Shown in pieces: positions 1-64,000 of a DNA stretch of 64,000 nt. Source of the stretch: Crocinitomicaceae bacterium (GTDB taxonomy: Bacteria; Bacteroidota; Bacteroidia; Flavobacteriales_G; Salibacteraceae); assembly GCA_002713215.1 (NCBI GenBank), contig PAVO01000019.1, positions 558,001-622,000 on the forward strand. The letters are read 5' to 3'. The position numbers and the translations under genes were made by a program. Position 1 is the first letter of the stretch. The number at the start of each line of letters is the position of its first letter. Under the pieces are notes generated by a model. That model made no database searches and was not told where the DNA came from. It worked only from the letters and a program-made list of their open reading frames with translations.

Positions 1-203
1 AAGAAAGTTGGCCAGTTGCTTCTATTGCCTCAGAAATATCGTTTAGAATTCAGCAGGTAGCTTTCGACCATTTGGATGCACCGGTTTTAAGATTGACCCA
101 GTCGGATACCCCCTTTGCGTTCTCTACATCACTTATTGATGAGGCTTTACCCAATGTTCAGGACCTAATGAATGCGGTAAAATCAAGTATGTACCAACTA
201 TAA
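1..203 (+). CDS. pdhB: Pyruvate dehydrogenase E1 component, beta subunit (3' end only)
   Basis: Only the C-terminal 66 codons are inside the window. The reading frame begins at base 3 and ends at TAA 201-203. The peptide contains ESWPVASIASEI, AFDHLDAPVLRLT and a tail with DTPFAFSTSLIDEALPNVQD. This matches the transketolase C-terminal domain of E1-beta subunits: a WP..(A/G)..EI stretch, then LDAPV.R+T, then a terminal helix reading roughly LP...D...A+K. In the complete enzyme this domain helps form the E1 heterotetramer that decarboxylates pyruvate with thiamine diphosphate. A branched-chain 2-oxoacid dehydrogenase E1-beta is the main alternative, but the DTPFA(F/Y)S ending is typical of Bacteroidota PDH beta subunits (recalled, not searched). 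Confidence 0.8.
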   Translation, partial: ESWPVASIASEISFRIQQVAFDHLDAPVLRLTQSDTPFAFSTSLIDEALPNVQDLMNAVKSSMYQL

Positions 204-227
204 TCGAAAACATACGTAGTAATTGAC

Positions 228-758
228 ATGACTCAGGTGAGAATTAAATTATTTCTATTGATGGCAGTATTGGGGTTGCTGTTACTAATTGACTCATGTA
301 AGAAAAAAGATGATTCCTTTGAACCAATTCAGGTAGTTGGAGTCGAGGATAAATTGGTTGGAACCTGGAATGTAATATCAACAGAAGGAGTTGGAGTAGT
401 AAAGATTGCCGGCAAGGATGTCCAGGTTACGGGTAAAAACAAAGATGAGCCCCAGGGATTCTATGAATTAAAAAAGTCTCCCAATGAATACACCTACGAC
501 GTAAAAGCCACGTTGGAAATGGACATCAGTGGAATAAAGCAAAATTACGATTACAACGACCATGATGCCGGTACATGGACGGTGTCCGAAGATGAGAAAT
601 CTGTAATTTTTGCCGGAAATCAGGGAATAACACAAACCCTATTCTTTACACAGTACGACAGCAATGAAAATTTGTATATGAGAATAGCCATTCCAGTTGA
701 TACTACATTTAGTAGTTTTGAATACAAAGGGACTGTTTTTGTAAATATGCGTAAATAG
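228..758 (+). CDS. Lipocalin-like lipoprotein, unknown function
   Basis: A 176-residue protein with a lipoprotein signal: hydrophobic residues 8-22 followed by LLIDSC, so Cys24 should be lipidated. After a short charged linker comes LVGTWNVIS, which resembles the opening strand (..LxGxW.v) of lipocalin-like domains in many Bacteroidota lipoproteins. The rest is beta-rich and polar with no catalytic motif I recognise. It starts 25 bp after the E1-beta stop and may be read from the same transcript. It ends with TAG, so TAG is used as an ordinary stop here. The call as an outer-membrane or periplasmic lipoprotein is firm; the fold is an inference from one short motif. Confidence 0.7.
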   Translation: MTQVRIKLFLLMAVLGLLLLIDSCKKKDDSFEPIQVVGVEDKLVGTWNVISTEGVGVVKIAGKDVQVTGKNKDEPQGFYELKKSPNEYTYDVKATLEMDISGIKQNYDYNDHDAGTWTVSEDEKSVIFAGNQGITQTLFFTQYDSNENLYMRIAIPVDTTFSSFEYKGTVFVNMRK

Positions 759-806
759 TACTTAAAATCAATGCATTACACTAAACTTTTGTTTCCATAA
801 TTTTCG

Positions 807-837
807 TTTGATTAATAGTTTCGAATATTTACTTTTG
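807..837 (+). promoter_or_regulatory. Bacteroidota-type promoter for hppA
   Basis: TTTG at 807-810 and TACTTTTG at 830-837 are separated by 19 bp, the expected geometry of -33 TTTG / -7 TAnnTTTG promoters. This is the best complete promoter match in the window. Transcription should start a few bases after 837, leaving a leader of about 65-70 nt before the ATG at 911. Confidence 0.7.
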
Positions 838-910
838 CGGCCTTTTATTCGGGCCGTTTTTTATTGGTCCATACAAACTTGAAATAGATTTTAAACTAAA
901 TAGATAAATA

Positions 911-3169
911 ATGAATTCGTTAGCACAAAACATTCTATACGTAGTTCCGGTTCTGGGATTGATTGGATTAATCTTTATGATGATGAAATCGTCATGGGTA
1001 AAGAAGCAACCTTCCGGAAGTGGAAAAATGCAGGAAATTTCAAAAGCCATTCAAGAAGGGGCTTTGGCATTTCTTAATGCGGAGTACCGTTTGCTACTAA
1101 TCTTTGTGGTTATTGCTTCGGCAGCCCTTTTTGGAATTTCAGTTGTAGTGAATACCACCAGTTGGATGATAGTTCCTGCTTTCATTTTCGGAGCTATATT
1201 TTCAGCATTAGCCGGTAACATTGGAATGAGAATAGCAACCGCTTCAAATGCAAGAACCGCAGAAGCAGCCAAAACAAGTTTACCTCAGGCATTGAAAGTG
1301 TCTTTTGGAGGAGGAACCGTAATGGGCTTAGGTGTTGCTAGTTTAGCGGTACTTGGGTTAAGTCTTTTCTTTTTATTCTTTATTGGTCAATTTATGGGAA
1401 TGGAAGGTAGTTTCTATAACAACATGACCATTGTTCTTGAAACGCTCGCCGGATTTTCATTAGGAGCTGAATCAATTGCATTGTTTGCTCGTGTTGGTGG
1501 GGGTATTTATACCAAGGCCGCTGACGTAGGTGCTGATCTTGTGGGAAAGGTAGAAGCTGGAATCCCGGAGGATGATCCAAGAAACCCAGCAACCATTGCC
1601 GACAACGTTGGAGACAATGTTGGTGATGTAGCAGGAATGGGAGCCGATTTATTTGGTTCATATGTAGCGACAGTTTTGGCGGCTATGGTATTGGGTAATT
1701 ATGTGATTAAAGACATGTCTGCCGGTGGCCAGTTTACCGATGCATTCAATAATATGGGACCTATTTTATTACCAATTGTAATTGCTGGTGTTGGAATCAT
1801 TGCTTCCATCATTGGAACTTTCTTTATTAAAATTGCCAATAACGATGCAAAAGAAGCTCAGGTTCAAAAAGCATTGGATACTGGAAACTGGGTTTCTATT
1901 TTGATTACGTTGGTTGCAAGTTATTTCCTTATTTCCTGGATGCTTCCTGAAACCATGTCTATGAACTTTTTTGGTGAAGGAATTAAAGAAGTGCCTTCTA
2001 TTAATGTGTTCTTTGCCGCGTGTATTGGTCTTTCTGTGGGTGCATTAATTTCTCTGGTTACCGCATACTACACAAGTTTAGGAAAGAAACCAGTTTTGGA
2101 TATTGTACAAAACTCCTCTACCGGAGCAGCAACTAACATTATTGCTGGTCTGGCAGTTGGAATGAAATCCACATTCGCTTCTGTAATCTTATTTGCAGCG
2201 GCAATTTTTGGTTCCTATACATTAGCAGGTTTTTATGGTGTTGCTCTTGCTGCTTCTGCAATGATGGCAACTACGGCTATGCAATTGGCCATTGACGCTT
2301 TTGGCCCTATTGCCGATAATGCTGGTGGTGTTGCTGAAATGAGTGAATTACCAAGCGAAGTTCGTGAAAGAACTGATATTTTGGATTCAGTAGGAAATAC
2401 TACCGCTGCTGTTGGTAAAGGTTTTGCAATTGCTTCCGCGGCATTAACTGCATTGGCCTTATTTGCTGCTTATGTTACTTTCACTGGTATCGATGGGATT
2501 AACATTTTCAAAGCAGATGTACTTGCCATGTTATTTGTTGGAGGAATGATTCCTGTTATTTTTTCTGCTTTGGCTATGCAGTCAGTGGGAAAAGCAGCTA
2601 TGGAAATGGTACAGGAAGTACGTCGACAGTTTAAAGAAATTCCTGGAATTATGGAAGGTACCGGTACTCCGGAATATGCTAAATGTGTTGACATTTCAAC
2701 TAAGGCAGCATTAAAAGAAATGCTTTTACCAGGGTTAATTACCATTATTACTCCAATCATAATTGGTTTGTTATTTGGCGCTGAGCCACTAGGAGGTTAT
2801 ATGGCTGGTGTTTGTGTATCTGGTGTTATGTGGGCGATCTTCCAAAACAATGCCGGAGGAGCCTGGGACAATGCTAAAAAATCATTCGAAGCTGGTGTTA
2901 TGATTGATGGGGAAATGACTTACAAAGGTTCTGATGCGCACAAGGCTGCTGTAACAGGAGATACTGTAGGTGACCCATTCAAAGACACTTCTGGTCCTTC
3001 GATGAATATCCTAATTAAGCTTACCTGCCTGGTAGGATTGGTGATAGCTCCTATCTTGGGTCAAATGAGCGGAAAGGGACATGCTGAGGCAGGTACTGAT
3101 ACTCAGGAAAACAAAGTGGAAGTGGCAATTGAGAATACCTCAGTTGAAAATAAGATTGTGGAAGAGTAA
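911..3169 (+). CDS. hppA: Membrane-bound ion-pumping pyrophosphatase, K+-dependent type
   Basis: A 752-residue polytopic membrane protein that hydrolyses pyrophosphate and pumps H+ and/or Na+ across the inner membrane. Family signatures are all present: [20 protein letters not shown] near residue 195, [20 protein letters not shown] near 230, [13 protein letters not shown] near 469 and [15 protein letters not shown] near 683. These Asp/Lys-rich loops bind Mg-PPi. The segment [17 protein letters not shown] (about 494) carries Ala where K+-independent enzymes have Lys (GNTTK), so this is the K+-dependent subfamily, which includes the Na+ pumps. The last ~30 residues are a charged extension beyond the usual end. 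A good promoter lies upstream, and a YceI-like lipoprotein gene follows 12 bp downstream, probably co-transcribed. Confidence 0.97.
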
Positions 3170-3181
3170 AACTTATAGGTT

Positions 3182-3877
3182 ATGGTTCGATATCTGCTTA
3201 TTATATTGATTTCGTCAACTTTCTTCGCGTGTGACTCTTCCAGTGGCGAAGCTTCTCAAACTCGGACTGAGGGTGTGAGTGAGGAGGCTTCAGAAGCTAG
3301 TGTTGAGCAAGAAGAAATGTTGACTCCCAAAGAATATATGTTGGATGCTCAGAAAAGTACTATTACCTGGATTGGAAGAAAGCCGACTGGGGAGCACAGG
3401 GGTACTTTGAAGTTTTTACACGGAGCTTTAGCACTTAGACCTGACGGTGCCTACGAGGGAGTGGTTGAATCTGATATGAACACGATTGAGTGTACAGATA
3501 TTGAGGATAAAGATGATAACCTGGACTTGGTAAACCATTTAAAGGATAAAGACTTTTTCAATGTTACAGAGTTTCCTACCTCGAGCTTTCAATTGATGGA
3601 TTTTCAGGATGATAAGGATGAACAATCTTCTGGAATGGTCAATGGTGAAATGATGATTAAGGGAATAAGTGAGCATTTCACTATTCCAGTGATTAAAAAA
3701 GTTAGCGGAGATTCACTTATGATGACGGGAACATTTATTGTTGACCGTACCTTATATGGAATTAAGTACAAGTCGAAGTCAATTTTTCCAGAGCTCAAGG
3801 ATAAATTCATTGACGACAACGTAGAGTTGAATTTTGAAGCCTGGTTTTACGAGGTAAAACCGGAACAATCACTTTAA
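3182..3877 (+). CDS. YceI-like domain lipoprotein
   Basis: A 231-residue protein with a short signal ending in FFAC, so Cys17 is the predicted lipid anchor. An acidic Glu/Ser-rich linker (residues 18-50) precedes a YceI-type domain: YMLDAQKSTITWIGRKPTGEH, then TEFPTSSFQL, then GEMMIKGISEHFTIPV and DRTLYGIKY. These match the YceI pattern of an opening strand (..ds.i.w.g.k..g.h.G), a 'FP.asF.s' strand and a 'G.LtikG.t....' strand. YceI proteins are lipocalin-shaped and bind isoprenoid-like or amphiphilic ligands; the ligand here is unknown. The gene sits 12 bp behind hppA. A weak GCCT/AGGC hairpin followed by six Ts lies just after the stop. Confidence 0.82.
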   Translation: MVRYLLIILISSTFFACDSSSGEASQTRTEGVSEEASEASVEQEEMLTPKEYMLDAQKSTITWIGRKPTGEHRGTLKFLHGALALRPDGAYEGVVESDMNTIECTDIEDKDDNLDLVNHLKDKDFFNVTEFPTSSFQLMDFQDDKDEQSSGMVNGEMMIKGISEHFTIPVIKKVSGDSLMMTGTFIVDRTLYGIKYKSKSIFPELKDKFIDDNVELNFEAWFYEVKPEQSL

Positions 3878-3913
3878 ATTTAGACGCCTTCATTGCAGGC
3901 TTTTTTGATTGTA

Positions 3914-3921
3914 TACATTTG
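3914..3921 (+). promoter_or_regulatory. -7 promoter box (TACATTTG) immediately before a GTG start
   Basis: TACATTTG fits TAnnTTTG exactly and ends only 4 bp before the GTG start codon at 3926. The expected transcription start would fall on or next to the start codon, so this transcript may be leaderless. I do not see a clear -33 TTTG at the right spacing. Confidence 0.4.
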
Positions 3922-3925
3922 AGAC

Positions 3926-4873
3926 GTGTATAGAATTTCGCTTTTTACCCTTCTCTTTCTAGTTTTTAATTCGGCGCTACTTGCTCAGGATTATGTGGAC
4001 CTCTTTAAGTTCACCTACCTCAATTCTCCTTTTAATAAAGAAGATTCAGTTGAAGGGCCGGCGAGGGTGCAGGAGTTTTATGTGGATTTGACTGTTCCCA
4101 TTAAGCTCAGTGATAGGACTGCCATCATAACAGGAGCCATCATAGAGCAATTAAGTGTAAACACAAGTCCAAGTGGGTTTAATGTTACTTCGGTATTCTC
4201 TACTACACTAAAACTAGGCGTTAATCTTTCCCATGGAAAACGCTGGCAGGGAACATATATAATTTTGCCAAAAGTTGCAGGAGACTTTAATCATTCTCCC
4301 ACTACACAAATTCAGTTGGGAGGACTTGCATTATACAAGTTCAATAAAAAAGACAACCTCAAATATCGTATTGGACTTTATTATAATACCGAGTTATTTG
4401 GGCCCTTTTTTGTTCCCTTATTGGGAGTATACTATTTAAGCCCCAACAAAAAATTTGAAATGAATTTTACGCTACCGGTATGGGCAGATATGAATTATCG
4501 ATTTACAGAACACATTGCTGCGGGATTGAATTTTAGTGCCTTCCTAAGAAGCTACAACATTAGTCCGGCTTCAACGGTCAGCGGTAAAGAAATGTACATG
4601 GTTAAAGCGTCGAATGAGATTTATGGCTATTTGCAGTACACGGCTAAGAAATCATTCATTTTTCAGGCGAAAGCCGGATGGAGCATAGGTAGAAGGTTTT
4701 CAGCCTATGATATCGATGAAAAAGTAGGTTGGGGTTTTAGTGCTTTTCGTTTCGATGATGACAGGACCCAGCAGAATAGGGATATAAGTGACGGCTTTAT
4801 TTTTCAAGCCCGATTTATATATCGATTTAATTTAGAACCAAGTGATAAATCCGATGAACTCGGATTAAAATAG
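3926..4873 (+). CDS. Outer-membrane beta-barrel protein, DUF6268-like
   Basis: A 315-residue protein starting at GTG, with a signal peptide (residues 1-20, ending ALLAQ) and alternating amphipathic strands throughout. The stretch YRIGLYYNTELFGPFFVPLL followed by YYLSPNKKFEMNF is characteristic of the Bacteroidota DUF6268 family of putative outer-membrane barrels (identified from memory). The last residues are polar rather than an aromatic C-terminus. Function and substrate are unknown. A -7 box ends 4 bp before the GTG, suggesting a leaderless message. The 3' end overlaps the convergent deoxynucleoside kinase gene by 9 bp. Confidence 0.65.
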   Translation: MYRISLFTLLFLVFNSALLAQDYVDLFKFTYLNSPFNKEDSVEGPARVQEFYVDLTVPIKLSDRTAIITGAIIEQLSVNTSPSGFNVTSVFSTTLKLGVNLSHGKRWQGTYIILPKVAGDFNHSPTTQIQLGGLALYKFNKKDNLKYRIGLYYNTELFGPFFVPLLGVYYLSPNKKFEMNFTLPVWADMNYRFTEHIAAGLNFSAFLRSYNISPASTVSGKEMYMVKASNEIYGYLQYTAKKSFIFQAKAGWSIGRRFSAYDIDEKVGWGFSAFRFDDDRTQQNRDISDGFIFQARFIYRFNLEPSDKSDELGLK

Positions 4874-5479
4874 ACCGTGTAATTCGGCATCTATCATGGA
4901 AATGATTTTCCCCAGGTCCTCTTTATCTTCCTTGAACTTATTTTCGTCCACATTAACCACAATCATTCTACCTCGGTTGTAGGTAGAAACCCAGGCTTCA
5001 TATCGTTCATTAAGGCGCTTCAGGTAATCCAATCGTATTTGTTCCTCATATTCTCTACCTCTCGATTGAATTTGACTTACCAGGGTAGGAACCGAAGCTC
5101 GTAAATAAATGGTTAGATCCGGAGCAGAAATAAAGCTTTCCATCAAATTGAAAAGCGAGAAGTAGTTTTCAAAATCGCGGGTAGTCATTAAGCCCATGGC
5201 ATGAAGGTTAGGAGCAAAAATGTATGCGTCCTCGTAGATGGTTCTATCCTGGATAATGCTCTTGCCGCTTTCCTTAATGTCCTGGATTTGAGCAAAGCGG
5301 CTATTCAGATAATATATCTGAAGGTTAAAAGACCACCGCTGCATGTCACTGTAGAAGTCATTCAGGTATGGATTCTCATCTACATCTTCAAAATGGGGTT
5401 CCCATTTGTAGTGTTTAGCCAGTAATGTAGTGAGTGTTGTTTTTCCTGATCCGATGTTTCCTGCAACCGCAATATGCAT
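4865..5479 (-). CDS. Deoxynucleoside kinase (first of two)
   Basis: A 204-residue enzyme of the deoxyadenosine/deoxyguanosine kinase family, which phosphorylates deoxynucleosides for dNTP salvage in the cytoplasm. P-loop GNIGSGKTT lies at residues 7-15. EDVDENPYLNDFY (about 35-47) provides the substrate-binding Glu. QDRTIYEDAYIFAPNL (about 77-92) carries the DR(S/T) motif. RGREYEEQIRLDYL (about 140-153) is the Arg-rich lid. Length is normal for the family. ATG at 5477-5479 is the first possible start. The second kinase homologue at 11790 is disrupted, so this may be the only working copy in the window. Which base it prefers cannot be read from the sequence. Confidence 0.9.
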   Translation of the reverse strand: MHIAVAGNIGSGKTTLTTLLAKHYKWEPHFEDVDENPYLNDFYSDMQRWSFNLQIYYLNSRFAQIQDIKESGKSIIQDRTIYEDAYIFAPNLHAMGLMTTRDFENYFSLFNLMESFISAPDLTIYLRASVPTLVSQIQSRGREYEEQIRLDYLKRLNERYEAWVSTYNRGRMIVVNVDENKFKEDKEDLGKIISMIDAELHGLF

Positions 5480-5550
5480 AGTTCTCCTTCGTTTTTTGCC
5501 GCACTAAAATATAAAAACTGGATGCTCATTCAAGTAAAAGTTCTTAACAA

Positions 5551-6345
5551 TTACGGTACGTAGTTGAAGATGCTTAACTTGTTGTTGTATAGTACGTTGA
5601 GTTGGTTTTTACTGACCAATACCTGCTTTGGATTTTCGTCAATTTTCATTACCGTATCGTATTCAAGTTCAGTCATGTCGAACTTTATCAAATAGGGGTT
5701 CGAAAAGTAGATTACCTGCTTATTCTTAATCTGAAACTCCACCACGTTCTTAATGGGAATGGTTTTGTAATATGAGCCGAAAATATCGAATACGAGAATG
5801 CCCACCTCTGGGTCATTCACATACAACCAGTTATTTATTTCTCTCATGTAATTTGGCTCTGGAGAATACCCCAGCAATTGCATGAGGTTGCCACTCGAAG
5901 CAACATGATTGTTGTTTTTATCTATTCTTATCAATTCCATCTTAACCTGGTCATACAACCAGAGACCATTTCCATGGGAAGTACACACTTCCGAAACCTG
6001 TTCAAACTCCAGCAGATCAAGTGATATTTGTTGTCCCCTTAAGGCAAGTTGATTATCTAAAAAAACAACCTGAATCTGGTCTTTAAAGAATGCCGAAATT
6101 TCCAGTCCGGAAGTAACATCAAGGTCATTGATTGTACCCAGTAACTTGTTGCTGTTTTGGGAAAGATAGGTTCCGTTTTTACCAAACATTTTTACCTCTT
6201 CACCAGCAACCAGGTATATCTTTCCGAAATTATCAACGCGCATAAAGGACGCTTTGAATTCAATTTCTTTGAGCAGGTTCAAAGAAGAAAAATCCTGAGG
6301 TTGAAATACCAGGCCAATGAAGAAAATGCTAAGTAATAATTTCAT
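5551..6345 (-). CDS. Secreted protein of unknown function, propeller-like, coupled to GH3 gene
   Basis: A 264-residue protein with an N-terminal hydrophobic signal (residues 1-15, then QPQDFS). The remainder is a series of short beta segments of the kind 'iyLvag..v..f..nG.yl', loosely like the blades of a six-bladed NHL or YncE-type propeller. No enzyme motif is visible. Its ATG overlaps the TAA of the upstream GH3 gene by one base (TAATG), so translation of the two is probably coupled and their functions linked. I do not recognise a named family. A periplasmic or surface location is inferred from the signal. Confidence 0.6.
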   Translation of the reverse strand: MKLLLSIFFIGLVFQPQDFSSLNLLKEIEFKASFMRVDNFGKIYLVAGEEVKMFGKNGTYLSQNSNKLLGTINDLDVTSGLEISAFFKDQIQVVFLDNQLALRGQQISLDLLEFEQVSEVCTSHGNGLWLYDQVKMELIRIDKNNNHVASSGNLMQLLGYSPEPNYMREINNWLYVNDPEVGILVFDIFGSYYKTIPIKNVVEFQIKNKQVIYFSNPYLIKFDMTELEYDTVMKIDENPKQVLVSKNQLNVLYNNKLSIFNYVP

Positions 6346-7859
6346 TATACCTCCTGTCTTTTTTTATTGAGTTCTTCCAGAATTTTTCTGTCATTGGAGA
6401 GTCGCGGCACCTTGTTTTGCCCACCTAGTTTTCCTTTGCTTTTCATCCAATCATAAAAAGTGCCAGGTGTAACGGCGTGTACAATCGGGGCCTTCATGTT
6501 GAAGTCTTTGTAACGTTTCGCCTCATAATCAGAATTAACCGATTTTAAGCTCGTGTCCAATACATCCGCAAAAAAGTTCAAATCTTCAGGCTCCTTTTCA
6601 AATTCAATAATCCATTCATGACCGCCGCCCGTATCATCAAAATAAGGGCCAGCTGTATATTCCGATACTTGAGCTCCTGTATTTTCACATGCGTGCTTTA
6701 ACGCGTGTTCAGCGTTATCAGCAATCAATTCCTCTCCAAACGCATTTATGAAGTATTTCGTACGCCCACTGATCTTAATTCGATATGGATTTAGTGTCGT
6801 AAAACGAACTGTGTCGCCCAACATGTAACGCCATAACCCGGCGTTAGTAGAGATAACCAACGCATATTCCTGGTCCAGTTCTACTTCATGCAATAGTTTG
6901 GTTGTTGGGTTTTTAGTATGAAGTTGGTCCAATGGCATAAACTCGTAATAAATACCATAATCAAGCATCAGTAGTACATCGTGACTTCCATCAAATCGAT
7001 CCTGAATGCCCATGAACCCCTCACTTGCATTATAGGTCTCCAGGTATGTAACCTGGTCGGAAGGAAACAGCTGCTGAAACTTTTCTCGGTAGGGAGTAAA
7101 ATTAACTCCACCGTGTGCATACAATTCAAAATTGGGCCATACTTCAAGCATGTTTTTGGCACCGGTAATTTCCAAAATCCGATTTATTACGGTGAGGTTC
7201 CAGGAAGGAACGCCTGCTATGCTGGTAACATCTTCTTTAATCCCTGCTTGAGCAATCTTCTCGAGTTTTACTTCCCAGTCGGGAAGAAGGGTGATCTCGA
7301 TACTCGGTGTTCGAATGTATTCTGCCCAATAAGGGAGGTTTTTAATGATTATCGAAGACAAATCTCCGTAATATGAATTCTTACTGAATTGGTTTACCTC
7401 ACTGCTTCCCCCAATAACCAATCCCTTGCCTTTAAACAGACCTGATTCCGGATTTTGATTCAGATAAATTGAAAGCAGGTCTTTCCCTCCTTTATAATGG
7501 CATTCTTCCAAACTTTCTTTGGAAACAGGAATAAACTTGCTTTTGTCGCTGGTAGTTCCGGATGATTTTGCAAACCACTTTATATCGCTGGGCCATAAGA
7601 TGTTTTGTTCTCCGTGTTTGATTCTTAAAATGTCATCTTTCATGTCGTCATAATCCCTAATGGGAACCGCTTTGCGGTAATCATCGACATTTTTTATTTT
7701 CGAAAATCCATGTTTTTTACCAAACTCAGTATCTTTAGCCGTGTCAATTAATTTGTTGAACCATTCATTTTGAACCTCATGAGGATACTTCCGAAAAAGT
7801 TCGATTTGGTGCAATCGTTTTTTTAAGATCCAGGAAGCTATAGAATTTACAAGAGCCAT
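6345..7859 (-). CDS. GH3 family acyl-adenylating / amido synthetase-like protein
   Basis: A 504-residue member of the GH3 branch of the ANL (acyl-adenylating) superfamily. The P-loop-like motif SSGTTSDKSKFIPVS is near residues 100-115. YNASEGFMGIQ near 280 and TNAGLWRYMLGDTVRF near 340-355 are the second and third nucleotide-binding motifs. FGEELIADNAEHAL follows in the C-terminal subdomain. Plant GH3 enzymes join hormones to amino acids via an acyl-AMP. Bacterial members are common in Bacteroidota, but their substrates are unknown and none is claimed here. The gene is divergent from the Kelch gene across only 28 bp and shares one base with the following secreted-protein gene. Confidence 0.88.
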   Translation of the reverse strand: MALVNSIASWILKKRLHQIELFRKYPHEVQNEWFNKLIDTAKDTEFGKKHGFSKIKNVDDYRKAVPIRDYDDMKDDILRIKHGEQNILWPSDIKWFAKSSGTTSDKSKFIPVSKESLEECHYKGGKDLLSIYLNQNPESGLFKGKGLVIGGSSEVNQFSKNSYYGDLSSIIIKNLPYWAEYIRTPSIEITLLPDWEVKLEKIAQAGIKEDVTSIAGVPSWNLTVINRILEITGAKNMLEVWPNFELYAHGGVNFTPYREKFQQLFPSDQVTYLETYNASEGFMGIQDRFDGSHDVLLMLDYGIYYEFMPLDQLHTKNPTTKLLHEVELDQEYALVISTNAGLWRYMLGDTVRFTTLNPYRIKISGRTKYFINAFGEELIADNAEHALKHACENTGAQVSEYTAGPYFDDTGGGHEWIIEFEKEPEDLNFFADVLDTSLKSVNSDYEAKRYKDFNMKAPIVHAVTPGTFYDWMKSKGKLGGQNKVPRLSNDRKILEELNKKRQEV

Positions 7860-7887
7860 TCAGTTTTCAAAATTTTACAATGCAAAG

Positions 7888-9324
7888 ATGAAAATTAAAA
7901 CACTTCGATACTCGTTAATCACATTGCTGTTTGTATTGAGTTTTTTTAATTCTCAGTCGCAATATTTGGAGTTTTCTTCCATTGAGTTTACCCATATTCT
8001 AGACCTTCCTGAGCCTGTTACTAACGGCGGCGTTGAATTTTTTGAAATTGGAGATTCGAGTTATGTTTATTTATTTGGTGGAATTGACAGCACCTTGAAA
8101 TCTTCTGGAATTCACAGACGATGTTATAAAATAAATGTTCATACCAAGAGCGTATCAAGGATTCCTGATTTGCCAGATACATTGGGGCGTATTGCATTAT
8201 CGGCAGATCGAGTTGGCGATAAAATATACGTTGTAGGAGGATATCATGTGTTTGCCGATGGAAGTGAAAAGACTTCATCATTGGTTCATGAATTTGATCC
8301 TGTGGGGGATACATTTACTAGTAAAAAAATCGTTCTGCCTGTTCCTGTGGACGACCATGTACAACTCGTATACAAGTGGAATCAACCTTTGCCCAATAAT
8401 GAACGGGAGCTACTCTATATCATCGGAGGTTGGAGCCACAATAAAAATGTACCCAATGTCCAGATATATGACCCAAAGAATAATAAGTGGCTTGTTGGAA
8501 CCTCCTTGCCAGATTCCAGATACTTGACCTTTGGAGCGGTTGGTAAAATATACGATGGAAATAACATTGTGTTTGTTGGCGGTGCAAGTGATGGGGCAGG
8601 ATTTCCAGTGCAGCGATACGGTAGGTCCGGTATAATTGACAAGGACGATCCAACAAAAATTACGTGGTCGATTCTCTCTCCTGGAGTATCGTTAAAGTCG
8701 TATCGATCGACAAATGTAGCAGGTTTAATTGTTGGAGGGACCGATACAAGTTATAACTACAACGCAAAAGCGTACCAGGGAGGGAAGGTCTTAGAACCAA
8801 CAAGAAGGGTTTATTATCCAAGTTTTGATAAGTGGAGTAGGTGTGAACACCCTGTACAAAATAGCAGTTGGGGTCATCCTTGTTTACCCTCTAATATCGG
8901 GTCCAGATATGGTTTTAATGGACTTAGTATGCCAATGGACATAAGGGATATTGCGATCAAGGAACCTGTTCATATACGGTGGGGTGCTTGGGTACGTGTT
9001 TTTTATGTCGCGGGAGGAATTTTAAGTGGACAAGAAGTTTCGAGAAAACTATTGAAGGTCGAAACCGGTGATTACATAGGTGTTGAGGAATTTGAAGATC
9101 TGAATAAAATAAAGGTTTGGCCGAACCCGGCCTCAAACCGCATAATAGTTGAACATGAAAGTGTAACTCCAATCAATTTAGGAGTTTATAATGTTTCCGG
9201 GAAGCTGTTAATGAAAATTATGGTTGAGGAAGAGCTGGAACTGGATTTATCTAAGTTTAATTCGGGTATTTATTTGCTTCGAAATGCAGACGGGTCTTAC
9301 TCAACTAAATTCATCAAACAATAA
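7888..9324 (+). CDS. Kelch-repeat secreted protein with T9SS sorting domain
   Basis: A 478-residue exported protein with a signal peptide at residues 1-24 (ending NSQSQ). At least four Kelch-type blades are visible: VYLFGG, KIYVVGGY, LLYIIGGWS and NIVFVGGAS, each followed by a conserved aromatic and a 'W.....P' strand. A Kelch propeller of about residues 35-390 is therefore likely. The C-terminus has KVWPNPASNRIIVE, a central YNVSGKLLMK and an ending GIYLLRNADGSYSTKFIKQ. That is the type A T9SS sorting domain (Por secretion tail), which directs outer-membrane translocation and surface attachment. A strong hairpin terminator follows the stop. The ligand is unknown. Confidence 0.85.
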   Translation: MKIKTLRYSLITLLFVLSFFNSQSQYLEFSSIEFTHILDLPEPVTNGGVEFFEIGDSSYVYLFGGIDSTLKSSGIHRRCYKINVHTKSVSRIPDLPDTLGRIALSADRVGDKIYVVGGYHVFADGSEKTSSLVHEFDPVGDTFTSKKIVLPVPVDDHVQLVYKWNQPLPNNERELLYIIGGWSHNKNVPNVQIYDPKNNKWLVGTSLPDSRYLTFGAVGKIYDGNNIVFVGGASDGAGFPVQRYGRSGIIDKDDPTKITWSILSPGVSLKSYRSTNVAGLIVGGTDTSYNYNAKAYQGGKVLEPTRRVYYPSFDKWSRCEHPVQNSSWGHPCLPSNIGSRYGFNGLSMPMDIRDIAIKEPVHIRWGAWVRVFYVAGGILSGQEVSRKLLKVETGDYIGVEEFEDLNKIKVWPNPASNRIIVEHESVTPINLGVYNVSGKLLMKIMVEEELELDLSKFNSGIYLLRNADGSYSTKFIKQ

Positions 9325-9356
9325 AAAAGGCCCTTCGATATCGAAGAGCCTTTTCT
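9325..9356. terminator. Bidirectional hairpin terminator
   Basis: AAAAAGGC...TTCGATATCGAA...GCCTTTT forms a long stem with A and T runs on its two sides, between the convergent Kelch and sppA genes. It can end transcription in both directions. Confidence 0.8.
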
Positions 9357-9378
9357 AAATTCATTTTTATATATCAAT

Positions 9379-11187
9379 TTACTCAATCACCATTTCAAAG
9401 GGTAGTCTTGCTTGTATAGTTTCTGTTGAAGTAATTTGTTTTAAATACTTCAGGTAAGAATACTCTTCTCCAAAACTCCAGGCTGCAACTTTGTCTATTG
9501 AAGCATCGGCTAATCCCTCCAGAATTTCTTCAAACGGCTCTTTTTTACGTTCCGGGAAGTTCTTAAGGCGATATGCTCCTTCTTCCAAGTCAGCCAATTT
9601 AGCAGCATGGGCAATTGCAGCGTTAAGGCCACCCAATTCGTCAACCAATCCAATTTCCAGGGCATCTTTTCCAGTCCAAACCCTACCTTGACCAATTGAA
9701 TCAACTTCAGCTGTGGTTAGCCCTCTTCCATCCGATACATGAGATAAAAAGGTTCCGTAAATATTGTCTACCCCTTCCTGAATTTTGCGGTATTGATACG
9801 GAGTAAGTCTTTTGGAAAGCATACCAACATCTGAGTTGGCATTGGTGCTCACACCGTCAAAGGTAATTCCCATTTTGTTGGTGAAAAAGTCTCCAACATA
9901 AGGTACGATTCCAAAAACACCAATCGAACCGGTAATGGTATTAGGTCCCGCATAAATTCGGTCAGCACCACAGGCAATGTAATATCCTCCTGAAGCTGCC
10001 AAACCGCCCATACTTACAACAAAAGGCTTGGCTTCTTTTGCCAATTGGGTTTCTCTCCACATAACATCGCTCGCCAGTGCACTTCCTCCAGGAGAGTTCA
10101 CCCTCAATACGATGGCTTTTACTGTAGAATCCTTACGCGCTTTTTTAATCGCTGCTGCTATGGTCTTGCTTCCCATGTTTTCCTTGCTGCTCTTTCCTGA
10201 AACGATGCTTCCGGCAGCGTATATAACAGCGACTTTTTCTTTGACCTTCCATGAGTCTTTGTCGCCGGATTTCTTCTTCTTTTTGTTACCCACTTTAATG
10301 TACTTGTTTAGGGTAATCATTTCAAAGTCGTCTTCGTCATCTACTCCTGTTTTAGCCATTAAATCTGCAAGAATTTCATCACCGTATTTAAGGCCATCAA
10401 TCATACCAACTTCAACTGCCTGTTTTGGGTCATAAGTGCTAACTGAGTCAGCAATCCTATTCACCTGATCAAGAGTTAACCCTCTGCTCTCTGCAATTTT
10501 TCCGGTCCATTCTCCCCAAATACTGGCCAACAATCGCGTGGATTGTTCCCGGTTGGCATCGCTCATTTTGTCATACATAAATGGTTCTACAGCACTTTTA
10601 AACTTGTTGTTAGAACCTCGGATTATTTGCACTTCAATGTCAAGTTTCTCTAGTGTTCCCTTAAAAAAGCTTAGGCTATTTGCGAGTCCTTTAAACATTA
10701 AATCGCCTTCGGGATACAGATAAATCTCGTCACACGCACTAGCCAGATAATAGGAGCCTTGTCCAATGCTTTCGCCATAGGCCACGGTAAACTTGCCCGA
10801 TGATTTAAAATCTACAAGAGCCTCTCTAACCTCATCCATATTGGCCAGGTTCATGTTAGCTCCTTTAAGGGCAAGGTAGATTCCTTTAATTTTATCGTCA
10901 GTCTTGGCTTTTTCAATGTTATCCAAGACTTTTTTCAGGGTTAAAACTTTGGACTCTCCCATACTTTCGAAATCGAAATTATCGAAGAAATCTCCTTGAT
11001 TTTGGTCAATAAGCCCACCACTAAAATCCAGTTTTAGAACAGAATTGTCTTCAACTTTGTTCTTCTTATCGCTTTTGGCATCTCCTGCAATTGCTGCAAT
11101 TATTCCTACACTTATCAGTATCACCACTACACCGGTAAGAATAAATCCTACAATCGATGCAAATACCATTTTAAAAAATTGTTTCAT
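9379..11187 (-). CDS. sppA: Signal peptide peptidase SppA, 67 kDa type
   Basis: A 602-residue inner-membrane serine/lysine-dyad protease that degrades released signal peptides. Residues 8-32 form the single N-terminal membrane anchor. Two tandem ClpP-like domains follow, as in the long (E. coli-type) SppA. The general-base Lys is in KFKSAVEPF (about 197-205). The nucleophile Ser is in GLAASGGYYIACGADRIYAG (about 395-414), followed by TITGSIGVFG. The loop at about 310-320 is unusually Lys-rich. A TACTTTTG box lies about 25 bp upstream. The gene is convergent with the Kelch gene and separated from it by a bidirectional terminator. Confidence 0.93.
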   Translation of the reverse strand: MKQFFKMVFASIVGFILTGVVVILISVGIIAAIAGDAKSDKKNKVEDNSVLKLDFSGGLIDQNQGDFFDNFDFESMGESKVLTLKKVLDNIEKAKTDDKIKGIYLALKGANMNLANMDEVREALVDFKSSGKFTVAYGESIGQGSYYLASACDEIYLYPEGDLMFKGLANSLSFFKGTLEKLDIEVQIIRGSNNKFKSAVEPFMYDKMSDANREQSTRLLASIWGEWTGKIAESRGLTLDQVNRIADSVSTYDPKQAVEVGMIDGLKYGDEILADLMAKTGVDDEDDFEMITLNKYIKVGNKKKKKSGDKDSWKVKEKVAVIYAAGSIVSGKSSKENMGSKTIAAAIKKARKDSTVKAIVLRVNSPGGSALASDVMWRETQLAKEAKPFVVSMGGLAASGGYYIACGADRIYAGPNTITGSIGVFGIVPYVGDFFTNKMGITFDGVSTNANSDVGMLSKRLTPYQYRKIQEGVDNIYGTFLSHVSDGRGLTTAEVDSIGQGRVWTGKDALEIGLVDELGGLNAAIAHAAKLADLEEGAYRLKNFPERKKEPFEEILEGLADASIDKVAAWSFGEEYSYLKYLKQITSTETIQARLPFEMVIE

Positions 11188-11210
11188 TATCGTTTTTTTT
11201 AATTAGGGCT

Positions 11211-11218
11211 CAAAAGTA
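11211..11218 (-). promoter_or_regulatory. -7 promoter box for sppA
   Basis: The bottom strand reads TACTTTTG, matching TAnnTTTG, 24 bp before the sppA start codon. No good -33 TTTG is seen at the usual spacing, so support is partial. Confidence 0.5.
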
Positions 11219-11281
11219 GGCTAAGGCTATAGTCTGCCATCATTTTATTACATTAAAGGTGAAGCGATATTATGAAAGGAA

Positions 11282-11289
11282 TATTTTTG
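11282..11289 (+). promoter_or_regulatory. -7 promoter box for folK
   Basis: TATTTTTG at 11282-11289 matches TAnnTTTG and lies 13 bp before the folK ATG. The leader would be under 10 nt, short but ordinary for this phylum. Confidence 0.45.
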
Positions 11290-11302
11290 AGGCGGATAGA
11301 TA

Positions 11303-11800
11303 ATGAGCAATTTGGTGGTAATATCATTAGGTGGAAACAAGGGCGATTGGAAGTTCATTTTTGAGTCAGGTCTAAATGAATTGAGTAAACTTGGTAAATT
11401 GGACAAGGTATCCTCTATCTATAAAACGGAACCCTGGGGAGTTAAAGAACAACCCTGGTTTAAAAACCAAATCGTTGGATTACGAACCGAATTGACTCCG
11501 GTTGCCATGATGAAAGAACTGCTTAAAATTGAAGCAGCTCATGGGCGCAACAGAGAAAACGAAGAAAGGTGGGGAGAACGCTCATTGGATCTTGATATTT
11601 TACTGTTCAACGATATAGTGGTTGATGAGAAAGAATTGTCGGTGCCCCATCCCAGGATGCACGAAAGACGATTTATTCTAATACCGTTAGTAGAAATATA
11701 TCCCCATATGCGGCACCCAATACTTCATAAGTTCATGAACGAGCTCCTGGATGATTGCCTTGATGAAACGGAGATAATAAAATTGGAAAATGCTGTATAG
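11303..11800 (+). CDS. folK: 2-amino-4-hydroxy-6-hydroxymethyldihydropteridine pyrophosphokinase
   Basis: A 165-residue cytoplasmic enzyme (HPPK) that transfers pyrophosphate from ATP to 6-hydroxymethyl-dihydropterin in folate synthesis. LGGNKGD at residues 9-15 is the opening loop. SSIYKTEPWGVKEQPWFKNQ (about 38-57) contains the pterin-binding residues. The strongest signature is RWGERSLDLDILLF (about 92-105), with the two catalytic Asp residues that bind Mg2+, followed by VPHPRMHERRFILIPL. Length is normal (about 160). The downstream deoxynucleoside kinase reading frame starts 11 bp before this stop, so the two form a tight operon. Confidence 0.96.
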   Translation: MSNLVVISLGGNKGDWKFIFESGLNELSKLGKLDKVSSIYKTEPWGVKEQPWFKNQIVGLRTELTPVAMMKELLKIEAAHGRNRENEERWGERSLDLDILLFNDIVVDEKELSVPHPRMHERRFILIPLVEIYPHMRHPILHKFMNELLDDCLDETEIIKLENAV

Positions 11801-12422
11801 TTATGTCGCTATAGAAGGCAATATTGGTGCGGGTAAAACTACGCTGGCTACTAAGTTTAGCGAGAAACTAAATGCAAAACTTGTATTGGAGGAATTTGCA
11901 GAAAACCCATTTTTACCCAAGTTCTACAAAGAACCAGACAAGTATTCTTTTCAACTTGAGTTGAGTTTTTTGGCAGAACGATACCAGCAAATATTGAAAG
12001 AATTAGCCAACCGAAATTTATTCTATCAGGTAGTGGTTAGCGATTATATCATACATAAGTAGAGAATTTTTGCCAGAACCAATCTCGATCGGGACACCTT
12101 TAAACTTTATAACCAGCTGTATCAACTGATCATTAAATCGATGCCCCGGCCTGAGCTAATAATCTATTTGCACAACAGTACAGATAAGTTATTGGACAAC
12201 ATTAAAAAGAGAGGGCGGATCTACGAACAGGAAATTAAAGCAGACTACTTAAACCGGATACATAAAAACTACATGTCCTTCTTTAAACAGCAAAGAAAAC
12301 TAAGGGTTTTATTGGTTGATGCAGACCAACTTGATTTCGTTGCAAATGAGGCCGATTTCGACCTCTTATTTGCCCTGCTGAACGATGCATATTCAAATGG
12401 TATTACGGCAATAAACCCGTAA
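11790..12422 (+). pseudogene. Second deoxynucleoside kinase, interrupted by in-frame TAG
   Basis: One continuous frame of 211 codons encodes a full-length deoxynucleoside kinase except for a TAG at codon 91 (12060-12062). Before the stop are P-loop GNIGAGKTT, EEFAENPFLPKFY and the helix LELSFLAERYQQIL. After it, in the same frame, come IFARTNLDRDTFKLYNQLYQ, MPRPELIIYLH and the Arg-rich lid KKRGRIYEQEI. Relatives read roughly 'DYxxxKSLIFA' at this point, so the amber replaces a residue next to Lys, most simply a Ser TCG. Nothing else is damaged. The start overlaps the folK stop by 11 bp. Options are a young pseudogene, a readthrough-dependent gene, or a single base error. The separate fragments 11790-12062 and 12141-12422 would not fold as a kinase alone. 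Confidence 0.85.
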
Positions 12423-12535
12423 TTAACTACAATTCGTTCATTTCGCAGATATTATTGAATATGTTCATTGCAAACAATATCTTATTATTGCATTTAAATT
12501 AAAGGTGAATAGTACCAAAAGTTAATAAAAAGAAG

Positions 12536-14257
12536 ATGAATATCCTCACAAAAATATCAGCAATTGTAATAGTTACAGTTGCAATGGTTTCTTGTAATCC
12601 GCTTAAGAAAATGAATAAGCTGGCGGATGGAATTAAGTATACTGTTACCCCCGACCCACTGGAAATGCATGGAGATAGTGTAGCTGTCTCGGTAAGTGGA
12701 AAATTCCCACCAAAGTATTTTCATAAGTTAGCGACAGTAACCGCTAAGCCTGTATTGAAAAATGCAGAAGGTGAAGTTGTTAAGGAGTTTAAGGAAATTA
12801 CCTTGTTAGGAAATGAAGCAGATGGTGATGGACAAAAAATCGATTACGAAAAAGGTGGTTCTTTTACCTATAATGATAAAATAGCCTACGATCCAGCAAT
12901 GGAAAATGTAGTTATGTATGTTCAGGCTGTTGGTGGATTTAAAACGAAAACTCAGGAGTTTGAATCTAGAAAGGTTGGTGATGGTACTAAAACTACTCCT
13001 TATTGGGTACAAGCCGATGCTCGCCCAATTTTGGCAAAAGACAATTTTCAGAAGATCATTCCGAAATCCATCAAAGCGGATATTCACTATTTGGTTCAGT
13101 CTTCTCAGGTAAGAGGAGCAGAATTGAAAGCGGATGACATGAAAGCACTTGCTGCATTTATAGAAGAAGGAAAGAGTAAAGAATGGGTTTTTAAAGGAGC
13201 TACTTTCTCAGGTTATGCTTCTCCTGATGGAGAAATGGCGTTGAATGATAACTTGGCAAACGATAGGGCTAAAACTGCAAGACGTTCGGTTCAGAACATT
13301 TTGAAGAAAAACAAGATTGAGGCTGCTAAGAACGATGGATTCTTTACCGAAATTGGTAAAGGGGAAGACTGGGAAGGTTTCAAAACATCAACTCAAAATT
13401 CATCTATTGCTGACAAAGATCTTATTCTAAGAGTCCTTAGCATGTATTCTGACAATGCAAAGAGAGAGCAGGAAATTAAAAACATGTCTGCTACTTATGT
13501 AGAGCTAGCCGAAGTTATTCTTCCTCAATTGCGTCGTACTCAAATTACCATGAATGCGGATGAAATGGCTCGGACTGATGAAGAAATTACTGCATTAACA
13601 AAATCAAATCCAGATACATTGTCTGTAGAAGAATTGTTGTACGGTGCTACTCTTACCAATGATATCGATGAAAAATTGAGAATTTATAAATTGGCTAAGA
13701 AACAATACCCAGGTGATTGGAGAACGCATAACAACGTTGGTTATATCTATGTTCTTAAGAACGATATGGCTGCTGCTAAAGCTGAGTTTGATGCTGCTGG
13801 TGGTGTGTCTGCTACTCCTATTGTAAACAATAACCAGGGAGTTGTTGCTTTGTTTAACGGAGAAACTGATGATGCTTCAGATAAGTTTGATGCTGCTTCA
13901 GGTGCTGGGTCAGAAGTAAGCTACAACATGGGAATTGTTTCTATTAAAAGAGGAAACTATTCAGATGCCGTTTCTAAAATGGGTGGAGAGAACACACTAA
14001 ATGCTGGTTTAGCTAAAATGCTTAACGGAGACAACGAAGGTGGTCTTAAAGCAATCGAAGCTTCTGAGGACAAAGACTCAGATGCAGGATATTACCTTAA
14101 AGCGGTTATCGGAGCTCGTACAGGAAATAAAGATTTAATGACTAATAACCTGAAGTCTGCTATTGCTAAAAATGGTGATTTAAAGAAGAAAGCTGCTAAC
14201 GATGCTGAATTCTTGAAATTCAGAGAAGATGCTGATTTTAAGGCTTTGGTTCAGTAG
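12536..14257 (+). CDS. OmpA-like / TPR lipoprotein
   Basis: A 573-residue protein with a lipoprotein signal (AMVSC, Cys20). Residues 20-180 are beta-rich. Around 225-265 lies GATFSGYASPDGEMALNDNL followed by RAKTARRSVQNIL. This resembles the OmpA C-terminal peptidoglycan-binding domain pattern 'I.GyasPeG....N..LS..RA..V...L'. The C-terminal ~200 residues are helical repeats (YKLAKKQYPGDWRTHNNVGY, then several VVALFNG / SYNMGIVSIKRGNY units) of the TPR type. The architecture suggests a periplasmic lipoprotein that contacts the cell wall and a partner protein. It has its own strong terminator. The name rests on motifs, not a database hit. Confidence 0.7.
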   Translation: MNILTKISAIVIVTVAMVSCNPLKKMNKLADGIKYTVTPDPLEMHGDSVAVSVSGKFPPKYFHKLATVTAKPVLKNAEGEVVKEFKEITLLGNEADGDGQKIDYEKGGSFTYNDKIAYDPAMENVVMYVQAVGGFKTKTQEFESRKVGDGTKTTPYWVQADARPILAKDNFQKIIPKSIKADIHYLVQSSQVRGAELKADDMKALAAFIEEGKSKEWVFKGATFSGYASPDGEMALNDNLANDRAKTARRSVQNILKKNKIEAAKNDGFFTEIGKGEDWEGFKTSTQNSSIADKDLILRVLSMYSDNAKREQEIKNMSATYVELAEVILPQLRRTQITMNADEMARTDEEITALTKSNPDTLSVEELLYGATLTNDIDEKLRIYKLAKKQYPGDWRTHNNVGYIYVLKNDMAAAKAEFDAAGGVSATPIVNNNQGVVALFNGETDDASDKFDAASGAGSEVSYNMGIVSIKRGNYSDAVSKMGGENTLNAGLAKMLNGDNEGGLKAIEASEDKDSDAGYYLKAVIGARTGNKDLMTNNLKSAIAKNGDLKKKAANDAEFLKFREDADFKALVQ

Positions 14258-14280
14258 TTAGAAGGAAAATAAAATTGTAG

Positions 14281-14312
14281 AAAGGGCATTCATTAAGTTG
14301 GTGCCCTTTTTT
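14281..14312 (+). terminator. Hairpin terminator
   Basis: AAAGGGCA (14281-14288) pairs with TGCCCTTT, followed by a run of Ts, about 25 bp after the OmpA-like lipoprotein stop. Confidence 0.8.
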
Positions 14313-14320
14313 TATATTTG
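14313..14320 (+). promoter_or_regulatory. -7 promoter box for small lipoprotein gene
   Basis: TATATTTG matches TAnnTTTG and ends 17 bp before the ATG at 14338. It directly abuts the T run of the preceding terminator. No clear -33 element is seen at the normal distance. Confidence 0.45.
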
Positions 14321-14337
14321 TGACTCAATAAAGAAAA

Positions 14338-14535
14338 ATGAAGAGAATAATTATTTCAGCGTTTGTATTGGTTTCATTAATAGGAATGAACTCTTGTAAG
14401 AAATGTTCAACCTGTACTTTTCAAGACCCCGTGCAGGGAACGCTTAAAAGTGAGGATGTTTGTCAAAAAGGAAACGCATACAAGCACTCCATGGACCTGT
14501 ATAAAGAAAATGGCTGGGTTTGTACCGAGAAATAA
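14338..14535 (+). CDS. Small cysteine-containing lipoprotein
   Basis: A 65-residue product. Residues 1-19 are a lipoprotein signal ending GMNSC, so Cys20 is the predicted anchor. The mature part of about 45 residues contains four more cysteines (CSTC, VC, VC) and reads KKCSTCTFQDPVQGTLKSED. It has its own -7 box upstream and a hairpin terminator downstream, which supports it as a real short gene despite its size. Similar tiny 'KKC.TC' lipoproteins are common in Flavobacteriales, but their function is unknown to me. Confidence 0.7.
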   Translation: MKRIIISAFVLVSLIGMNSCKKCSTCTFQDPVQGTLKSEDVCQKGNAYKHSMDLYKENGWVCTEK

Positions 14536-14558
14536 TTTATAAGCTATAAAAGAAACAG

Positions 14559-14587
14559 AAGCCTTTTAGTTTCAGAGGGCTTTTTGT
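14559..14587. terminator. Hairpin between small lipoprotein and SpoU genes
   Basis: AAGCC pairs with GGCTT around a loop of about 14 bases and is followed by five Ts on the top strand. It lies between convergent genes and overlaps the 3' end of the methyltransferase gene. Confidence 0.55.
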
Positions 14588-15111
14588 TTTTTAGACCAAA
14601 TCTCCCAAATGGCAATTGAACCGCTTGCTGAGACATTCAGAGAATGTTTGGTACCGAATTGAGGTATTTCTATACAACCATCACATTGGTCAATTACAGC
14701 TTGTTCAACACCGTTAACTTCATGTCCGAGAATTAGTGCAATGCTATCGTCTTTATTTAAATCCAGCTTATTGAGTTCAATGCTGTTTTCGGCCTGTTCC
14801 AAAGCATAAACGTTGCAGTTTTTGCTTCTCAAATAATCCAGTGCATCTAGGGTACGGTCAAAGTATTGCCAGGCTACCGATTCGGTTGAGCCCAACGCGG
14901 TTTTAGTGATTTCCCGATGGGGTGGGCAAGCCGTTATACCGCACAACAGTATTTCGTTGATCAAAAAAGCATCCGCTGTTCTAAAGATGGACCCTACATT
15001 GCTTAAGCTACGCACATTGTCAAGGACTATGTAAATTCCGTTTTTTTTCTTAGCCTTAAACGCTTCAACAGAGTCTCTGTTTAGTTCTTCTAATTTTAAT
15101 TTTCTGTTCAT
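14572..15111 (-). CDS. RNA 2'-O-ribose methyltransferase, SpoU/TrmH family
   Basis: A SPOUT-class methyltransferase that uses S-adenosylmethionine to methylate a ribose in tRNA or rRNA. Motif 1 is VRSLSNVGSIFRTADAF with the catalytic Asn/Arg. Motif 2 is ALILGHEVNGV. Motif 3 is IPQFGTKHSLNVSASGSIAI, the knotted SAM-binding end. I start at the ATG at 15109-15111 (MNRKLKLEEL), giving 179 residues. An upstream in-frame ATG at 15147 would add 12 poorly conserved residues (MLNPILYILSSF). The target RNA cannot be told from sequence. The gene is divergent from mutS. Confidence 0.88.
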   Translation of the reverse strand: MNRKLKLEELNRDSVEAFKAKKKNGIYIVLDNVRSLSNVGSIFRTADAFLINEILLCGITACPPHREITKTALGSTESVAWQYFDRTLDALDYLRSKNCNVYALEQAENSIELNKLDLNKDDSIALILGHEVNGVEQAVIDQCDGCIEIPQFGTKHSLNVSASGSIAIWEIWSKKQKAL

Positions 15112-15202
15112 AAATGATGATAAGATATACAGTATGGGGTTGAGCAAACCGCGTTACCCTGTATAATTTTAACGGCTTAGTTTACAAAGAAAATAATTCC
15201 AG

Positions 15203-17809
15203 TTGGCTACCAAGAAAAAAATTGCGGAAACCCCGTTAATGAAGCAATTCAACCAGATTAAATCAAAGTATCCTGATGCTTTGCTTTTGTTTCGGGTGGG
15301 CGATTTTTACGAAACCTTTGGTGAGGATGCAATCAAGGCATCCAAAATTCTGGGAATAATTCTTACCAAAAGAAAAAATGGCGCTGCTTCAACCATAGAA
15401 TTGGCAGGGTTTCCTCATCATTCGGTCGATACTTATTTGCCCAAATTGGTCCGGGCCGGGCTGCGGGTTGCCATATGTGATCAGTTGGAAGATCCCAAGA
15501 AAACAAAAACCATCGTTAAGCGTGGAGTTACTGAGTTGGTTACTCCTGGGGTCTCCTACAACGATAAAATACTGGAGCAGAATAACAACAATTTTTTGGC
15601 TTCCGTTTATATCGAGCGAAAAAGTGCGGGTGTTTCGTTTCTGGATATTTCGACCGGAGAGTTTTTTGTCTCTCAGGGCAGCATCGAATACATCGACAAA
15701 TTGCTTCAAAGCTTTTCGCCGAGCGAGGTGCTTTTTTCAAGGAATAAAAAGGCTCAGTTTGTTGAATGCTTTGGGGATAAACTTCATGCTTACTTTCTTG
15801 AGGATTGGGCTTTTAAATCAGATTTTGCCAATGAAAAACTGCTGGAACAGTTTGGAACCAATTCACTAAAAGGTTTTGGAATAGATGAATTGGATTTGGG
15901 TATCATAGCAGCAGGTGCTGCTTTGTTTTATTTGTCAGAAACTCAGCACAACAAAGTAGCACACATTTCGTCCGTTTCACGAATTAATGAATCGAACCAC
16001 GTTTGGCTAGATCGATTTACCATTCGCAACCTGGAGTTGTTTCACTCCCCACATCAGGGTGGAACAGCACTAATTGATATCATTGACAAAACCACATCTC
16101 CTATGGGAGGTAGAATGTTGAAGCGATGGTTGGCGCTTCCGTTGAAGGATAAACCGGCCATTGAATCGCGACACGAAATTGTGGATTGGTTGCTCCGAAA
16201 TAATGAGGAGTCGGATACACTTTCTAAAAAGATAGCCACCATAGGCGATATAGAACGACTGGTTTCGAAGGCGGCGATTCATCGTATTTCGCCCAGGGAA
16301 GTAAAACAGCTTCACGTTGGACTGAATGAAATTCCTGAAATTAAGAAGCTATTTGCCCAGTCGAAGAATAAGTATTTGGGTATTTTGGCGGATAAATTAA
16401 ATCCATGTGAACTCCTTTGTTCTAGGATCGAAGCGGAATTAACAGAAGACCCTCCGGTTCAGGTTCTCAAAGGAAATGTAATAAGTGAAGGTGTTTCTGG
16501 TGAGCTTGATGAACTTCGAAAGTTACGAAGTTCCGGAAAGGATTATTTGATTCAAATACAAGAAAGGGAAATAGAGAACACGGGTATTAGTTCACTTAAA
16601 ATTGGCTTCAATAATGTTTTTGGGTATTACCTGGAAGTGACCAATGCACACAAGAGTAAGGTGCCGGAAGAATGGGTTCGCAAGCAAACCTTAACCGGGT
16701 CGGAACGATACATTACCGAAGAGCTAAAGGAATACGAGTCTAAGATTTTAGGGGCAGAAGAAAAGATATTAGAACTTGAAACCGAATTGTTTGAGGAGTT
16801 GGTTACTGCAGTTGCCGAGTTCGTTAAACCCATTCAGTTAAATTCGGAAATAATCGGCCAGGTGGATTGCCTGTTGTGCTTTTCAAGATTAGCCACCGAT
16901 AACTTTTATACCCGACCTAAAATGAATGAAGGTTATGGGATTAGCATTCAGGATGGAAGGCATCCGGTAATTGAAACTCAACTGGCAGTAGACGAGAGTT
17001 ATGTTACCAACGACCTAAACGTAAATGACGATAAGCAACAGATTTTGATGATAACGGGACCCAATATGGTGGGTAAATCTGCTTATTTAAGACAGAATGC
17101 ACTCATTGTATTGCTGGCTCAAATTGGATCTTTTGTACCGGCTAAAAACGCCGAAATAGGTATTGTAGACCGGATCTTTACCCGGGTAGGGGCCAGTGAC
17201 AATATTTCTCAAGGGGAGTCCACCTTTATGGTCGAAATGAACGAAACCGCTAGTATTCTTAATAATCTTTCAAATAGAAGCCTTGTTATTTTGGATGAGA
17301 TTGGAAGGGGTACCAGTACCTACGATGGAATTTCAATAGCCTGGAGCATTACGGAGTATTTGCACAGCCATAAATTTAAGCCTCGAACCTTATTTGCTAC
17401 CCACTACCACGAACTCAACGAAATGACTAAAACCTTTGATCGGATTAAGAACTATAGTTTCTCGATCAAGGAGTTGGATAAGAAGGTGCTTTTTATTCGA
17501 AAGTTAATTCCCGGTGGAAGCGAGCATAGTTTTGGTATTCACGTGGCTAAAATGGCTGGCATGCCTTCCAAAGTGCTGTTAAAAGCGAATAAAATCCTGG
17601 CCGATTTGGAAAAGGCGAATCGTCAAAAGAAACCAACCAAGGAAGTTTTGAATACCCAGGAAAGCGATATGCAATTGAGCTTCTTCCAGTTGGATGATCC
17701 TACCTTGTCCCAGATTAAAGATGAGCTTATGCATATCGATATCAATACCTTAACGCCGGTGGAAGCATTGATGAAATTGAACGAAATAAAAAGTCTAATT
17801 GATGGTTGA
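15203..17809 (+). CDS. mutS: DNA mismatch repair protein MutS
   Basis: An 868-residue mismatch-recognition ATPase. It starts at TTG (15203); the frame then reads ATKKKIAETPLMKQFNQIK, the normal N-terminus. The mismatch-reading Phe-x-Glu lies in RVGDFYETFG (Phe35, Glu37). The connector, core and clamp regions follow. Walker A is GPNMVGKSAYLRQ (about 616-628), and Walker B is LVILDEIGRGTSTYDG (about 692-707). FATHYHELNEM and HSFGIHVAKMAGMP complete the ATPase domain. The last ~60 residues include a PTKEVLN..ESDMQLSFFQL segment, typical of the linker before the C-terminal tetramerisation helices. It is followed by a tRNA-Gly gene with its own promoter. Confidence 0.98.
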   Translation: MATKKKIAETPLMKQFNQIKSKYPDALLLFRVGDFYETFGEDAIKASKILGIILTKRKNGAASTIELAGFPHHSVDTYLPKLVRAGLRVAICDQLEDPKKTKTIVKRGVTELVTPGVSYNDKILEQNNNNFLASVYIERKSAGVSFLDISTGEFFVSQGSIEYIDKLLQSFSPSEVLFSRNKKAQFVECFGDKLHAYFLEDWAFKSDFANEKLLEQFGTNSLKGFGIDELDLGIIAAGAALFYLSETQHNKVAHISSVSRINESNHVWLDRFTIRNLELFHSPHQGGTALIDIIDKTTSPMGGRMLKRWLALPLKDKPAIESRHEIVDWLLRNNEESDTLSKKIATIGDIERLVSKAAIHRISPREVKQLHVGLNEIPEIKKLFAQSKNKYLGILADKLNPCELLCSRIEAELTEDPPVQVLKGNVISEGVSGELDELRKLRSSGKDYLIQIQEREIENTGISSLKIGFNNVFGYYLEVTNAHKSKVPEEWVRKQTLTGSERYITEELKEYESKILGAEEKILELETELFEELVTAVAEFVKPIQLNSEIIGQVDCLLCFSRLATDNFYTRPKMNEGYGISIQDGRHPVIETQLAVDESYVTNDLNVNDDKQQILMITGPNMVGKSAYLRQNALIVLLAQIGSFVPAKNAEIGIVDRIFTRVGASDNISQGESTFMVEMNETASILNNLSNRSLVILDEIGRGTSTYDGISIAWSITEYLHSHKFKPRTLFATHYHELNEMTKTFDRIKNYSFSIKELDKKVLFIRKLIPGGSEHSFGIHVAKMAGMPSKVLLKANKILADLEKANRQKKPTKEVLNTQESDMQLSFFQLDDPTLSQIKDELMHIDINTLTPVEALMKLNEIKSLIDG

Positions 17810-17817
17810 CTTTTTTC

Positions 17818-17847
17818 TTTGGCAGCATAGAAAAAATCATACTTTTG
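17818..17847 (+). promoter_or_regulatory. Promoter for tRNA-Gly
   Basis: TTTG at 17818-17821 and TACTTTTG at 17840-17847 are spaced by 18 bp, a full Bacteroidota -33/-7 match. It ends 11 bp before the tRNA. Confidence 0.7.
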
Positions 17848-17858
17848 TGGCCTCTTAA

Positions 17859-17931
<73 letters not shown>

Positions 17932-17935
17932 CAAC

Positions 17936-17966
17936 AATAAGGATGCCTCGGCAGCCTTATTTTTTT
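17936..17966 (+). terminator. Terminator of tRNA-Gly
   Basis: AATAAGG pairs with CCTTATT around an inner TGCC/GGCA stem, followed by six Ts, starting 5 bp after the tRNA. Confidence 0.8.
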
Positions 17967-18013
17967 GTTAAAAGGGTTAGTTTTAACCTCGTAACAAAAG
18001 AAATGATCACCAC

Positions 18014-18098
18014 GCCCGGGTGGTGGAATTGGTAGACACGCAGGACTTAAAATCCTGTGGCCATCGCGGCCGTGCCGGTTCGATCCCGGCTCCGGGTA
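18014..18098 (+). tRNA. tRNA-Leu (anticodon TAA)
   Basis: An 85-nt class II tRNA with a long variable arm. The anticodon loop CTTAAAA contains TAA. The D region is TGGTGGAATTGGTAGACACG, and the T arm is GCCGG-TTCGATC-CCGGC. The acceptor is GCCCGGG/TCCGGGT with G.T pairs at both ends. The discriminator is A. Confidence 0.93.
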
Positions 18099-18105
18099 CT
18101 TGTTA

Positions 18106-18138
18106 GGAAAGCTCCACAAAGTGGAGCTTTCCTTTTTT
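18106..18138 (+). terminator. Strong terminator of tRNA-Leu
   Basis: GGAAAGCTCCAC and GTGGAGCTTTCC form a perfect 12-bp stem with a 3-base loop, followed by six Ts. Confidence 0.92.
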
Positions 18139-18176
18139 AACGGAACTGGGGTAATTCTCTTAAAATATTCCTCTAG

Positions 18177-18308
18177 GTCAATGGATATAGAAACGATTTT
18201 AAAATTAACCACGATTGGCTTTTATCAAAAGATGCTGTGATTAAAGGTATAACTTGGAATATTGAAAAAATAAAAAAACTAACTACAACAAAACCTAAAC
18301 TGCATTAA
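18177..18308 (+). other. Possible 3' remnant of a lost gene
   Basis: A 43-codon open stretch between TAG 18174-18176 and TAA 18306-18308 with no start codon near its beginning. It reads like real protein (NGYRNDFKINHDW, then IKGITWNIEKIKKL). It lies just left of the accessory block and may be the tail of a gene cut off when that block was acquired. The evidence is only compositional. Confidence 0.2.
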
Positions 18309-18365
18309 AACGCAGTATAGCAAAACGTTATATGCAAGTCAAATAGCAGCGAAATATGGAATCAA

Positions 18366-18941
18366 ATGCAAGACCTAATTGATAAAATAAAGGCTGTTAT
18401 TCCTTTAAAGCCCGAGGCAGAAAAACACATCTACTCCATTGCCAAAAAAAGGTCACTTCCTAAGGGGAGAGCATTGATTGTTAAGGGACAAACCGTGAGG
18501 AAAACCTATTTCGTCACAGAAGGATGCTTAAGGTCATACTGTGTTGACAAAGAGGGAAAAGAACACACCTTGCAATTTGCTATTAAAGATTGGTGGATTA
18601 GTGATTTTATTGCCATTTATAGCAATGAACCGGCTTCACTTAATATTGAGTGTATAACTGATTCTCAAGTTGTAGAGTTCAATACCAAAGAACTGGATAA
18701 CGTGTTTAAACTATTTCCAGAGTTCGAACCTTTTCGAAGAAAAAATTTAGAGCGGCACATAGTAAGTTTACACAAGAGAATACTAAATCAACTACAGTTA
18801 TCAGCATCAGAAAGATACGAGTTGTTTTTAGAACAATATCCTGATATAGAGAAACACACACCAAACTATCACATTGCTTCTTTCTTAGGAATTACGCAAC
18901 AAAGCTTGAGCCGAATTCGAATAGAACGTGTAAAAAAATGA
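18366..18941 (+). CDS. Crp/Fnr-family transcriptional regulator
   Basis: A 191-residue regulator. Residues 10-115 form a cyclic-nucleotide-binding-type beta roll (KGRALIVKGQTVRKTYFVTE, GCLRSY, then a lid around DWWISDF). A long dimerisation helix spans about 118-150. A C-terminal winged helix contains YHIASFLGITQQSLSRIR, the recognition helix. This is the short 'Crp/Fnr family' type common in Bacteroidota. It has no Cys cluster, so it is not an Fe-S FNR. The next genes on the same strand are Hsp31-like and nitroreductase, with a 14-bp dyad of Crp/Fnr geometry between, so it probably controls them. The effector is unknown. Confidence 0.85.
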   Translation: MQDLIDKIKAVIPLKPEAEKHIYSIAKKRSLPKGRALIVKGQTVRKTYFVTEGCLRSYCVDKEGKEHTLQFAIKDWWISDFIAIYSNEPASLNIECITDSQVVEFNTKELDNVFKLFPEFEPFRRKNLERHIVSLHKRILNQLQLSASERYELFLEQYPDIEKHTPNYHIASFLGITQQSLSRIRIERVKK

Positions 18942-18946
18942 CGTTC

Positions 18947-18960
18947 TTACCATATGGTAA
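18947..18960 (+). promoter_or_regulatory. 14-bp dyad, candidate Crp/Fnr-type operator
   Basis: TTACCATATGGTAA is a perfect palindrome with 5-4-5 spacing, the geometry of Crp/Fnr-family sites. Its centre (18953.5) is about 41 bp before the start predicted from the TACTTTTG box at 18983-18990, the class II activator position. A run of five Ts follows, so a short terminator for the regulator gene is the alternative. Confidence 0.45.
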
Positions 18961-18982
18961 TTTTTAAGCTTTTTCTTGAATC

Positions 18983-18990
18983 TACTTTTG
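18983..18990 (+). promoter_or_regulatory. -7 promoter box for hchA-like gene
   Basis: TACTTTTG matches TAnnTTTG. Its position decides the start of the next gene: the in-frame ATG at 18976 lies upstream of this box, so translation must begin at the ATG pair at 19015/19018. The -33 region is poor, which fits an activator-dependent promoter. Confidence 0.6.
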
Positions 18991-19014
18991 TATCGAAATT
19001 TAAACGCAAAAGTT

Positions 19015-19917
19015 ATGATGAAGAAAATATTGATTGGGCTGACCGCAGTAATAGCAATAATTGTTGTTATACTTTACGTCACAATACAGCCAAAACTAGA
19101 AGCTGATGGTTCGTACAGCCCCTCAACCCTAGCCTTAAAATTAGCTACTGCTCCAATCACCGATTTTGAGAATATCTCCTACGAGAAATATCAGGGAAAT
19201 AAATCTAAAATCCTTGTGATTTTCACAGAACAAAAAAACCTAGAGATGAAAAATGGTAAATTGTTTTCAACTGGAAATCATCCAGTAGAGGCTCTGGTAC
19301 CTATGCTTCATTTACAGAATGCAGGATTTGAATTTGAGATTGTAACACCAACGGGGAAGCCTGTTGTATTTGAAATGTGGGCATTTCCCCAAGAAGACGA
19401 AAATGTTATAGCCATTTATGAAGAACATAAATCCAAATTTGAAGCACCAAAAAATTTAGTGGACTTCATTAATGATGCAATGGTTGGCATTGAATCCTAC
19501 GCCGCCGTTTTCGTACCTGGTGGACATGGTGCTATGATCGGAATTCCGGAAGATAAAAACGTTGGTCAGACTTTAAAATGGGCACATCAAAATGACCTAT
19601 TTACTATTACTCTTTGTCACGGCCCTGGATCGCTTTTATCTACAACATTAGATAATGGTGAATTCATGTATGAAGGATACAAAATGTGCGTATTTCCGGA
19701 TGCAGTTGATGAAATGACACCAATGATCGGTTATTTACCTGGTAACATGAAATCGGGATTAAGCGAAAAACTAAATAGCCTGGGAGTTGTTCTTATGAAT
19801 ACAGAATCTGACAAAAGCGTAGTAAGAGACAGAAAACTGATTACGGGTGCAAGTCCATTAGCTTCAAATGAATTGGGCAAACTGGCCGCTACGACATTGC
19901 TTGAAGAATTAAATTAA
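19015..19917 (+). CDS. Membrane-anchored Hsp31/HchA-like (DJ-1/PfpI) protein
   Basis: A 300-residue member of the Hsp31 branch of the DJ-1/PfpI superfamily. E. coli HchA is a glyoxalase III / holdase that converts methylglyoxal to lactate without glutathione. Close matches to HchA are visible: EMWAFPQEDENV, AAVFVPGGHGAMIGIPED, then TLCHGPGSLL with the nucleophile Cys near residue 201, and YKMCVFPDAVDEMTPMIGY. RKLITGASPLASNELGKLAA closes the domain. Unlike cytosolic HchA, it begins with a hydrophobic segment (residues 4-24, KILIGLTAVIAIIVVILYV), so it is probably anchored with the enzyme outside the cytoplasm. A nitroreductase gene follows after 16 bp. The start was chosen because the promoter box lies inside the longer frame. 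Confidence 0.85.
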   Translation: MMKKILIGLTAVIAIIVVILYVTIQPKLEADGSYSPSTLALKLATAPITDFENISYEKYQGNKSKILVIFTEQKNLEMKNGKLFSTGNHPVEALVPMLHLQNAGFEFEIVTPTGKPVVFEMWAFPQEDENVIAIYEEHKSKFEAPKNLVDFINDAMVGIESYAAVFVPGGHGAMIGIPEDKNVGQTLKWAHQNDLFTITLCHGPGSLLSTTLDNGEFMYEGYKMCVFPDAVDEMTPMIGYLPGNMKSGLSEKLNSLGVVLMNTESDKSVVRDRKLITGASPLASNELGKLAATTLLEELN

Positions 19918-19933
19918 AGTCGAAAAGAATAAT

Positions 19934-20566
19934 ATGGAATTATTAGAAAAGTTAAAATGGCGATACGCCGCAAAAGCCATGAACGGCAAAAAAATATCAG
20001 AAGAGAAAATTGACAATATTATTGAAGCTATATCGCTGTCCCCTACTTCGAGTGGACTTCAACCTTTCGAGGTAATTGTAATAACAAATCAGGAAGTAAA
20101 AGAACAAATTAAACCCATTGCTTGGAACCAATCTGTAGTCACTGACTGTTCTCACTTATTGGTTTTCGCAGCATGGGATACTTACACTGAAGATCGTATC
20201 AATAAAATGTTCGATTTAACCAATGAAGTACGTGGTTTTAAAAATGAAGGGTGGGAGAATTATAGACAAATGCTTCTTAAAGGTTACCCTAAACGAGACC
20301 CAGAAGTAAACTTTAATCATGCAGCAAAACAAGCTTACATCGCTTTTTCTCAGGCAATATCCGCGGCAGCTTTTGAAGAGGTAGATGCCACTCCTATGGA
20401 AGGGTTTCAAGCTGAGGAACTGGATAAAATTCTTGGATTAGAAGAAAAAGGGTTAAGAAGTTGTGTTCTATTACCATTAGGATACAGGGACACAGAAAAT
20501 GACTGGTTAGTCAACCTTAAAAAGGTTAGAAAAAGTAGAGAAGATTTAGTGACTCTAATTGACTAA
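19934..20566 (+). CDS. NAD(P)H-dependent nitroreductase family oxidoreductase (NfsB-like)
   Basis: A 210-residue FMN-dependent oxidoreductase resembling E. coli NfsB in length and order of motifs. WRYAAKAMNGKKISEEKID lies at the N-terminus (the RhStKxF-type FMN phosphate loop, here RYAAKAM). ISLSPTSSGLQPFEVIVI (about 34-51) is the typical 'SPSS...QPW' segment. A central helix carries KQAYIAFSQAISAAAFEEVD and then ATPMEGF, and LGLEEKGLRSCVLLPLGYRD makes the C-terminal FMN contact. Such enzymes reduce nitro compounds, quinones or other electrophiles. Pairing with an Hsp31 homologue suggests electrophile detoxification. A long hairpin terminator follows the stop. Confidence 0.88.
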   Translation: MELLEKLKWRYAAKAMNGKKISEEKIDNIIEAISLSPTSSGLQPFEVIVITNQEVKEQIKPIAWNQSVVTDCSHLLVFAAWDTYTEDRINKMFDLTNEVRGFKNEGWENYRQMLLKGYPKRDPEVNFNHAAKQAYIAFSQAISAAAFEEVDATPMEGFQAEELDKILGLEEKGLRSCVLLPLGYRDTENDWLVNLKKVRKSREDLVTLID

Positions 20567-20595
20567 GTTGCACTTGCGCCAGTATTGAATTACTT

Positions 20596-20630
20596 AAAAG
20601 CGGTTTGAATTTTAAATTCAGCCGCTTTTT
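20596..20630 (+). terminator. Terminator after nitroreductase
   Basis: AAAAGCGG...GAATTT-TA-AAATTC...CCGCTTTT forms a long nearly perfect stem followed by Ts, about 30 bp after the stop. Confidence 0.85.
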
Positions 20631-20683
20631 ATATTGATCTAAATTAGGCTATTCTATTAACTAACCATGGGTTGTAACGACCA

Positions 20684-20886
20684 GCATATAACAGCAGCCA
20701 AATGAGCAATAGGCCGAGTTGTGTAAATTTGAAACGAATGAAATTTAATAACCCAAATCCGAGTCCCGAAGTGTCTGCCTCGTGCAGTAAGCGTGTTGGT
20801 TCTCACGCGCTCAATCAACGTGAAGAGATTTTGGCCTGCGCGCCGCTTACTGCTTCAAGCCTACTTCTCATGGCCGCGGGGCGTTA
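20684..20886. repeat. Large attC-like imperfect palindrome
   Basis: A GC-rich, about 200-bp element in the gene-free stretch 20567-21010. Nested arms pair in order: TAAC 20689 with GTTA 20883, GCC 20697 with GGC 20872, ATGAG 20702 with CTCAT 20867, TAGGC 20710 with GCCTA 20859, and GCAGTAAGCG 20784-20793 with CGCTTACTGC 20844-20853. The outer ends (TAAC...GGGGCGTTAAGT) resemble integron attC sites, whose ends pair and finish in GTTRRRY. It is longer than usual attC sites. GCATATAAC at 20684-20692 is the exact inverse of GTTATATGC at 18327-18335 on the other side of the Crp/hchA/nitroreductase block. A 61-codon open frame inside the element is explained by the palindrome. Confidence 0.5.
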
Positions 20887-21010
20887 AGTCAATTTACATC
20901 TCAAATTATATAACCGGCTGATATCCATAGTAAATCGGTTCGATATTGTCTCAATTCGGTGTACTGGAAAGCCTTGATCATGAAAGAGATTGGGGCTTTT
21001 TTTGTATTAA

Positions 21011-21961
21011 TTAGTCATTCAACCACAAATCATGCTCTGCCTCAATAATCCTTAATTCGATTTTTTCGGCTTCTTTTAGGATGGCTTCCTCCGATTTTTT
21101 GTATTCATCAATTCGTAGGTCCTTAACGTTTGATTCTTTTACGATTTGTCCATAGAAACATCGGTAGAAGAAAAGATCGTCAATGGATTTAATCTTTTCC
21201 GGTAAAACAACGCCTTCCGGTTTTTCGTAAGCCAAATAAACCCGGGTTTCAGGGTAATACACCCAAAATAGTTTTTCTTTTTTTCCAGTTGTTTTATCCT
21301 TTAGGATGGGACAAATACCAATGATTCGGGTTTCAGAAAGCTTTCGAGCCTTATCGTAAAAAGTTTCTTCTTTAATTTCATACTCCACCACTTGCTTGTT
21401 GTTGAGGTCTAGGTAGGCAAAAGTTGCTAAATCCACTTTTTTTCTAAATTCATCATTGTCGGTTGTGTACAACTGGATGGCTCCATTTAACCCCAATTCA
21501 AACAACACCATAAACAAATGATCCTGGTTAAACAAGGCTGGGTTTTCTGCAGCAGGAATATTCCTCCAGATTCTTTTCGACCACAAAATATCATCTTGCT
21601 TAAAATCGTAATATTCAATGAAGCCACCCTCTCCTTTCTTTAAAGAATAAACTTCGGAACTGCTGTTAGTGGGTATTAATTGGTTATAGTTGAACGGAGT
21701 CTGGTACTCCCTTTTTATTTTGACCTTCCCGTTTTTGTCCCAAATGGTCCAGGTGCCTGTTCGGCAATTATTTTCAAAAGATCCACTAGCCTTTTTTTGC
21801 CCGTTGGCATAGTAGGAAGTGTAAAGGCCATCGAATCGTTGGTTCGCGGTTTCGTATTCGTATTTCAGTTTGCCAATTTCTGCTGATCGCTTTTCAATTC
21901 CGGTAAAAGCAACCATTAACAATAGGGCCAATGCAAGGGAAGGTGTTTTTAAAACGCTCAT
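21011..21961 (-). CDS. GldN-like protein with N-terminal MORN-type repeat
   Basis: A 316-residue exported protein with a hydrophobic signal at residues 1-20. Residues about 43-88 read GLYTSYYANGQKKASGSFEN then RTGTWTIWDKNGKVK, a YwqK/MORN-2 type repeat pair. From about 110 to the end it follows GldN/PorN, a periplasmic ring component of the type IX secretion and gliding apparatus: DDILWSKRIWRNI, then TRIIGICPILKD, KLFWVYYPETRVYL, SIDDLFFYRCFYGQIVKESN and a final EAEHDLW. In GldN proper the corresponding phrases are 'WSKRIWRviDlRek' and 'EvRIIGICPv'. It stands alone, not in a gldKLMN cluster, so it is a paralogue, possibly of an accessory or modified secretion ring. The family match is from memory but is strong across several motifs. 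Confidence 0.78.
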   Translation of the reverse strand: MSVLKTPSLALALLLMVAFTGIEKRSAEIGKLKYEYETANQRFDGLYTSYYANGQKKASGSFENNCRTGTWTIWDKNGKVKIKREYQTPFNYNQLIPTNSSSEVYSLKKGEGGFIEYYDFKQDDILWSKRIWRNIPAAENPALFNQDHLFMVLFELGLNGAIQLYTTDNDEFRKKVDLATFAYLDLNNKQVVEYEIKEETFYDKARKLSETRIIGICPILKDKTTGKKEKLFWVYYPETRVYLAYEKPEGVVLPEKIKSIDDLFFYRCFYGQIVKESNVKDLRIDEYKKSEEAILKEAEKIELRIIEAEHDLWLND

Positions 21962-22044
21962 TATTACTGATTTTAATGTTATCGAAATTAATGAAAATTA
22001 ATTGTACAACCAGTGCTACTTGATGATCAATTACTGCCAGTTTA

Positions 22045-22692
22045 TTAATCGTAGGCCTTCAGGCTTGAATTGATGATTTTGCTTATTTCCGCTCCATCGG
22101 TAATGGCAGCTAAATGTCCCCCTCTTAGCCAATAGTCTACTTTTTTTAATTTTCGAGCGGGGAACAACAGGTCCTTTTTACCGTGAATACGAACAATATC
22201 GTTTTGACCGGTATTTCCTTTCCAGATACCGATTTGTGTTAAACTCCATCGCAGGTACTCCATATCGATGCCACCTATAATTTCGTTTAACCATTCTTTT
22301 TCACTTTTTTTCTTAGCACCAAACAGGTAGGAAGTTACTCCTTTAGAAACCATTAGACCACGGCTTGGAATTCGTTTCGATAGACCAAGTTTGGCTGTCG
22401 CACGCATACTCAGCGGAATTTCACTTTGGTATTGAACACTTGAGATGACAAATTTCTTTTCCGGGTTAAGAAATCGACCAATTTCCTGGATCATGATTCC
22501 GCCAAACGAAACTCCCATAAGGGAAAACGGTTCCGAAGTGTTTATATCCTTGGCCATTCTTTTGGCATAGGAGGCAATACTTTCGTTTTTCTCGGGAATC
22601 AACCAGGGGATGAACACGGTCGGGTGTTCCAATTTAATCTTGCCGAAAACCTCTTTGCCAGCCCCCAGGCCACTGATCTGGTATACGGTCAT
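22045..22692 (-). CDS. Alpha/beta hydrolase fold protein
   Basis: A 215-residue protein without a signal peptide. The nucleophile elbow is GVSFGG with Ser62. The acid is the Asp in HGKKDLLFP (about 172), and the His is in GGHLAAI (about 194), so the full triad is in the right order. It opens directly at the first core strand (VYQISGLGAGKEVF), so it is a compact hydrolase. The substrate is unknown. Its start codon overlaps the stop of the upstream TerB-like gene by 4 bp (ATGA), so the two are translated together. Confidence 0.78.
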   Translation of the reverse strand: MTVYQISGLGAGKEVFGKIKLEHPTVFIPWLIPEKNESIASYAKRMAKDINTSEPFSLMGVSFGGIMIQEIGRFLNPEKKFVISSVQYQSEIPLSMRATAKLGLSKRIPSRGLMVSKGVTSYLFGAKKKSEKEWLNEIIGGIDMEYLRWSLTQIGIWKGNTGQNDIVRIHGKKDLLFPARKLKKVDYWLRGGHLAAITDGAEISKIINSSLKAYD

Positions 22693-23234
22693 TTTTTTGG
22701 ACTACTCTTTTTGTCTGGTTGTTCCGACTTACCATACCGGAATCCGATTCCTTTATTCTTTTTGCTTTTCTCTTTTGAAGAACCGGGCTGGCCTGTTTTT
22801 TTCTTGCCATCAACGGGTTCAGCACAATCTTCATCAACGGTCACTATGGAAACGCCCATTACTGCAGCGATTTTATCATGGAGTTTTTTTTCGCCCCGAT
22901 CAAATTTTCCGTTAGACACAGCAATATCCCTTATTTCAGAAAGAACTCTTTTTATGTTTACTATGTCCATGTTTTCGTTACCAGCAATTTGACCGGCTAC
23001 AGCCATTAACTGGTCTTCCTTAATTTTTTCATCAACCGAATTGAACCATTCCAGGGTTTCCCGCATAACCATTTCGTATTGATCCACATTTTTGTAACTA
23101 AGATCCAACCATTCGGCAATCTTTCTTTTGATGGCCATCTCTTCCTCTATGGGAATTTCGTTATTCGACAGTTTTGCAAAACCGATATACAGAAATGCTA
23201 TTAAGTGTAAAATTGTCGGGTTTTCCATTTCCAA
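22689..23234 (-). CDS. TerB-like helical protein with charged tail
   Basis: A 181-residue soluble protein. Residues 5-128 are helical and reminiscent of TerB-type folds: TILHLIAFLYIGFAKLSNNE with EEEMAIKRKIAEWL, then QLMAVAGQIAGNENMDI and DIAVSNGKFDRGEKKLHDKI. The acidic turns after 'A..DG/GKFD..E' resemble the metal-binding loops of TerB. The last 40 residues are Lys/Ser-rich and probably disordered. The gene overlaps the downstream hydrolase gene by 4 bp. The TerB assignment is tentative; TerB proteins elsewhere belong to membrane-stress or phage-defence clusters, but no other ter gene is present here. Confidence 0.5.
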   Translation of the reverse strand: MEMENPTILHLIAFLYIGFAKLSNNEIPIEEEMAIKRKIAEWLDLSYKNVDQYEMVMRETLEWFNSVDEKIKEDQLMAVAGQIAGNENMDIVNIKRVLSEIRDIAVSNGKFDRGEKKLHDKIAAVMGVSIVTVDEDCAEPVDGKKKTGQPGSSKEKSKKNKGIGFRYGKSEQPDKKSSPKK

Positions 23235-23288
23235 TAATTGAAATTTGAGTAAAGTTCTGCAATTTAGTAATCCAAAAATATCTAAAGA

Positions 23289-24200
23289 TTGACATACGAC
23301 CTAATAGGAGATGTGCATGGTCAGTTTTCCAAGCTGAGTAGCGTTTTAGAACATCTTGGATACGAAAAGAGAAAGAAGGTTTATTCCAGGAAAGATCACT
23401 GCGCCATTTTTATTGGTGACCTGGTAGATCGGGGAAGCAATTCTCGTGAAGTTATTGAGTTGGTAAAACGAATGGTGGAAGAAGGTCATGCCGAAGCAAT
23501 AATGGGCAATCATGAGTATAATTTGTTTGGCTATCTTACCGAAGGAGCAAAAGGTAAATTTCTTAGGCCCCATTCTCAAAAAAATGAACGTCAGGTTAGG
23601 GAAACTTTAGCCAGTTATTCAGGGCACGAAAATGCACTCGATACTCATTTAGAATGGATTTCTAACCTTCCACTTTACCTAAACAACAAGGACTTTAGAG
23701 CGGTCCATGCTTGTTGGGATAAGAAATCAATCAACTATATAAAAAAGTCGGTAGGTAGAAAAATGGATAAGGAAATTCTAATCGGTAGTTATAAGTGCGG
23801 AACTAAATTGGAGCAGGCAGTAAAGATGATCGTTTCCGGACCGGAGATGAGTCTGCCGGATAAAATTGTTCAGAGGGATATCGACGGCAACCTTAGGCAT
23901 AACTTTCGGTACAAATGGTGGAATGCTATTAAGAAAAGTACCTACCAGGAAGTTGCTGTAAAAGACTCTTACCAGCTTCCGGCAGGAAAAGTTGTTCTTC
24001 CGACTGATTTTGTAAATCGGGAATACGATGAAGGCAAAAAGCCAGTATTCTTTGGGCACTACAGCATGAAGGGAAAACCATCTTTAATGAAATCGAATGT
24101 ATGTTGCCTGGATTGGATTGATAAAAGAAATCGGATAGGTGTATACCGGTTAAAACCAGGAGAAAAACTGACCCATAAGAATTTTAAATTCTTTTTCTAA
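23289..24200 (+). CDS. Calcineurin-like metallophosphatase (PrpE/serine-threonine phosphatase type)
   Basis: A 303-residue phosphoesterase starting at TTG (23289). Dimetal motifs are complete: GDVHG (residues 7-11), GDLVDRGSNS (about 43-52), GNHE (about 78-81), the His in RAVHACWDK and GHYSMKG near 260. GDxHG-GDxVDRG-GNHE is the signature of the bacterial PPP-type phosphatases (PrpE, ApaH and lambda phosphatase group), which hydrolyse phosphoproteins or dinucleoside polyphosphates. The extra central region (about 130-240) is not typical of ApaH. The gene is divergent from the TerB-like/hydrolase pair and ends 5 bp before the convergent aminopeptidase gene. Confidence 0.85.
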   Translation: MTYDLIGDVHGQFSKLSSVLEHLGYEKRKKVYSRKDHCAIFIGDLVDRGSNSREVIELVKRMVEEGHAEAIMGNHEYNLFGYLTEGAKGKFLRPHSQKNERQVRETLASYSGHENALDTHLEWISNLPLYLNNKDFRAVHACWDKKSINYIKKSVGRKMDKEILIGSYKCGTKLEQAVKMIVSGPEMSLPDKIVQRDIDGNLRHNFRYKWWNAIKKSTYQEVAVKDSYQLPAGKVVLPTDFVNREYDEGKKPVFFGHYSMKGKPSLMKSNVCCLDWIDKRNRIGVYRLKPGEKLTHKNFKFFF

Positions 24201-24205
24201 CAGGA

Positions 24206-25954
24206 TTACTCCATCAGCAGCTTTACATATTCCGTTACAAGGTCATCCTTCTTCATAAACTCTTGTCCGAAATAACTTCGATTTGCAAGTATTTTGTAGG
24301 TATACCTGCCATATAGCTCTTCAAGTTTAACGGAGTTTACGGTTTTGGTTGGTGTTATTTTATACTTGGTATTGTTGATCTCAATGGTGACTGGCATTTT
24401 AAAATCATCCAGACAATCCTTCCAGCGAAAGTAAAGTTTGCTGTCCCAGCTAATGTAATACTGCAATATGGGTATTTTGAATTCGTACAGGTATTGCTTA
24501 AAAAACCAGTCGTAATCCTCTCCTGTTTTTTTGTTTACATGATCCATAAAATCCCGGGTCTTAACCAGCGAGATTTCGTTTTCGATATAAAAGGATTTTA
24601 TGATGTCAAAAAATAGCTCATCATCCTCCAACATGTTTCGGAATGTGTGTAAAGTGGCGGCTCCTTTCATATATGGATCGCTGTCTTTAAACCAAAAGTA
24701 CTTTCTGTTTTCCGGGCCTACTACTGGCCTCTTGTTTTTAATGGCCCAGTTGTTAAACCACATTTGATTTTCCATTTCGGAATCACCTACTTCAAATTCA
24801 GTATAAAGTGCTTCTGCATAAGTAGCAAAGCCTTCGTGAATCCATACGTGAGCCAAATCAGGAACACTCACCGAGTTGCCCCACCATTCGTGGGCGGTTT
24901 CATGCAAAATGATATAGTCCTGGTTATTGATCCAGGAGCGCTTAAAGTCGTTGCCGTAAGCAATTGCAGTTTGGTGTTCCATACCGGCATAGGGAGAATT
25001 CACCATTTTAAGTCCGTCCCGGGTCCAGGAATAAGGGCCAAACATTTTTTCGTAGAAGTGAAAGTGTTTTTTCATTTCCAGAAAGTGTGTGTCTGCCCTT
25101 GCTTTGTTATAGCGAAGGATGTAGTGGTTGATGTCAACCAATCCGCTCAAGGATTGAATGGTGTCTTTCATTTCAACAAAATCGCCGACATAATACGTGA
25201 TGTTGTAATTATTAATTGGGTAGGTAGTTTTCCAATGGTATTTCTTTCTGTTTCCCTCCAATGTTGTTGTTTCAACCAGTTTTCCGTTGCTTACTCCAAT
25301 CAGGTTTTCATCGCAGATTACATTAACATCAATGGAATCAGCTTCATCACTTTCGTGATCCTTACAGGGAAACCAGACACTCGCCCCATCAGTCTCGCAC
25401 GCAACACCCAGCCAGGGATTTTTGTTCTTGTCCTTTTTCCAAACAACCCCTCCTCTCCAGGGTGGTTTTTTGGCTACAGGAGGCTTCCCATTATATTTTG
25501 CCCGAATCACTAATTTTTCTCCTTTCTCATAAGTATCTGCTAGGGTTATATAAATGCTCCTGTGCTTTCTTTCGTAGGTAAACGCCGTTTTACTTTCTAC
25601 GTTTTCCAGTGCAGTAATTTCGAAATTGGGATGGAGGTCTAATCTTATGGTAGAAGTACTCTCCGTTATCACACTTGTTATTATTACTTCACCCTTAATG
25701 ACCTTTTTAGCGGGGATTAATTCTACCTCCAAATTATAATGTTGTACATCAAAGCAGGTTCTTTCAGGCGCTAACCTTCCCAATTCTTTGAATTCATCCG
25801 TGAGCTTGGGATAAGAGGCCATTGATTTTCGGTTCTTCTTAGGGATTCCAGACCAATTGCATGATACCAGAGTAACGATGACAATAAGAGAGAGAATATG
25901 TTGAATTGGTTTAAAATTCACTACCAATATACAATCAAGGTTTAGGCCAACCAC
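24206..25954 (-). CDS. M1 family metalloaminopeptidase lipoprotein
   Basis: A 582-residue zinc aminopeptidase. The zinc motif LHETAHEWWGNSV (about residue 350) supplies HExxH, and the second Glu follows in HVWIHEGFATYAEAL. GMEHQTAIAYG is the substrate-binding GxMEN-type motif in its bacterial form. The N-terminal region ends in LIVIVTLVSC, a lipobox. The longest frame starts at GTG 25954, overlapping the preceding efflux gene by 20 bp. A GTG at 25921 would give a 21-residue lipoprotein signal of more usual length and may be the real start. It trims N-terminal residues from peptides at the cell envelope. It is probably the last gene of the RND efflux operon, an unusual companion. Confidence 0.88.
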   Translation of the reverse strand: MVGLNLDCILVVNFKPIQHILSLIVIVTLVSCNWSGIPKKNRKSMASYPKLTDEFKELGRLAPERTCFDVQHYNLEVELIPAKKVIKGEVIITSVITESTSTIRLDLHPNFEITALENVESKTAFTYERKHRSIYITLADTYEKGEKLVIRAKYNGKPPVAKKPPWRGGVVWKKDKNKNPWLGVACETDGASVWFPCKDHESDEADSIDVNVICDENLIGVSNGKLVETTTLEGNRKKYHWKTTYPINNYNITYYVGDFVEMKDTIQSLSGLVDINHYILRYNKARADTHFLEMKKHFHFYEKMFGPYSWTRDGLKMVNSPYAGMEHQTAIAYGNDFKRSWINNQDYIILHETAHEWWGNSVSVPDLAHVWIHEGFATYAEALYTEFEVGDSEMENQMWFNNWAIKNKRPVVGPENRKYFWFKDSDPYMKGAATLHTFRNMLEDDELFFDIIKSFYIENEISLVKTRDFMDHVNKKTGEDYDWFFKQYLYEFKIPILQYYISWDSKLYFRWKDCLDDFKMPVTIEINNTKYKITPTKTVNSVKLEELYGRYTYKILANRSYFGQEFMKKDDLVTEYVKLLME

Positions 25955-27338
25955 CTCCCAGTGCTTTGTATAGAGCCACGTATGAGTTGTTTAAATTTTG
26001 CCGGGTATTTATTTGTTGAAGTTGTGCCTCAAATGCTTGTCGCTGCTGTTCCAGGTATTCCAAATAACTGGTTACTCCTTTGTCATACCTAAGTTTAGAA
26101 AGGTTTTGAGCGTTAAGAGCAGCTTTAACGTGGTACTCTCGAGCTATGAGTTCTTTTTTGTAGGTTTCTATCTTGATCAAAGCATCCTCAACATCTTTAA
26201 ACGCTATCAATACCGTTTGTTCATAGGCCAGAACTGCCTTTTCAGTTTTAACTCGTTCAACTTCAACGCGTCTTTTATTTTTTCCAAAGTGAAATAAGGG
26301 GGCTGCAAGATTTGCTCCTGCATTCCAGGCCAATCCACCGGCAGTCAAACCGGTTAGTTCATTGCTGGCAATTCCCAATAGTCCTGTAAGACTAATGGAG
26401 GGGAATCGTGCTGCCTGTGCTGCTCCAACCAAAGCATTTTGCGAAACAATATTTTGTTCGGCAAGAAGTATATCCGGCCTTCTATTAAGTAGTTGGGAAG
26501 GTAATCCTGTTGGAATTTCAGGGATTTTTGCCATTTCCCCACTTCCAGGTAAGTTTTCAATCTTTTTACTGGTTGTACCCAACAACAGCCCAAGCCGGTT
26601 TTCAGTTAGGGCAATGCGCCTTTCATAAACAGGAACAGCGCTTGCTGCAATTGCTTTCTGAATTTGTGCCTGATTTAGGTCAATTTCAGGAATAATGCCC
26701 TGGTCAAACCTTTCCTGGATAATGAGCAAGGAACTATCCCGGGTATCCAGCGTCTGTTTCGCTATTTCGTAGTTGGCCTTATTTCCTTGCAATTCAAAGT
26801 AGGTGGTTGTAACCTGGCTAATTAATGTAAGTTGGATGGATTGAAACGCATACTTAGTTCCTAAATAATCGGCCTTTGCCGATTCGTTTAACCTTCGGTA
26901 TTTTCCCCAGAAGTCAATTTCCCAAGTAACGCTTCCCGCGCCATACCAGCTCGTGTTGGCACCATCAGTCAAAAAACCTGAATAGTTCCCTCGATTAATA
27001 TTTCCTTTAACATCGAACTCCGGCAGAATTTCTGCTTTTTGAATGTTATATGCCAGTTCAGCCTGTTCAATGTTTTTTATAGCCGTTTGCACTTCCCGGT
27101 TATTCTCCAAGGCAATGTTTACTAACGTGTCAAGAATAGGGTCTTTAAAGAGTTCCCACCATCTAAGTCCATTGCTGTCCAGTGTGGCCAGGCTATCTGC
27201 TGAAGTAACAGCAATAAGACTGTCATTCGAGAATCGAAAAGTAGAATCACTTTTGATTTCCGCCTTTTCGAAGTTCTTGCCCATCTTACAGGATGAGAAG
27301 GTGATCAGCAAAATCAATATGGCAATTAAAACCCTCAT
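25935..27338 (-). CDS. RND efflux outer-membrane channel, NodT/TolC family lipoprotein
   Basis: A 467-residue outer-membrane factor. The signal ends TFSSC (Cys17, lipid anchor). Two long alpha-hairpin repeats typical of TolC proteins are visible (ALENNREVQTAIKNIEQAEL and LNQAQIQKAIAASAVPVYER in the first half, ALVGAAQAARFPSISLTGLL and VLIAFKDVEDALIKIETYK in the second). It ends VALYKALGGGW, the hallmark of NodT-type efflux channels. With the adaptor and pump upstream it forms a tripartite export duct across the envelope. Its start overlaps the pump gene by 4 bp, and its end overlaps the aminopeptidase frame. Confidence 0.95.
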   Translation of the reverse strand: MRVLIAILILLITFSSCKMGKNFEKAEIKSDSTFRFSNDSLIAVTSADSLATLDSNGLRWWELFKDPILDTLVNIALENNREVQTAIKNIEQAELAYNIQKAEILPEFDVKGNINRGNYSGFLTDGANTSWYGAGSVTWEIDFWGKYRRLNESAKADYLGTKYAFQSIQLTLISQVTTTYFELQGNKANYEIAKQTLDTRDSSLLIIQERFDQGIIPEIDLNQAQIQKAIAASAVPVYERRIALTENRLGLLLGTTSKKIENLPGSGEMAKIPEIPTGLPSQLLNRRPDILLAEQNIVSQNALVGAAQAARFPSISLTGLLGIASNELTGLTAGGLAWNAGANLAAPLFHFGKNKRRVEVERVKTEKAVLAYEQTVLIAFKDVEDALIKIETYKKELIAREYHVKAALNAQNLSKLRYDKGVTSYLEYLEQQRQAFEAQLQQINTRQNLNNSYVALYKALGGGWPKP

Positions 27339-30300
27339 TCGTCTGCAGTTGTATTTGTATTCAACGCTGATTGTTCCCTTTTTTCCTCGTATTTACCCAG
27401 TTTACCGATTAAAATAAACAGCATGGGGTAGAGCAGAACACCCATAATCGTAGCCAGGGTCATTCCTCCTAATAGTGCCATTCCCATTACTTTTCTTGCT
27501 TCGGCTCCGGAACCGGTTGCAACTACCAATGGAAATACGCCAAAAATGAACGAAAATGCTGTCATTAAAATGGGTCTAAATCGAGATTTAGCAGCCTTCA
27601 TAGCCGCTTCGAATAAGGATAGGCCTTTTTGAAACTCCTCATTGGCAAATTCTACAATAAGTATTGCATTCTTAGCTGCCATACCTATGAGCATTACAAA
27701 TGAGACCTGGGCAAATATGTTGTTTTCAAAAGTGGGGCTAAACAACCTACCAACCCAGAGAAAGATTAATGCGCCAAAAATGGCAAATGGGGTTCCCAAT
27801 AGAATACTAAATGGTAGCGACCAACTTTCGTACTGTGCGGCAAGAATCAGGAACACAAAAACCAGGGAAAAGGTTAAGATTATTCCCAGGGACCCTGATG
27901 CTTTCTTTTCCTGAAAAGACATGGCATTCCAACTGTAACTCATGCCATCAGGCAGCGTTTCTTTCGCAACTTCTTCCAATGCTTCCATAGCCTCTGCGGA
28001 GGTGTATCCGGCAGCAGGGCTACCCGTAACTTCTACTGAACGATACAGATTAAACCTATTGGTATAGTCCGGCCCGGAAATGGGTTCAATGTCAACAATG
28101 GTAGCCAGTGGAACCATATCTCCATCTTTATTCTTTACAAAGAAATTGGAGATCTGTTTTTCATCAACGCGGTATTCTGGCTCTGCCTGAATATAAGTTT
28201 TATACAGTCGGCCAAAACGTGTGAAATCATTGACGTAACTTCCCCCCATAAATGCACCAATGGTGGTATACAAATCATTAAGTGATACACCCAGTTTTAA
28301 GGCCTTTTCCTTGTTTACATTCATAAAGCGCTGAGGTACATCAGCCTGGAAGGAAGAGAATGCTCTTCCAATTTCCGGCCTGGCATTAGCAGCTGCAATA
28401 AACTTACCCGCATGGGCAGCAAGGTACTGAGGAGTTTCTCCTCGTTGATCCTGAATCATTATACTAAACCCTGAACCATTTCCGAGACCAGGGATGGCTG
28501 GTGGGCCAAAAGAAAAAGCTTGTGCCCCTTTAATTTTCTTAGCCAGTTTTACATTTATCTCTCCAATGAGGTCTTCGGCTGTTTTGTCTCTTTCACTCCA
28601 ATCGATCAGTGACACAAACATGAAACCTATATTGGGTGTTTTTGTTCCGTTAGCGAGCATATTAAACCCGGTAGCATTGGTTATATACTCAACTTCCGGA
28701 ATTTCCATTAAAATATCTTCCACCTGACTGGACATTTCGTCCGATCGCTGCAAGGATGAGGCATTAGGTAACTGAAAGTTTACATAGAGGTAGCCCATGT
28801 CCTCTTCCGGGATAAACCCTCCTGGAACCAACTTGCCAAAAACTCCGGCCAGCACGGTAAAAATTATAATATATAGAAAGCCTCTTGTTGCCTTTCTGGA
28901 AATGATACTCGTAATGCTCATATACGAGTCGGTAGACTTGTTCATTCCCTTATTGAAAACATCGAAGAACTTGCCTAATGGACCGCCAATGGGCTCTGGT
29001 TTTTTAAGCAATAAACTACAGAGTGCAGGGCTCAAGGTAAGCGCATTTACCGAAGAAACTAAAACGGATACCACAATGGTAATGGCAAATTGTTGGTAGA
29101 GGAGACCTGTTATACCAGCCATTCCGGCAACCGGAATAAACACGGCAACCAGAACAAGTGTGGTTGCAATTACCGGTGCGGTTACCTTGCGCATAGCATC
29201 CAAGGTAGCTTCCTTGGTGGTCATACCTGCTGCAATATTTACCTGCACGGCCTCAACCACTACAATGGCATCGTCAACCACAATACCAATGGCAAGCACC
29301 AACCCCAGAAGGGAAAGTACATTAATGGTAAACCCAAGTAAGGGAAAGAAAATAAATGCTCCAACCAACGAAACGGGAATTGCCAGGCAAGGAATTAACG
29401 TGGCTCGCCAATCCTGAATAAAAATAAATACAACAAGGACCACGAGAAGCAGTGCTATAATAAGGGTTACCACAATATCCCGAATTCCAGCGGTAATAGG
29501 TGCGGTAGAATCAAGAGAAACACTGTAATCTACACTTTCCGGAAAGCCCCCTTTTAAGCGTTCCATTTCGTTTTTTACATTTTCTGCAAGTTCCACTGCA
29601 TTTGATCCCGGTGCTTGATAAACTCCAATTACGGCACAAGTCTCTTTATTTAGGCGAGTTATCATTTGATAAGTCTCAACACCAAGATTAATCGTGGCAA
29701 TATCCTTTAATTTAACCTGTGAGCCATTTTCTTTTGTTCGAATTACGATTTCACCAAAGGCCTCGGGAGAGCTAAATCGCTCAGGTAATCTTACCGTATA
29801 AGTAAATTCTGTTCCAGGGGGAGAAGGCTCTGCGCCAAACTTTCCACCTGGTACAATCATGTTTTGTTCGTTGATGGCATTCATTATTTCAGGAACGGTA
29901 ATTCCCAGGTGCGAAAGCCTGTCTGGTTTAACCCAAATCCTCATGGAGTAGTTAGCCGCACCAATTACATCAACACGACCAACACCTTTAATTCTTGATA
30001 ATTGATCTTTTATGTTGATTAGTGCATAATTGCCCAGAAAATCCTGATCGTATCTTCCATCTGACGTTAAGGAAACCAGCATCAGAATATTGGGTAATGA
30101 TTTCATGGTGGTAACACCATATTTAGTTACAGCAGCTGGTAGTTTGGCACTTGCAGCTGAAACCCGGTTTTGTGCCAATACCGTGTTCATATCCGGGTCG
30201 GTACCTACATCAAAACATATGTCAATGACCATACTACCATCATTGGAATTGGTTGAGGTCATATAAAGCATATTGTCTACACCATTAATCTCCTGTTCCA

Positions 30301-30505
30301 GGGGTGCAGCAACGGACTCTTCAACATTGGTTGCATTTGCTCCCGTGTAGGTTGCACGTACCTGTACAACGGGTGGTGTTAGATTCGGGTATTGTTCAAT
30401 GGGTAGGCCGATCATGGAAACGGCACCAACAATTACAATAACTATAGCTATTACAATTGCCACAATTGGCCTATGCACAAAGAAATTCCCCTTATTCTCC
30501 GACAT
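27335..30505 (-). CDS. RND multidrug efflux pump, HAE1 (AcrB-like) family
   Basis: A 1056-residue inner-membrane pump of normal AcrB length with 12 predicted membrane helices and two large periplasmic loops. The proton-relay Asp pair is in AIGIVVDDAIVVVEAV (about 405-420), and the matching Lys is in MLIGMAAKNAILIVEF (about 945-960). The N-terminus FFVHRPIVAIVIAIVIVIVG and the early LPIEQYPNLTPP are standard for the family, as is GVGRVDVIGAANYSMRIWV. It exports hydrophobic and amphiphilic toxins using the proton gradient. It lies 5 bp behind the adaptor gene and overlaps the outer-membrane channel gene by 4 bp, so all three are one operon. Confidence 0.97.
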   Translation of the reverse strand: MSENKGNFFVHRPIVAIVIAIVIVIVGAVSMIGLPIEQYPNLTPPVVQVRATYTGANATNVEESVAAPLEQEINGVDNMLYMTSTNSNDGSMVIDICFDVGTDPDMNTVLAQNRVSAASAKLPAAVTKYGVTTMKSLPNILMLVSLTSDGRYDQDFLGNYALINIKDQLSRIKGVGRVDVIGAANYSMRIWVKPDRLSHLGITVPEIMNAINEQNMIVPGGKFGAEPSPPGTEFTYTVRLPERFSSPEAFGEIVIRTKENGSQVKLKDIATINLGVETYQMITRLNKETCAVIGVYQAPGSNAVELAENVKNEMERLKGGFPESVDYSVSLDSTAPITAGIRDIVVTLIIALLLVVLVVFIFIQDWRATLIPCLAIPVSLVGAFIFFPLLGFTINVLSLLGLVLAIGIVVDDAIVVVEAVQVNIAAGMTTKEATLDAMRKVTAPVIATTLVLVAVFIPVAGMAGITGLLYQQFAITIVVSVLVSSVNALTLSPALCSLLLKKPEPIGGPLGKFFDVFNKGMNKSTDSYMSITSIISRKATRGFLYIIIFTVLAGVFGKLVPGGFIPEEDMGYLYVNFQLPNASSLQRSDEMSSQVEDILMEIPEVEYITNATGFNMLANGTKTPNIGFMFVSLIDWSERDKTAEDLIGEINVKLAKKIKGAQAFSFGPPAIPGLGNGSGFSIMIQDQRGETPQYLAAHAGKFIAAANARPEIGRAFSSFQADVPQRFMNVNKEKALKLGVSLNDLYTTIGAFMGGSYVNDFTRFGRLYKTYIQAEPEYRVDEKQISNFFVKNKDGDMVPLATIVDIEPISGPDYTNRFNLYRSVEVTGSPAAGYTSAEAMEALEEVAKETLPDGMSYSWNAMSFQEKKASGSLGIILTFSLVFVFLILAAQYESWSLPFSILLGTPFAIFGALIFLWVGRLFSPTFENNIFAQVSFVMLIGMAAKNAILIVEFANEEFQKGLSLFEAAMKAAKSRFRPILMTAFSFIFGVFPLVVATGSGAEARKVMGMALLGGMTLATIMGVLLYPMLFILIGKLGKYEEKREQSALNTNTTADE

Positions 30506-30510
30506 ATCCT

Positions 30511-31656
30511 TTATTGCTTTTTGGTTCGGCTTTCGAATGATCCTTCAACCGGATTTATTTTCATTCCGCTTTTTACTTGTTGAATGGCGTCTAAAACCAC
30601 TTTGTCACCAGCGGTTAGTCCCTCTCCTACCAATATTAAATCTCCCCTATGATCATCGATTTTGATCTGACGAGATTCAACCATGTTTGAGTCGTTTACA
30701 ACATAAACCGAATACTTGCCTTGTAATTCCTGAGCACATTTTTGTGGGATTAATAAACCTCCCTCAACGTTTTTCATTTTGATTTGCACCTTGGCATACT
30801 GACCAGGTCGTAGAATTTTATCGGGATTTGGAAATGATGCCTGGACCAGCATGGAACCAGTCATTGCATCGACTTCTCTATTGACAAAATCTACCTTTCC
30901 TTTATGCCTGTGCATGCTTCCATCAGAAAGAATCAGGGAAAGTTCGACGTGATCTTCTTCAGAAGTATCACGCTCGTTTTTTCGTTTTTCCGTTTCACGA
31001 GCAATCTGAAGGTATTCCGATTCCGTTAGGAAAAAATTGACTCTGACATTGGAAATTTTAGAAACAGTATTAAGGATTACGGGATTAGGTTCTTTACCTA
31101 CAAACTCCCCAACTTTAGCTTGAGTTTGTCCAATTAACCCATCAATTGGTGACATTATTTTGCAATAACCCAAATTAATTTCGGCCATAGTTACATTAGC
31201 TTGAGCTGCGTCAACAGCAGCTCTTGATGCTTCGGCCTGAGCTTTGGTTGCATCGTAATCGCTTTGACTTACCGCCTTCGTTTTTATCAGGTCTTCATAC
31301 CTTACCAATTCATTTTCGGCACGAACCAATTCTGTTTTAGCTTCCGCAAGTCTACTTTTTTGAGCAGCCACCTCTGCCATGTACGGTTGTGGGTCGATAC
31401 TATATAAAAGTTGATCTTTAGTAACCCGGTTACCTTCATCGAAATGGATGCCTTCTAAAAAACCATTAACCCTTGCACGGATCGGAATATCAACGTATCC
31501 ATAGACCTGCCCTACAAAATCTCTGTAAATAGGGACATCCGCTACTTCCACTGCTACAACTTTAATGTCAGGAATCGGTTTCTTTTTGGCCTTATCTTCT
31601 GAAGAACAGGAGAAGAATAATAGCACAACACATAAGTGGAGTAGTAGCGATTTCAT
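30511..31656 (-). CDS. RND efflux periplasmic adaptor (membrane fusion protein)
   Basis: A 381-residue lipoprotein adaptor (signal ending LLFFSC, Cys17). The domain order is that of AcrA: a lipoyl half (DFVGQVYGYVDIPIRARVNG, FDEGNRVTKDQLLYSIDP), an alpha-hairpin (about 85-150, rich in Ala/Glu/Lys), the second lipoyl half (INLGYCKIMSPIDGLIGQTQ), a beta-barrel, and a membrane-proximal domain ending IQQVKSGMKINPV. It links the AcrB-like pump to the NodT-like channel. It is first in the operon; the region upstream (31657-31830) has no convincing promoter box. Confidence 0.95.
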   Translation of the reverse strand: MKSLLLHLCVVLLFFSCSSEDKAKKKPIPDIKVVAVEVADVPIYRDFVGQVYGYVDIPIRARVNGFLEGIHFDEGNRVTKDQLLYSIDPQPYMAEVAAQKSRLAEAKTELVRAENELVRYEDLIKTKAVSQSDYDATKAQAEASRAAVDAAQANVTMAEINLGYCKIMSPIDGLIGQTQAKVGEFVGKEPNPVILNTVSKISNVRVNFFLTESEYLQIARETEKRKNERDTSEEDHVELSLILSDGSMHRHKGKVDFVNREVDAMTGSMLVQASFPNPDKILRPGQYAKVQIKMKNVEGGLLIPQKCAQELQGKYSVYVVNDSNMVESRQIKIDDHRGDLILVGEGLTAGDKVVLDAIQQVKSGMKINPVEGSFESRTKKQ

Positions 31657-31830
31657 AAACGGGGTTTATTTTGTACAAAGAAATAATAATCTAGGAATGG
31701 ATAACACTCCTCTGTTATTCAGGTAATAATTTCGATGTATAGTTACTTTAAATAGATTTCTATACTCGATATTTCTCAATTTTCCGAATACGCTATAATT
31801 TATTATTTTAGGCTGCTCAAACGCCCTAAC

Positions 31831-32301
31831 GTGATTAAATTCAGGTTTCTGCACTTGTTAATTTGGTTTGCTCTTGTAGGTTTTTCCTGCTCTTCTTTAA
31901 AGACTACGAAAAGCACCAAGGGAGGCAAGGGATCACCAGATATAACCTTATTGAGAGCAACTGTTACTCCATGGAGTTCAGGGATTAAGAAAGATAATAA
32001 CGGTGAAGATTATAAGATTTCGGTTGTGTTAAATCAGGATTCGATTTCGTTGGAGTCTATGTGTGTAAAAGGAACCTTTTTGGATTTAAAATATGCCCGA
32101 AATGGACAATTCTTGGGCAAAGAAAATCCATTATTTAAGAGTGATACAATTTCAATTACCGCATCCTATGATTTCTCCAGAGATCAAAAAAAATGTAAGA
32201 TATCAAGTGAAGAAGGATATTTAAACTTTACGCTTGATGGGATGTCCAAAATATTAATAATTAGATCATTTGTTAAACAAGAGGCTTTGCGCAAGCCATA
32301 A
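31831..32301 (+). CDS. Lipoprotein of unknown function
   Basis: A 156-residue protein starting at GTG (31831). The signal is hydrophobic, ending FSC (about residue 20). A Lys/Ser/Gly-rich linker (TTKSTKGGKGS) leads into a single beta-rich domain of about 115 residues (ITLLRATVTPWSSGIKKD, ISVVLNQDSISLESMCVKGT, SITASYDFSRDQ). No family is recognised. It begins divergently from the efflux operon, and its stop is 13 bp before the BNR-repeat T9SS protein, so the two may be co-transcribed. Confidence 0.6.
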   Translation: MIKFRFLHLLIWFALVGFSCSSLKTTKSTKGGKGSPDITLLRATVTPWSSGIKKDNNGEDYKISVVLNQDSISLESMCVKGTFLDLKYARNGQFLGKENPLFKSDTISITASYDFSRDQKKCKISSEEGYLNFTLDGMSKILIIRSFVKQEALRKP

Positions 32302-32314
32302 ATTAAATCCACTT

Positions 32315-34909
32315 ATGAATAGAATAGTATTAATCGCAGTATCAATTTTCTTTGCCAATTTGGTGAATGCCCAAGAATGGAAGAATGAGATTCCCAGTAA
32401 AAAGGACCTTAAGTTTCAGGATGTTCAGCAGGCCTATTACACCTTCTTTGAAAACCACCCGGAGTTGGATGGTAGAAAGGGAAATGGTCAAAAACAGTTT
32501 AAACGGTGGGAATGGTATTGGAAAGCCCGGGTACATCCCGATGGTACTTTTCCTAAAAACGGTGAGCATTGGTACAACTGGCAGGAGTATTTAAAGGCAT
32601 ACCCGGATGCCGGGAGTAGATCCACATTAAGCAAGACCTGGAAGTCTTTAGGACCAGACAAAGTTCCTAAACCGGAAGAGGGGGAAGGAATTGGTAGAAT
32701 TAACAGCGTTGTTTTTCACCCAAGTGATGCCAATACTTTTTGGGTATGTACTCCTGCAGGTGGTCTGTGGAAAACGATCGATAATGGAAAGACCTGGACA
32801 ACCAATACGGATAACATGCCGGTATTGGGTGTTAGTGACATGGCTATCCACCCAACGGATCCTGATACAATGTGGATTGTAACCGGAGATGGAGATTTTG
32901 GTAATGGATTGAGCAATTTTGGAAATGAAGCTGAAGGTGATACTAAGAGTCTTGGGATTTTTATGTCATCAAACGGAGGAGCTACCTGGGCTAATGTATA
33001 TTCTACTCAATACAAGGATGGTGTTACCATGAGAAGAATATTGGTGAATAAGAATGACCCACAATATCTATATGCTGCCACCAGTCAGGGAATATTAGCA
33101 AGTAACAACTATGGAACAAGTTGGTCGAATGTACAGGCAGGACATTTTTTGGATTTGGAGTTTCACCCTTCAAACGATGACATATTATACGCAAGTACTT
33201 ATAATGAAAATGGGGGAGCAGCGATATACAGAACAACCGATGGTGGTTCTAACTGGAATATGGTTGCTAGCGACAGTGCAGCGGACCGAATTAATATTGA
33301 AGTTACGCCGGCAGATACCAGTGCGGTTCTAGCCGTTGCCAGTGAAATGGGAAGTACTGCATTTAGAGGTTTGTTTGGGTCCTCCGATGAAGGTGCCAAT
33401 TGGACCGAATTGGCTAATCAAGATGACATTGGGAACTTGTTGGGTTGGGAAACGGATAGAAGTGATGCAAGTGGCCAGGGCAATTATGATTTGGCCCTAG
33501 TAGTTGATCCAACAGATGAAGATGTGTTTTATGTAGGGGGTATTTCTACCTGGAAAACTACTGATGGTGGAAGTAATTGGAGCATTGCAAACTGGTGGTC
33601 GACAGATACTACGCCCGTTGTACATGCGGACAAGCATTTCCTAACTTATCACCCTTTAAGGCCAGGTGAACTTTATGAGTGTAACGATGGTGGAATCTGG
33701 AGAACCAAAGATGGAGGAAATACCTGGGAGAGTCTGTGTGATGGTTTGGCCATTAGCCAAATTTATGACCTGGCAAATTCACAGGCAGATGTTTCTCATG
33801 TGGTTATAGGATTACAGGATTGTGGTTCCAAGGAACTTAAGTCGGGTACATGGAAGGATATTAATTCTGGAGATGGAGTAACATGCGCCATTGACGATAA
33901 AAACAAATACGTTTATTCTACTTATGTTCAAGGTCAGTTGGACCGAACCGATGCGCAAGGAACAAGAGTCTCGGTATATCAAAATATTGGGCATTCAGGA
34001 ACTCCAAAACCAGCTTGGATGACACCCTTTGCTTTGGACGCAGTAAACCCCTCAATTGTTTACATTGCTTATGAGGAGATTTACAAAAGTACTGACAGCG
34101 GGGACAATTGGACTAAGTTCAGTAACACGCAAAAAACAGCAGCAATAGAGTATTATTCGGTATCTGCGGTTACCTCCAGCGTTCAACTTATTGGGGGGCC
34201 GCAGGAAATAATGATCTCTACAGATGAAGCCAAAACTTTTAAGGATATTATAAGTGGGCTTCCCAACGCTAAAGCAAACCTTAGTTCTATTTATTGCAGC
34301 CCTTCCGATATAAACAACATCTATGTTACTTTTTCTGGTTTTGAAGGGGGTGATAAGGTGTATTTTTCCAGTAATCAAGGTACGTCGTGGACAAACATTA
34401 CCGGTACAGGACTTCCTAATGTCCCAGCCAATACTTTAATTGAAGATCCTGCAAGTGGTGATTTATATCTAGGTACTGATGTAGGCGTGTTTTTAAGAGA
34501 AAGTTCTGCAACTGCCTGGAAAAAATTTGGAGATAAGTTGCCTGTAGTTCCAGTTACGGCTTTTGCAATACACTCTGGAACGTCAATGCTAAGAGCAGGC
34601 ACTTACGGAAGAGGAGTTTGGGAATCGGAACTTAATACTAAGGGAGTTAGTGAGGTATCGGAGATTCCGAATGACGACGGTAGCGTACTTCAGGTGTATC
34701 CAAACCCTGGAAATGGATATGTGACAATTAAAGCAGATAAGGAAGTTGACGGGTTTGCAGTATATAATTACTCCGGAGAACTATTAAACAGTTATCAGTT
34801 GGAAAATGTGTCTATAGATTTAAATCTATCACACCTTCCGGCTGGAGTGTATTTCATTGGCGCAAATGGATTACAGTTTCAAGAATTCACTCGTTATATA
34901 AAGCAATAA
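32315..34909 (+). CDS. Sortilin/BNR-repeat surface protein with T9SS sorting domain
   Basis: An 864-residue exported protein. I start at ATG 32315, which opens a clean signal peptide (NRIVLIAVSIFFANLVNAQ); the frame is open upstream to 32270 but that part has no signal character. Repeated Asp-box/BNR blades are clear: GGLWKTIDNGKTWTTN, GIFMSSNGGATWANV, AIYRTTDGGSNWNMV, GIWRTKDGGNTWESL, IYKSTDSGDNWTKF and VYFSSNQGTSWTNI. These form one or two VPS10/sortilin-like propellers. The tail VLQVYPNPGNGYVTI...YNYSGELLNSY...LPAGVYFIG...YIKQ is a type A T9SS sorting domain. The role is unknown; related proteins are often labelled glycosyl hydrolase without proof. Confidence 0.88.
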   Translation: MNRIVLIAVSIFFANLVNAQEWKNEIPSKKDLKFQDVQQAYYTFFENHPELDGRKGNGQKQFKRWEWYWKARVHPDGTFPKNGEHWYNWQEYLKAYPDAGSRSTLSKTWKSLGPDKVPKPEEGEGIGRINSVVFHPSDANTFWVCTPAGGLWKTIDNGKTWTTNTDNMPVLGVSDMAIHPTDPDTMWIVTGDGDFGNGLSNFGNEAEGDTKSLGIFMSSNGGATWANVYSTQYKDGVTMRRILVNKNDPQYLYAATSQGILASNNYGTSWSNVQAGHFLDLEFHPSNDDILYASTYNENGGAAIYRTTDGGSNWNMVASDSAADRINIEVTPADTSAVLAVASEMGSTAFRGLFGSSDEGANWTELANQDDIGNLLGWETDRSDASGQGNYDLALVVDPTDEDVFYVGGISTWKTTDGGSNWSIANWWSTDTTPVVHADKHFLTYHPLRPGELYECNDGGIWRTKDGGNTWESLCDGLAISQIYDLANSQADVSHVVIGLQDCGSKELKSGTWKDINSGDGVTCAIDDKNKYVYSTYVQGQLDRTDAQGTRVSVYQNIGHSGTPKPAWMTPFALDAVNPSIVYIAYEEIYKSTDSGDNWTKFSNTQKTAAIEYYSVSAVTSSVQLIGGPQEIMISTDEAKTFKDIISGLPNAKANLSSIYCSPSDINNIYVTFSGFEGGDKVYFSSNQGTSWTNITGTGLPNVPANTLIEDPASGDLYLGTDVGVFLRESSATAWKKFGDKLPVVPVTAFAIHSGTSMLRAGTYGRGVWESELNTKGVSEVSEIPNDDGSVLQVYPNPGNGYVTIKADKEVDGFAVYNYSGELLNSYQLENVSIDLNLSHLPAGVYFIGANGLQFQEFTRYIKQ

Positions 34910-34923
34910 AAATGCAATAGTTT

Positions 34924-34957
34924 ATCGATCCGGAATAATCGGATCGATAGACCTTTT
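34924..34957 (+). terminator. Hairpin terminator after BNR-repeat gene
   Basis: ATCGATCCG (34924-34932) pairs perfectly with CGGATCGAT (34940-34948), with a T-rich run a few bases later (34953 on). Confidence 0.65.
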
Positions 34958-35014
34958 TATAATGGCCGACCTTCTGATTTAACTATTGTGATGGAATTGG
35001 GAGTTTGTGCATTC

Positions 35015-35341
35015 TCAAAAAAGAAAGCTTGTCCCAGTAGCCCCGTTGCAATTTAATCTTCCCTGGGTTATATGAAAGAAGCCGCAACCCTTAAGCCCTA
35101 ATGGATCTTTCCATTCCAGGATAACCCACTCTCCATCCTCAAAAATATGTTCGGGAATACAAACCATTTCAGTAGAATTAAACTCTGAAAAGAACATTTC
35201 TTCGATGGCCTGTTTGCCAATTACGGGTTCGTTGGCCACCTGATGATTTATGGCATCATCGTGGTAGAAATCGGCAAGTTTTTTTGCATTTGCCTGGTTA
35301 AAGGCGTCTACCCATTTTTCAACTAAAGCTTTGGGATTCAT
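35015..35341 (-). CDS. SnoaL / NTF2-like fold protein
   Basis: A 108-residue protein with the small cone-shaped alpha+beta fold of the SnoaL/NTF2 family. An opening helix LVEKWVDAFNQANAKKLADF is followed by YHDDAINHQVANEPVIGKQA and IEEMF. Strands then read HIFEDGEWVILEWKD and GCGFFHITQGRLN. The first helix and the 'Y.dDa..' turn are typical. Members include steroid isomerase-like enzymes and small-molecule binding proteins; no substrate is implied. The ATG at 35341 follows a TAAATTTG -7 box about 75 bp upstream. Confidence 0.75.
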   Translation of the reverse strand: MNPKALVEKWVDAFNQANAKKLADFYHDDAINHQVANEPVIGKQAIEEMFFSEFNSTEMVCIPEHIFEDGEWVILEWKDPLGLKGCGFFHITQGRLNCNGATGTSFLF

Positions 35342-35416
35342 TGTACAACCTATTAGGGGTATTTCTTGATCATTCTTTTATGATTATCCATTTGACCATC
35401 TAAACATATTCTCACT

Positions 35417-35424
35417 CAAATTTA
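35417..35424 (-). promoter_or_regulatory. -7 promoter box for SnoaL-like gene
   Basis: The bottom strand reads TAAATTTG, matching TAnnTTTG, leaving a leader of about 70 nt. No clear -33 element. Confidence 0.35.
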
Positions 35425-35446
35425 CGACACACATGGATTGGTATAG

Positions 35447-36184
35447 CTACGACCTACCCATATCTTTTTTAAACCTAAAGACTATTATGAAATAGAGTAT
35501 GGCCAAAACTGTTGCACTTATGTATTCATCACTTCCCTGAAAAAATGCATTCTCATTTTGAACTTCAATAGCGGAACCAAAAAAGTTATTCCCAAAGTGT
35601 AACCCTAGTGGCAACTAGATAGTCCGAAATGCAAAATACAGAATGGTTAGAAATGCTCCAGCGAAGAATAATCCAGGACCGGATACTAAGAGATTCATTT
35701 CAGGATTAAGGGCATGAACTGCCATAAACAAAACCCCTATTATTATTGAGAGATGCATTGGAGATAAAAATCGATGGCAATAATTGAGAAACATGCCCCT
35801 AAACCATAATTCTTCCCAGGCTACAATCACCAAGGTGATTAGAATGGCAGAAATGGATAGGTTGACATTAAATTGTCCGTTGTATTCCTCATTTCCGGCA
35901 ATTACAGAAAGCAACTCGGGAAATAATCCTATTGCCGTTCCTCCAAACATTCCTACAAACAGGTAACCTATTTTTCTTAATCTCCAATATTCAAGGAATT
36001 CAGTTTTGAGTTTAAAAATGGAGATACCAATTAAATTGACAATTGCAAGTAGAACCAGAACCACAACCGATGAATTGATCCAGGTGGGGAGTGGCAGTTT
36101 CTTAGTGCTAATTAAAATAAATAATCCAACAAATACATGTAGGATTATTACCAGATAAGCTATGATGGGTTGCCTTATTTTCAT
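35447..36184 (-). pseudogene. CPBP intramembrane protease, interrupted by in-frame TAG
   Basis: The frame from 36184 encodes a CPBP (CAAX protease/bacteriocin-processing) membrane protease: several hydrophobic helices, the catalytic EEXXXR motif as WEELWFRGMFLN (about 125) and the second-motif His in MAVHALNPEMN. It stops at TAG 35615-35617 (codon 190). Beyond that stop the same frame continues for 55 codons with the missing third motif, LPLGLHFGNNFFG, and a final membrane helix ATVLAILYFIIVFRF, ending at TAG 35447-35449. Relatives read 'R(T)xS(L/I)WLPxGLHxxxN', so the amber most simply replaces Trp (TGG to TAG). Without readthrough the product lacks the conserved His/Asn motif needed for activity. 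Confidence 0.82.
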
Positions 36185-36227
36185 TTAGTTGCTCTTGCTT
36201 AAGAGTTAAAGCCTAAGGGCTAAAAAT

Positions 36228-36263
36228 AAAAAAGGTTGCTCAAAACAGAAGAGCAACCTTTTT
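36228..36263. terminator. Bidirectional hairpin terminator
   Basis: AAAAAAGGTTGCTC pairs with GAGCAACCTTTTT around a 9-base loop. It lies between the upstream end of the CPBP gene and the small secreted-protein gene at 36483, and is best placed to end the latter. A 24-codon fragment (36290-36364, bottom strand) and no other gene lie in 36185-36482. Confidence 0.75.
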
Positions 36264-36482
36264 GAAGGTTAAGAAGAAAAGTCATAAGTTCAACCACAAG
36301 GTAGGTCTAAGTGATTTTCATACCTAACGGTACCGCCTGGAACCGAACTAATACCAAGAGTAACTTAAAATTATCATTATGTATGATTTTAATATAAAAA
36401 TAGCTACTCCAACATTACAATGAGGTAGTCATTTTTACAAGTTAAAGGTATCACTAGTCGGTTAATTCGATTTTCTATCCAC

Positions 36483-37046
36483 CTATAATGTATAACGATT
36501 CTCAATTATAAAATTTCTCCCATCTGAAGTACCAAGAAATGTAGCGTTAGAACCGCTACAGCCTGCACCTGCTGGACTGTTTTCATAATGGCTTGATTCG
36601 TTTTCAACTGCAGTTCTTAAGCCATAACTACTAAATGTAGCGGTTGCTCCACTGCCATTTGATCGAACAGTGATAATAATATCAAACCAATCTGCAAATT
36701 CACCTACAGGGTGTGGAACATTAATACAACCATTAGAACCTGGAGCAATAGTGACGCACAAATAACCTGGAGCCGGAGCCGGACAGTTTGCCAGTTCTGT
36801 TTCTTTTCCAGCCGTAGGAGTGTAAGAAATACAAATGGTTTTTTCACAGTTATCATACAACAGGCTGTTCTCAAAACAAAATTCTGTCGACGCTGAAAAA
36901 GGTGGGCATGGCGGATTGCCTTGAGTCCCTTCTTGAGCAAAGATTTCTGTACCGAAGAAAAAAAGTAAAAGGAAGAACATTACTCCCTTAAATAACGATT
37001 GCCCTATAAAGGGAATTCGAATTACGTTTGAAATTGAATTTTTCAT
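36483..37046 (-). CDS. Small secreted cysteine-containing protein A, LytTR-controlled
   Basis: A 187-residue exported protein with a signal to about residue 38 (FFLLLFFFGTEIFAQ). The mature part has nine cysteines and alternates short strands: TICISYTPTAGKETELANC, LCVTIAPGSNGCINVP, DWFDIIITVRSNGSG. This layout (C-x3-4-I-strand, NC, a proline-rich turn, then an IIxxV strand) is shared loosely with protein B at 37370, so the two look like distant paralogues with an Ig-like or beta-sandwich fold. There is no sorting domain or enzyme motif. A LytTR-type operator lies 113-142 bp upstream, and a leader segment shared with gene B lies closer to the start. Function unknown; surface or extracellular location inferred. 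Confidence 0.65.
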   Translation of the reverse strand: MKNSISNVIRIPFIGQSLFKGVMFFLLLFFFGTEIFAQEGTQGNPPCPPFSASTEFCFENSLLYDNCEKTICISYTPTAGKETELANCPAPAPGYLCVTIAPGSNGCINVPHPVGEFADWFDIIITVRSNGSGATATFSSYGLRTAVENESSHYENSPAGAGCSGSNATFLGTSDGRNFIIENRYTL

Positions 37047-37066
37047 ATTACTATATTTTAATAATT

Positions 37067-37094
37067 ACCTACTCTCTTATAGCTTTTCGGCTTC
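37067..37094 (-). repeat. Conserved leader segment, copy in front of gene A
   Basis: The bottom strand reads CCGAAAAGCTA-tAAg-AGAGTAGGT, nearly the same as 37811-37837 before gene B, and at the same short distance from the start codon. Conserved position suggests a promoter core or leader RNA signal. It is not a TAnnTTTG box. Confidence 0.6.
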
Positions 37095-37158
37095 TGCTTT
37101 CCAGCGGTAAAGGACTATTAAAAGTAGCAGAGGTCGACGTTAGAATTCTCTTAAATTG

Positions 37159-37188
37159 GTCAACGTTTGCAGATTTTCGCTTAACGTG
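37159..37188 (-). promoter_or_regulatory. Paired LytTR-type operator upstream of gene A
   Basis: On the bottom strand two direct repeats, CACGTTAAG and AACGTTGAC, are separated by 12 bp. LytTR regulators bind pairs of [TA][AC][CA]GTTN[AG][TG] repeats spaced 12-13 bp, so the layout fits. The same 30-bp arrangement occurs at 37902-37931 and 41851-41880. Confidence 0.75.
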
Positions 37189-37303
37189 GAATCGGAGATT
37201 TTTGGAATCAATTGAGTGGAGAATATGGTTATAAAAATGGATGCATCAAATGCATTGATTTATTTTAACTGAACTAGTTTGTGCTACCCTAACTTATAGC
37301 ATC

Positions 37304-37335
37304 AAAAAAGGCTGTTCTATTAAATAGAACAGCCT
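37304..37335 (-). terminator. Terminator of secreted protein B
   Basis: AGGCTGTTCTATT and AATAGAACAGCCT form a perfect 13-bp stem with a single-base loop. On the bottom strand it is followed by five or more Ts. Confidence 0.9.
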
Positions 37336-37369
37336 GGACCGGTTAAATTCTTACTAATTGTTGGTCCGT

Positions 37370-37792
37370 CTAATTAATTACCAGTGTGCCGTTACAAGGG
37401 TCGTAAATCATTGAAAAAGACGTGGCACAACATGGTGGGCCCACGGCGGGCCAGGACAAAACACCTGACATAGTACCCGGACCACCTTGTAGGCATAATG
37501 GCACACAATTTAATGCGTTAAGTGTAAGCGGAATAAAAAGGCACGAACCAGCAGGAGAAAGTTCAACCTCGTAAATTATTTCGCTATTCGGTGTACTCCA
37601 GGATTGCACAGAATTAGCTGGCAAGTGTAAGGAATGTCCAGTAGCCGTTGAGCCACAATTTGCTGGGTCGTCAAACGTGAAATTCACGGAGATATCAGTA
37701 CAGGAATTATTAGTTATGAGAATACTAGACTGAGCATGAATGCCTAAGGCCAGTACTCCGGCAAACAGGATAACTAAAGATATTTTTTTCAT
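37370..37792 (-). CDS. Small secreted cysteine-containing protein B, LytTR-controlled
   Basis: A 140-residue exported protein with a signal at residues 1-20 (AGVLALGIHAQ). The mature part reads NSCTDISVNFTFDDPANC, SLHLPANSVQSWSTP, IIYEVELSPAGSC and ends with cysteine-rich turns (NCVPLC, GPPCCATSF, DPCNGTLVIN). It contains nine cysteines in about 120 residues. The order of a Cys-led strand, an NC turn, a proline-rich turn and an IIYxV strand parallels protein A. No catalytic or sorting motif is seen. The gene lies directly downstream of the LytTR response regulator (stop to start about 140 bp) with an operator that abuts the regulator's stop codon. Its own terminator is strong, so it is an independent transcription unit. 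Confidence 0.68.
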   Translation of the reverse strand: MKKISLVILFAGVLALGIHAQSSILITNNSCTDISVNFTFDDPANCGSTATGHSLHLPANSVQSWSTPNSEIIYEVELSPAGSCLFIPLTLNALNCVPLCLQGGPGTMSGVLSWPAVGPPCCATSFSMIYDPCNGTLVIN

Positions 37793-37810
37793 ATTGTTTT
37801 TTTTAAGATC

Positions 37811-37837
37811 ACCTACTCTATTGTAGCTTTTCGGTTT
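37811..37837 (-). repeat. Conserved leader segment, copy in front of gene B
   Basis: The bottom strand reads CCGAAAAGCTA-cAAt-AGAGTAGGT, matching the copy at 37067-37094. It lies about 20-45 bp before the ATG of gene B. Confidence 0.6.
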
Positions 37838-37901
37838 CCGCTTTGGGTAGTAAAAAACCGAAAAAAAAGCGGTAAAATGGGTGGTACACTTTCATTTGAA
37901 A

Positions 37902-37931
37902 GTCAACGTACATGGATTTTCGCTTAACGTT
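37902..37931 (-). promoter_or_regulatory. Paired LytTR-type operator upstream of gene B
   Basis: The bottom strand has AACGTTAAG, a 12-bp spacer, then TACGTTGAC. The first half fits the LytTR consensus at every position, the second at eight of nine. It sits 2 bp beyond the stop of the LytTR regulator gene. Confidence 0.78.
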
Positions 37932-37933
37932 GG

Positions 37934-38689
37934 TTAATGGACAAAGCGATTTCGAATTGCCTCATTGAATTTGTGCCTTCTTCTATGGGCAACCTCCAAT
38001 TGTCGGTGATCGGTGAGCAATACGTGTCCTGAGTGGTTATCATATCCCGAGATGTGATTTAGGTTAATCATATGCGAACGGTGAATACGAAAAAAGGAGT
38101 TTTTAGAAAAAAGATCGTCGTAGTATTTCAGTGGTTTGGTGCACAAATATTGCCTTCCATCAAGCATGTAAAAAAGTGCGTAGTTACCGGGCTTGGATTC
38201 TATACTAACAATTTTATCCAATGACAGGGTTCGAAACCCGGTTTTAGAACTGATAATAATTTTGTCAAAGATCACTCGACCACGATCCAATTCCTGAAAG
38301 TGCTCGATCCGATTATCTTCTGTACCGAGAAATTCCTGCACTCGTTCTATTGATCGATTAAGCTCCTTTTCACTAATCGGTTTCAATAAGTAGTCAAGTG
38401 CCGAGTATTTAAACGCCTTAATGGCATATTGGTCATATCCAGTAATAAAAATGACCTTAAATGCATTGTGTTCAAACGTTTTAAGGATTTCAAATCCGTT
38501 TAGCTCCGGCATTTCAATATCGAGCAATACCAGTTCAGGTTTTAGTTCATTGATCAAATGGACACCTTCAATCGCAGATGAGGTACTTCCGACGACCGTA
38601 ATACCTTCTTTGTTCTGAAGCATCATTTCCAATACGTCAATACAGTCTGGTTCATCGTCTATTAATATGACACGAATGGAATGACTCAT
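37934..38689 (-). CDS. LytTR-family response regulator
   Basis: A 251-residue two-component regulator. The receiver domain spans residues 5-120, with the acidic pair IDDEPD near 10, phospho-acceptor Asp in LVLLDIEMPE (about 57), Thr-equivalent IFITGYDQYA and Lys in YLLKPISEKEL. The LytTR DNA-binding domain (about 145-250) contains IISSKTGFRTLSLDKIVSIE, YYDDLFSKNSFFRIHRSHMI and the closing VAHRRRHKFNEAI. Its stop is followed 2 bp later by a LytTR-type operator. The start overlaps the sensor kinase stop by 4 bp (ATGA), so both are one operon. It most likely controls the two secreted-protein genes beside it. Confidence 0.95.
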   Translation of the reverse strand: MSHSIRVILIDDEPDCIDVLEMMLQNKEGITVVGSTSSAIEGVHLINELKPELVLLDIEMPELNGFEILKTFEHNAFKVIFITGYDQYAIKAFKYSALDYLLKPISEKELNRSIERVQEFLGTEDNRIEHFQELDRGRVIFDKIIISSKTGFRTLSLDKIVSIESKPGNYALFYMLDGRQYLCTKPLKYYDDLFSKNSFFRIHRSHMINLNHISGYDNHSGHVLLTDHRQLEVAHRRRHKFNEAIRNRFVH

Positions 38690-41493
38690 AGAATTGGCAA
38701 TATTAATTTTATAACAGTTCCTGTACCAGTTAGTATGTTTAACGGTGATATTTCCATTTTAGTTGATGGATACTTTTCACTCAAAATGCTAATTCTTCTT
38801 GACAGGATGTCCAGTCCGAATGAATTTTTTGATCGATTTGCAATTGGCTTATCCAAAGGTTTTATTCCCTTTCCATCGTCCGCTATTTCCACCTTTACGT
38901 ATTCCTTGTTATATATATCGAAACGTATGGAAATGGTTACCGTTGCCTTTTCAAATGCATGTTTTATGGCATTCTCACAGATAGGTTGAATCATCATTGG
39001 TGGAATCTCTATCTCTGTATCCAACTGTTTCTCAATCATCAGATCATAATTGAATCGATCTTTAAACCGCTGTTGCTCTATCGTCATATAATTGTTGATG
39101 AATTCGACTTCATCTTCCAGGCAAATGGATTCTGCGCGGGAATATTCCAGGCTTGAACGCAACAACACCGCAAGGTTTCCAACAATTTCATTTGCTGTGG
39201 CTTTGTCCTCATGTAGTAACGATTTTTGGACGGAGCTTAGGGTGTTAAAAGCGAAATGGGGATTCATTTGTCCTCTAAGCAATGCCAATTCAGTGTGATC
39301 CAATTTGCTTTTCATTTCTTGTGCAACGCGTCTTTCCTTATTTCTTGTATGCCGGTAGTTGGAGAGTTTTTTTATGGTAAAGTATAATGAAACTGCAATC
39401 AGTCCTAGGAGACTGGCCTGAGCCCACCAGTAGCTATACCAGGTTGGACGAATAGTAAAAGTGGTGGTTTCGGGTTTTGCCCAATTGCCATTTTCCGACC
39501 GTGCCGTTATTGAAAACCTATACTTCCCAGGAGAAAGCTCTGCAAATGAGATTGACCTTTTATTGGTGTTCCTCCATTCTTCAGAGGAGTTATCTTTTTC
39601 GAGCTTGTAACGAAAAAAGGATTGATGAATAGGTTTTTTAAAAGAAATACCCAAATACTTAATGGACAAACTGTTTTGATCATGGTTAAATGTGATTCCT
39701 GAGTTGTAATTCGAACCGTTTTGCTGAATACCGAGAATTGAAACCACCGGGGGTTGGATACTAGCGGAATGGTTGAGCCCGCTACATTCAATCAAGCCTT
39801 TGTCAGATATTGCCCAAATATCTCCTTCCAACTCCGTCAGGCGAATTATGAAGTCAGCACCCAATCCATTTTTGGTCGAAAAGTTGGTGATTTTTATGTC
39901 CCCATTAGTGCTAAAAATATCAGATTCGGTGTGAATTCTGCCAAGTCCTTTATTTGTGGCACACCAAATAGAACCGTCACTTCCAACCAAAATATCATTG
40001 ACCGCACTTGAGACCAGCCCTGATTCCTCGTTAATAAATTTCAGTTGTTGATTTTTGACGCACAGAACGCCTTTATTTGATGTGCCAAATAGCAGGGTAC
40101 TATCCTCGGTTGAGGTAATTTTTCTTACTGTAGTATTTTCAAGCCGATAATCTTCCGTAAGATTCGTGACGATTGTTTTGTCATAGAATTGATAAAGGCT
40201 ATCATACGTGCTGCAATAGAAGAGTTTATTATTAAGTACATGTAAACTAATAATTTTGGTTGGGAGGTACTTAAGAAGATAGGGTTCTTCCATGTAGTTT
40301 ATATGGACTACTGCCAAGTAATGTCCTTGACCTCGTGCAATTGCCTCATTGTTACCATAATTTTCAAGTTGTACATAATGTCCCAAGGAGGGTATTAATT
40401 CCACAGTAAGTTTTTGTTTGCCGGAAATTTTAATTCCATGTGCTCCAAATACATACTCGTCGAATTTTTGAAGGGTTTCAACTTCGAGCGGGAACGTTCC
40501 AAGATCTATTTTTTCTCCTGAAAGTGGGTTAAAGCAGATGATTTTACCTTCCCTTGATCCGATCAATATAGACCCGTTATAACCTGCAACGGATTCTCCC
40601 TGGTCTCCTGAATCAAGAAATTTATCAATGGGATAAAACCTAAAACTCAATGAAGGGATTTTAATAATTCCCCTGTTAAGTGTAGATACCCAATAATTAC
40701 CATCTCGGTCTTTGGTGAAACTGGTTGCAGCTTCAATGGAGAAATTCAAGGTATCAGTAGGACTCTTTATTGAAATTCCATTTTTGGTCAGATACAACCG
40801 TTCGTTTGTGTGAATTTCTTCAAAAAGGTGATCTTTACTTGATTTTCCTATTTTGCTTCCCGCACTTTTCTTAAGAACCAGATTCAAATGCGCCGTTTTT
40901 TCGTTTAGTTCAGATACAGCCACGTAGAGATTGTCGTATTCATAGACTCCTTCCCTTGGAATTCTCGATTTTTTTACCGAAGAGTCTTTGGAGTCGATCC
41001 GCAACACTATTGGGCTTGAGTCTTTAGTCGAAATTGGGGAAACATAGAGGTATTGTTTATTATCCTCGAAGCCTACACAGTAATACCATCTTGAAGGCAC
41101 AACATGTGGCTTTAATAATTCATTGGCCCAGAAGGGATAAAATTGATCGGTTCGATAATCATAGCAAAATAGACTACCGTTGTAACAACAAAACCATAAA
41201 ACGTGATCTTTATCTTCGTAGACGGAAAATACCGTATTATACGACAGTCCATCTTCGGTAGAGAAGTTTTCAAATTCATAACCATTGTAACGTGATACTC
41301 CGCGGTCTGTACACACCCAAATGAACCCTCTGTGATCCTGATGAATGAAATATGTTTCTGAGCTTGGCAATCCATCGGTTACTGAATAGTGAATAAAGTT
41401 TAGCTGTTCGTAAGTAGCGTAGCTAAGACCAGGTATAAGCGTTAGGCTTAATATTAGAAATAGAAAAGTACTTTTTTGCTTCCTAATGTTCAA
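38686..41493 (-). CDS. Sensor histidine kinase, two-component-propeller / LytS (His_kinase) type
   Basis: A 935-residue membrane sensor starting at TTG (41493). A signal peptide (1-26) is followed by periplasmic propeller repeats (QDHRGFIWVCTDRGVSRYNG, EDKDHVLWFCCYNGSLF, DGNYWVSTLNRGII, DGSIWCATNKGLGRI), then a Y_Y_Y domain (about 600-680, SFAELSPGKYRFSITARSEN). One membrane helix lies near 683-705. The cytoplasmic LytS-type kinase has the phospho-acceptor His in MNPHFAFN (about 742) and ATP-binding motifs MIQPICENAIKHAFE and ADDGKGIKPL. It senses an extracellular or periplasmic signal and phosphorylates the overlapping LytTR regulator. The ligand is unknown. Propellers here are unlike the large SusR-type hybrid sensors, which carry the regulator in the same chain. 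Confidence 0.94.
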   Translation of the reverse strand: MNIRKQKSTFLFLILSLTLIPGLSYATYEQLNFIHYSVTDGLPSSETYFIHQDHRGFIWVCTDRGVSRYNGYEFENFSTEDGLSYNTVFSVYEDKDHVLWFCCYNGSLFCYDYRTDQFYPFWANELLKPHVVPSRWYYCVGFEDNKQYLYVSPISTKDSSPIVLRIDSKDSSVKKSRIPREGVYEYDNLYVAVSELNEKTAHLNLVLKKSAGSKIGKSSKDHLFEEIHTNERLYLTKNGISIKSPTDTLNFSIEAATSFTKDRDGNYWVSTLNRGIIKIPSLSFRFYPIDKFLDSGDQGESVAGYNGSILIGSREGKIICFNPLSGEKIDLGTFPLEVETLQKFDEYVFGAHGIKISGKQKLTVELIPSLGHYVQLENYGNNEAIARGQGHYLAVVHINYMEEPYLLKYLPTKIISLHVLNNKLFYCSTYDSLYQFYDKTIVTNLTEDYRLENTTVRKITSTEDSTLLFGTSNKGVLCVKNQQLKFINEESGLVSSAVNDILVGSDGSIWCATNKGLGRIHTESDIFSTNGDIKITNFSTKNGLGADFIIRLTELEGDIWAISDKGLIECSGLNHSASIQPPVVSILGIQQNGSNYNSGITFNHDQNSLSIKYLGISFKKPIHQSFFRYKLEKDNSSEEWRNTNKRSISFAELSPGKYRFSITARSENGNWAKPETTTFTIRPTWYSYWWAQASLLGLIAVSLYFTIKKLSNYRHTRNKERRVAQEMKSKLDHTELALLRGQMNPHFAFNTLSSVQKSLLHEDKATANEIVGNLAVLLRSSLEYSRAESICLEDEVEFINNYMTIEQQRFKDRFNYDLMIEKQLDTEIEIPPMMIQPICENAIKHAFEKATVTISIRFDIYNKEYVKVEIADDGKGIKPLDKPIANRSKNSFGLDILSRRISILSEKYPSTKMEISPLNILTGTGTVIKLILPIL

Positions 41494-41850
41494 GGGCTTA
41501 GCTTAATCAGTTGCTCAATCATGTACTTTATCGAATTAAAATGGTTTTGCATGCTACTTAAGCTAAACTTGGTAGATGTATATTGCAGTTGACCAGTCAT
41601 TTTACGAATTGCTACTACGGTTAAATCCTTTGAATCATTATAAATGACTAAAATAAGTATCAAAACTCTTCTATGCTTTGGAACATGTCAATAAGGGTTT
41701 ACCCTCATTTTTCGACTGATTGTTTTTTGTTTAGCATGTTACAATCAAAAACTTGTGAATTAAGGTGTTAGTTTATTCATACATATTACAACATGGCTGA
41801 TTGACGATTAAGCTTGAAGCAGGCTATTCTATTGGTTAATAGAATATTAC
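41494..41850. other. Gene-free upstream region of the sensor kinase
   Basis: No open frame of interest on either strand. It must hold the promoter of the sensor operon, but no clean TAnnTTTG box is seen on the bottom strand. At its right end is a hairpin, TATTCTATT-ggtt-AATAGAATA (about 41825-41846). It resembles the terminator stem at 37309-37335 and immediately precedes the third LytTR operator. Confidence 0.4.
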
Positions 41851-41880
41851 AACGTTAAGCGAAGATAATCGAACGTTGGC
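41851..41880 (+). promoter_or_regulatory. Third paired LytTR-type operator, facing a gene-free stretch
   Basis: The top strand has AACGTTAAG (41851-41859), a 12-bp spacer beginning CGAA, then AACGTTGGC (41872-41880). It is the best match to the other two operators and reads in the opposite orientation. No protein-coding gene follows it; the next element downstream is a terminator hairpin at about 42024-42056. Confidence 0.7.
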
Positions 41881-42023
41881 TTATAAAGCGAGGTCAGGTG
41901 CAAGATCTTAGTACTGTTTTACATTTTTTATATGTGTTAAGGTATTTGGGTTTTGCTGCAGAGTTGGTTTTATCCTAAATTTTTATGTGTAAGAAACATG
42001 TCTTCATTTTGAGTATTAAGAAC

Positions 42024-42079
42024 AAAAAAGGTTGCTCAAACTAATGAACAACCTTTTAATAAGTACAAGCGGAGAGACT
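42024..42079. repeat. tRNA-Leu 3'-end plus terminator repeat, copy 1
   Basis: A terminator-like hairpin (AAAAGGTTG...CAACCTTTT) followed by GTAC-A-AGCGGAGAGACT. It is a near copy of the terminator and 3' end of tRNA-Leu at 42308-42361. Beyond it a GCGGAGAGAC / GTCTCGTCTCCGC inverted repeat closes at 42152, forming a long imperfect hairpin instead of a tRNA body. The hairpin can also end transcription coming from the operator at 41851. Confidence 0.65.
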
Positions 42080-42177
42080 TCCCTCCATTCGTTCCTCACT
42101 CGGGATAAACTTTTTAACTGCCGAAAAGAAATGAAGGTACGTCTCGTCTCCGCAACCAGCTTTTTACGATTAGACAC

Positions 42178-42233
42178 AAAAAAAAGACTCTCCAAATAAA
42201 TGAATAGCCTTTCAAAGTACAGGTGGAGAGACT
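42178..42233. repeat. tRNA-Leu 3'-end repeat, copy 2
   Basis: An A run, a diverged hairpin (AGACTCTCC...ATAGCCT), then CAAAGTACAGGTGGAGAGACT, the same 3'-end signature as tRNA-Leu with one change. TGGAGAGAC here pairs perfectly with GTCTCTCCA ending at 42280. The unit is therefore a stem-loop of about 55 bp, not a tRNA. Confidence 0.65.
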
Positions 42234-42307
42234 TGCTTTGGCTTCCTTTGGTCGCTCAGCATAGACTTCTCGTCTCTCCAATTCTAATATTCTGGTTTTT
42301 GGTAAAT

Positions 42308-42361
42308 AAAAAAGGTTGTCCACATAAATGAACAACCTTTCAAAGTACAGGCGGAGAGACT
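42308..42361 (-). terminator. tRNA-Leu terminator, with repeat copy 3
   Basis: On the bottom strand AAAGGTTGT and ACAACCTTT form a stem followed by six Ts, directly after tRNA-Leu. Together with the last 16 bases of the tRNA it is the parent of the two partial copies at 42024 and 42178. Confidence 0.8.
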
Positions 42362-42427
42362 CGAACTCTCACACCTCGCGGCACTAGATCCTAAGTCTAG
42401 CGTGTCTACCAATTCCACCACGCCTGC
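42346..42427 (-). tRNA. tRNA-Leu (anticodon TAG)
   Basis: An 82-nt class II tRNA. The acceptor GCAGGCG pairs with CGCCTGT, the discriminator is A, and the CCA end is not encoded. The D region is TGGTGGAATTGGTAGACACG. The anticodon stem is CTAGA/TCTAG with TAG in the loop CTTAGGA. A variable arm is present, and the T arm is GAGAG-TTCGAGT-CTCTC. Confidence 0.94.
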
Positions 42428-42467
42428 ATTATGTTCCAATCGGAATATGCTTCCTTAATTGGGGCGG

Positions 42468-42475
42468 CAAATATA
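42468..42475 (-). promoter_or_regulatory. -7 promoter box for tRNA-Leu
   Basis: The bottom strand reads TATATTTG, matching TAnnTTTG, about 40 bp before the tRNA 5' end. A -33 TTTG is not evident. Confidence 0.5.
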
Positions 42476-42553
42476 TATTTAACTTCCGTCTTGGTGGTAA
42501 TAAATTGTAGAAAAGTTACCTAAAAAAATCAAGGAATTGCTATTGACTTAAAT

Positions 42554-42561
42554 TACATTTG
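42554..42561 (+). promoter_or_regulatory. -7 promoter box for flavin reductase-like gene
   Basis: TACATTTG matches TAnnTTTG. It overlaps the in-frame TTG at 42559, so translation should use the ATG at 42580. Confidence 0.5.
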
Positions 42562-42579
42562 ATCGCCCAAAAAAGATCT

Positions 42580-43476
42580 ATGATTTCAGTTAATCCCAAG
42601 GAAATTTCAGTTCCGCAATTGCACGGATACCTGCTTGGGGCCATTGGTCCGCGACCAATTGCATTTGCAAGTACTGTAGATGCCGAAGGAAATCCCAATC
42701 TGAGTCCATTTAGCTTTTTTAATGTTTTTAGTGCCAATCCGCCAATCGCAATTTTTTCTCCGGCACGCCGTGGAAGGGATAATACTACTAAGCATACCTA
42801 TGAGAATGTAAAAGTTCATCCGGAAGTAGTAATTAACGTGGTTTCATACAACATGGTTCAACAGATGAGCTTGTCCTCTACCGAATACGGGGAAGGAGTA
42901 AACGAGTTTGAGAAAGCTGGTTTTACCATGCTTAAATCAGATATTGTTAAGCCATTTCGGGTTGCTGAATCTCCGGTTCAATTGGAATGTAAGGTGAACG
43001 AGGTTGTCGAGTTGGGAAGTAACGGTGGTGCTGGTAACTTGATTATAAGTGAGGTGGTAAGAATTCACCTTTCTGAGGACATATTGGATGAAGCGGGTAA
43101 AGTTGATACCCAGAAAATTGACCTGGTTGGTCGAATGGGTGGAAATTGGTACGTAAGGGCTAAGGGTGATGCTTTGTTTGAAGTAGAAAAGCCACTTACA
43201 ACGCTAGGAATTGGTGTAGATCAAATTCCAATGGACATTCGGAATTCAACTGTATTGAGTGGGAATAATTTGGGCCAGTTGGGTAATGTAGAGTCCCTAC
43301 CCGATGAAACCCAAGTAAACGAATACAAGCTTATTGAATTAAGTGAACTGTTTCAGGAGTTTGAGGATGAACCGGTAAAACTGGAGCAGGAATTACATAA
43401 AAGAGCAAAAGAGCACCTTGAAAATAATAGGGTTGCAGAGGCCTGGAAGACTCTGTTGACCTTTAATAACGATTAA
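42580..43476 (+). CDS. Flavin reductase-like domain protein
   Basis: A 298-residue FMN-binding protein. Residues 15-75 read GAIGPRPIAFASTVDAEGNP, LSPFSFFNVFSANPPIAIFS and RDNTTKHTYENV. This is the split-barrel flavin reductase-like core (DIM6/NTAB type) with the typical RP.A..ST.d..G..N..P.S.F...s..PP.......R. The region 90-175 completes the barrel, and the C-terminal ~80 residues are helical and specific to this subgroup. Members reduce or bind FMN, but the partner reaction is not known. I start at ATG 42580 because a promoter box overlaps the earlier TTG. The DUF3127 gene follows after 14 bp, probably in one operon. Confidence 0.85.
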   Translation: MISVNPKEISVPQLHGYLLGAIGPRPIAFASTVDAEGNPNLSPFSFFNVFSANPPIAIFSPARRGRDNTTKHTYENVKVHPEVVINVVSYNMVQQMSLSSTEYGEGVNEFEKAGFTMLKSDIVKPFRVAESPVQLECKVNEVVELGSNGGAGNLIISEVVRIHLSEDILDEAGKVDTQKIDLVGRMGGNWYVRAKGDALFEVEKPLTTLGIGVDQIPMDIRNSTVLSGNNLGQLGNVESLPDETQVNEYKLIELSELFQEFEDEPVKLEQELHKRAKEHLENNRVAEAWKTLLTFNND

Positions 43477-43490
43477 TAATAAATGTAGAG

Positions 43491-43871
43491 ATGGAAGTAT
43501 CAGGAAGTATAAAAGTACTTGGAGACACACAAGAATTTGGTAGTAATGGTTTTAGGAAGCGTGAGTGCGTAATAACAACCAATGAGCAATACCCTCAAAC
43601 CATTTTGGTTGAGTTTACTCAAAACAATACCACGTCATTAGACAGTTACAAAGTTGGTGATAACGTTACCATTCAAATCAACATTAGAGGAAGGGAATGG
43701 ACTAATCCACAAGGAGAGGTAAAGTATTTTGTAAGTTTAAATGGATGGAGAATTGAAAAAGTAGGTGCTGCGCCAACCGCTGGAGCTCCTATGCAAGATA
43801 TTCCGGCTCCGGCAGCCGCTGACGCTCCTGCAAGTGGTAGCTCGGATGAAGAAGATGATTTGCCGTTCTAA
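43491..43871 (+). CDS. DUF3127 protein with SSB-like acidic C-terminal tip
   Basis: A 126-residue protein. Residues 1-90 form an OB-fold-like domain (MEVSGSIKVLGDTQEFGSNG, FRKRECVITTNEQYPQTILV, YKVGDNVTIQINIRGREW, VKYFVSLNGWRIEKV) that matches DUF3127 of Bacteroidota (from memory). An Ala/Pro-rich flexible linker then leads to SSDEEDDLPF at the very end. The linker plus DDLPF tip is the same arrangement as single-stranded DNA-binding protein SSB (DDDIPF), where the tip recruits repair and replication enzymes. The protein therefore may bind single-stranded nucleic acid and share SSB partners; this is inference. It lies 14 bp behind the flavin reductase-like gene and ends in a good terminator. 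Confidence 0.82.
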   Translation: MEVSGSIKVLGDTQEFGSNGFRKRECVITTNEQYPQTILVEFTQNNTTSLDSYKVGDNVTIQINIRGREWTNPQGEVKYFVSLNGWRIEKVGAAPTAGAPMQDIPAPAAADAPASGSSDEEDDLPF

Positions 43872-43896
43872 AGCATAGAAACATAATCTTATGGGG

Positions 43897-43926
43897 AAAA
43901 GCAAGTCGGTTTAGACTTGCTTTTTT
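43897..43926 (+). terminator. Hairpin terminator after DUF3127 gene
   Basis: AAAAGCAAGTC pairs with GACTTGCTTTT around a 6-base loop and is followed by Ts. The run of Ts joins a TATTTTCG sequence (43926-43933) that is one base off the -7 consensus and may start the next gene. Confidence 0.8.
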
Positions 43927-43935
43927 ATTTTCGTC

Positions 43936-46167
43936 ATGTTGATTCCAATGCGAACGCTAGTACTGATCCTGCTATTTTTATGCTCCATATTGCCTGCTTA
44001 TGGTCAAGGCATAGAAGATCAAGGTTCCCGATTTTTGAGGACTGGTGTAATTGATAAAAATGAAATTACGAATAGATGGGATAGCCTATTGAAAGTCGGA
44101 CAAGCAACCGACCCCATTATCGCGAGCTATGAGAATATTGAACAAGCAATTGGAAGGGATAAACCAGACTCGGTTCTGCATTTAATTGAAGATCATGTTT
44201 CCATTTATGGTGAGGATGGGTATAGCAAGCTATTGAAAGCGGATATCTTCCGCCAAATGGGACAATTTGATTCGGCGTGCGTTTACTTCGATGCAAGCTA
44301 TTTTTACGATCCACTAAATGCCAGAATTATACTCGAATACGCTTCGTTTCTACTGGAGAATTCCAAAAATCAGGATGCTGAAGAATGGATAAATAAGGCC
44401 AAATCGCTGGATTCGGAAAATCCATCAGTTTTGTACCTACAAGGAATACTAGAAATAAGACACAATGAATTAGTTAAGAGTAGAAAACTCATAGAAAACT
44501 ACTGTTCAAAGGATGAACTGAATGCAGCTCAATGCATATACTTGGCTTGGGAATATTCTAAAATGAGTTTTTTTACCGATGCTAATTTTTATTTCAATAA
44601 AGCAGAGACATTAGATTCGAGTTCATACGAATTAAAGCTTAATAGGACTTTCTACTACGTCCAGAGGGGATTTTTGGATAAGGCAGAAGGAGCCTTAAAA
44701 GATGCTCTGAATATGGACTCCACTGATGTAAGAACCTTCTATTTGGCAAGCTATTTTGAACTGAGGTCGGGCCAATTCCAAGCTGCACTTAGCCATATGA
44801 ACAGGTATCTCAATTTCTATTATTACGATCTGGATTTCTTAATTCACTCTGGATATTTTGAAAATGAACTGGTGGCTATTCTGAGGAGCTACGAAAACAG
44901 TTTTCAATCTCATTCAGACAAGGAAAATGAGCTTTTTTTCAATGCTTATCTTCAATTGATGGATGCCATTGATACTTCATTCATAGATGCGTTTCAGAAG
45001 TATTCAACTACTGATTCTTCCAGTTGCGAATCGGTTCGGTTTAGTTTTTATTTAGATGTAATCGCTAACAAACCGTTGGACACCATGGTCGTCAGAATTA
45101 AATATGCAGAGACCAAATGCCAAACTCGTGATTTAATTTATTGCTATGCAGGGTTTGGAGATGTATTGGCATCAATAGAACCAATCAAATCTAAAGCCTT
45201 TTTCGATCTTGCTATATCAGGGGATTCTACTTACGCATACCCAAGGATAAGAAAAGATGAATTAAGGACTATACCAGAGGAAATCACCATTAGTAAACCC
45301 CTTGAAGCGTCATATATTCTTCAACTGGAATTGGCTAAAATGATGTCGGATACGGCCGCTAGTGAAGATACGGTTTCTGCCTTATTAGGCCTTGCCCAGC
45401 TTTACGATTTTCAGTTGGAACCAGATTCGGTATTGCAGGTTCTTAATCATCCTAAAGTGATTGATATGAATCACTATAAAGTATACAAATTGAAGGCTTT
45501 AAACCATTCTAGAAAAGGAAACTTCAAAGATGGTAAAAGCAATTTGAAGCTTTACAAAAAAGTGTCTTTTTATGACGAAGAAACTAGTTACTATGATTTT
45601 AAGTACCTATGTGAATCCTATCTTCCATCAAAGAAATTAGGGCAAGAACAATTGTTGAGCGAAGGTGTCTACTATCGCAATAAGCATTTAAATCTTACTA
45701 TCGAAAACACCAGTCCTGGTGCTTATTTAGACTTGATTCGATTTTTATATGAAAACGACCGACTGGATGAAGCAGATTCGCTTTTAGGAGTCATAGCCAG
45801 TAATAGCTTTCATATTCATCGGTTTTGGCTTTATCGAGGGTTAGTAAAGACAAAAAAGTATGAATTGAAATCAGCTCAAATTAGCATGAAGAAGGCTTTA
45901 ACCATGAATGCTAATCACGACGAACATCGATTATTATATGCTTTTCTGCTCTATTGTTTGAAATTGGATGGTCAGCTCGATAAATTCTTAGAAAGACATC
46001 CCAATTTACTGAATAAAAGTGAATTATTTAGTCTTAAATTGAAGGCTTTTATATTAAAAGAAACTTCAGTTCCCCGGTCTCTATATTTTGACTTTGAAAA
46101 GGAGCATTTAAATTTGACCGAATATAATTCAGCATTTTATAAGTTGAAACAGGAGTTGGGTTTATAA
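43936..46167 (+). CDS. Secreted TPR-repeat protein
   Basis: A 743-residue exported protein. ATG 43936 and ATG 43948 are both possible; the second gives a compact signal peptide (RTLVLILLFLCSILPAYGQ). The rest is helical repeats with TPR character: FRQMGQFDSACVYFDASYFY, ENSKNQDAEEWINKAKSLDS, YFNKAETLDSSSYELKLNRT, YVQRGFLDKAEGALKDALNM and, near the end, SAQISMKKALTMNANHDEHR. At least eight units are visible, with a less regular middle. It would act as a periplasmic or surface protein-interaction scaffold. The stop codon directly abuts the start of the AtoE-like transporter, so the two are translated from one message. Confidence 0.7.
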   Translation: MLIPMRTLVLILLFLCSILPAYGQGIEDQGSRFLRTGVIDKNEITNRWDSLLKVGQATDPIIASYENIEQAIGRDKPDSVLHLIEDHVSIYGEDGYSKLLKADIFRQMGQFDSACVYFDASYFYDPLNARIILEYASFLLENSKNQDAEEWINKAKSLDSENPSVLYLQGILEIRHNELVKSRKLIENYCSKDELNAAQCIYLAWEYSKMSFFTDANFYFNKAETLDSSSYELKLNRTFYYVQRGFLDKAEGALKDALNMDSTDVRTFYLASYFELRSGQFQAALSHMNRYLNFYYYDLDFLIHSGYFENELVAILRSYENSFQSHSDKENELFFNAYLQLMDAIDTSFIDAFQKYSTTDSSSCESVRFSFYLDVIANKPLDTMVVRIKYAETKCQTRDLIYCYAGFGDVLASIEPIKSKAFFDLAISGDSTYAYPRIRKDELRTIPEEITISKPLEASYILQLELAKMMSDTAASEDTVSALLGLAQLYDFQLEPDSVLQVLNHPKVIDMNHYKVYKLKALNHSRKGNFKDGKSNLKLYKKVSFYDEETSYYDFKYLCESYLPSKKLGQEQLLSEGVYYRNKHLNLTIENTSPGAYLDLIRFLYENDRLDEADSLLGVIASNSFHIHRFWLYRGLVKTKKYELKSAQISMKKALTMNANHDEHRLLYAFLLYCLKLDGQLDKFLERHPNLLNKSELFSLKLKAFILKETSVPRSLYFDFEKEHLNLTEYNSAFYKLKQELGL

Positions 46168-47559
46168 ATGTCATTCTCAGAAAAATTTATAAAGGCTTTT
46201 AAATCGGTGCTTCCGGCCCCGTTTACCATTGCGGTTATTCTTACCGTAATTACTTGGTTTCTTGCCTTCTTCCTGGGGAGTTTTGAATCGTCGGGCTTAA
46301 TCGATCGGGTATTTAGAGTTGCCCAATCGTGGGAAGTTGGTGTATGGAATAATGGCCTTTTGGTTTTTGCCGTTCAAATGATGCTTATATTGGTATTGGG
46401 TCATGTATTGGCCTTAACCAAGCCAGTAGATTGGTTGATACAGCAGGCACTAAAGTATTGTACGAATACGGCTAACTCAGCAGCAGCGGTGGTTTTTCTT
46501 ACCATGTTGGTTGGCCTTTTCAACTGGGGATTGGGTTTGGTTTTTGGAGCCATATTTGCCCGAAAGGTAGCAGAAAAGGCCGTAAGTAATGGAATGAGTT
46601 TAAATTATCCGCTAGTAGGTGCTGCTGGCTATTCTGCCTTGTTGGTTTGGCATGGTGGGCTTTCGGGATCTTCGCTCACCAAAGTGGCAGAGGTGGGCCA
46701 TTTGAGGTCCTTTATGCAAGGAATCTACTCTCCAGAACAAATTGCTTTACTTCCGGAACAGATCACATTTTCTGATACGGTGTTTAGTCCAATGAATTTG
46801 GTTGTTTCGGTTGCGCTGCTGATAATTATTCCTGTGGTTATTTATCAGGTTGGAAAAAAGAGTAAACCGGAGCCAATAAGAATAAAACCGGGTAAGGTTG
46901 AGCATCCGGTAACTGAGAATTTAATAGGTGCGGAACGGTTGGATCATTCGACATTGTTGGGTATAGGGTTTGGGCTAATTATTCTAATGGTAGCCGGGTT
47001 AAAAATGTTCTACTTCAATGATAAAGGGGTTTTGGCTTTTTTTACTCCCAACAACATTAACCTCTCCTTGCTTGGGCTCGGCCTTCTTTTTCATCAAAAG
47101 TTTTCTCACTTTCTGGGTGCTATGGAAGAGGCTATAAGTGGAGTATCAGGAATTCTCATTCAGTTCCCCCTTTATTTTGGAATTATGGGAATGATGAAGG
47201 GGTCCGGTTTAATTGACACATTTTCTATGGCAATGATTTCCATTTCCAATGAAACTACCTACCCTATCTTTACCTTTATTTCAGCCGGAATCGTAAATAT
47301 ATTTGTACCCAGTGGTGGTGGGCAGTGGGCTGTACAGGGGCCAATTATTGTGCAGGCCGCGCAGGAAATAGGGGTTTCTTTGCCAAAGAGTATTATGGCT
47401 TTGGCTTACGGAGATCAGGTAACTAACATGTTACAGCCGTTTTGGGCACTTCCGCTGTTAGGGATAACCGGTCTTAAAGCCAAGGAGATCCTGCCGTATA
47501 CTTTACTGTTGTTCCTTTTGGGCTCGGCGATCTTTGTTATTGGACTTTTGATTTTTTGA
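46168..47559 (+). CDS. Short-chain fatty acid transporter, AtoE family
   Basis: A 463-residue inner-membrane protein with about 12 hydrophobic segments. It opens with FSEKFIKAFKSVLPAPFTIA and TVITWFLAFFLG, then MLVGLFNWGLGLVFGAIFAR, LVWHGGLSGSSLTKVAEVGH, GIVNIFVPSGGGQWAVQGPI and YGDQVTNMLQPFWALPLLGI. The sequence 'NWGLGL..GA..A+.', 'HGGLSGS' and 'PSGGGQW..QGP' are hallmarks of the AtoE/TIGR00366 family, which takes up short-chain fatty acids such as acetoacetate or butyrate. Length is normal. It starts at the base after the TPR gene stop. The transported compound is inferred from family only. Confidence 0.9.
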   Translation: MSFSEKFIKAFKSVLPAPFTIAVILTVITWFLAFFLGSFESSGLIDRVFRVAQSWEVGVWNNGLLVFAVQMMLILVLGHVLALTKPVDWLIQQALKYCTNTANSAAAVVFLTMLVGLFNWGLGLVFGAIFARKVAEKAVSNGMSLNYPLVGAAGYSALLVWHGGLSGSSLTKVAEVGHLRSFMQGIYSPEQIALLPEQITFSDTVFSPMNLVVSVALLIIIPVVIYQVGKKSKPEPIRIKPGKVEHPVTENLIGAERLDHSTLLGIGFGLIILMVAGLKMFYFNDKGVLAFFTPNNINLSLLGLGLLFHQKFSHFLGAMEEAISGVSGILIQFPLYFGIMGMMKGSGLIDTFSMAMISISNETTYPIFTFISAGIVNIFVPSGGGQWAVQGPIIVQAAQEIGVSLPKSIMALAYGDQVTNMLQPFWALPLLGITGLKAKEILPYTLLLFLLGSAIFVIGLLIF

Positions 47560-47584
47560 GTTCACTTATGTAACTTAACAGACT

Positions 47585-47675
47585 ATGGCCTTGAAGCGAA
47601 TCCCAATAAAACAACTGCTTTTTTTTTGCCTTAATATGCGGTCAATTCATATCGATCAGAAGCTGGTGTCAACCA
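47585..47675 (+). other. Out-of-frame signal-peptide region of the first PorP/SprF gene
   Basis: ATG 47585 opens ALKRIPIKQLLF and runs into nine Ts (47619-47627). If the tract had eight Ts, the frame would join directly to the downstream gene, giving a normal signal peptide (KQLLFFALICGQFISI) followed by QPLFGQHEVS. As written, the ATG frame ends at TGA near 47690. Repeat-tract length therefore decides whether the protein is exported. Confidence 0.6.
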
Positions 47676-48563
47676 TTGTTTGGGCAACATGAGGTTTCCA
47701 AAATAATGATGTTTTACAATCCGGGCTATACCGGAATTAAAGCCAATTTAAACTTTGTTGGTGATTTGCGTTACTACGGAGAGAACGATTACATATCTCA
47801 TTTTCTTGCCGATGGCCGCCTCGGGCGTTTCGATTCAATTAGGCAGTTAAATCCATCAACAGGAATTCATTATAGAAATGATGTAATAGGTCCCATTATT
47901 CAGCAGTATTATGGAATAAGGCTAGCTAATTCTTTTAAGTTGAAAAAGGGACACAAACTTTCAGCCGGGTTGCTTTATGATTATGTAAAAACGGATATTC
48001 AGAAAAGCCAATTTCGTACACCTGACGGTCTTGTTGGGAGCAATATACAAGATCCAACCATTGTTGCAACCAAGGAATCAAGCCATTCACATGTCCTTGG
48101 GCTGGGTGTGTATTTCGAATCAAAAAGAAAGAAATTAAATGGTGGAATTTCATTAGATTACAAAGGAGTGTTTAATAGTGACAAAGATCCGGGAAAGGAT
48201 TTTGGAAGAAAAAGTGACCTTCTACATACCAATGCATCCGTAGGAGCAACAATTAAGGCAGGAAGTTATATCCGAATTATTCCCCTTGTATTTGCAAGGA
48301 CCAATTATTCAACTACTACCGTGCGCATTTCAGCAAAAATATTCTTCAAAGATTGGGTATATATAGGCTCGGCTTGGGCCTTCCAAGAGCATTATTCATT
48401 AATGGCTGGCGCACGATTTGGTTGGAAAAAAATTGGAAAATTTGAGCTGGGTTTTGCTTCACATTATCCAAAGTCAATTTCATTTTTCGAATATGCTCAC
48501 TATGCTTATATCAACTATTTTTTTCGATCAAAAAATAATTTCGAATCAGTAAACTACAACTAA
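47676..48563 (+). CDS. PorP/SprF family outer-membrane protein (5' end frameshifted)
   Basis: A 295-codon frame whose first usable start is TTG 47676, with no signal peptide. It matches the PorP/SprF family of T9SS-associated outer-membrane barrels: MMFYNPGYTGIKANLNFVGD (relatives: 'Q...fNPA.aG'), then SGIHYRNDVIGP, AGLLYDYV, GVYFESKRKKLNGGISLDYK and RIIPLVFARTNY. These proteins bind T9SS-secreted adhesins at the cell surface. The second copy follows 71 bp downstream. The upstream ATG and signal sequence lie in another frame and join only if one T is removed from the nine-T tract, so the gene is either phase-variable, inactive or mis-sequenced. Confidence 0.75.
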   Translation: MFGQHEVSKIMMFYNPGYTGIKANLNFVGDLRYYGENDYISHFLADGRLGRFDSIRQLNPSTGIHYRNDVIGPIIQQYYGIRLANSFKLKKGHKLSAGLLYDYVKTDIQKSQFRTPDGLVGSNIQDPTIVATKESSHSHVLGLGVYFESKRKKLNGGISLDYKGVFNSDKDPGKDFGRKSDLLHTNASVGATIKAGSYIRIIPLVFARTNYSTTTVRISAKIFFKDWVYIGSAWAFQEHYSLMAGARFGWKKIGKFELGFASHYPKSISFFEYAHYAYINYFFRSKNNFESVNYN

Positions 48564-48634
48564 CTGACTGAGGCATTTTCAGTTTAAACAATAAATGACC
48601 GGCTGTTAAGTTCTATTTGGAACAAAACACAACT

Positions 48635-49648
48635 ATGAAATACACCCAACTAAAAATTAGTGTTGGTATCACCTTACTGGTTTTTGCATTCAGCGGATTT
48701 AGTCAAAATCAATTAGAAACGCCCTTTTTTAATGAGGCACAATGGTATTTCAATCCAGCCGCTTCAGGAGTTAAGGGGAAATTGAATGCCAATATTATCT
48801 ACAGTTATGAACCCTCTTTTTATCAGGGAAATGACTATTCCATGAGTAGGGCCGTCGTAGGTGTAGATGGTCAACTTCCATTTTTTAAAAAAATGAAACA
48901 ACTCAACCTTTCTTATGGAGTAACAACAAACCTTCTGGCTCCAAATGGAATAGATCAAAGCGATTTTTATAAATTTCAAATAACCGGCGAAAAGTATAAG
49001 GAGTTTGGAATGAGCTTGTCGAATCAGTTTAAGTTAAAAAATGGACATACACTTAGCATCGGTGTATTTTACCGCTGGGCAAAATACAGTGATGTATATC
49101 GAATAGGTAGGTACGAGCAAGTAAATCAGGTTGGAGAGCCACCCTTTTACGATGTAAGGTATTCACCGGAAGAAAGAAACCTCAGAATAAATGTTGTTGG
49201 GCTCGGTGCCTATTATGAGAATAAAGACGGTTCAGTTTTTGGCGGTATTAGTGTTGATAATTCGCCTCGCTATATGAGTAATATTATTCTGGAAGGAGAA
49301 GGGTTTACCAGCCCAATTTATTCCGGGGATATTTGGAATCTTAGGGCCAATTATGGAATGAATATCAAGCTTGGTTCTAACTTTAAGCTCCAACCCAGCA
49401 TTGCATATCACATTAACGATTTGTATAACTCGGTAGATGTTGGATTGAGACTTTACCTAAGGGATAGGTATTATATAGGCTTTGTACAACAGGATAATGG
49501 CAATTCATATGGTGCAGTTACCGGAGTTAACTTTAAGCGATTTGAAATTGGCGCTTCTCTTGGCAAGTCTTTCATTGGAAGTCAAAATAACCAGCCTATT
49601 ATAGCAAACCTATTCGTTACCTATAAGTTTTTACAAAAAAAGAAATAG
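48635..49648 (+). CDS. PorP/SprF family outer-membrane protein (second copy)
   Basis: A 337-residue exported barrel. I start at ATG 48635 (KYTQLKISVGITLLVFAFSG, signal ending GFSQ); TTG 48617 would add six residues without signal character. After the signal come FNEAQWYFNPAASGVKGKLN, YGVTTNLLAPNGIDQSDFYK, LSNQFKLKNGHTLSIGVFY, GLGAYYENKDGSVFGGISVD and a barrel end YDRYYIGF-like strand. These are standard PorP/SprF features. Family members are usually encoded next to a giant adhesin that they anchor; none is present here. It shares organisation with the gene 71 bp upstream, an evident tandem duplicate that has diverged. Confidence 0.85.
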   Translation: MKYTQLKISVGITLLVFAFSGFSQNQLETPFFNEAQWYFNPAASGVKGKLNANIIYSYEPSFYQGNDYSMSRAVVGVDGQLPFFKKMKQLNLSYGVTTNLLAPNGIDQSDFYKFQITGEKYKEFGMSLSNQFKLKNGHTLSIGVFYRWAKYSDVYRIGRYEQVNQVGEPPFYDVRYSPEERNLRINVVGLGAYYENKDGSVFGGISVDNSPRYMSNIILEGEGFTSPIYSGDIWNLRANYGMNIKLGSNFKLQPSIAYHINDLYNSVDVGLRLYLRDRYYIGFVQQDNGNSYGAVTGVNFKRFEIGASLGKSFIGSQNNQPIIANLFVTYKFLQKKK

Positions 49649-49800
49649 CTCCTTTTTATTGATGAATGGAACTTGATATTTTGGAATTCAAACAAGTAAA
49701 TAACCTTCCAGGCTAACTATATACAATTATCGGATCAGATAAATCTATTACGCTCTTATAATCAGTAAGTTAAAATTAATAGATTACGGCTTTTATATCC

Positions 49801-49808
49801 TACTTTTG
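49801..49808 (+). promoter_or_regulatory. -7 promoter box for typA
   Basis: TACTTTTG followed by GCGGCC matches TAnnTTTG and the same 'TTTGCGGCC' context as the hppA promoter. It lies 19 bp before the ATG. The -33 element is weak. Confidence 0.55.
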
Positions 49809-49827
49809 CGGCCGATTTTAGAAAACT

Positions 49828-51621
49828 ATGGAAAACATTAGAAACGTAGCCATTATTGCTCACGTAGATCACGGTAAAACCACGCTTGTAGATAAAATCT
49901 TACATCATTGCGAATTATTCCGTGATAATGAAGAAACAGGCGACTTAATCCTTGACAACAACGACCAGGAAAGAGAGAGGGGAATTACCATTTTTTCGAA
50001 AAACGTTTCCGTAAAATACAAGGGTACTAAAATCAATATCATTGATACACCAGGACACGCCGATTTTGGTGGAGAAGTTGAGCGGGTACTTAATATGGCA
50101 GATGGTGTACTGTTACTGGTAGATGCATTTGAAGGACCTATGCCTCAAACCCGTTATGTATTATCGAAAGCGTTGGAGCTAGGATTAAAACCGATAGTGG
50201 TTATTAATAAAGTAGATAAACCAAATTGCCGCCCCGAAGAGGTTCACGAAATGGTGTTTGATCTAATGTTTAATCTGGATGCCACCGAAGATCAATTGGA
50301 TTTCACCACCGCTTATGGTTCTGCTAAGGACGAGTGGATGAGTGGTGACCCTGAAAACAGAACCGAAAATATTGAACCACTATTGGACATGATCTTAGAG
50401 AATGTTCCGGTTCCAACTATTGAAGCCGGAACGCTTCAAATGCAAATCACCACCATTGATTATTCGTCATATGTTGGGCGAATTGCCATTGGAAGAGTGA
50501 GCCGGGGAACCTTGAAAGAGAATATGCCAGTTAACCTGGTAAAAAGAGACGGAACTGTAATTCGTTCCAGAACCAAGGAGATTTTCACATTTGATGGATT
50601 GGGACGTCAAAAGGTAACTGAAGTTAATGCTGGAGACCTTTGTGCGTTAACGGGAATCCCTGAGTTTGAAATTGGGGATACTGTAGCTGACTTTGAAAAC
50701 CCAGAGGGATTAAAGGCCATTTCTATTGATGAGCCAACCATGAGCATGATGTTTACGATTAATAATTCACCCTTTTTTGGAAAGGAAGGTGAATTTGTAA
50801 CATCTCGTCATCTAAGGGATAGATTGACCAATGAGACAGAAAGAAACCTAGCCTTAAAGGTGGAGGAAACAGGGTCACCGGATTCATTGATGGTTTTTGG
50901 GAGAGGCATTATGCACCTTTCCGTATTAATTGAAACTATGCGTCGGGAGGGGTATGAACTTCAGGTTGGTCAGCCTCAGGTTATCATTAAAGAAATTGAT
51001 GGGGTTAAATCCGAACCAATTGAATTGTTAACCATTGATGTTCCGGAAGAAAGTTCAGGTAAGGTAATTGAATTGGTAAACCAGAGAAAAGGTGAAATGG
51101 TAATCATGGAGCCAAAGGGTGATCTAATTCATTTGGAATTCAATATTCCTTCTCGGGGTATTATTGGATTGCGAACCAATGTCCTGAACGTGTCCGCTGG
51201 TGAAGCTATTATGGCTCACCGATTTTTAGCCTATGAACCTTGGAAGGGAGATATTCCTACCAGAAAGAATGGGACTTTAATTGCGTTGGAGACAGGAACC
51301 ACAATTCCGTTTGCCCTGGATAAGTTGCAAGATCGAGGTAAATTCTTTGTTCCACCTGGAGTAGAGATTTACGAAGGCCAGATTTTGGGCGAGCACATTC
51401 GTAGCAACGACCTTACCATTAACGTTACCAAAACGAAAAAGCTTACTAACATGCGTACTCAAAGTACGGATGATAAAGTAAGGTTAGCCCCACCAACTAT
51501 ATTCTCACTCGAAGAAGCACTTGAATATATCCAAAAGGATGAATACGTAGAGGTTACACCCAAGAATATTCGGCTTAGAAAAATTAAGTTGAAAGAAAAC
51601 GAAAGGAAGAGAGACAATTAA
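49828..51621 (+). CDS. typA: Ribosome-associated GTPase TypA/BipA
   Basis: A 597-residue translational GTPase that binds the ribosome and helps 50S assembly and stress adaptation. G motifs are complete: AHVDHGKTTL (residues 10-19), RGITI in the switch I, DTPGHADFGGEV (about 73-84), NKVDKPN (about 127-133) and a final SAKDEW-like YGSAKDEWMS. Domains II and III follow, then the TypA-specific C-terminal domain with SRGIIGLRTNVLNVSAGEAI, RKNGTLIALETGTTIPFALD and LTNMRTQSTDDKVRL. Length is normal (about 600). A promoter box precedes it and a strong terminator follows, so it is a single-gene unit. Confidence 0.98.
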   Translation: MENIRNVAIIAHVDHGKTTLVDKILHHCELFRDNEETGDLILDNNDQERERGITIFSKNVSVKYKGTKINIIDTPGHADFGGEVERVLNMADGVLLLVDAFEGPMPQTRYVLSKALELGLKPIVVINKVDKPNCRPEEVHEMVFDLMFNLDATEDQLDFTTAYGSAKDEWMSGDPENRTENIEPLLDMILENVPVPTIEAGTLQMQITTIDYSSYVGRIAIGRVSRGTLKENMPVNLVKRDGTVIRSRTKEIFTFDGLGRQKVTEVNAGDLCALTGIPEFEIGDTVADFENPEGLKAISIDEPTMSMMFTINNSPFFGKEGEFVTSRHLRDRLTNETERNLALKVEETGSPDSLMVFGRGIMHLSVLIETMRREGYELQVGQPQVIIKEIDGVKSEPIELLTIDVPEESSGKVIELVNQRKGEMVIMEPKGDLIHLEFNIPSRGIIGLRTNVLNVSAGEAIMAHRFLAYEPWKGDIPTRKNGTLIALETGTTIPFALDKLQDRGKFFVPPGVEIYEGQILGEHIRSNDLTINVTKTKKLTNMRTQSTDDKVRLAPPTIFSLEEALEYIQKDEYVEVTPKNIRLRKIKLKENERKRDN

Positions 51622-51636
51622 TTATTGTTGATAGTG

Positions 51637-51662
51637 AAAGGGCTGATATTCAGCCCTTTTTT
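51637..51662 (+). terminator. Terminator of typA
   Basis: AAAGGGCTGA pairs with TCAGCCCTTT and is followed by a run of Ts, about 15 bp after the stop. Confidence 0.9.
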
Positions 51663-51695
51663 GTGTATGGGATTAACTAGCGAGTCGACCAGAAA

Positions 51696-52457
51696 CTAAC
51701 GAAAGGATAGTTGTTGCAACCGTTTCCCTGAGAATACGATAATCATCTTGGCTCGCGGTATCCTTTTTCCTGTAATGGTTTTTTCAATGGGCAAAACCCA
51801 GCAGGCCATATTGGAATATGATCTGGTTCTCAGGAGCTTTCCCTGACGACTTCTGTAAAGCCATAAGGACAAGTCTTTTCCAAACTCTTCGTAGGTAAAA
51901 GGAGCAATAGGTTCCGGGGTTAAGGCTGAGTCTTTGAGTTGGGATCGATTTCCATAAAATAAGTGGTATTCAGTTTTTGTATCGGTAGAATTATAAAAAT
52001 ATTCCCTTTTTTCATCATAATTCAACAGATAAGGGATATCAATCATAACAGCAATTAGTCCCTCATTAACCCCCATTCTCTTACCTGACAAATACAAGTA
52101 TTTATTCATTCGATTTTGAGACTTTGCAGTTGGTTTAAATTTATGGTAGTTTAGATTTAGGATGTATACATAGGCCAGTCGATCCAGGGTAGTATCGTAA
52201 TTAAACTCCAACCTCCTATTTTTAGACCTTAGTTCATTGAGAGCTTTGAACAAACTTGCATTCAGCTTTTCCTGATCGATGTTATGTGGGTCCAAAACCT
52301 CGTTTCCATCAACTTCTTTTTCCTTTACAAGAATTTGATTGGTATAGAAATGAAAGGTGCTATCGTAGGATTTTACAAAGGACTTCGATTGGGAGTATCC
52401 TGTCAAACTTATAATCTGAATGAAAATGCAGAGACTAAAGCAGACGCTCGATTTCAT
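51696..52457 (-). CDS. Secreted protein, possibly CAP/SCP-like
   Basis: A 253-residue exported protein (signal 1-22, ending GYSQS). Residues about 65-105 read LNASLFKALNELRSKNRRLE and YDTTLDRLAYVYILNLNYHK. This resembles the first helices of CAP (SCP/PR1) domains, which pattern as '..a...lN..R...g...L..d..L...A...a'. A later stretch, MACWVLPIEKT and AKMIIVFSG, could be the closing strands. The catalytic-like His of CAP proteins is not clear, so this is a tentative match. The start overlaps the upstream LRR gene by 23 bp, so the two are probably expressed together. Confidence 0.5.
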   Translation of the reverse strand: MKSSVCFSLCIFIQIISLTGYSQSKSFVKSYDSTFHFYTNQILVKEKEVDGNEVLDPHNIDQEKLNASLFKALNELRSKNRRLEFNYDTTLDRLAYVYILNLNYHKFKPTAKSQNRMNKYLYLSGKRMGVNEGLIAVMIDIPYLLNYDEKREYFYNSTDTKTEYHLFYGNRSQLKDSALTPEPIAPFTYEEFGKDLSLWLYRSRQGKLLRTRSYSNMACWVLPIEKTITGKRIPRAKMIIVFSGKRLQQLSFR

Positions 52458-55302
52458 CGTATCCCGTAGTTTTTTTGTCTAGTATTTTAAGCTTTAATGT
52501 TCTTTTTCCCAGTGCTTTTGCCTCTTTCAGAGTTCGGCTGCTTACTACACCTAATTTGTCATTGGGCAAATCTACGAGGACCGAAACACTATTTTTACCA
52601 TCGTACCAAAACGAGTTTTGCCAAATTAAACCCATCGTTCCCTTTTTAGTGTTATCCACTACTATTATTTTATTAGGTTGAACTATTTCTCCGTTCTCTG
52701 CTAGAAGATTTCCTTTGAACTTATTTGGTTGCGCAAATTGATATTTTATGTCTTCGTTGTAAGTTCCGAAACTTCTAACAGAAAAAAACTGGCGGGTGGG
52801 TATTCTTAAGTTAGATGCTTGAATCTCTTCTTCGCTCATTACAACCACACTATCATCGAACCAGACATTAAATAAATTTTCTCCTTTTTCCTTAACCAAT
52901 TCATTGTATTTATACGTTTCGTCTTCGTAAGATTTATACCGGGCATAGTATTTATCCCAATAGGGTTGTACGCGCTGATCAACGCGATTCCACCTCTTTT
53001 TGGTTCTGGCTAAACTCCTGTTATAAGAGCGGTAAAAGTGCTTTATTTTTTTTGCTTCAACATCATGGTTGTTTGTAGCGAATTCCGGGTAACAAGGAAT
53101 TATAATTTTTTCGTTATAAGCAGTTATAATGAGATCGAAATTGTCGTTCTTCACATTGGGTATCAATTCAATATCTCTGATAATAGAAGGCCGGTTCCAT
53201 TTGGAAGTCCAAAAGCTTTCATACTCGGATTGCCTTTTGTAGTAACGAGTTAAATCTTTTCGCAACGAGTCTAATTTGGATTTCATTTCAGCGGCGTTGT
53301 TTCCATCATAAACCCATTTGGCTTTTTTGAACTCTCGGATGTAACTGAACCTCTTGTAATTACGCCCTCCTCGAATAGAGTTATATTTAGGGAAAAGGGA
53401 AATTGAAAAACTCTCCTTTTGACTGATTTTCTTAGTTTTAAAAACAATTCGTTGATACCGGGACCTTTCATATGGCATAACTGGTTCCACAGGTTTGTTG
53501 ATACTGAGCATCATCTTTATCTGTCCATTGAATTCGGCCAGGTCTTTCTCGGTTATTTGGGTCAGTGAGTCATTTTCTAATTTTTCCCATTGTCCGGTTG
53601 CCTCGTCCAAAAAATAGAGTGTATCGGTTGTCCTGTTTACGGGAAGGGCAGCCTGAATTGGGTTATCTGGGTTTATGGATATTCCGGTGTTTGGAGTTTC
53701 CAGCTGAATACTAAACATGGATGAAGAAGAGAAAAACTCAGTTTGATTATTATTTTGTTCGGTCATTGGAATTCCCGCAAGGGCGATCTCTAGTGGGGTA
53801 GCATAGGTTTCTACAATCAGATTTACAGGCTCGGTTAGTGGTTTGCCTTTTGAATCCAGAAATGCATTTTCAGGAATAAATAAACTATAACCGTTGTCAG
53901 TTTTGATACTCTTTGAAGTGCCTGGAGCATAGGTAATTTCTGTTGAATTGGTTAGGCCTTTAACTTCTATCTTTTCAGGTCTGGCAATCAGTGGAGAGTC
54001 CATTTCCAACGGTTGTTTCTTATAGCTTAGTTTAAGGCTGGGAAAAGTAGATTTAAGTTTTAGAATTTCTTCGCTACTGGTGTTGGTACTGGTCACGTTT
54101 AAGGATTTAATATGGGAGTTATCGGATAAGTTGGAGGTGTAAAATTTCAGGTTCGACCCACTTAAATCGGCATGGTTCAACGAGTCCCATCCTACAAGGT
54201 TGATTGTCTTCACTCCACCGGTATTTTGTATTCTTAGATTTTTTACTTCGGGCAAGGAGCCAAATAGTGAATCGCCATCCAGCACGATTTCGGAATTACG
54301 AATTTCCATAGTATTCAATGCAGGAAAATTGCTGCTGTCTAAATAAGGCAGTTTGAGCTCATTTCCCTGCAGTACCATTGCTGAAAGTTTGTTCAAAGAA
54401 GTATTTGTTGGCTTAAGTACAACACCGTTCAGGCTTATTATTTCCAGTGATTTTAAATCGGCTAATTCGTTAAGGAATTCAAGGTGCTTCGATTTCAAAT
54501 GATTCTGAGGGTAGATAATTTTTAGAGATTCTAATTGAGTAAGTTCTGCAAGCGATTCATTTAGTCTTTTACAATCGCCATTCCTTATTTCCAATTCTTT
54601 AACCTGATCCAGTAGCTTGAAGTTTTTTGGGAATCGGTCTACTGGACCTGTTGCTAATTGATTGAGATTAGGCATATTGGCCAGACTGAAAATCGCTTCC
54701 TGATTCAGTAGGTTTTTATTGTGTTTTATGTTAAGTGTTTTGATACTGGAAGCCAGTTGAATTTCTCCCGGTAATTCAGAAAGTTTATTGCATGATACGT
54801 CAAGTTCAGTTAGAGTGATTTTTGTGAATAGTTCCGGAGGTAAGTGTTGTAAATAATTATTAGAAAGGTTCAGCTTTTTTAGCGATAGAGAGCTGGTTAT
54901 ATCTGGGGACAAATAGTACATGCGATTCCTCGAAAGGTTAAGCTCTTCCAGGTTTTCAAGATTTGAAATTGCAGCAAAAATGGAGTTTTGGTCTATTCTT
55001 TCGTTTGATGAGTACTCTAGAAACCTTAGCTTTTTAATCTCACCTACCCAGGACGGAAGCTTTCTGATTTCAGTCTTTCGAATTACCAGCCTTTCCACGT
55101 TTTTACAATTTAAAAGCTCTTTAGGTAGCTTATCGATTTGATTTCCTTCCAGTATTACATTTTTCACGGTGTTGGAATTTTCAACCATACAATCAACGGT
55201 ATAACAGGTGGAATTTTGAGCCGATTGGGCAACTGAAATTTCAATCGAGATTATATGGATAAATAGAAGAAGTAAACTGTAAATTTTAAGGTTGAATTTC
55301 AT
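52435..55302 (-). CDS. Leucine-rich-repeat surface protein with ZU5-like domain
   Basis: A large exported protein of 955 residues from ATG 55302, which opens a clear signal peptide (KFNLKIYSLLLLFIHIISIE then ISVAQ); ATG 55338 would add 12 residues. Residues about 40-420 hold more than a dozen leucine-rich repeats: LEGNQIDKLPKELLNC, LNLSRNRMYYLSPDI, LNLSNNYLQHLPPELF and LDVSCNKLSELPGEI are the clearest. From about 455 a ZU5-like module begins (IKTDNGYSLFIPENAFLDSK, GKPLTEPVNLIVETYATPLE). The C-terminal 300 residues are basic and Tyr-rich with no known fold. No T9SS tail is seen. The pattern suggests a surface or periplasmic recognition scaffold. It overlaps the CAP-like gene downstream. Confidence 0.8.
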   Translation of the reverse strand: MKFNLKIYSLLLLFIHIISIEISVAQSAQNSTCYTVDCMVENSNTVKNVILEGNQIDKLPKELLNCKNVERLVIRKTEIRKLPSWVGEIKKLRFLEYSSNERIDQNSIFAAISNLENLEELNLSRNRMYYLSPDITSSLSLKKLNLSNNYLQHLPPELFTKITLTELDVSCNKLSELPGEIQLASSIKTLNIKHNKNLLNQEAIFSLANMPNLNQLATGPVDRFPKNFKLLDQVKELEIRNGDCKRLNESLAELTQLESLKIIYPQNHLKSKHLEFLNELADLKSLEIISLNGVVLKPTNTSLNKLSAMVLQGNELKLPYLDSSNFPALNTMEIRNSEIVLDGDSLFGSLPEVKNLRIQNTGGVKTINLVGWDSLNHADLSGSNLKFYTSNLSDNSHIKSLNVTSTNTSSEEILKLKSTFPSLKLSYKKQPLEMDSPLIARPEKIEVKGLTNSTEITYAPGTSKSIKTDNGYSLFIPENAFLDSKGKPLTEPVNLIVETYATPLEIALAGIPMTEQNNNQTEFFSSSSMFSIQLETPNTGISINPDNPIQAALPVNRTTDTLYFLDEATGQWEKLENDSLTQITEKDLAEFNGQIKMMLSINKPVEPVMPYERSRYQRIVFKTKKISQKESFSISLFPKYNSIRGGRNYKRFSYIREFKKAKWVYDGNNAAEMKSKLDSLRKDLTRYYKRQSEYESFWTSKWNRPSIIRDIELIPNVKNDNFDLIITAYNEKIIIPCYPEFATNNHDVEAKKIKHFYRSYNRSLARTKKRWNRVDQRVQPYWDKYYARYKSYEDETYKYNELVKEKGENLFNVWFDDSVVVMSEEEIQASNLRIPTRQFFSVRSFGTYNEDIKYQFAQPNKFKGNLLAENGEIVQPNKIIVVDNTKKGTMGLIWQNSFWYDGKNSVSVLVDLPNDKLGVVSSRTLKEAKALGKRTLKLKILDKKTTGYDEIERLL

Positions 55303-55493
55303 GGTATTAAAGATTAGAAGTTGTAATAAATTACGCAATTACTTCAATTTAATTGCTTTTGAATTAATAATTCATTTCCATAACAAAGATGAGTCCAACC
55401 TGAATTTAACCACTAAATTTGGACTCAAACGCACAGAAAGCATACATTCTATGTTCAATTGATTTAAATTCTCGAACATTATAAAAAGTTACA

Positions 55494-56318
55494 ATGCAAT
55501 CATTTAAAAACAAGACGGTTTTTATAACCGGAGCAACACGTGGTATTGGAAAAGAAATAGGACTTAGGTTAGCCAAAGAAGGAGCCAACATAATTGTAAC
55601 CGGAAAATCAACTAAGCCGCATCCTAAGTTGGAGGGAACGATCCATTCATCGGCCGAAGAAATGATTGAAGCTGGTGGTAAGGCAATTGCCTTTGAAATG
55701 GATATCAGAGACGAGGGTCAGGTGATACACGCAATTAACGAAGGTGCAAAGACCTTCGGAGGAATCGATGTGTTAATTAACAATGCCTCTGCCATTAGTT
55801 TGAGCGATACGGAACGTTTGGAAATGAAACGTTTTGATCTGATGCATCAGGTGAATACCAGGGGCACTTATATGGCAAGTAAATATGCCATTCCACACCT
55901 AAAGGGAAGTGATAACCCACACATTTTAAACTTAAGCCCACCCCTAAATATGGCTGCGCATTGGTTTGCACCTCATGTCGGATATACTATGGCAAAGTAT
56001 GGAATGAGTCTTTGTGTTCTTGGAATGAGTGAAGAGCTGAAAAAGTATGAAATTGGAGTAAATGCGTTGTGGCCGGCAACTACCATTGCAACTGCCGCGA
56101 TTCAAAACTTACTTGGCGGCGATGAAGTTGTAAAACGATCTCGTAAGCCTGGGATAGTATCTGAAGCAGCATATTATATACTTGGTAGAAACAGTGCAAC
56201 AAGCACAGGTAATTTTTTTATTGATGAAGAGATCTTAAAAGAAGAAGGTATTACTGATCTGGAACAGTACAAAGTAAATCCTGGCTCTGAGTTATTGCGG
56301 GATCTGTTTTTGGACTAG
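55494..56318 (+). CDS. Short-chain dehydrogenase/reductase, HSDL2-like
   Basis: A 274-residue NAD(P)H-dependent oxidoreductase with a Rossmann fold. TGATRGIG (12-19) is the cofactor loop, NNASAIS the catalytic Asn motif, and YTMAKYGM (about 163-170) has the Tyr and Lys of the active site. The stretch LNLSPPLNMAAHWFAPHVGY and then YTMAKYGMSLCVLGMSEELK closely follows the hydroxysteroid dehydrogenase-like 2 (HSDL2) subgroup, in which the usual catalytic Ser lies in the LSPP region. The natural substrate, probably a fatty-acid or steroid-like alcohol, is not known. The last 27 bp overlap the convergent sensor kinase gene. Confidence 0.9.
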   Translation: MQSFKNKTVFITGATRGIGKEIGLRLAKEGANIIVTGKSTKPHPKLEGTIHSSAEEMIEAGGKAIAFEMDIRDEGQVIHAINEGAKTFGGIDVLINNASAISLSDTERLEMKRFDLMHQVNTRGTYMASKYAIPHLKGSDNPHILNLSPPLNMAAHWFAPHVGYTMAKYGMSLCVLGMSEELKKYEIGVNALWPATTIATAAIQNLLGGDEVVKRSRKPGIVSEAAYYILGRNSATSTGNFFIDEEILKEEGITDLEQYKVNPGSELLRDLFLD

Positions 56319-58124
56319 TTTTTTTACCACCTCTCTTCGTTCATCATGGTTAACTGGAATTGCAATGCATACCTCTGTACCCTGGTTTTGTTCTGATTTA
56401 ATGATTAGCTTACCGCCCAAATGTCGAGTCACTTTATCAATTGAATAAAGGCCTAGCCCAGCACCCTCACTTAGATTGCTTCCTCTATGAAACATGGTTG
56501 TCGCTTTGTCCCTTACATTTTGATTCATCCCAACTCCATTATCTTTAACTCGGATCAGGCACATTCCTTTTTGTTCAACCACAGAGAGCTTTGCCATGCT
56601 CTTTTCTTTTTTCTTATCTCTAAAAACTATAGAATTAAAGATCAACTCTTTGATCATCATTTTTAGTAACTGCCTAATTCCATTGATATGCGTGTTTGAA
56701 CCTAAAGAAATTTCTACGCTAAATTGGGACTTGGCGATAATTGGTTTTAGCTCTTCCAGAATTTCCTGAACGGCCATATTAACGTTAAATGGTTGGTCGT
56801 CGGATAGCTCTTTCTCCAGGCTGGAAACCAGAGTTAGCATATCCAACATACGAGTCATTTTATCCAATTCCCGGTCAAACAATCCTTCGTACTCAATAGG
56901 AATGTATTTAACTCCTTTGTTCTTAGATTCCAATTGAATAAGGTATAGCAATTGCTGAACATTTACCACCGGTGTTTTTAAATCATGTGACGTGGTGTAG
57001 AAAAATGTATTTAGTTCCTGGTTAAGTTTTAGAAGTTCATCTTCTTTCTCTAAAATCTCCACCAGTTTATTTTCCAGTGTTATTTCAGATTGGCGTAATT
57101 TTCTATTGGCTTCTATCAGGTGATTAACAGTTCTTATTTTATTAATCAGGTTTTCAACCAGCTCCAAATCTGATTTTCTTACTCTTCCTTCTTTATTGAA
57201 AACGATAACGGAAACACCACCCTCAAAATAATTGATGTAATTAACTATTTCAAAACCCAGAAATTCCTGTACTTGATGATCAAAGTGGTGTTTTTTTCTA
57301 AAATTTTTGTCTCCAACCTGTTCAAAATAGGTAATTGTTTTCTCTCGAATTGATCGAAGTATGGGGGCATCACTCTTATGATTAATAACAATTTTATTGG
57401 ATGTGATTAATTGGCCATTTTCTTTTTTATATACATGACCTTCAAAGTCTCCATGGTTATTTTGTTCCGTTATAAATATACCTGAGAATTTTTGGTCGAG
57501 AATAAATGCAGAAAGGCGCTCAAATCCATCGTTTTTGGCCTCTAATTCCTGAATGTTATCCAACAGTTGAACTCCAAACGATCGAAAAGTGCTTAGCCCA
57601 CTTTTATCTTCCGATTTCTTGGCAATTGCTTTGGTCCAAATAAGAATGTAATTCTGTTCCTCTTTTTTGGTAAGCATTAAACGATACCAACCATTTAACT
57701 TTTTGGAATACACTTCGCATTCATGATCAATTAAAGAAAGATTTTCCAGGCAGATGTCCAATATAAATGAGTGTCCTTTAGAGCCAAACAAACCCTGAAT
57801 ATGATCAATTCCTTTTTTTGTAAAGAGTTCCTTCGTTTTCCCCATTGAAGCAATAATATTACCTTCATGGTCTATTATGAAAGCAGGGTCCGGTCTTTGG
57901 GCTGGAAGTTCTAGAAGTAATGTGTTGTTTCGGTTTGCATAGTTAACCGATGCTTTTGAAAACGATTGGATGATTATTGGAAAAAGGTAAGGAACCCATT
58001 CACCAAAAATACCGACACCAACAACCGTATTAATTGAAGCACCAATTAAAAATGTGAGCAAGTAATTTAATGGATGCAAGAACTGCTTTCCAACAAATCG
58101 TAAGTATTCAAGCACGGTTTGCAT
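56292..58124 (-). CDS. Sensor histidine kinase with PAS-like and GAF-like regions
   Basis: A 610-residue membrane kinase. Residues 12-60 contain two hydrophobic segments (PLNYLLTFLIGASINTVVGV, PYLFPIIIQSF). A PAS-like unit follows (PDPAFIIDHEGNIIASMGKT, about 75-170). The HisKA domain has the phospho-acceptor His in TTSHDLKTPVVN (about 379). The ATPase domain has the N box around LIFNSIVF, G1 in VKDNGVGMN and G2 GAGLGLYSID. The short coiled coil NRKLRQSEITLENKLVEILE links sensor and kinase. No response regulator gene lies next to it, so it is an orphan kinase. The 3' end overlaps the convergent SDR gene by 27 bp. Confidence 0.9.
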   Translation of the reverse strand: MQTVLEYLRFVGKQFLHPLNYLLTFLIGASINTVVGVGIFGEWVPYLFPIIIQSFSKASVNYANRNNTLLLELPAQRPDPAFIIDHEGNIIASMGKTKELFTKKGIDHIQGLFGSKGHSFILDICLENLSLIDHECEVYSKKLNGWYRLMLTKKEEQNYILIWTKAIAKKSEDKSGLSTFRSFGVQLLDNIQELEAKNDGFERLSAFILDQKFSGIFITEQNNHGDFEGHVYKKENGQLITSNKIVINHKSDAPILRSIREKTITYFEQVGDKNFRKKHHFDHQVQEFLGFEIVNYINYFEGGVSVIVFNKEGRVRKSDLELVENLINKIRTVNHLIEANRKLRQSEITLENKLVEILEKEDELLKLNQELNTFFYTTSHDLKTPVVNVQQLLYLIQLESKNKGVKYIPIEYEGLFDRELDKMTRMLDMLTLVSSLEKELSDDQPFNVNMAVQEILEELKPIIAKSQFSVEISLGSNTHINGIRQLLKMMIKELIFNSIVFRDKKKEKSMAKLSVVEQKGMCLIRVKDNGVGMNQNVRDKATTMFHRGSNLSEGAGLGLYSIDKVTRHLGGKLIIKSEQNQGTEVCIAIPVNHDERREVVKKLVQKQIPQ

Positions 58125-58241
58125 AAGGGTGAAAATTGATGCTAGCTAAGTTCACCTTTACGACGCAGTTATTTTGCAATAATCACGACAGAAGAAAGTT
58201 AAGTCGGGTTAATTTTAAAAACCCAAAGTATTCATAGAATA

Positions 58242-61200
58242 CTAATCCCAATTCAGTTCGGGCATCCAACCAGGAGTATAGCTAGCTCCGGCAGCTTGTA
58301 ATTGCTTTTCAAGATCCTTTAGTTCCGTTTTGATGGTTTTCAACTCATCCATAACAAAGTGGAGGTCTTCCTTGGCAATTTTCACCTGCTCTATTTGTGT
58401 TGCAGTAGGCTCAGAAGTAGTTCTCCATAAGTAATAAACAACCAGCCCAAGCCGTGAGTTAATGGATGGAGAGGTTTCAAATTCACGTTTTGATAAACTT
58501 TGATCTCCGTATAGTTTTATGCTAATTTGACTCAGATGTTTTTGAATATTATCTACATCTTCCAGTAATTTGTTGTCCACTCCTGCGGTGCTTATCACAG
58601 CTTGTTTCATGTACTTGGTCCTCTCCGTGAAATTATTGGTGACTTTGTTAGCCTTACCCAATCGGTTTCTAACCAAAGCCGCATCCGCAGCAAAAGCCTC
58701 AATTGCTGTTCGATCAAAGCCAATTTGCTTGTTCAATTCTAAAAACTTCAGGTTGAAACCTACGGGTTGAGTCAGCTCTTCAACTTTTCCTCTAACCACC
58801 TGGCTCATGGATACGGTATATTGTCCCGGGAGTGCCATTCGACCATAATCATATCCCTGGTATATGTTTTTAGGTTTCTTCGATTTTAGGCTAACCGGGC
58901 TTTGAGGCTCAAATCGCAAATCCCACGTGATACGGTTTAATCCCGATTTAGGACTGGATTTTAATTTGCGAACTACTTTCCCACTTTTATCAGAGATGGT
59001 GAAGATTAAGTAGGGTTTCTCTTCCTTGTCTTCAGCTCTTATTTCTTCAAAAGAAGGGTAGGGAACTGTGGAGTTATTTTTGATAAGTTCCTTTTCTTTT
59101 TCCTGCCTCATTTTCTTTAATGTTTTTGGCGCTTCCTTCAGGTAGTATGTAAATACAGCACCTACGGGTGGATTTTGAGTATTGAAATAGGACTCTCCCT
59201 GAAATGATTTTCCCCTTCGTCCGAGTGCAGAAGATTCAATGTACATTTCTCCATCTTTGATGGAATAGATTCGGGCTACATCATTTTCCAACCCTTCTTC
59301 TGTAATTTCTCTTAACGGAGAATAATTATCCAGCACATAAAATCCTCTTCCAAAAGTTCCCAGTACCAGGTCATTTTCTCTTGTTTGGATTTCCATATCA
59401 CGTACCGCAATAGTTGGTAACCCTGCTTTTAGTTGGGTCCATTTGCCACCACCATCAACGCTAACAAACACTCCAAATTCGGTACCTACAAAAAGTAAGT
59501 TCGCATTTATATGGTCTTCTACGATACAATATACCGAACCCCTTTCAGGAAGATTTGAACCAATGGAAGACCAGGTGGCTCCTTTGTCTCTACTGCGGTA
59601 TACATAGGGTTTAAAATCTCCGTTCTTATGATTATTAAAGATGGCGTAAACCGTATTCTCACTGTGTCGCGAAGCCAATAACATGTTTACATAAGTCTTA
59701 GCGGGTACACCCGAAACACTTTCTATTTTTTTCCAGTTTTGTCCTGCGTCAGATGTAATCTGAATTAAGCCATCATCGGTTCCAACATAAATCAGGTCCT
59801 CTTGTTTTGGAGATTCACTTAGGGCGACAATATTTCCATAGATAGTAGTAGACTTATTTTTTGCAACGGCATCCATACTCCATACCTTACCCATTACAGG
59901 CAGTGTGTTTCGGTCTATCTGTCTGGTTAGGTCTCCGCTAATGGCTTTCCACGAGTTTCCGCGATCTTCTGATCTAAAAAGTTTATTTGCTGCAAAATAG
60001 AGTCGCTTGTTGTTGTGAGGGGAAATAATTAAAGGTGCATCCCAATTCCAACGAAAAGCAGCTTCATCTTTTTTAGGTTGAGGTTTAATGTCAACCTTTT
60101 CTCCACTTGCTTTGTCGTATCTAACCAGCCAACCGTATTGACTTTGAGCATAAACTATATTGGGATCTTTAGGGTCCACGGCAGATTCAAACCCATCTCC
60201 TCCCTTGGTTACAAACCAATCTGAATTTACGATTCCGCGCTTATCCGACGTTCGGGAAGGGCCCATCAACGAAAAATTATCTTGCGTACCACCGGCAATG
60301 TTATAGAAGGGTTCGTCATTGTCTACCGTAACCTTATAAAACTGGGTAATTGGTAGGTTAGTTTTAAAATCCCAGGTAGCGGCTTTATCCCAACTTTCAT
60401 AGATTCCGCCGTCGCATCCCATTACGTAGTGTTCGGCATCATCCGGATCGATCCACATGCAATGGTTGTCTACGTGCTTACTTTTTTCTCCTAAGCTTTT
60501 CCAGGTTGTACCGCCATCGTTACTTACCTTGGCCCAGGTATCCATACTATAGATTCGATTAAATTGATGTGGATCGCAAACCAATTCAACGTAATAATTT
60601 CCGGAAGAAGCATACTTGTTTACCTTTTTCCAGGAGGCTCCACGATCGGTGGAATGATAGATGCCCTGGGTTTCTGATGTAGCTTCAATCATGGCATACA
60701 ATACATCTGGTTTTTGAGGTGAAATGGCCAGGGATATTCTGCCCACATCGCCTTTCGGTAAACCGTTTTCCAGTTTTGTAAAAGTCTTACCACCATCGGT
60801 CGATTTGTAGATAGCGGATTCAGGCCCACCACTGATATAGGTCCAAACATGTCTTCTACGCTGATGTGCTGTGGCATAAATTACATTTGAATTTCTAGGA
60901 TCGAAATGAACTTCATTGAACCCAGTATGCTCACTCACTTCCAATACTTTATTCCAGGTAGATCCGCCGTCTTCCGATAGGTATAATCCACGGTCACCTC
61001 CTTCCTTCCACAATGGACCGTAAGCAGCAACAAAAATCCTGTCGGAATTGTTTGGGTCTACCTTGATCATGCCAATGTGTTCGGAGTTTTCTAACCCAAC
61101 TTTTTTGAACGATTTTCCTCCATCCGATGACTTATATAATCCATCTCCGTAAGCTACTGAACGCTGATTGTTGTTCTCGCCAGTTCCAATCCAAATGACA

Positions 61201-61517
61201 TTGTGGTTATTGGGATCAATTGTAACGCATCCAATTGAGTAGGAGCCCTTTCCATCGAAGATGGGTTTAAATGAAGTTCCTGCATTTACCGTCTTCCATA
61301 CTCCGCCAGAGGCAGCCGTAACATACCAGGTACTTTTTCGGGTAGGGTCTACAGCCATATCAGATACCCGGCCTGAAGTTAGTGCCGGACCAACGCTTCT
61401 AAATTTTAGTGCTGAAAGCGTACCACTATTTAGTTTTGACTTGTCCTTTTCATCTTTTTGGGCAGCAAGAGAAGTAATTAACAGGGCAGAACAGAGTAGA
61501 AGGGATATTCGTTTCAT
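58242..61517 (-). CDS. Large sortilin/BNR-repeat exported protein
   Basis: A 1091-residue exported protein with a signal peptide (1-19, ending SLAAQ). Residues 30-720 contain many Asp-box/BNR blades: GGVWKTVNAGTSFKPI, GLYKSSDGGKSFKKVG, GLYLSEDGGSTWNKVL, AIYKSTDGGKTFTKLE, GIYHSTDRGASWKKV, YRSRDKGATWSSIG and FVSVDGGGKWTQLK. These indicate two tandem ten-bladed or similar VPS10/sortilin-like propellers. The last ~330 residues include a beta-sandwich (about 810-900) and a helical tail ending PGWMPELNW. No T9SS sorting domain is present, unlike the BNR protein at 32315. Databases often call such proteins glycosyl hydrolases; no glycosidase residues are evident to me. Confidence 0.88.
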   Translation of the reverse strand: MKRISLLLCSALLITSLAAQKDEKDKSKLNSGTLSALKFRSVGPALTSGRVSDMAVDPTRKSTWYVTAASGGVWKTVNAGTSFKPIFDGKGSYSIGCVTIDPNNHNVIWIGTGENNNQRSVAYGDGLYKSSDGGKSFKKVGLENSEHIGMIKVDPNNSDRIFVAAYGPLWKEGGDRGLYLSEDGGSTWNKVLEVSEHTGFNEVHFDPRNSNVIYATAHQRRRHVWTYISGGPESAIYKSTDGGKTFTKLENGLPKGDVGRISLAISPQKPDVLYAMIEATSETQGIYHSTDRGASWKKVNKYASSGNYYVELVCDPHQFNRIYSMDTWAKVSNDGGTTWKSLGEKSKHVDNHCMWIDPDDAEHYVMGCDGGIYESWDKAATWDFKTNLPITQFYKVTVDNDEPFYNIAGGTQDNFSLMGPSRTSDKRGIVNSDWFVTKGGDGFESAVDPKDPNIVYAQSQYGWLVRYDKASGEKVDIKPQPKKDEAAFRWNWDAPLIISPHNNKRLYFAANKLFRSEDRGNSWKAISGDLTRQIDRNTLPVMGKVWSMDAVAKNKSTTIYGNIVALSESPKQEDLIYVGTDDGLIQITSDAGQNWKKIESVSGVPAKTYVNMLLASRHSENTVYAIFNNHKNGDFKPYVYRSRDKGATWSSIGSNLPERGSVYCIVEDHINANLLFVGTEFGVFVSVDGGGKWTQLKAGLPTIAVRDMEIQTRENDLVLGTFGRGFYVLDNYSPLREITEEGLENDVARIYSIKDGEMYIESSALGRRGKSFQGESYFNTQNPPVGAVFTYYLKEAPKTLKKMRQEKEKELIKNNSTVPYPSFEEIRAEDKEEKPYLIFTISDKSGKVVRKLKSSPKSGLNRITWDLRFEPQSPVSLKSKKPKNIYQGYDYGRMALPGQYTVSMSQVVRGKVEELTQPVGFNLKFLELNKQIGFDRTAIEAFAADAALVRNRLGKANKVTNNFTERTKYMKQAVISTAGVDNKLLEDVDNIQKHLSQISIKLYGDQSLSKREFETSPSINSRLGLVVYYLWRTTSEPTATQIEQVKIAKEDLHFVMDELKTIKTELKDLEKQLQAAGASYTPGWMPELNWD

Positions 61518-61602
61518 GAGAAAATGTTTTGAATGCTCGAATGTAGTTCAGGAAATTAAAGTACGGGCTATGAAATGGTACAAACGGTGTTTGTTTTGTA
61601 CA

Positions 61603-62622
61603 CTACTCGTCAATCTTCATAACATACGCATCAGGTTGCAAATTCTTTATTTGAGGTAGAATAGCCTGTGCTTGTTCGGGCGTTTTATAAGGGCCAACAT
61701 ACACCTTGTACATTGACTTTCCATCGGGGAAATACTTTGGAATCCAATATATTCCAGCATCAAATCCAAGGGCTTCAAGGGCACTATAATTCATATTTGC
61801 TAAAGGCTTGTTGTTGTTGGCACTAAAAGCCACAATCCAGCAGGGGATTTCAAAATCACCTTTTTTGCGAATTATTTTGCTCAGAGCCTGCTTTTCTTGT
61901 ACGGTTTCATCAGCGGGTTCAGAATCTTCCTTGGCTTCCTCTTCTGCTGCAACTTCAGATTCAATTGAATTTTCTTCATTGAGTGTGGTTTCACGAAGTT
62001 CGCTATCGTCCTTTGTTTCTTCCGAAACTTCTTCACTTTGTTCCCCCTCAAGGGTAACGTTTCCTTCATGTGGACTATCTTCCTCTTCAGAATCGACAGC
62101 TATAGGTGCCTCAGTATTTTCCTGCCCCTCTTTTTCCGATTGCATTATGTTGGTTATTAGATAATACCCGATGAAGCTAATGCCAATTACAAAAATGAAT
62201 GCCACTATAACTCCAAGCAATTTACTTTTTTTCGAAGTCTTTGCAGAATCATCTTTTGAAGGCGGAGGATCTTTGGGTTTGCTTGCCTTGATTTCTTTTG
62301 GTGGGGCGGCAGCAGGTTTGACTTCTGCTTTTTTTGGTTTAGCCTCTTCCTCATATTCAAGGGCCGGAAGTACTTTCTTTTGAGGTTCCACTACCGGACT
62401 TGTTAGTGAGTCTTTGTTCGATTCCTGAGCTTTGGGTTCTTGCTTAATCTCAGTATCGGGTGTGGGCGTTGGCGGAGCTGCTTTTTTTTCGGGTTCCTTG
62501 GGGGTACTTGGCTCAGCTTTTTCGCCGGCCTTTTCTGTTGGCCTGGCTTTTCGCTGGGTTGGTTTTGGGGCTGCTTTTTTTCTCCTAAATGCTGGATCTC
62601 GATCTCTACCCGAAGTTGCCAT
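61603..62622 (-). CDS. SPOR-domain membrane protein
   Basis: A 339-residue protein. Residues 1-130 are a Lys/Pro/Ala/Glu-rich cytoplasmic region. One membrane helix follows (about 133-158, KLLGVIVAFIFVIGISFIGY). A long acidic Glu/Ser/Asp-rich linker (about 165-250) leads to a C-terminal SPOR domain (CWIVAFSANNNKPLANMNYS through MYKVYVGPYKTPEQAQAILP). SPOR domains bind denuded peptidoglycan at the division site, so a role in division or cell-wall remodelling is likely. The topology (N-in, SPOR in periplasm) matches FtsN-like and DamX-like proteins, without the FtsN-specific motifs. The first codons MATSGRDRDPAFRRKK look genuine. Confidence 0.87.
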   Translation of the reverse strand: MATSGRDRDPAFRRKKAAPKPTQRKARPTEKAGEKAEPSTPKEPEKKAAPPTPTPDTEIKQEPKAQESNKDSLTSPVVEPQKKVLPALEYEEEAKPKKAEVKPAAAPPKEIKASKPKDPPPSKDDSAKTSKKSKLLGVIVAFIFVIGISFIGYYLITNIMQSEKEGQENTEAPIAVDSEEEDSPHEGNVTLEGEQSEEVSEETKDDSELRETTLNEENSIESEVAAEEEAKEDSEPADETVQEKQALSKIIRKKGDFEIPCWIVAFSANNNKPLANMNYSALEALGFDAGIYWIPKYFPDGKSMYKVYVGPYKTPEQAQAILPQIKNLQPDAYVMKIDE

Positions 62623-62677
62623 AAACAGTTTTTTGAATGGACTGCAAATTATGACAATTTCAATAAATAATCAATTA

Positions 62678-63790
62678 TCAATTGTTCGCGTTCCTTCCTT
62701 TCCACGAATTTTTGGTAGAATAAGTAACAATAATGAGATAGGCTAAATACAAAGGATAAAGAATGGAGTTGATAATAAATGACGAGATGCCAATTGATTT
62801 TCTGATTGAGGCATAGTATGTTGAAAGCAGCAAGTAGTCCACTAATGCTTTAATCAGGAGATAAACAGAGGCGAGTTTAGGCGTAGAAAAGAACATTAGA
62901 AGTATCATTAGATTGGTTGCGAGACCAAGAATGGTGACTCCCTGATATACAGGGTCTTTTATCGATTTATTTTTGAAGGCCCACCTTTTTCGTTGCGATA
63001 TAAAATCATTAAATGTGGTATTGCAGTTGGTTTGTACCATAACCTCTGAGTTAAGTAATTGGCCAATTTTATACTCCCCTTTGATAGCGGCCTGCAATAA
63101 AAATATATCATCTCCGGAAAGTTGGTTTTCATCATTCCTGCCTGGTTTTACCTGCTGGTAAAAAGACTTTTGGTAAACCAGGTTTGTACCACTGCATAGT
63201 ATGGGAAATTTCTGCGCAGCCATTCCCATTCCTATCGCCTGTAAGCTTGAATATTCCATGGAGTCAAATTCTCCCAGGGTTGAATGATCAGAGTGAATGA
63301 AAACAGGCAGTACCACCAGATCGATACCAGAATTAGAAACGTAGGAATGAATTGATCTAAGCCAGTTATCAGATGGGATTGCATCGGCATCCGTTTGTAC
63401 TACATAATTTCCTTTGGCTTGATTCATTCCAATTTCTATTGCCTTTTTTTTGCCACCTAAGGTTCCTTGAGGAATGTGAATGAGTTTAGAGGAAAAAGAC
63501 GGATTGGCTTGAATAAACTGTTCAACCAGTTTACTCCCCTGATCGGTGCTCTGATCATCGATGAATAATAGTTCGAAATTTTTGGTTGGTAATGTTTGAC
63601 TGCCTAGTGCTGTCAACAGTGGGCCAATTCTCTGTTTTTCATTTCTAAACGGAACAATTACCGATAATACTGTATTTGGATCTTTATTGGATCGGACCTG
63701 GGAACTTGCTGTGGCTTTTTGAATTCCGGCTTTTAACCAAAACAGGAGAAAGGAATAGGTTGTGATAACTATGAGTGAAAACCAGACCAC
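62678..63790 (-). CDS. Glycosyltransferase family 2 membrane protein
   Basis: A GT-A fold glycosyltransferase. After an N-terminal membrane helix (VVWFSLIVITTYSFLLFWL), the catalytic domain opens with LSVIVPFRNEKQRIGPLLTA, then FELLFIDDQSTDQ, the QTDADAIPSDNWL metal site (DxD) and SGDDIFLLQAAIKGEYKI. QRKRWAFKNKS is the QxxRW-type motif of processive and polyprenyl-linked GT2 enzymes. Two or three helices close the protein (LATNLMILLMFFST, YLAYLIIVTY). I start at GTG 63788-63790, one base after the stop of the preceding gene; a TTG at 63838 would overlap it by 47 bp. It probably transfers sugars to a lipid carrier or envelope glycan. Confidence 0.85.
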   Translation of the reverse strand: MVWFSLIVITTYSFLLFWLKAGIQKATASSQVRSNKDPNTVLSVIVPFRNEKQRIGPLLTALGSQTLPTKNFELLFIDDQSTDQGSKLVEQFIQANPSFSSKLIHIPQGTLGGKKKAIEIGMNQAKGNYVVQTDADAIPSDNWLRSIHSYVSNSGIDLVVLPVFIHSDHSTLGEFDSMEYSSLQAIGMGMAAQKFPILCSGTNLVYQKSFYQQVKPGRNDENQLSGDDIFLLQAAIKGEYKIGQLLNSEVMVQTNCNTTFNDFISQRKRWAFKNKSIKDPVYQGVTILGLATNLMILLMFFSTPKLASVYLLIKALVDYLLLSTYYASIRKSIGISSFIINSILYPLYLAYLIIVTYSTKNSWKGRNANN

Positions 63791-63791
63791 T

Positions 63792-64000
63792 TTATTTAGA
63801 CTTGAAAATTTTGCTTCTGAAAATAAGAGCACTACCAATAATGGACGGTATAACCAAGTTTATGGCCCATAGAACAAGGGTAGCTCCCAAAATTCCCAGA
63901 TCATTATCTGAACTAATTCCAATTATGGTCAAAGCCACTGCTTCCCGAATTCCGAGCTCGGCAAGCGCTACACTTGGAATAATGGTCATGGCAAAGAAGG
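63792..64000 (-). CDS. Flippase-like / LPG synthase transmembrane domain protein (3' end only)
   Basis: Only the last ~69 codons are present; the gene runs off the right edge of the window. The visible part reads PSVALAELGIREAVALTIIG then TLVLWAINLVIPSIIGSALI and a basic end RSKIFKSK. The Leu-Gly-(I/V)-Arg-Glu motif, followed by two helices ending in 'P...G', is the closing part of the lysylphosphatidylglycerol synthase/UPF0104 transmembrane domain family, used for flipping or transferring lipid-linked groups. The following GT2 gene starts just after its TAA, so the two likely form an envelope glycolipid operon. The identification is from a fragment. Confidence 0.65.
   Translation of the reverse strand, partial: FFAMTIIPSVALAELGIREAVALTIIGISSDNDLGILGATLVLWAINLVIPSIIGSALIFRSKIFKSK

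Follow-up and report, generated by a model that had tools for sequence, protein, structure and literature searches.

A MORN_2–GldN fusion family in Bacteroidia and its GldK-like partner, a possible accessory module of the T9SS

GldN and PorN are subunits of the hub or ring of the T9SS, and structures in which they occur are available as PDB entries 7pvh, 9mzu, 9ots and 9myj. The hub formed by the K and N subunits was solved only recently (2025). In a structural study, the FGE core of PorK is described as holding PorN in the solved ring, and an element called InsH as the bridging element of PorK–PorK self-association (PMC12421860). Another paper found the cysteine of an RGCF motif disulfide-bonded to the outer-membrane carriers SprF/PorG (PMC12635249). 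A second GldN-type protein within one genome is also on record, since GldO of Flavobacterium johnsoniae is described in PMC10202324 as paralogous to GldN and as belonging to the GldKN complex.

The DNA that was analysed here, called the window in the following, is a stretch of 64,000 nucleotides from a Crocinitomicaceae bacterium (contig PAVO01000019.1). It encodes a protein, P0001, which is like GldN/PorN in domain profile and fold and, as judged by alignment, keeps the PorK-facing positions, but which adds an N-terminal MORN_2 domain, is encoded outside gldKLMN, lacks a near-invariant segment and belongs to a separate clade. As the second GldN-type protein of one genome it resembles GldO, from which it differs by a location far from the cluster, by the MORN domain and by a clade of its own. 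The predicted MORN_2 hairpins are shared with MORN_2/YwqK-type proteins, the difference being the fusion to GldN. In the open-access literature, no account of a MORN–GldN fusion or of a GldN-like/GldK-like side module was found among the matches listed. What is new here is a stripped GldK-like gene that lies directly upstream of the MORN–GldN gene and overlaps it, together with a protein in which the GldK-like, MORN and GldN parts form a single chain. The extra GldN-type protein hints at an unrecognised side module of the secretion-and-gliding machine.

The MORN–GldN gene and its genome

Table 1 Features of the MORN–GldN gene in the window
Feature	Position	Strand	Details and basis
MORN–GldN fusion gene P0001	21011..21961	(-)	316 aa, ATG start
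Hydrophobic stretch at the N-terminus (residues 1-20), a probable Sec signal peptide	21902..21961	(-)	sequence; inferred
MORN_2 domain, residues 23-96, seven consecutive beta strands	21674..21895	(-)	Pfam MORN_2, AF2 strands, Foldseek
Linker, residues 97-114	21620..21673	(-)	AF2: mostly coil, least confident block after the N-terminus
GldN domain, residues 115-314; W127, R206, KESN 275-278 and W313 kept	21020..21619	(-)	profiles, alignment, fold
Site of the missing canonical GldN segment, about residues 137-145	21527..21553	(-)	alignment

A preliminary description of this gene, made from the sequence, had assigned its larger C-terminal part to a GldN-type domain, and this assignment stands. 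P0001 matches both Pfam PF19841 (GldN; residues 121–313, E 3.1e-41, 142 bits where 23 are required) and NCBIfam TIGR03523 (GldN; 93 bits, cut-off 85.9), all four matches in a sequence search of the PDB are PorN/GldN chains, and a profile–profile comparison with canonical GldN gives E 9e-46. The motifs that had been quoted (WSKRIWRNI, RIIGICPI, LFWVYYPETR, KESN, EHDLW and others) are all present in the translation. An AlphaFold2 (AF2) model, based on an alignment with 19 family members, has a mean pLDDT of 90.1 and a pTM of 0.86, and in this model the seven strands at 23–96 are followed by a GldN part that ends in a long C-terminal helix (291–314). The top five matches of the model in a Foldseek comparison with the PDB are PorN structures (E 8.6e-11 to 9.0e-8, TM 0.58–0.63 by target length), after which MORN proteins follow (SET7/9 and others, E 8e-3 or weaker).

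For the N-terminal part, Pfam finds MORN_2 in two stretches (E 1.7e-6; 28.0 bits, slightly below the cut-off of 29.6). The MORN-2 unit that had been proposed is present, but the seven strands amount to about two units instead of one. The preceding hydrophobic segment is probably a Sec signal peptide, as judged from its sequence, and the protein is presumably periplasmic. A pattern scan of the N-terminus did not find a lipobox, and AF2 places a helix of low confidence at residues 7–17.

After the first long strand, canonical GldN carries a segment of the form K-x-N...Y-x-P, in which K, N and P are present in 33 of 33 rows and Y in 31 of 33, these rows being the 38 other GldN rows of the tree described below minus five divergent GldN-like ones. 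The segment is absent from P0001, and among the 18 MORN-fused rows the N, Y and P columns are gapped throughout and the K column in 17. By alignment, the PorK-facing positions of PorN have equivalents in P0001: W47 corresponds to W127, the turning loop (156–162) contains R206, and W313 falls in the last part of the C-terminal helix. For this mapping the residues named in PMC12421860 were matched to the alignment, which showed that the numbering of the paper and that of the chain differ by 21. Within the 18 family rows the first position is W in 8, the second R in 13 and the third W in 14. P0001 also keeps KESN, which adjoins the loop cross-linked to PorM; this motif has been lost in the f47 group, to which several MORN–GldN members belong.

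The genome from which the window was taken (G000) has one canonical GldN (PF19841, E 2.2e-69), encoded inside an ordinary porP-gldKLMN cluster (L072:4789-9596) on the same contig, about 47 kb from P0001, in agreement with the earlier statement that the gene stands alone outside gldKLMN. The two proteins are 43% identical over 124 residues. Since the genome also has this ordinary cluster with a canonical GldN, P0001 is a divergent GldN paralogue outside gldKLMN. No conserved neighbourhood was found around the window's own copy, where the neighbour families in common look like housekeeping types, and stand-alone MORN_2-like matches are numerous in this genome.

Distribution and phylogeny of the family

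A sample of the order contained a protein matched over both halves in 6 of 42 genomes (G000, G004, G006, G019, G023 and G025), and a sample of the class had MORN–GldN in 12 of 395, the window's genome included. Thirteen genomes of the class sample matched at E <= 1e-38, of which G069 was left out, as its match starts at position 117 and does not comprise the MORN part. A pattern scan yielded 38 relatives, 12 of them full-length; eight of these had already been counted and four were new (L120-L123). The named MORN–GldN records are MAGs of Bacteroidia, Bacteroidetes, Flavobacteriales and Chitinophagales, as well as two entries titled 'uncultured bacterium'. In a sample of the phylum that was searched at E <= 1e-46, no MORN–GldN was found among 395 genomes except the window's own. 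Altogether 21 distinct loci were found in Bacteroidia, so that relatives do carry the fusion. The suspicion of a misjoined gene, raised in the preliminary description, is ruled out by the identical architecture at these 21 loci.

When a maximum-likelihood tree was calculated from the GldN columns only, with the MORN columns removed, the 18 MORN-fused rows formed one clade (100/100), apart from the 38 other GldN rows. Left out of this tree were L121 (the same protein as L120), the interrupted copy of G019, and G381, which was found later through the search with the GldK-like family. Closeness to GldN of the kind expected for a GldO-type protein was not seen, the MORN-fused rows being excluded from the clade that unites the 38 other GldN rows, among which GldO of F. 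johnsoniae is not included. The MORN-fused branches are long and the family is fast-evolving. Because the 18 fused rows form one clade, one MORN_2–GldN fusion event appears to be the simplest reading of the origin of the family.

Canonical GldK is present in all 11 MORN–GldN genomes that were queried, and complete porP-gldKLMN clusters are present in all seven that were inspected. Canonical GldN was not found in G292 and G315, two further genomes that are 60% complete.

The MORN–GldN gene of G019 (L076:2802-3752) is broken by a TAA stop. On two MAG contigs (L120:1-2050 and L121:1-1900) the first ~2 kb, including MORN–GldN, are identical, after which the sequences are ~5% different; this pattern reflects either a recent exchange or an effect of assembly or binning. 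From these contigs, the only close pair, no dN/dS ratio was obtained; the gene is identical in both and the neighbouring genes differ.

Proteins in which the two domains occur in the reverse order were also encountered. A secreted-looking protein of 569 aa from G017 (L184) has a GldN match of 47 bits followed by a MORN_2 match of 30.8 bits, both above cut-off. In the window's genome, a secreted-looking protein of 488 aa (L180:4732-6198, C46) has a marginal GldN match (E 0.005, and still marginal in a profile–profile comparison, E 1.6e-4, probability 50) followed by MORN_2 repeats. It is resembled by a 496-aa protein of G025 (L187), and the Pfam GldN match is marginal or absent in these two weaker cases. 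Like P0001 these proteins have both domains, but with MORN_2 at the C-terminus and a partial GldN part, and they represent a separate association. It thus appears that fusion between GldN and MORN_2 happened on more than one occasion.

Other architectures with GldN-family matches outside gldKLMN are found in L181, L182, L185 and L186 (412–416 aa) and in L190, L191 and L192 (189–205 aa), and some non-cluster GldN-family proteins have a lipoprotein-like start. GldN domains occur in more architectures than that of the gldKLMN cluster, and since GldN-like domains are present in such non-cluster proteins, a GldN domain by itself is no proof of T9SS function.

The GldK-like partner

Comparison of the neighbours of 16 loci gave, as the sole widely common family, a protein of ~280 aa (K-like in the following) that is encoded directly upstream of MORN–GldN in seven of them. 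An eighth K-like gene lies upstream at L122, which brings the number to 8 of the 21 loci. The upstream neighbour at L123 is unrelated to K-like, and at L120 and L121 the MORN–GldN gene is too close to the contig edge to judge the presence of a partner. In all eight pairs, the stop of the K-like gene and the start of the MORN–GldN gene overlap by 4 or 1 nt, and overlap of this kind is a usual sign of translational coupling. One genome (G381) has a single ORF of 579 aa with the order K-like, MORN, GldN, in which Pfam detects FGE and GldN; its MORN part was recognised from the family profile alignment and by eye. Searching the class sample with a K-like profile gave 8 of 395 genomes, G381 being one, and all of them are among the 12 that have MORN–GldN.

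The nearest relative of K-like is GldK. An FGE-sulfatase domain (PF03781) scores above cut-off in four of the four proteins scanned, the four matches in a sequence search of the PDB at E <= 0.01 are all PorK/GldK, and in genomes without a K-like copy of their own the best match to K-like as a rule falls in canonical GldK. The FGE core has been kept, including the GldK-type PPVLKRK stretch. In contrast to GldK/PorK, the ~280-aa K-like proteins are devoid of a lipobox (pattern found in 0 of 8, against 9 of 9 GldK), of the RGCF loop (0 of 8, against 7 of 9 GldK) and, in an alignment of all eight with canonical GldK, of any insertion where PorK has InsH. The AF2 model of K-like is poor (pLDDT 61), with a weak fold match to PorK (E 6e-4, TM 0.19). 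Unlike the seven others of the nine, the canonical GldK proteins of G019 and G023 (L117 and L118) do not have RGCF.

A K-like partner was not found in the window's genome, where weak matches were limited to canonical GldK and to another FGE protein of ~498 aa, which may be GldJ-like. Nor was a K-like gene found in 8 further MORN–GldN genomes that were searched, and since it is missing from these and from the window's genome, MORN–GldN does not depend on being paired. When scored with a canonical GldN profile, P0001 reaches 133.5 bits and six of the eight paired members 36–61 bits. Orphan members are mostly above paired ones, the exceptions being G058 (paired, 153.9), G116 (paired, 114.9) and G023 (orphan, 4.8).

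Possible role and alternative explanations

The explanation that we prefer, and to which we give an even chance, is that a periplasmic MORN–GldN and the stripped K-like protein form a K–N module that is soluble, does not polymerise, and attaches to the hub or track of the T9SS/gliding machine, where it acts as an adaptor, cap or regulator. From the domains, the fold, the single clade, the pairing, the single-chain fusion and the missing parts, as given by sequence and prediction, we infer the periplasmic location, the K–N binding, the docking on the T9SS and the adaptor role. The family would go back to a single joining of MORN_2 with GldN, and in a considerable share of its members MORN–GldN and K-like would be made as a 1:1 pair, either co-translated or as one chain. 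The partners would then associate through the FGE groove to a K–N heterodimer that is soluble in the periplasm. Such a pair would retain the K–N docking architecture of the T9SS/gliding hub, with a K side that would have lost its lipid anchor as well as the insertion that serves self-association and the cysteine by which the hub is tied to outer-membrane carriers. Without InsH, ring formation in the known manner would not be open to it. An extra binding surface may be provided by the MORN sheet, which is carried by GldN on its N-terminal arm, and the module may dock on the cell's own K/N ring or track, for example by sitting at an end of it or by binding to a K or M subunit. In the window's genome, with K-like absent, MORN–GldN would dock on canonical GldK.

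The T9SS hub or track is the likeliest workplace, because canonical K is present in 11 of 11 genomes, full clusters are present in the seven that were inspected, and the K-facing residues are kept in P0001. The preliminary description had considered an alternative or accessory ring subunit. This idea gains from the overlapping K-like gene at eight loci and the single-chain fusion, but an accessory module that does not polymerise is more likely than an alternative ring of the regular kind, because K-like has neither the ring-building parts nor those tying it to the outer membrane, the GldN part misses its near-invariant segment, and the window's genome has no K-like gene. Most likely, the function would be that of an adaptor, cap or regulator and not that of a second full ring. 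More specifically, the minimal K–N module of Bacteroidia might cap the T9SS ring or gliding track at its end, set its length or act on it as a cargo adaptor, while the orphans would insert on canonical GldK, a proposal that we put forward as tentative. The sparse distribution and fast evolution of the family, the deletion of canonical GldN segments and the variable retention of W127 and W313 count against the preferred explanation, as do the genomes in which K-like is missing, the GldN-like domains of other non-cluster proteins, the poor K-like model with its weak match to PorK, and the restriction of the single-chain fusion to one genome. A natural K–N pair of this kind, which in one case occurs as one polypeptide, might serve as cap or adaptor, and with its docking core and without polymerising or anchoring parts it represents a ready-made minimal construct for structural work.

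The strongest rival explanation, in itself rather doubtful, is a periplasmic complex that is independent of the T9SS, for which GldK-like and GldN folds would have been duplicated and repurposed, with MORN_2, as a heterodimer off the secretion machine. It owes this position to the most derived paired members, in which much of the GldN signature is gone, and to the GldN-like domains in non-cluster proteins. Thus, several members reach only 36–61 bits on the canonical profile, the f47 group is without KESN, the K-like protein has lost anchor, InsH and RGCF loop and the GldN part its segment, and MORN–GldN loci, like the GldN-like proteins of other architectures, are found away from the T9SS clusters. 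However, a complete separation from the T9SS is difficult to reconcile with P0001, which keeps most canonical GldN motifs (about 133 bits) and the K–N docking residues, and with the canonical GldK in each of the 11 genomes queried.

That the gene is a redundant, decaying GldN copy, either a GldO-like backup or a relic, in which the MORN fusion has no special role, we consider improbable. The family is sparse, fast-evolving and often orphan, the copy of G019 is interrupted by a stop, and there is a precedent in GldO of F. johnsoniae, a GldN paralogue that was reportedly found to be partly redundant in a 2010 study in J Bacteriol. Decay is nevertheless hardly expected for a protein such as P0001, which is intact and folds at pLDDT 90, or for an architecture that has been kept across many genera, and strict pairing with K-like in overlapping genes, as well as the single-chain fusion, also speaks against it. 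Still less probable is a role of MORN as a membrane or lipid tether that replaces the lipid anchor of GldK in an alternative ring at the membrane, an idea close to that of the preliminary description, since PorK-type rings of K-like are unlikely because InsH is missing and lipid binding by MORN_2 is putative here, even though K-like without a lipobox makes another anchor for the pair conceivable and the MORN repeats of eukaryotes are commonly said to bind lipids.

Duplications were also observed within canonical clusters. In the window's genome, a second gldM that is 61% identical to the first follows directly after gldN, without a second gldN (L072:9819-11462, G000:C19, outside the window). 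G011 has a second gldM and then a second gldN, which is broken up into two frames that overlap (L193:8772-11296), and in G116 three tandem gldN genes follow gldM (L199:8617-11614).

Follow-up and report, generated by a model that had tools for sequence, protein, structure and literature searches.

Three candidate LytTR operators and two DUF805b pseudoknot leaders suggest two-layered control of secreted-protein genes beside a LytS/LytTR pair in a Crocinitomicaceae bacterium

The window, the whole 64,000-nucleotide stretch of DNA analyzed here, carries a gene for a LytTR response regulator (37934..38689, minus strand) whose product joins a receiver domain (PF00072, 6.5e-23) to a LytTR domain (PF04397, 7e-14). 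It is preceded, with an overlap of 4 bp, by a gene for a LytS-type membrane kinase (38686..41493, minus strand, TTG start) of 935 aa, which has a signal peptide and a Reg_prop and Y_Y_Y sensor followed by His_kinase and HATPase domains (PF06580, 1.6e-21; PF07494; PF07495; PF02518). Two genes for small secreted proteins lie on the same strand, namely secreted gene 1 (36483..37046, 187 aa) and secreted gene 2 (37370..37792, 140 aa). Each product has a signal peptide and 8 cysteines, neither matched a family in Pfam or NCBIfam, and the predicted folds of the mature proteins reached pLDDT values of 37.5 and 50.7, too low for use. The initial annotation had described a LytTR regulator and a propeller-type LytS kinase adjoining two secreted cysteine-containing proteins, and our domain and signal-peptide searches agree with it. 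A terminator-like hairpin downstream of secreted gene 2 (37309..37335, minus strand) divides the two secreted genes. Therefore, secreted gene 1 appears to be a separate unit that needs its own promoter.

Three 30-bp sites accompany these genes, each made of two 9-bp direct repeats around a 12-bp spacer. Candidate operator 1 (37159..37188, minus strand, CACGTTAAGCGAAAATCTGCAAACGTTGAC) sits upstream of secreted gene 1, where that promoter would be required, and candidate operator 2 (37902..37931, minus strand, AACGTTAAGCGAAAATCCATGTACGTTGAC) follows right after the stop codon of the LytTR gene, upstream of secreted gene 2; both are oriented towards the secreted genes. Candidate operator 3 (41851..41880, plus strand, AACGTTAAGCGAAGATAATCGAACGTTGGC) lies 358 nt upstream of the start of lytS and is oriented away from it. 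All three sites are identical at 21 of 30 positions (.ACGTTAAGCGAA.AT......ACGTTG.C), and this conservation takes in the start of the spacer (CGAA.AT). A search of the window that allowed up to 3 mismatches returned 4 matches, compared with an average of 0.27 and never 4 in 100 shuffles; the fourth match was a second reading of site 2, whose self-complementary AACGTT core also fits on the opposite strand. The three copies were thus confirmed in position and layout as first annotated, and the window holds them at no other place, as had also been claimed. When the search was extended to the 5.03-Mb genome (98.9 % complete), a 29-base pattern gave 3 perfect matches, all at this locus, and besides these a single match with 3 mismatches, the same number as its backwards control.

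Part of the spacer is conserved along with the repeats, as would be expected if the sites were functionless remnants of a duplicated promoter sequence. However, similarity among the sites ends sharply at their edges, with 23-24/30 positions shared inside and only 13-25/60 in the 60 bp on each side. Since the flanks are unlike, duplication of a longer segment does not account for the three sites, and we regard an origin as inert remnants as very improbable. Phylogenetic footprinting of the sites found no close orthologue of the locus, the best relatives of the regulator being 46-47 % identical and those of the kinase at most 32 % over nearly the whole length.

As far as sequence can tell, the 9-12-9 geometry of the three sites is that of LytTR operators, which have two 9-bp direct repeats with a 12-13 bp spacer. 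The initial annotation had assigned them to the known LytTR site form, and the assignment holds for the geometry and fails for the strict half-site consensus: the pair [TA][AC][CA]GTTN[AG][TG] at N12-13 found no match in a scan of the window and fits none of the three sites, each of which has C as the last base of its second repeat. We therefore relied on repeat geometry instead of sequence consensus. Published LytTR sites are likewise 9-12-9 repeats with poorly conserved sequence and highly conserved spacing (PMC6193735). The locus resembles LytS/LytR-type systems such as AgrC/AgrA, AlgZ/AlgR, and BtsS/BtsR in its PF06580 kinase partner, its receiver plus LytTR regulator, and its paired direct repeats with a 12-bp spacer. 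It differs from them in that the kinase has a propeller sensor of the Bacteroidota kind (Reg_prop/Y_Y_Y), the target genes carry an RNA pseudoknot leader, and the half-sites depart from the strict consensus. It also shares 9-12-9 repeats of diverged sequence and kept geometry, as well as small secreted products, with the LytTR regulatory systems (LRS; PMC6193735). LRS, however, have a membrane inhibitor in place of a kinase and repeats in promoter orientation before their own operon, whereas a histidine kinase is present here and site 3 points away from lytS.

Despite this orientation, the self-complementary AACGTT core means that site 3 could serve lytS; it could also drive a short rightward transcript. 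Such a transcript, possibly under LytTR control, would contain a 19-codon open reading frame (MCKKHVFILSIKNKKGCSN, 41985-42044, plus strand) and end at a hairpin at 42026-42057, and site 3 would then not autoregulate lytS. Site 3 faces this stretch as sites 1 and 2 face their genes, and both the reading frame and the hairpin are present to its right. Against this stand the lack of a clear promoter or a DUF805b RNA in the stretch, the fact that the hairpin copies part of the terminator region of a tRNA-Leu gene, and the possibility that the core acts both ways. We consider it unlikely, though not far-fetched, that site 3 serves the rightward transcript in place of lytS. The tRNA in question, tRNA-Leu(tag), lies at 42345-42427 (minus strand) and is followed by three degenerate copies of its 3' end and terminator (42021-42361, at spacings of 154-156 and 128 bp), which appear to be left over from an integration or duplication at this tRNA.

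Both secreted genes also carry a DUF805b RNA (RF02914) in the 5' leader near the start codon. The leader of secreted gene 1 (37066..37100, minus strand) scored 44.5 bits and that of secreted gene 2 (37810..37844, minus strand) 42.6 bits, above the curated Rfam gathering threshold of 35.6. The motif begins 59 bp after the operator in gene 1 and 58 bp after it in gene 2, and 17-19 nt separate its end from the ATG (coordinate differences of 20 and 18 bp, respectively). Despite these matched distances, the sequence between operator and DUF805b is unrelated in the two leaders. In Bacteroides, LytTR sites are followed by 11 bp, the promoter, 19 bp, and the -7 box (PMC6193735). With this spacing, the predicted transcription start falls about 10 nt ahead of DUF805b. 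A candidate -7 box in gene 1 (TACTTTTA, 37119..37126, minus strand), a weak consensus match, lies at about the place so foreseen, 32 nt after operator 1 and approximately 18 nt before the RNA motif. No clear Bacteroidota promoter or -7 box was found for gene 2. Because both secreted genes carry a DUF805b leader at matched distances, their control is probably two-layered.

The initial annotation had described a dedicated, self-contained signalling-secretion module; the gene pair, the secreted genes, and the uniqueness of the sites in the genome bear this out in part, and the DUF805b leaders had been missed. Genome-wide, four DUF805b RNAs exceeded the threshold, all before small secreted-type proteins, and operators were present only at the two of this locus. 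The genome also holds 16 LytTR domains, and binding of the sites by the neighboring LytTR protein is a prediction. The sites might then be bound by a different regulator, perhaps one of the other LytTR-domain proteins among the 16, with adjacency being incidental, a view that also draws on the lack of such sites at the other two DUF805b genes. However, the only three copies in the 5.03 Mb all flank the LytS/LytTR genes, and we judge control by a different regulator to be improbable. One of the other DUF805b genes (L001:579-1277 and 1501-1537, G000:C25) adjoins a LuxR-type HTH regulator, and no LytTR-type repeat was found at it. The only homologue of secreted protein 2 among 149 relatives searched (approximately 40 % identity, in G011) has no DUF805b.

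DUF805b is listed in Rfam as an orphan cis-regulatory family with no assigned function, and a full-text literature search found no paper on its function. The nested model displayed by Rfam is a single hairpin. In a 46-sequence alignment, a loop triplet xCC and a downstream GGx' form a second helix, in which 97 % of cells pair and two of the three pairs vary on both sides. None of 500 shuffles attained the covariation score found for the entire structure, and the outer pair was standard in 169/184 sequences, with all four Watson-Crick types represented. DUF805b is therefore a covarying H-type pseudoknot. The second helix goes beyond the displayed Rfam model, with which the comparison was made; the link to LytTR-type operators is likewise added here.

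We collected 184 DUF805b loci from Bacteroidia. In the discovery set (the first 95 loci, mostly from the same family, with 92 upstream regions), 9-mer direct repeats at a pitch of exactly 21 bp occurred in 10/92 regions, compared with a mean of 0.67 at other pitches. We then fixed the pitch at 21 bp beforehand for an independent test, which covered 86 loci, free of redundancy and drawn from other genomes within the class. Repeats at this pitch occurred in 8/86 regions, compared with an average of 0.84 regions (sd 1.10, maximum 4) for 43 other pitches. Both sets combined gave 18/178 regions compared with 1.51 on average at other pitches, and no pitch-21 excess was found in the upstream regions of 361 further genes from these loci (3 vs 2.49). 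Some loci have a triple repeat at this pitch, for example CACTTTCAA three times. Half-sites vary from locus to locus, so that a geometry is shared by differing sequences, as in LytTR operators (PMC6193735). Some of them (CCAGTATCA/CCAGAATCA) resemble the Bacteroides sites, which have the form TCCGGTATTCA-11 bp-ACCGGAAATCA (PMC6193735). By repeat geometry, LytTR-type operators before DUF805b pseudoknot leaders form a pattern broader than this locus.

Adjacent genes were examined as well. A LytTR gene lay directly upstream of DUF805b, on the same strand and within 400 bp, in 5/184 loci compared with approximately 0.48 expected, the limit having been set after the data were seen and the expectation being a rough one from LytTR gene counts at one gene per kb with half on the same strand. 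The count covers immediately adjacent genes; LytTR density in the wide neighborhood was set aside. The five cases are the window, G013:C41, G002:C20, G080:C2, and G114:C15; in G013:C41 and G002:C20 the order of kinase, regulator, DUF805b, and secreted gene is the same as in the window, with a site only at the DUF805b gene and none at lytS. In the relatives, the numbers of DUF805b and LytTR genes per genome were correlated, with rho 0.80 (0.60 per Mb). The independent set gave rho 0.19, and we dropped this correlation as proof. About 90 % of DUF805b loci have no strong 21-bp repeat, and genome G187 has one LytTR gene and four DUF805b RNAs, which argues that DUF805b is not obligatorily LytTR-controlled.

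The motif ACGCTCA-N14-ACGCTCA, found in triple repeats at some places, is operator-like and genome-wide in two relatives (L245-L264), with 15 matches in G002 (0 in the backwards control) and 7 in G013 (3 in the backwards control). Many intergenic copies precede signal-peptide genes, only some of which have DUF805b. Because motif copies often occur without DUF805b and most DUF805b genes are without strong repeats, operator and DUF805b are, on this evidence, separable modules that are combined often but not always. The same geometry can apparently define a scattered, multi-locus regulon in G002 and G013, unlike here, and the term self-contained fits this genome but is not general.

We consider it likely that a dedicated LytS/LytTR switch activates the two secreted-protein genes and that the DUF805b pseudoknot leaders provide a second layer of control. 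The reading rests on the genes, domains, sites, RNA motifs, and distances seen at the locus, on the uniqueness of the sites in the genome, and on the statistical association of 21-bp repeats with DUF805b across relatives. In this scheme, the kinase, a membrane protein whose propeller sensor is extracytoplasmic, would phosphorylate the LytTR regulator. The regulator would in turn bind the 9-12-9 direct repeats and activate two units, each with a single gene for a small secreted cysteine-containing protein and each transcribed from the predicted start about 10 nt before DUF805b. The H-type pseudoknot 17-19 nt before the AUG would then add post-transcriptional control of translation or mRNA stability. 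The pseudoknot ends where the ribosome footprint has its edge, a position suggesting that a ligand or protein may act through it on translation initiation or mRNA stability.

The weight of the two layers could also be reversed, with the secreted genes regulated mainly by DUF805b and the repeats giving basal or minor transcriptional input. The nearly fixed distance from DUF805b to the AUG (17-21 nt in 109/176 genes), its occurrence ahead of unrelated genes (1 to 23 copies per genome), and the fact that only about a tenth of loci have detectable repeats all speak for this arrangement, whereas the three near-identical sites, by their repeat pitch, position, and conservation, favor a real transcriptional input at this locus. 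We take a leading role for DUF805b to be unlikely, though not remote, as an alternative to the LytS/LytTR switch with a second RNA layer.

More broadly, we put forward as a tentative possibility that the DUF805b pseudoknot acts as a translation switch across Bacteroidota, superimposed on promoters under LytTR control. If so, a 21-bp repeat, approximately 60 bp, a pseudoknot, approximately 19 nt, and the AUG would form a common cassette for secreted proteins and peptide-like products, and secretion or antagonism would need two separate signals. DUF805b gains a regulatory context, namely genes with LytTR-type operators and mostly secreted products. Together with the covarying pseudoknot and a compact locus with an adjoining regulator, this context makes the role of DUF805b directly testable. 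The 21-bp-pitch rule also offers a way to find LytTR operators without knowing the half-site sequence; the Bacteroidota genomes examined contain up to 76 LytTR domains. Of the genes downstream of DUF805b, 104/176 encode signal-peptide proteins by a simple hydrophobicity rule, and peptides with GG-like leaders are among the products. DUF805b precedes double-glycine-leader, cysteine-rich peptides at L193 (G222:C1:2168594 and 2170478), L085 (G011:C1:2646039 and 2647488), L231, and L199, which by sequence appear to be of bacteriocin or RiPP type. At L097 (G013:C205:23731-24835), four tandem peptides of 44-46 aa with a GG-type leader each come with a separate DUF805b RNA; a gene for a LytTR regulator is found approximately 7 kb away, at 16018-16728.
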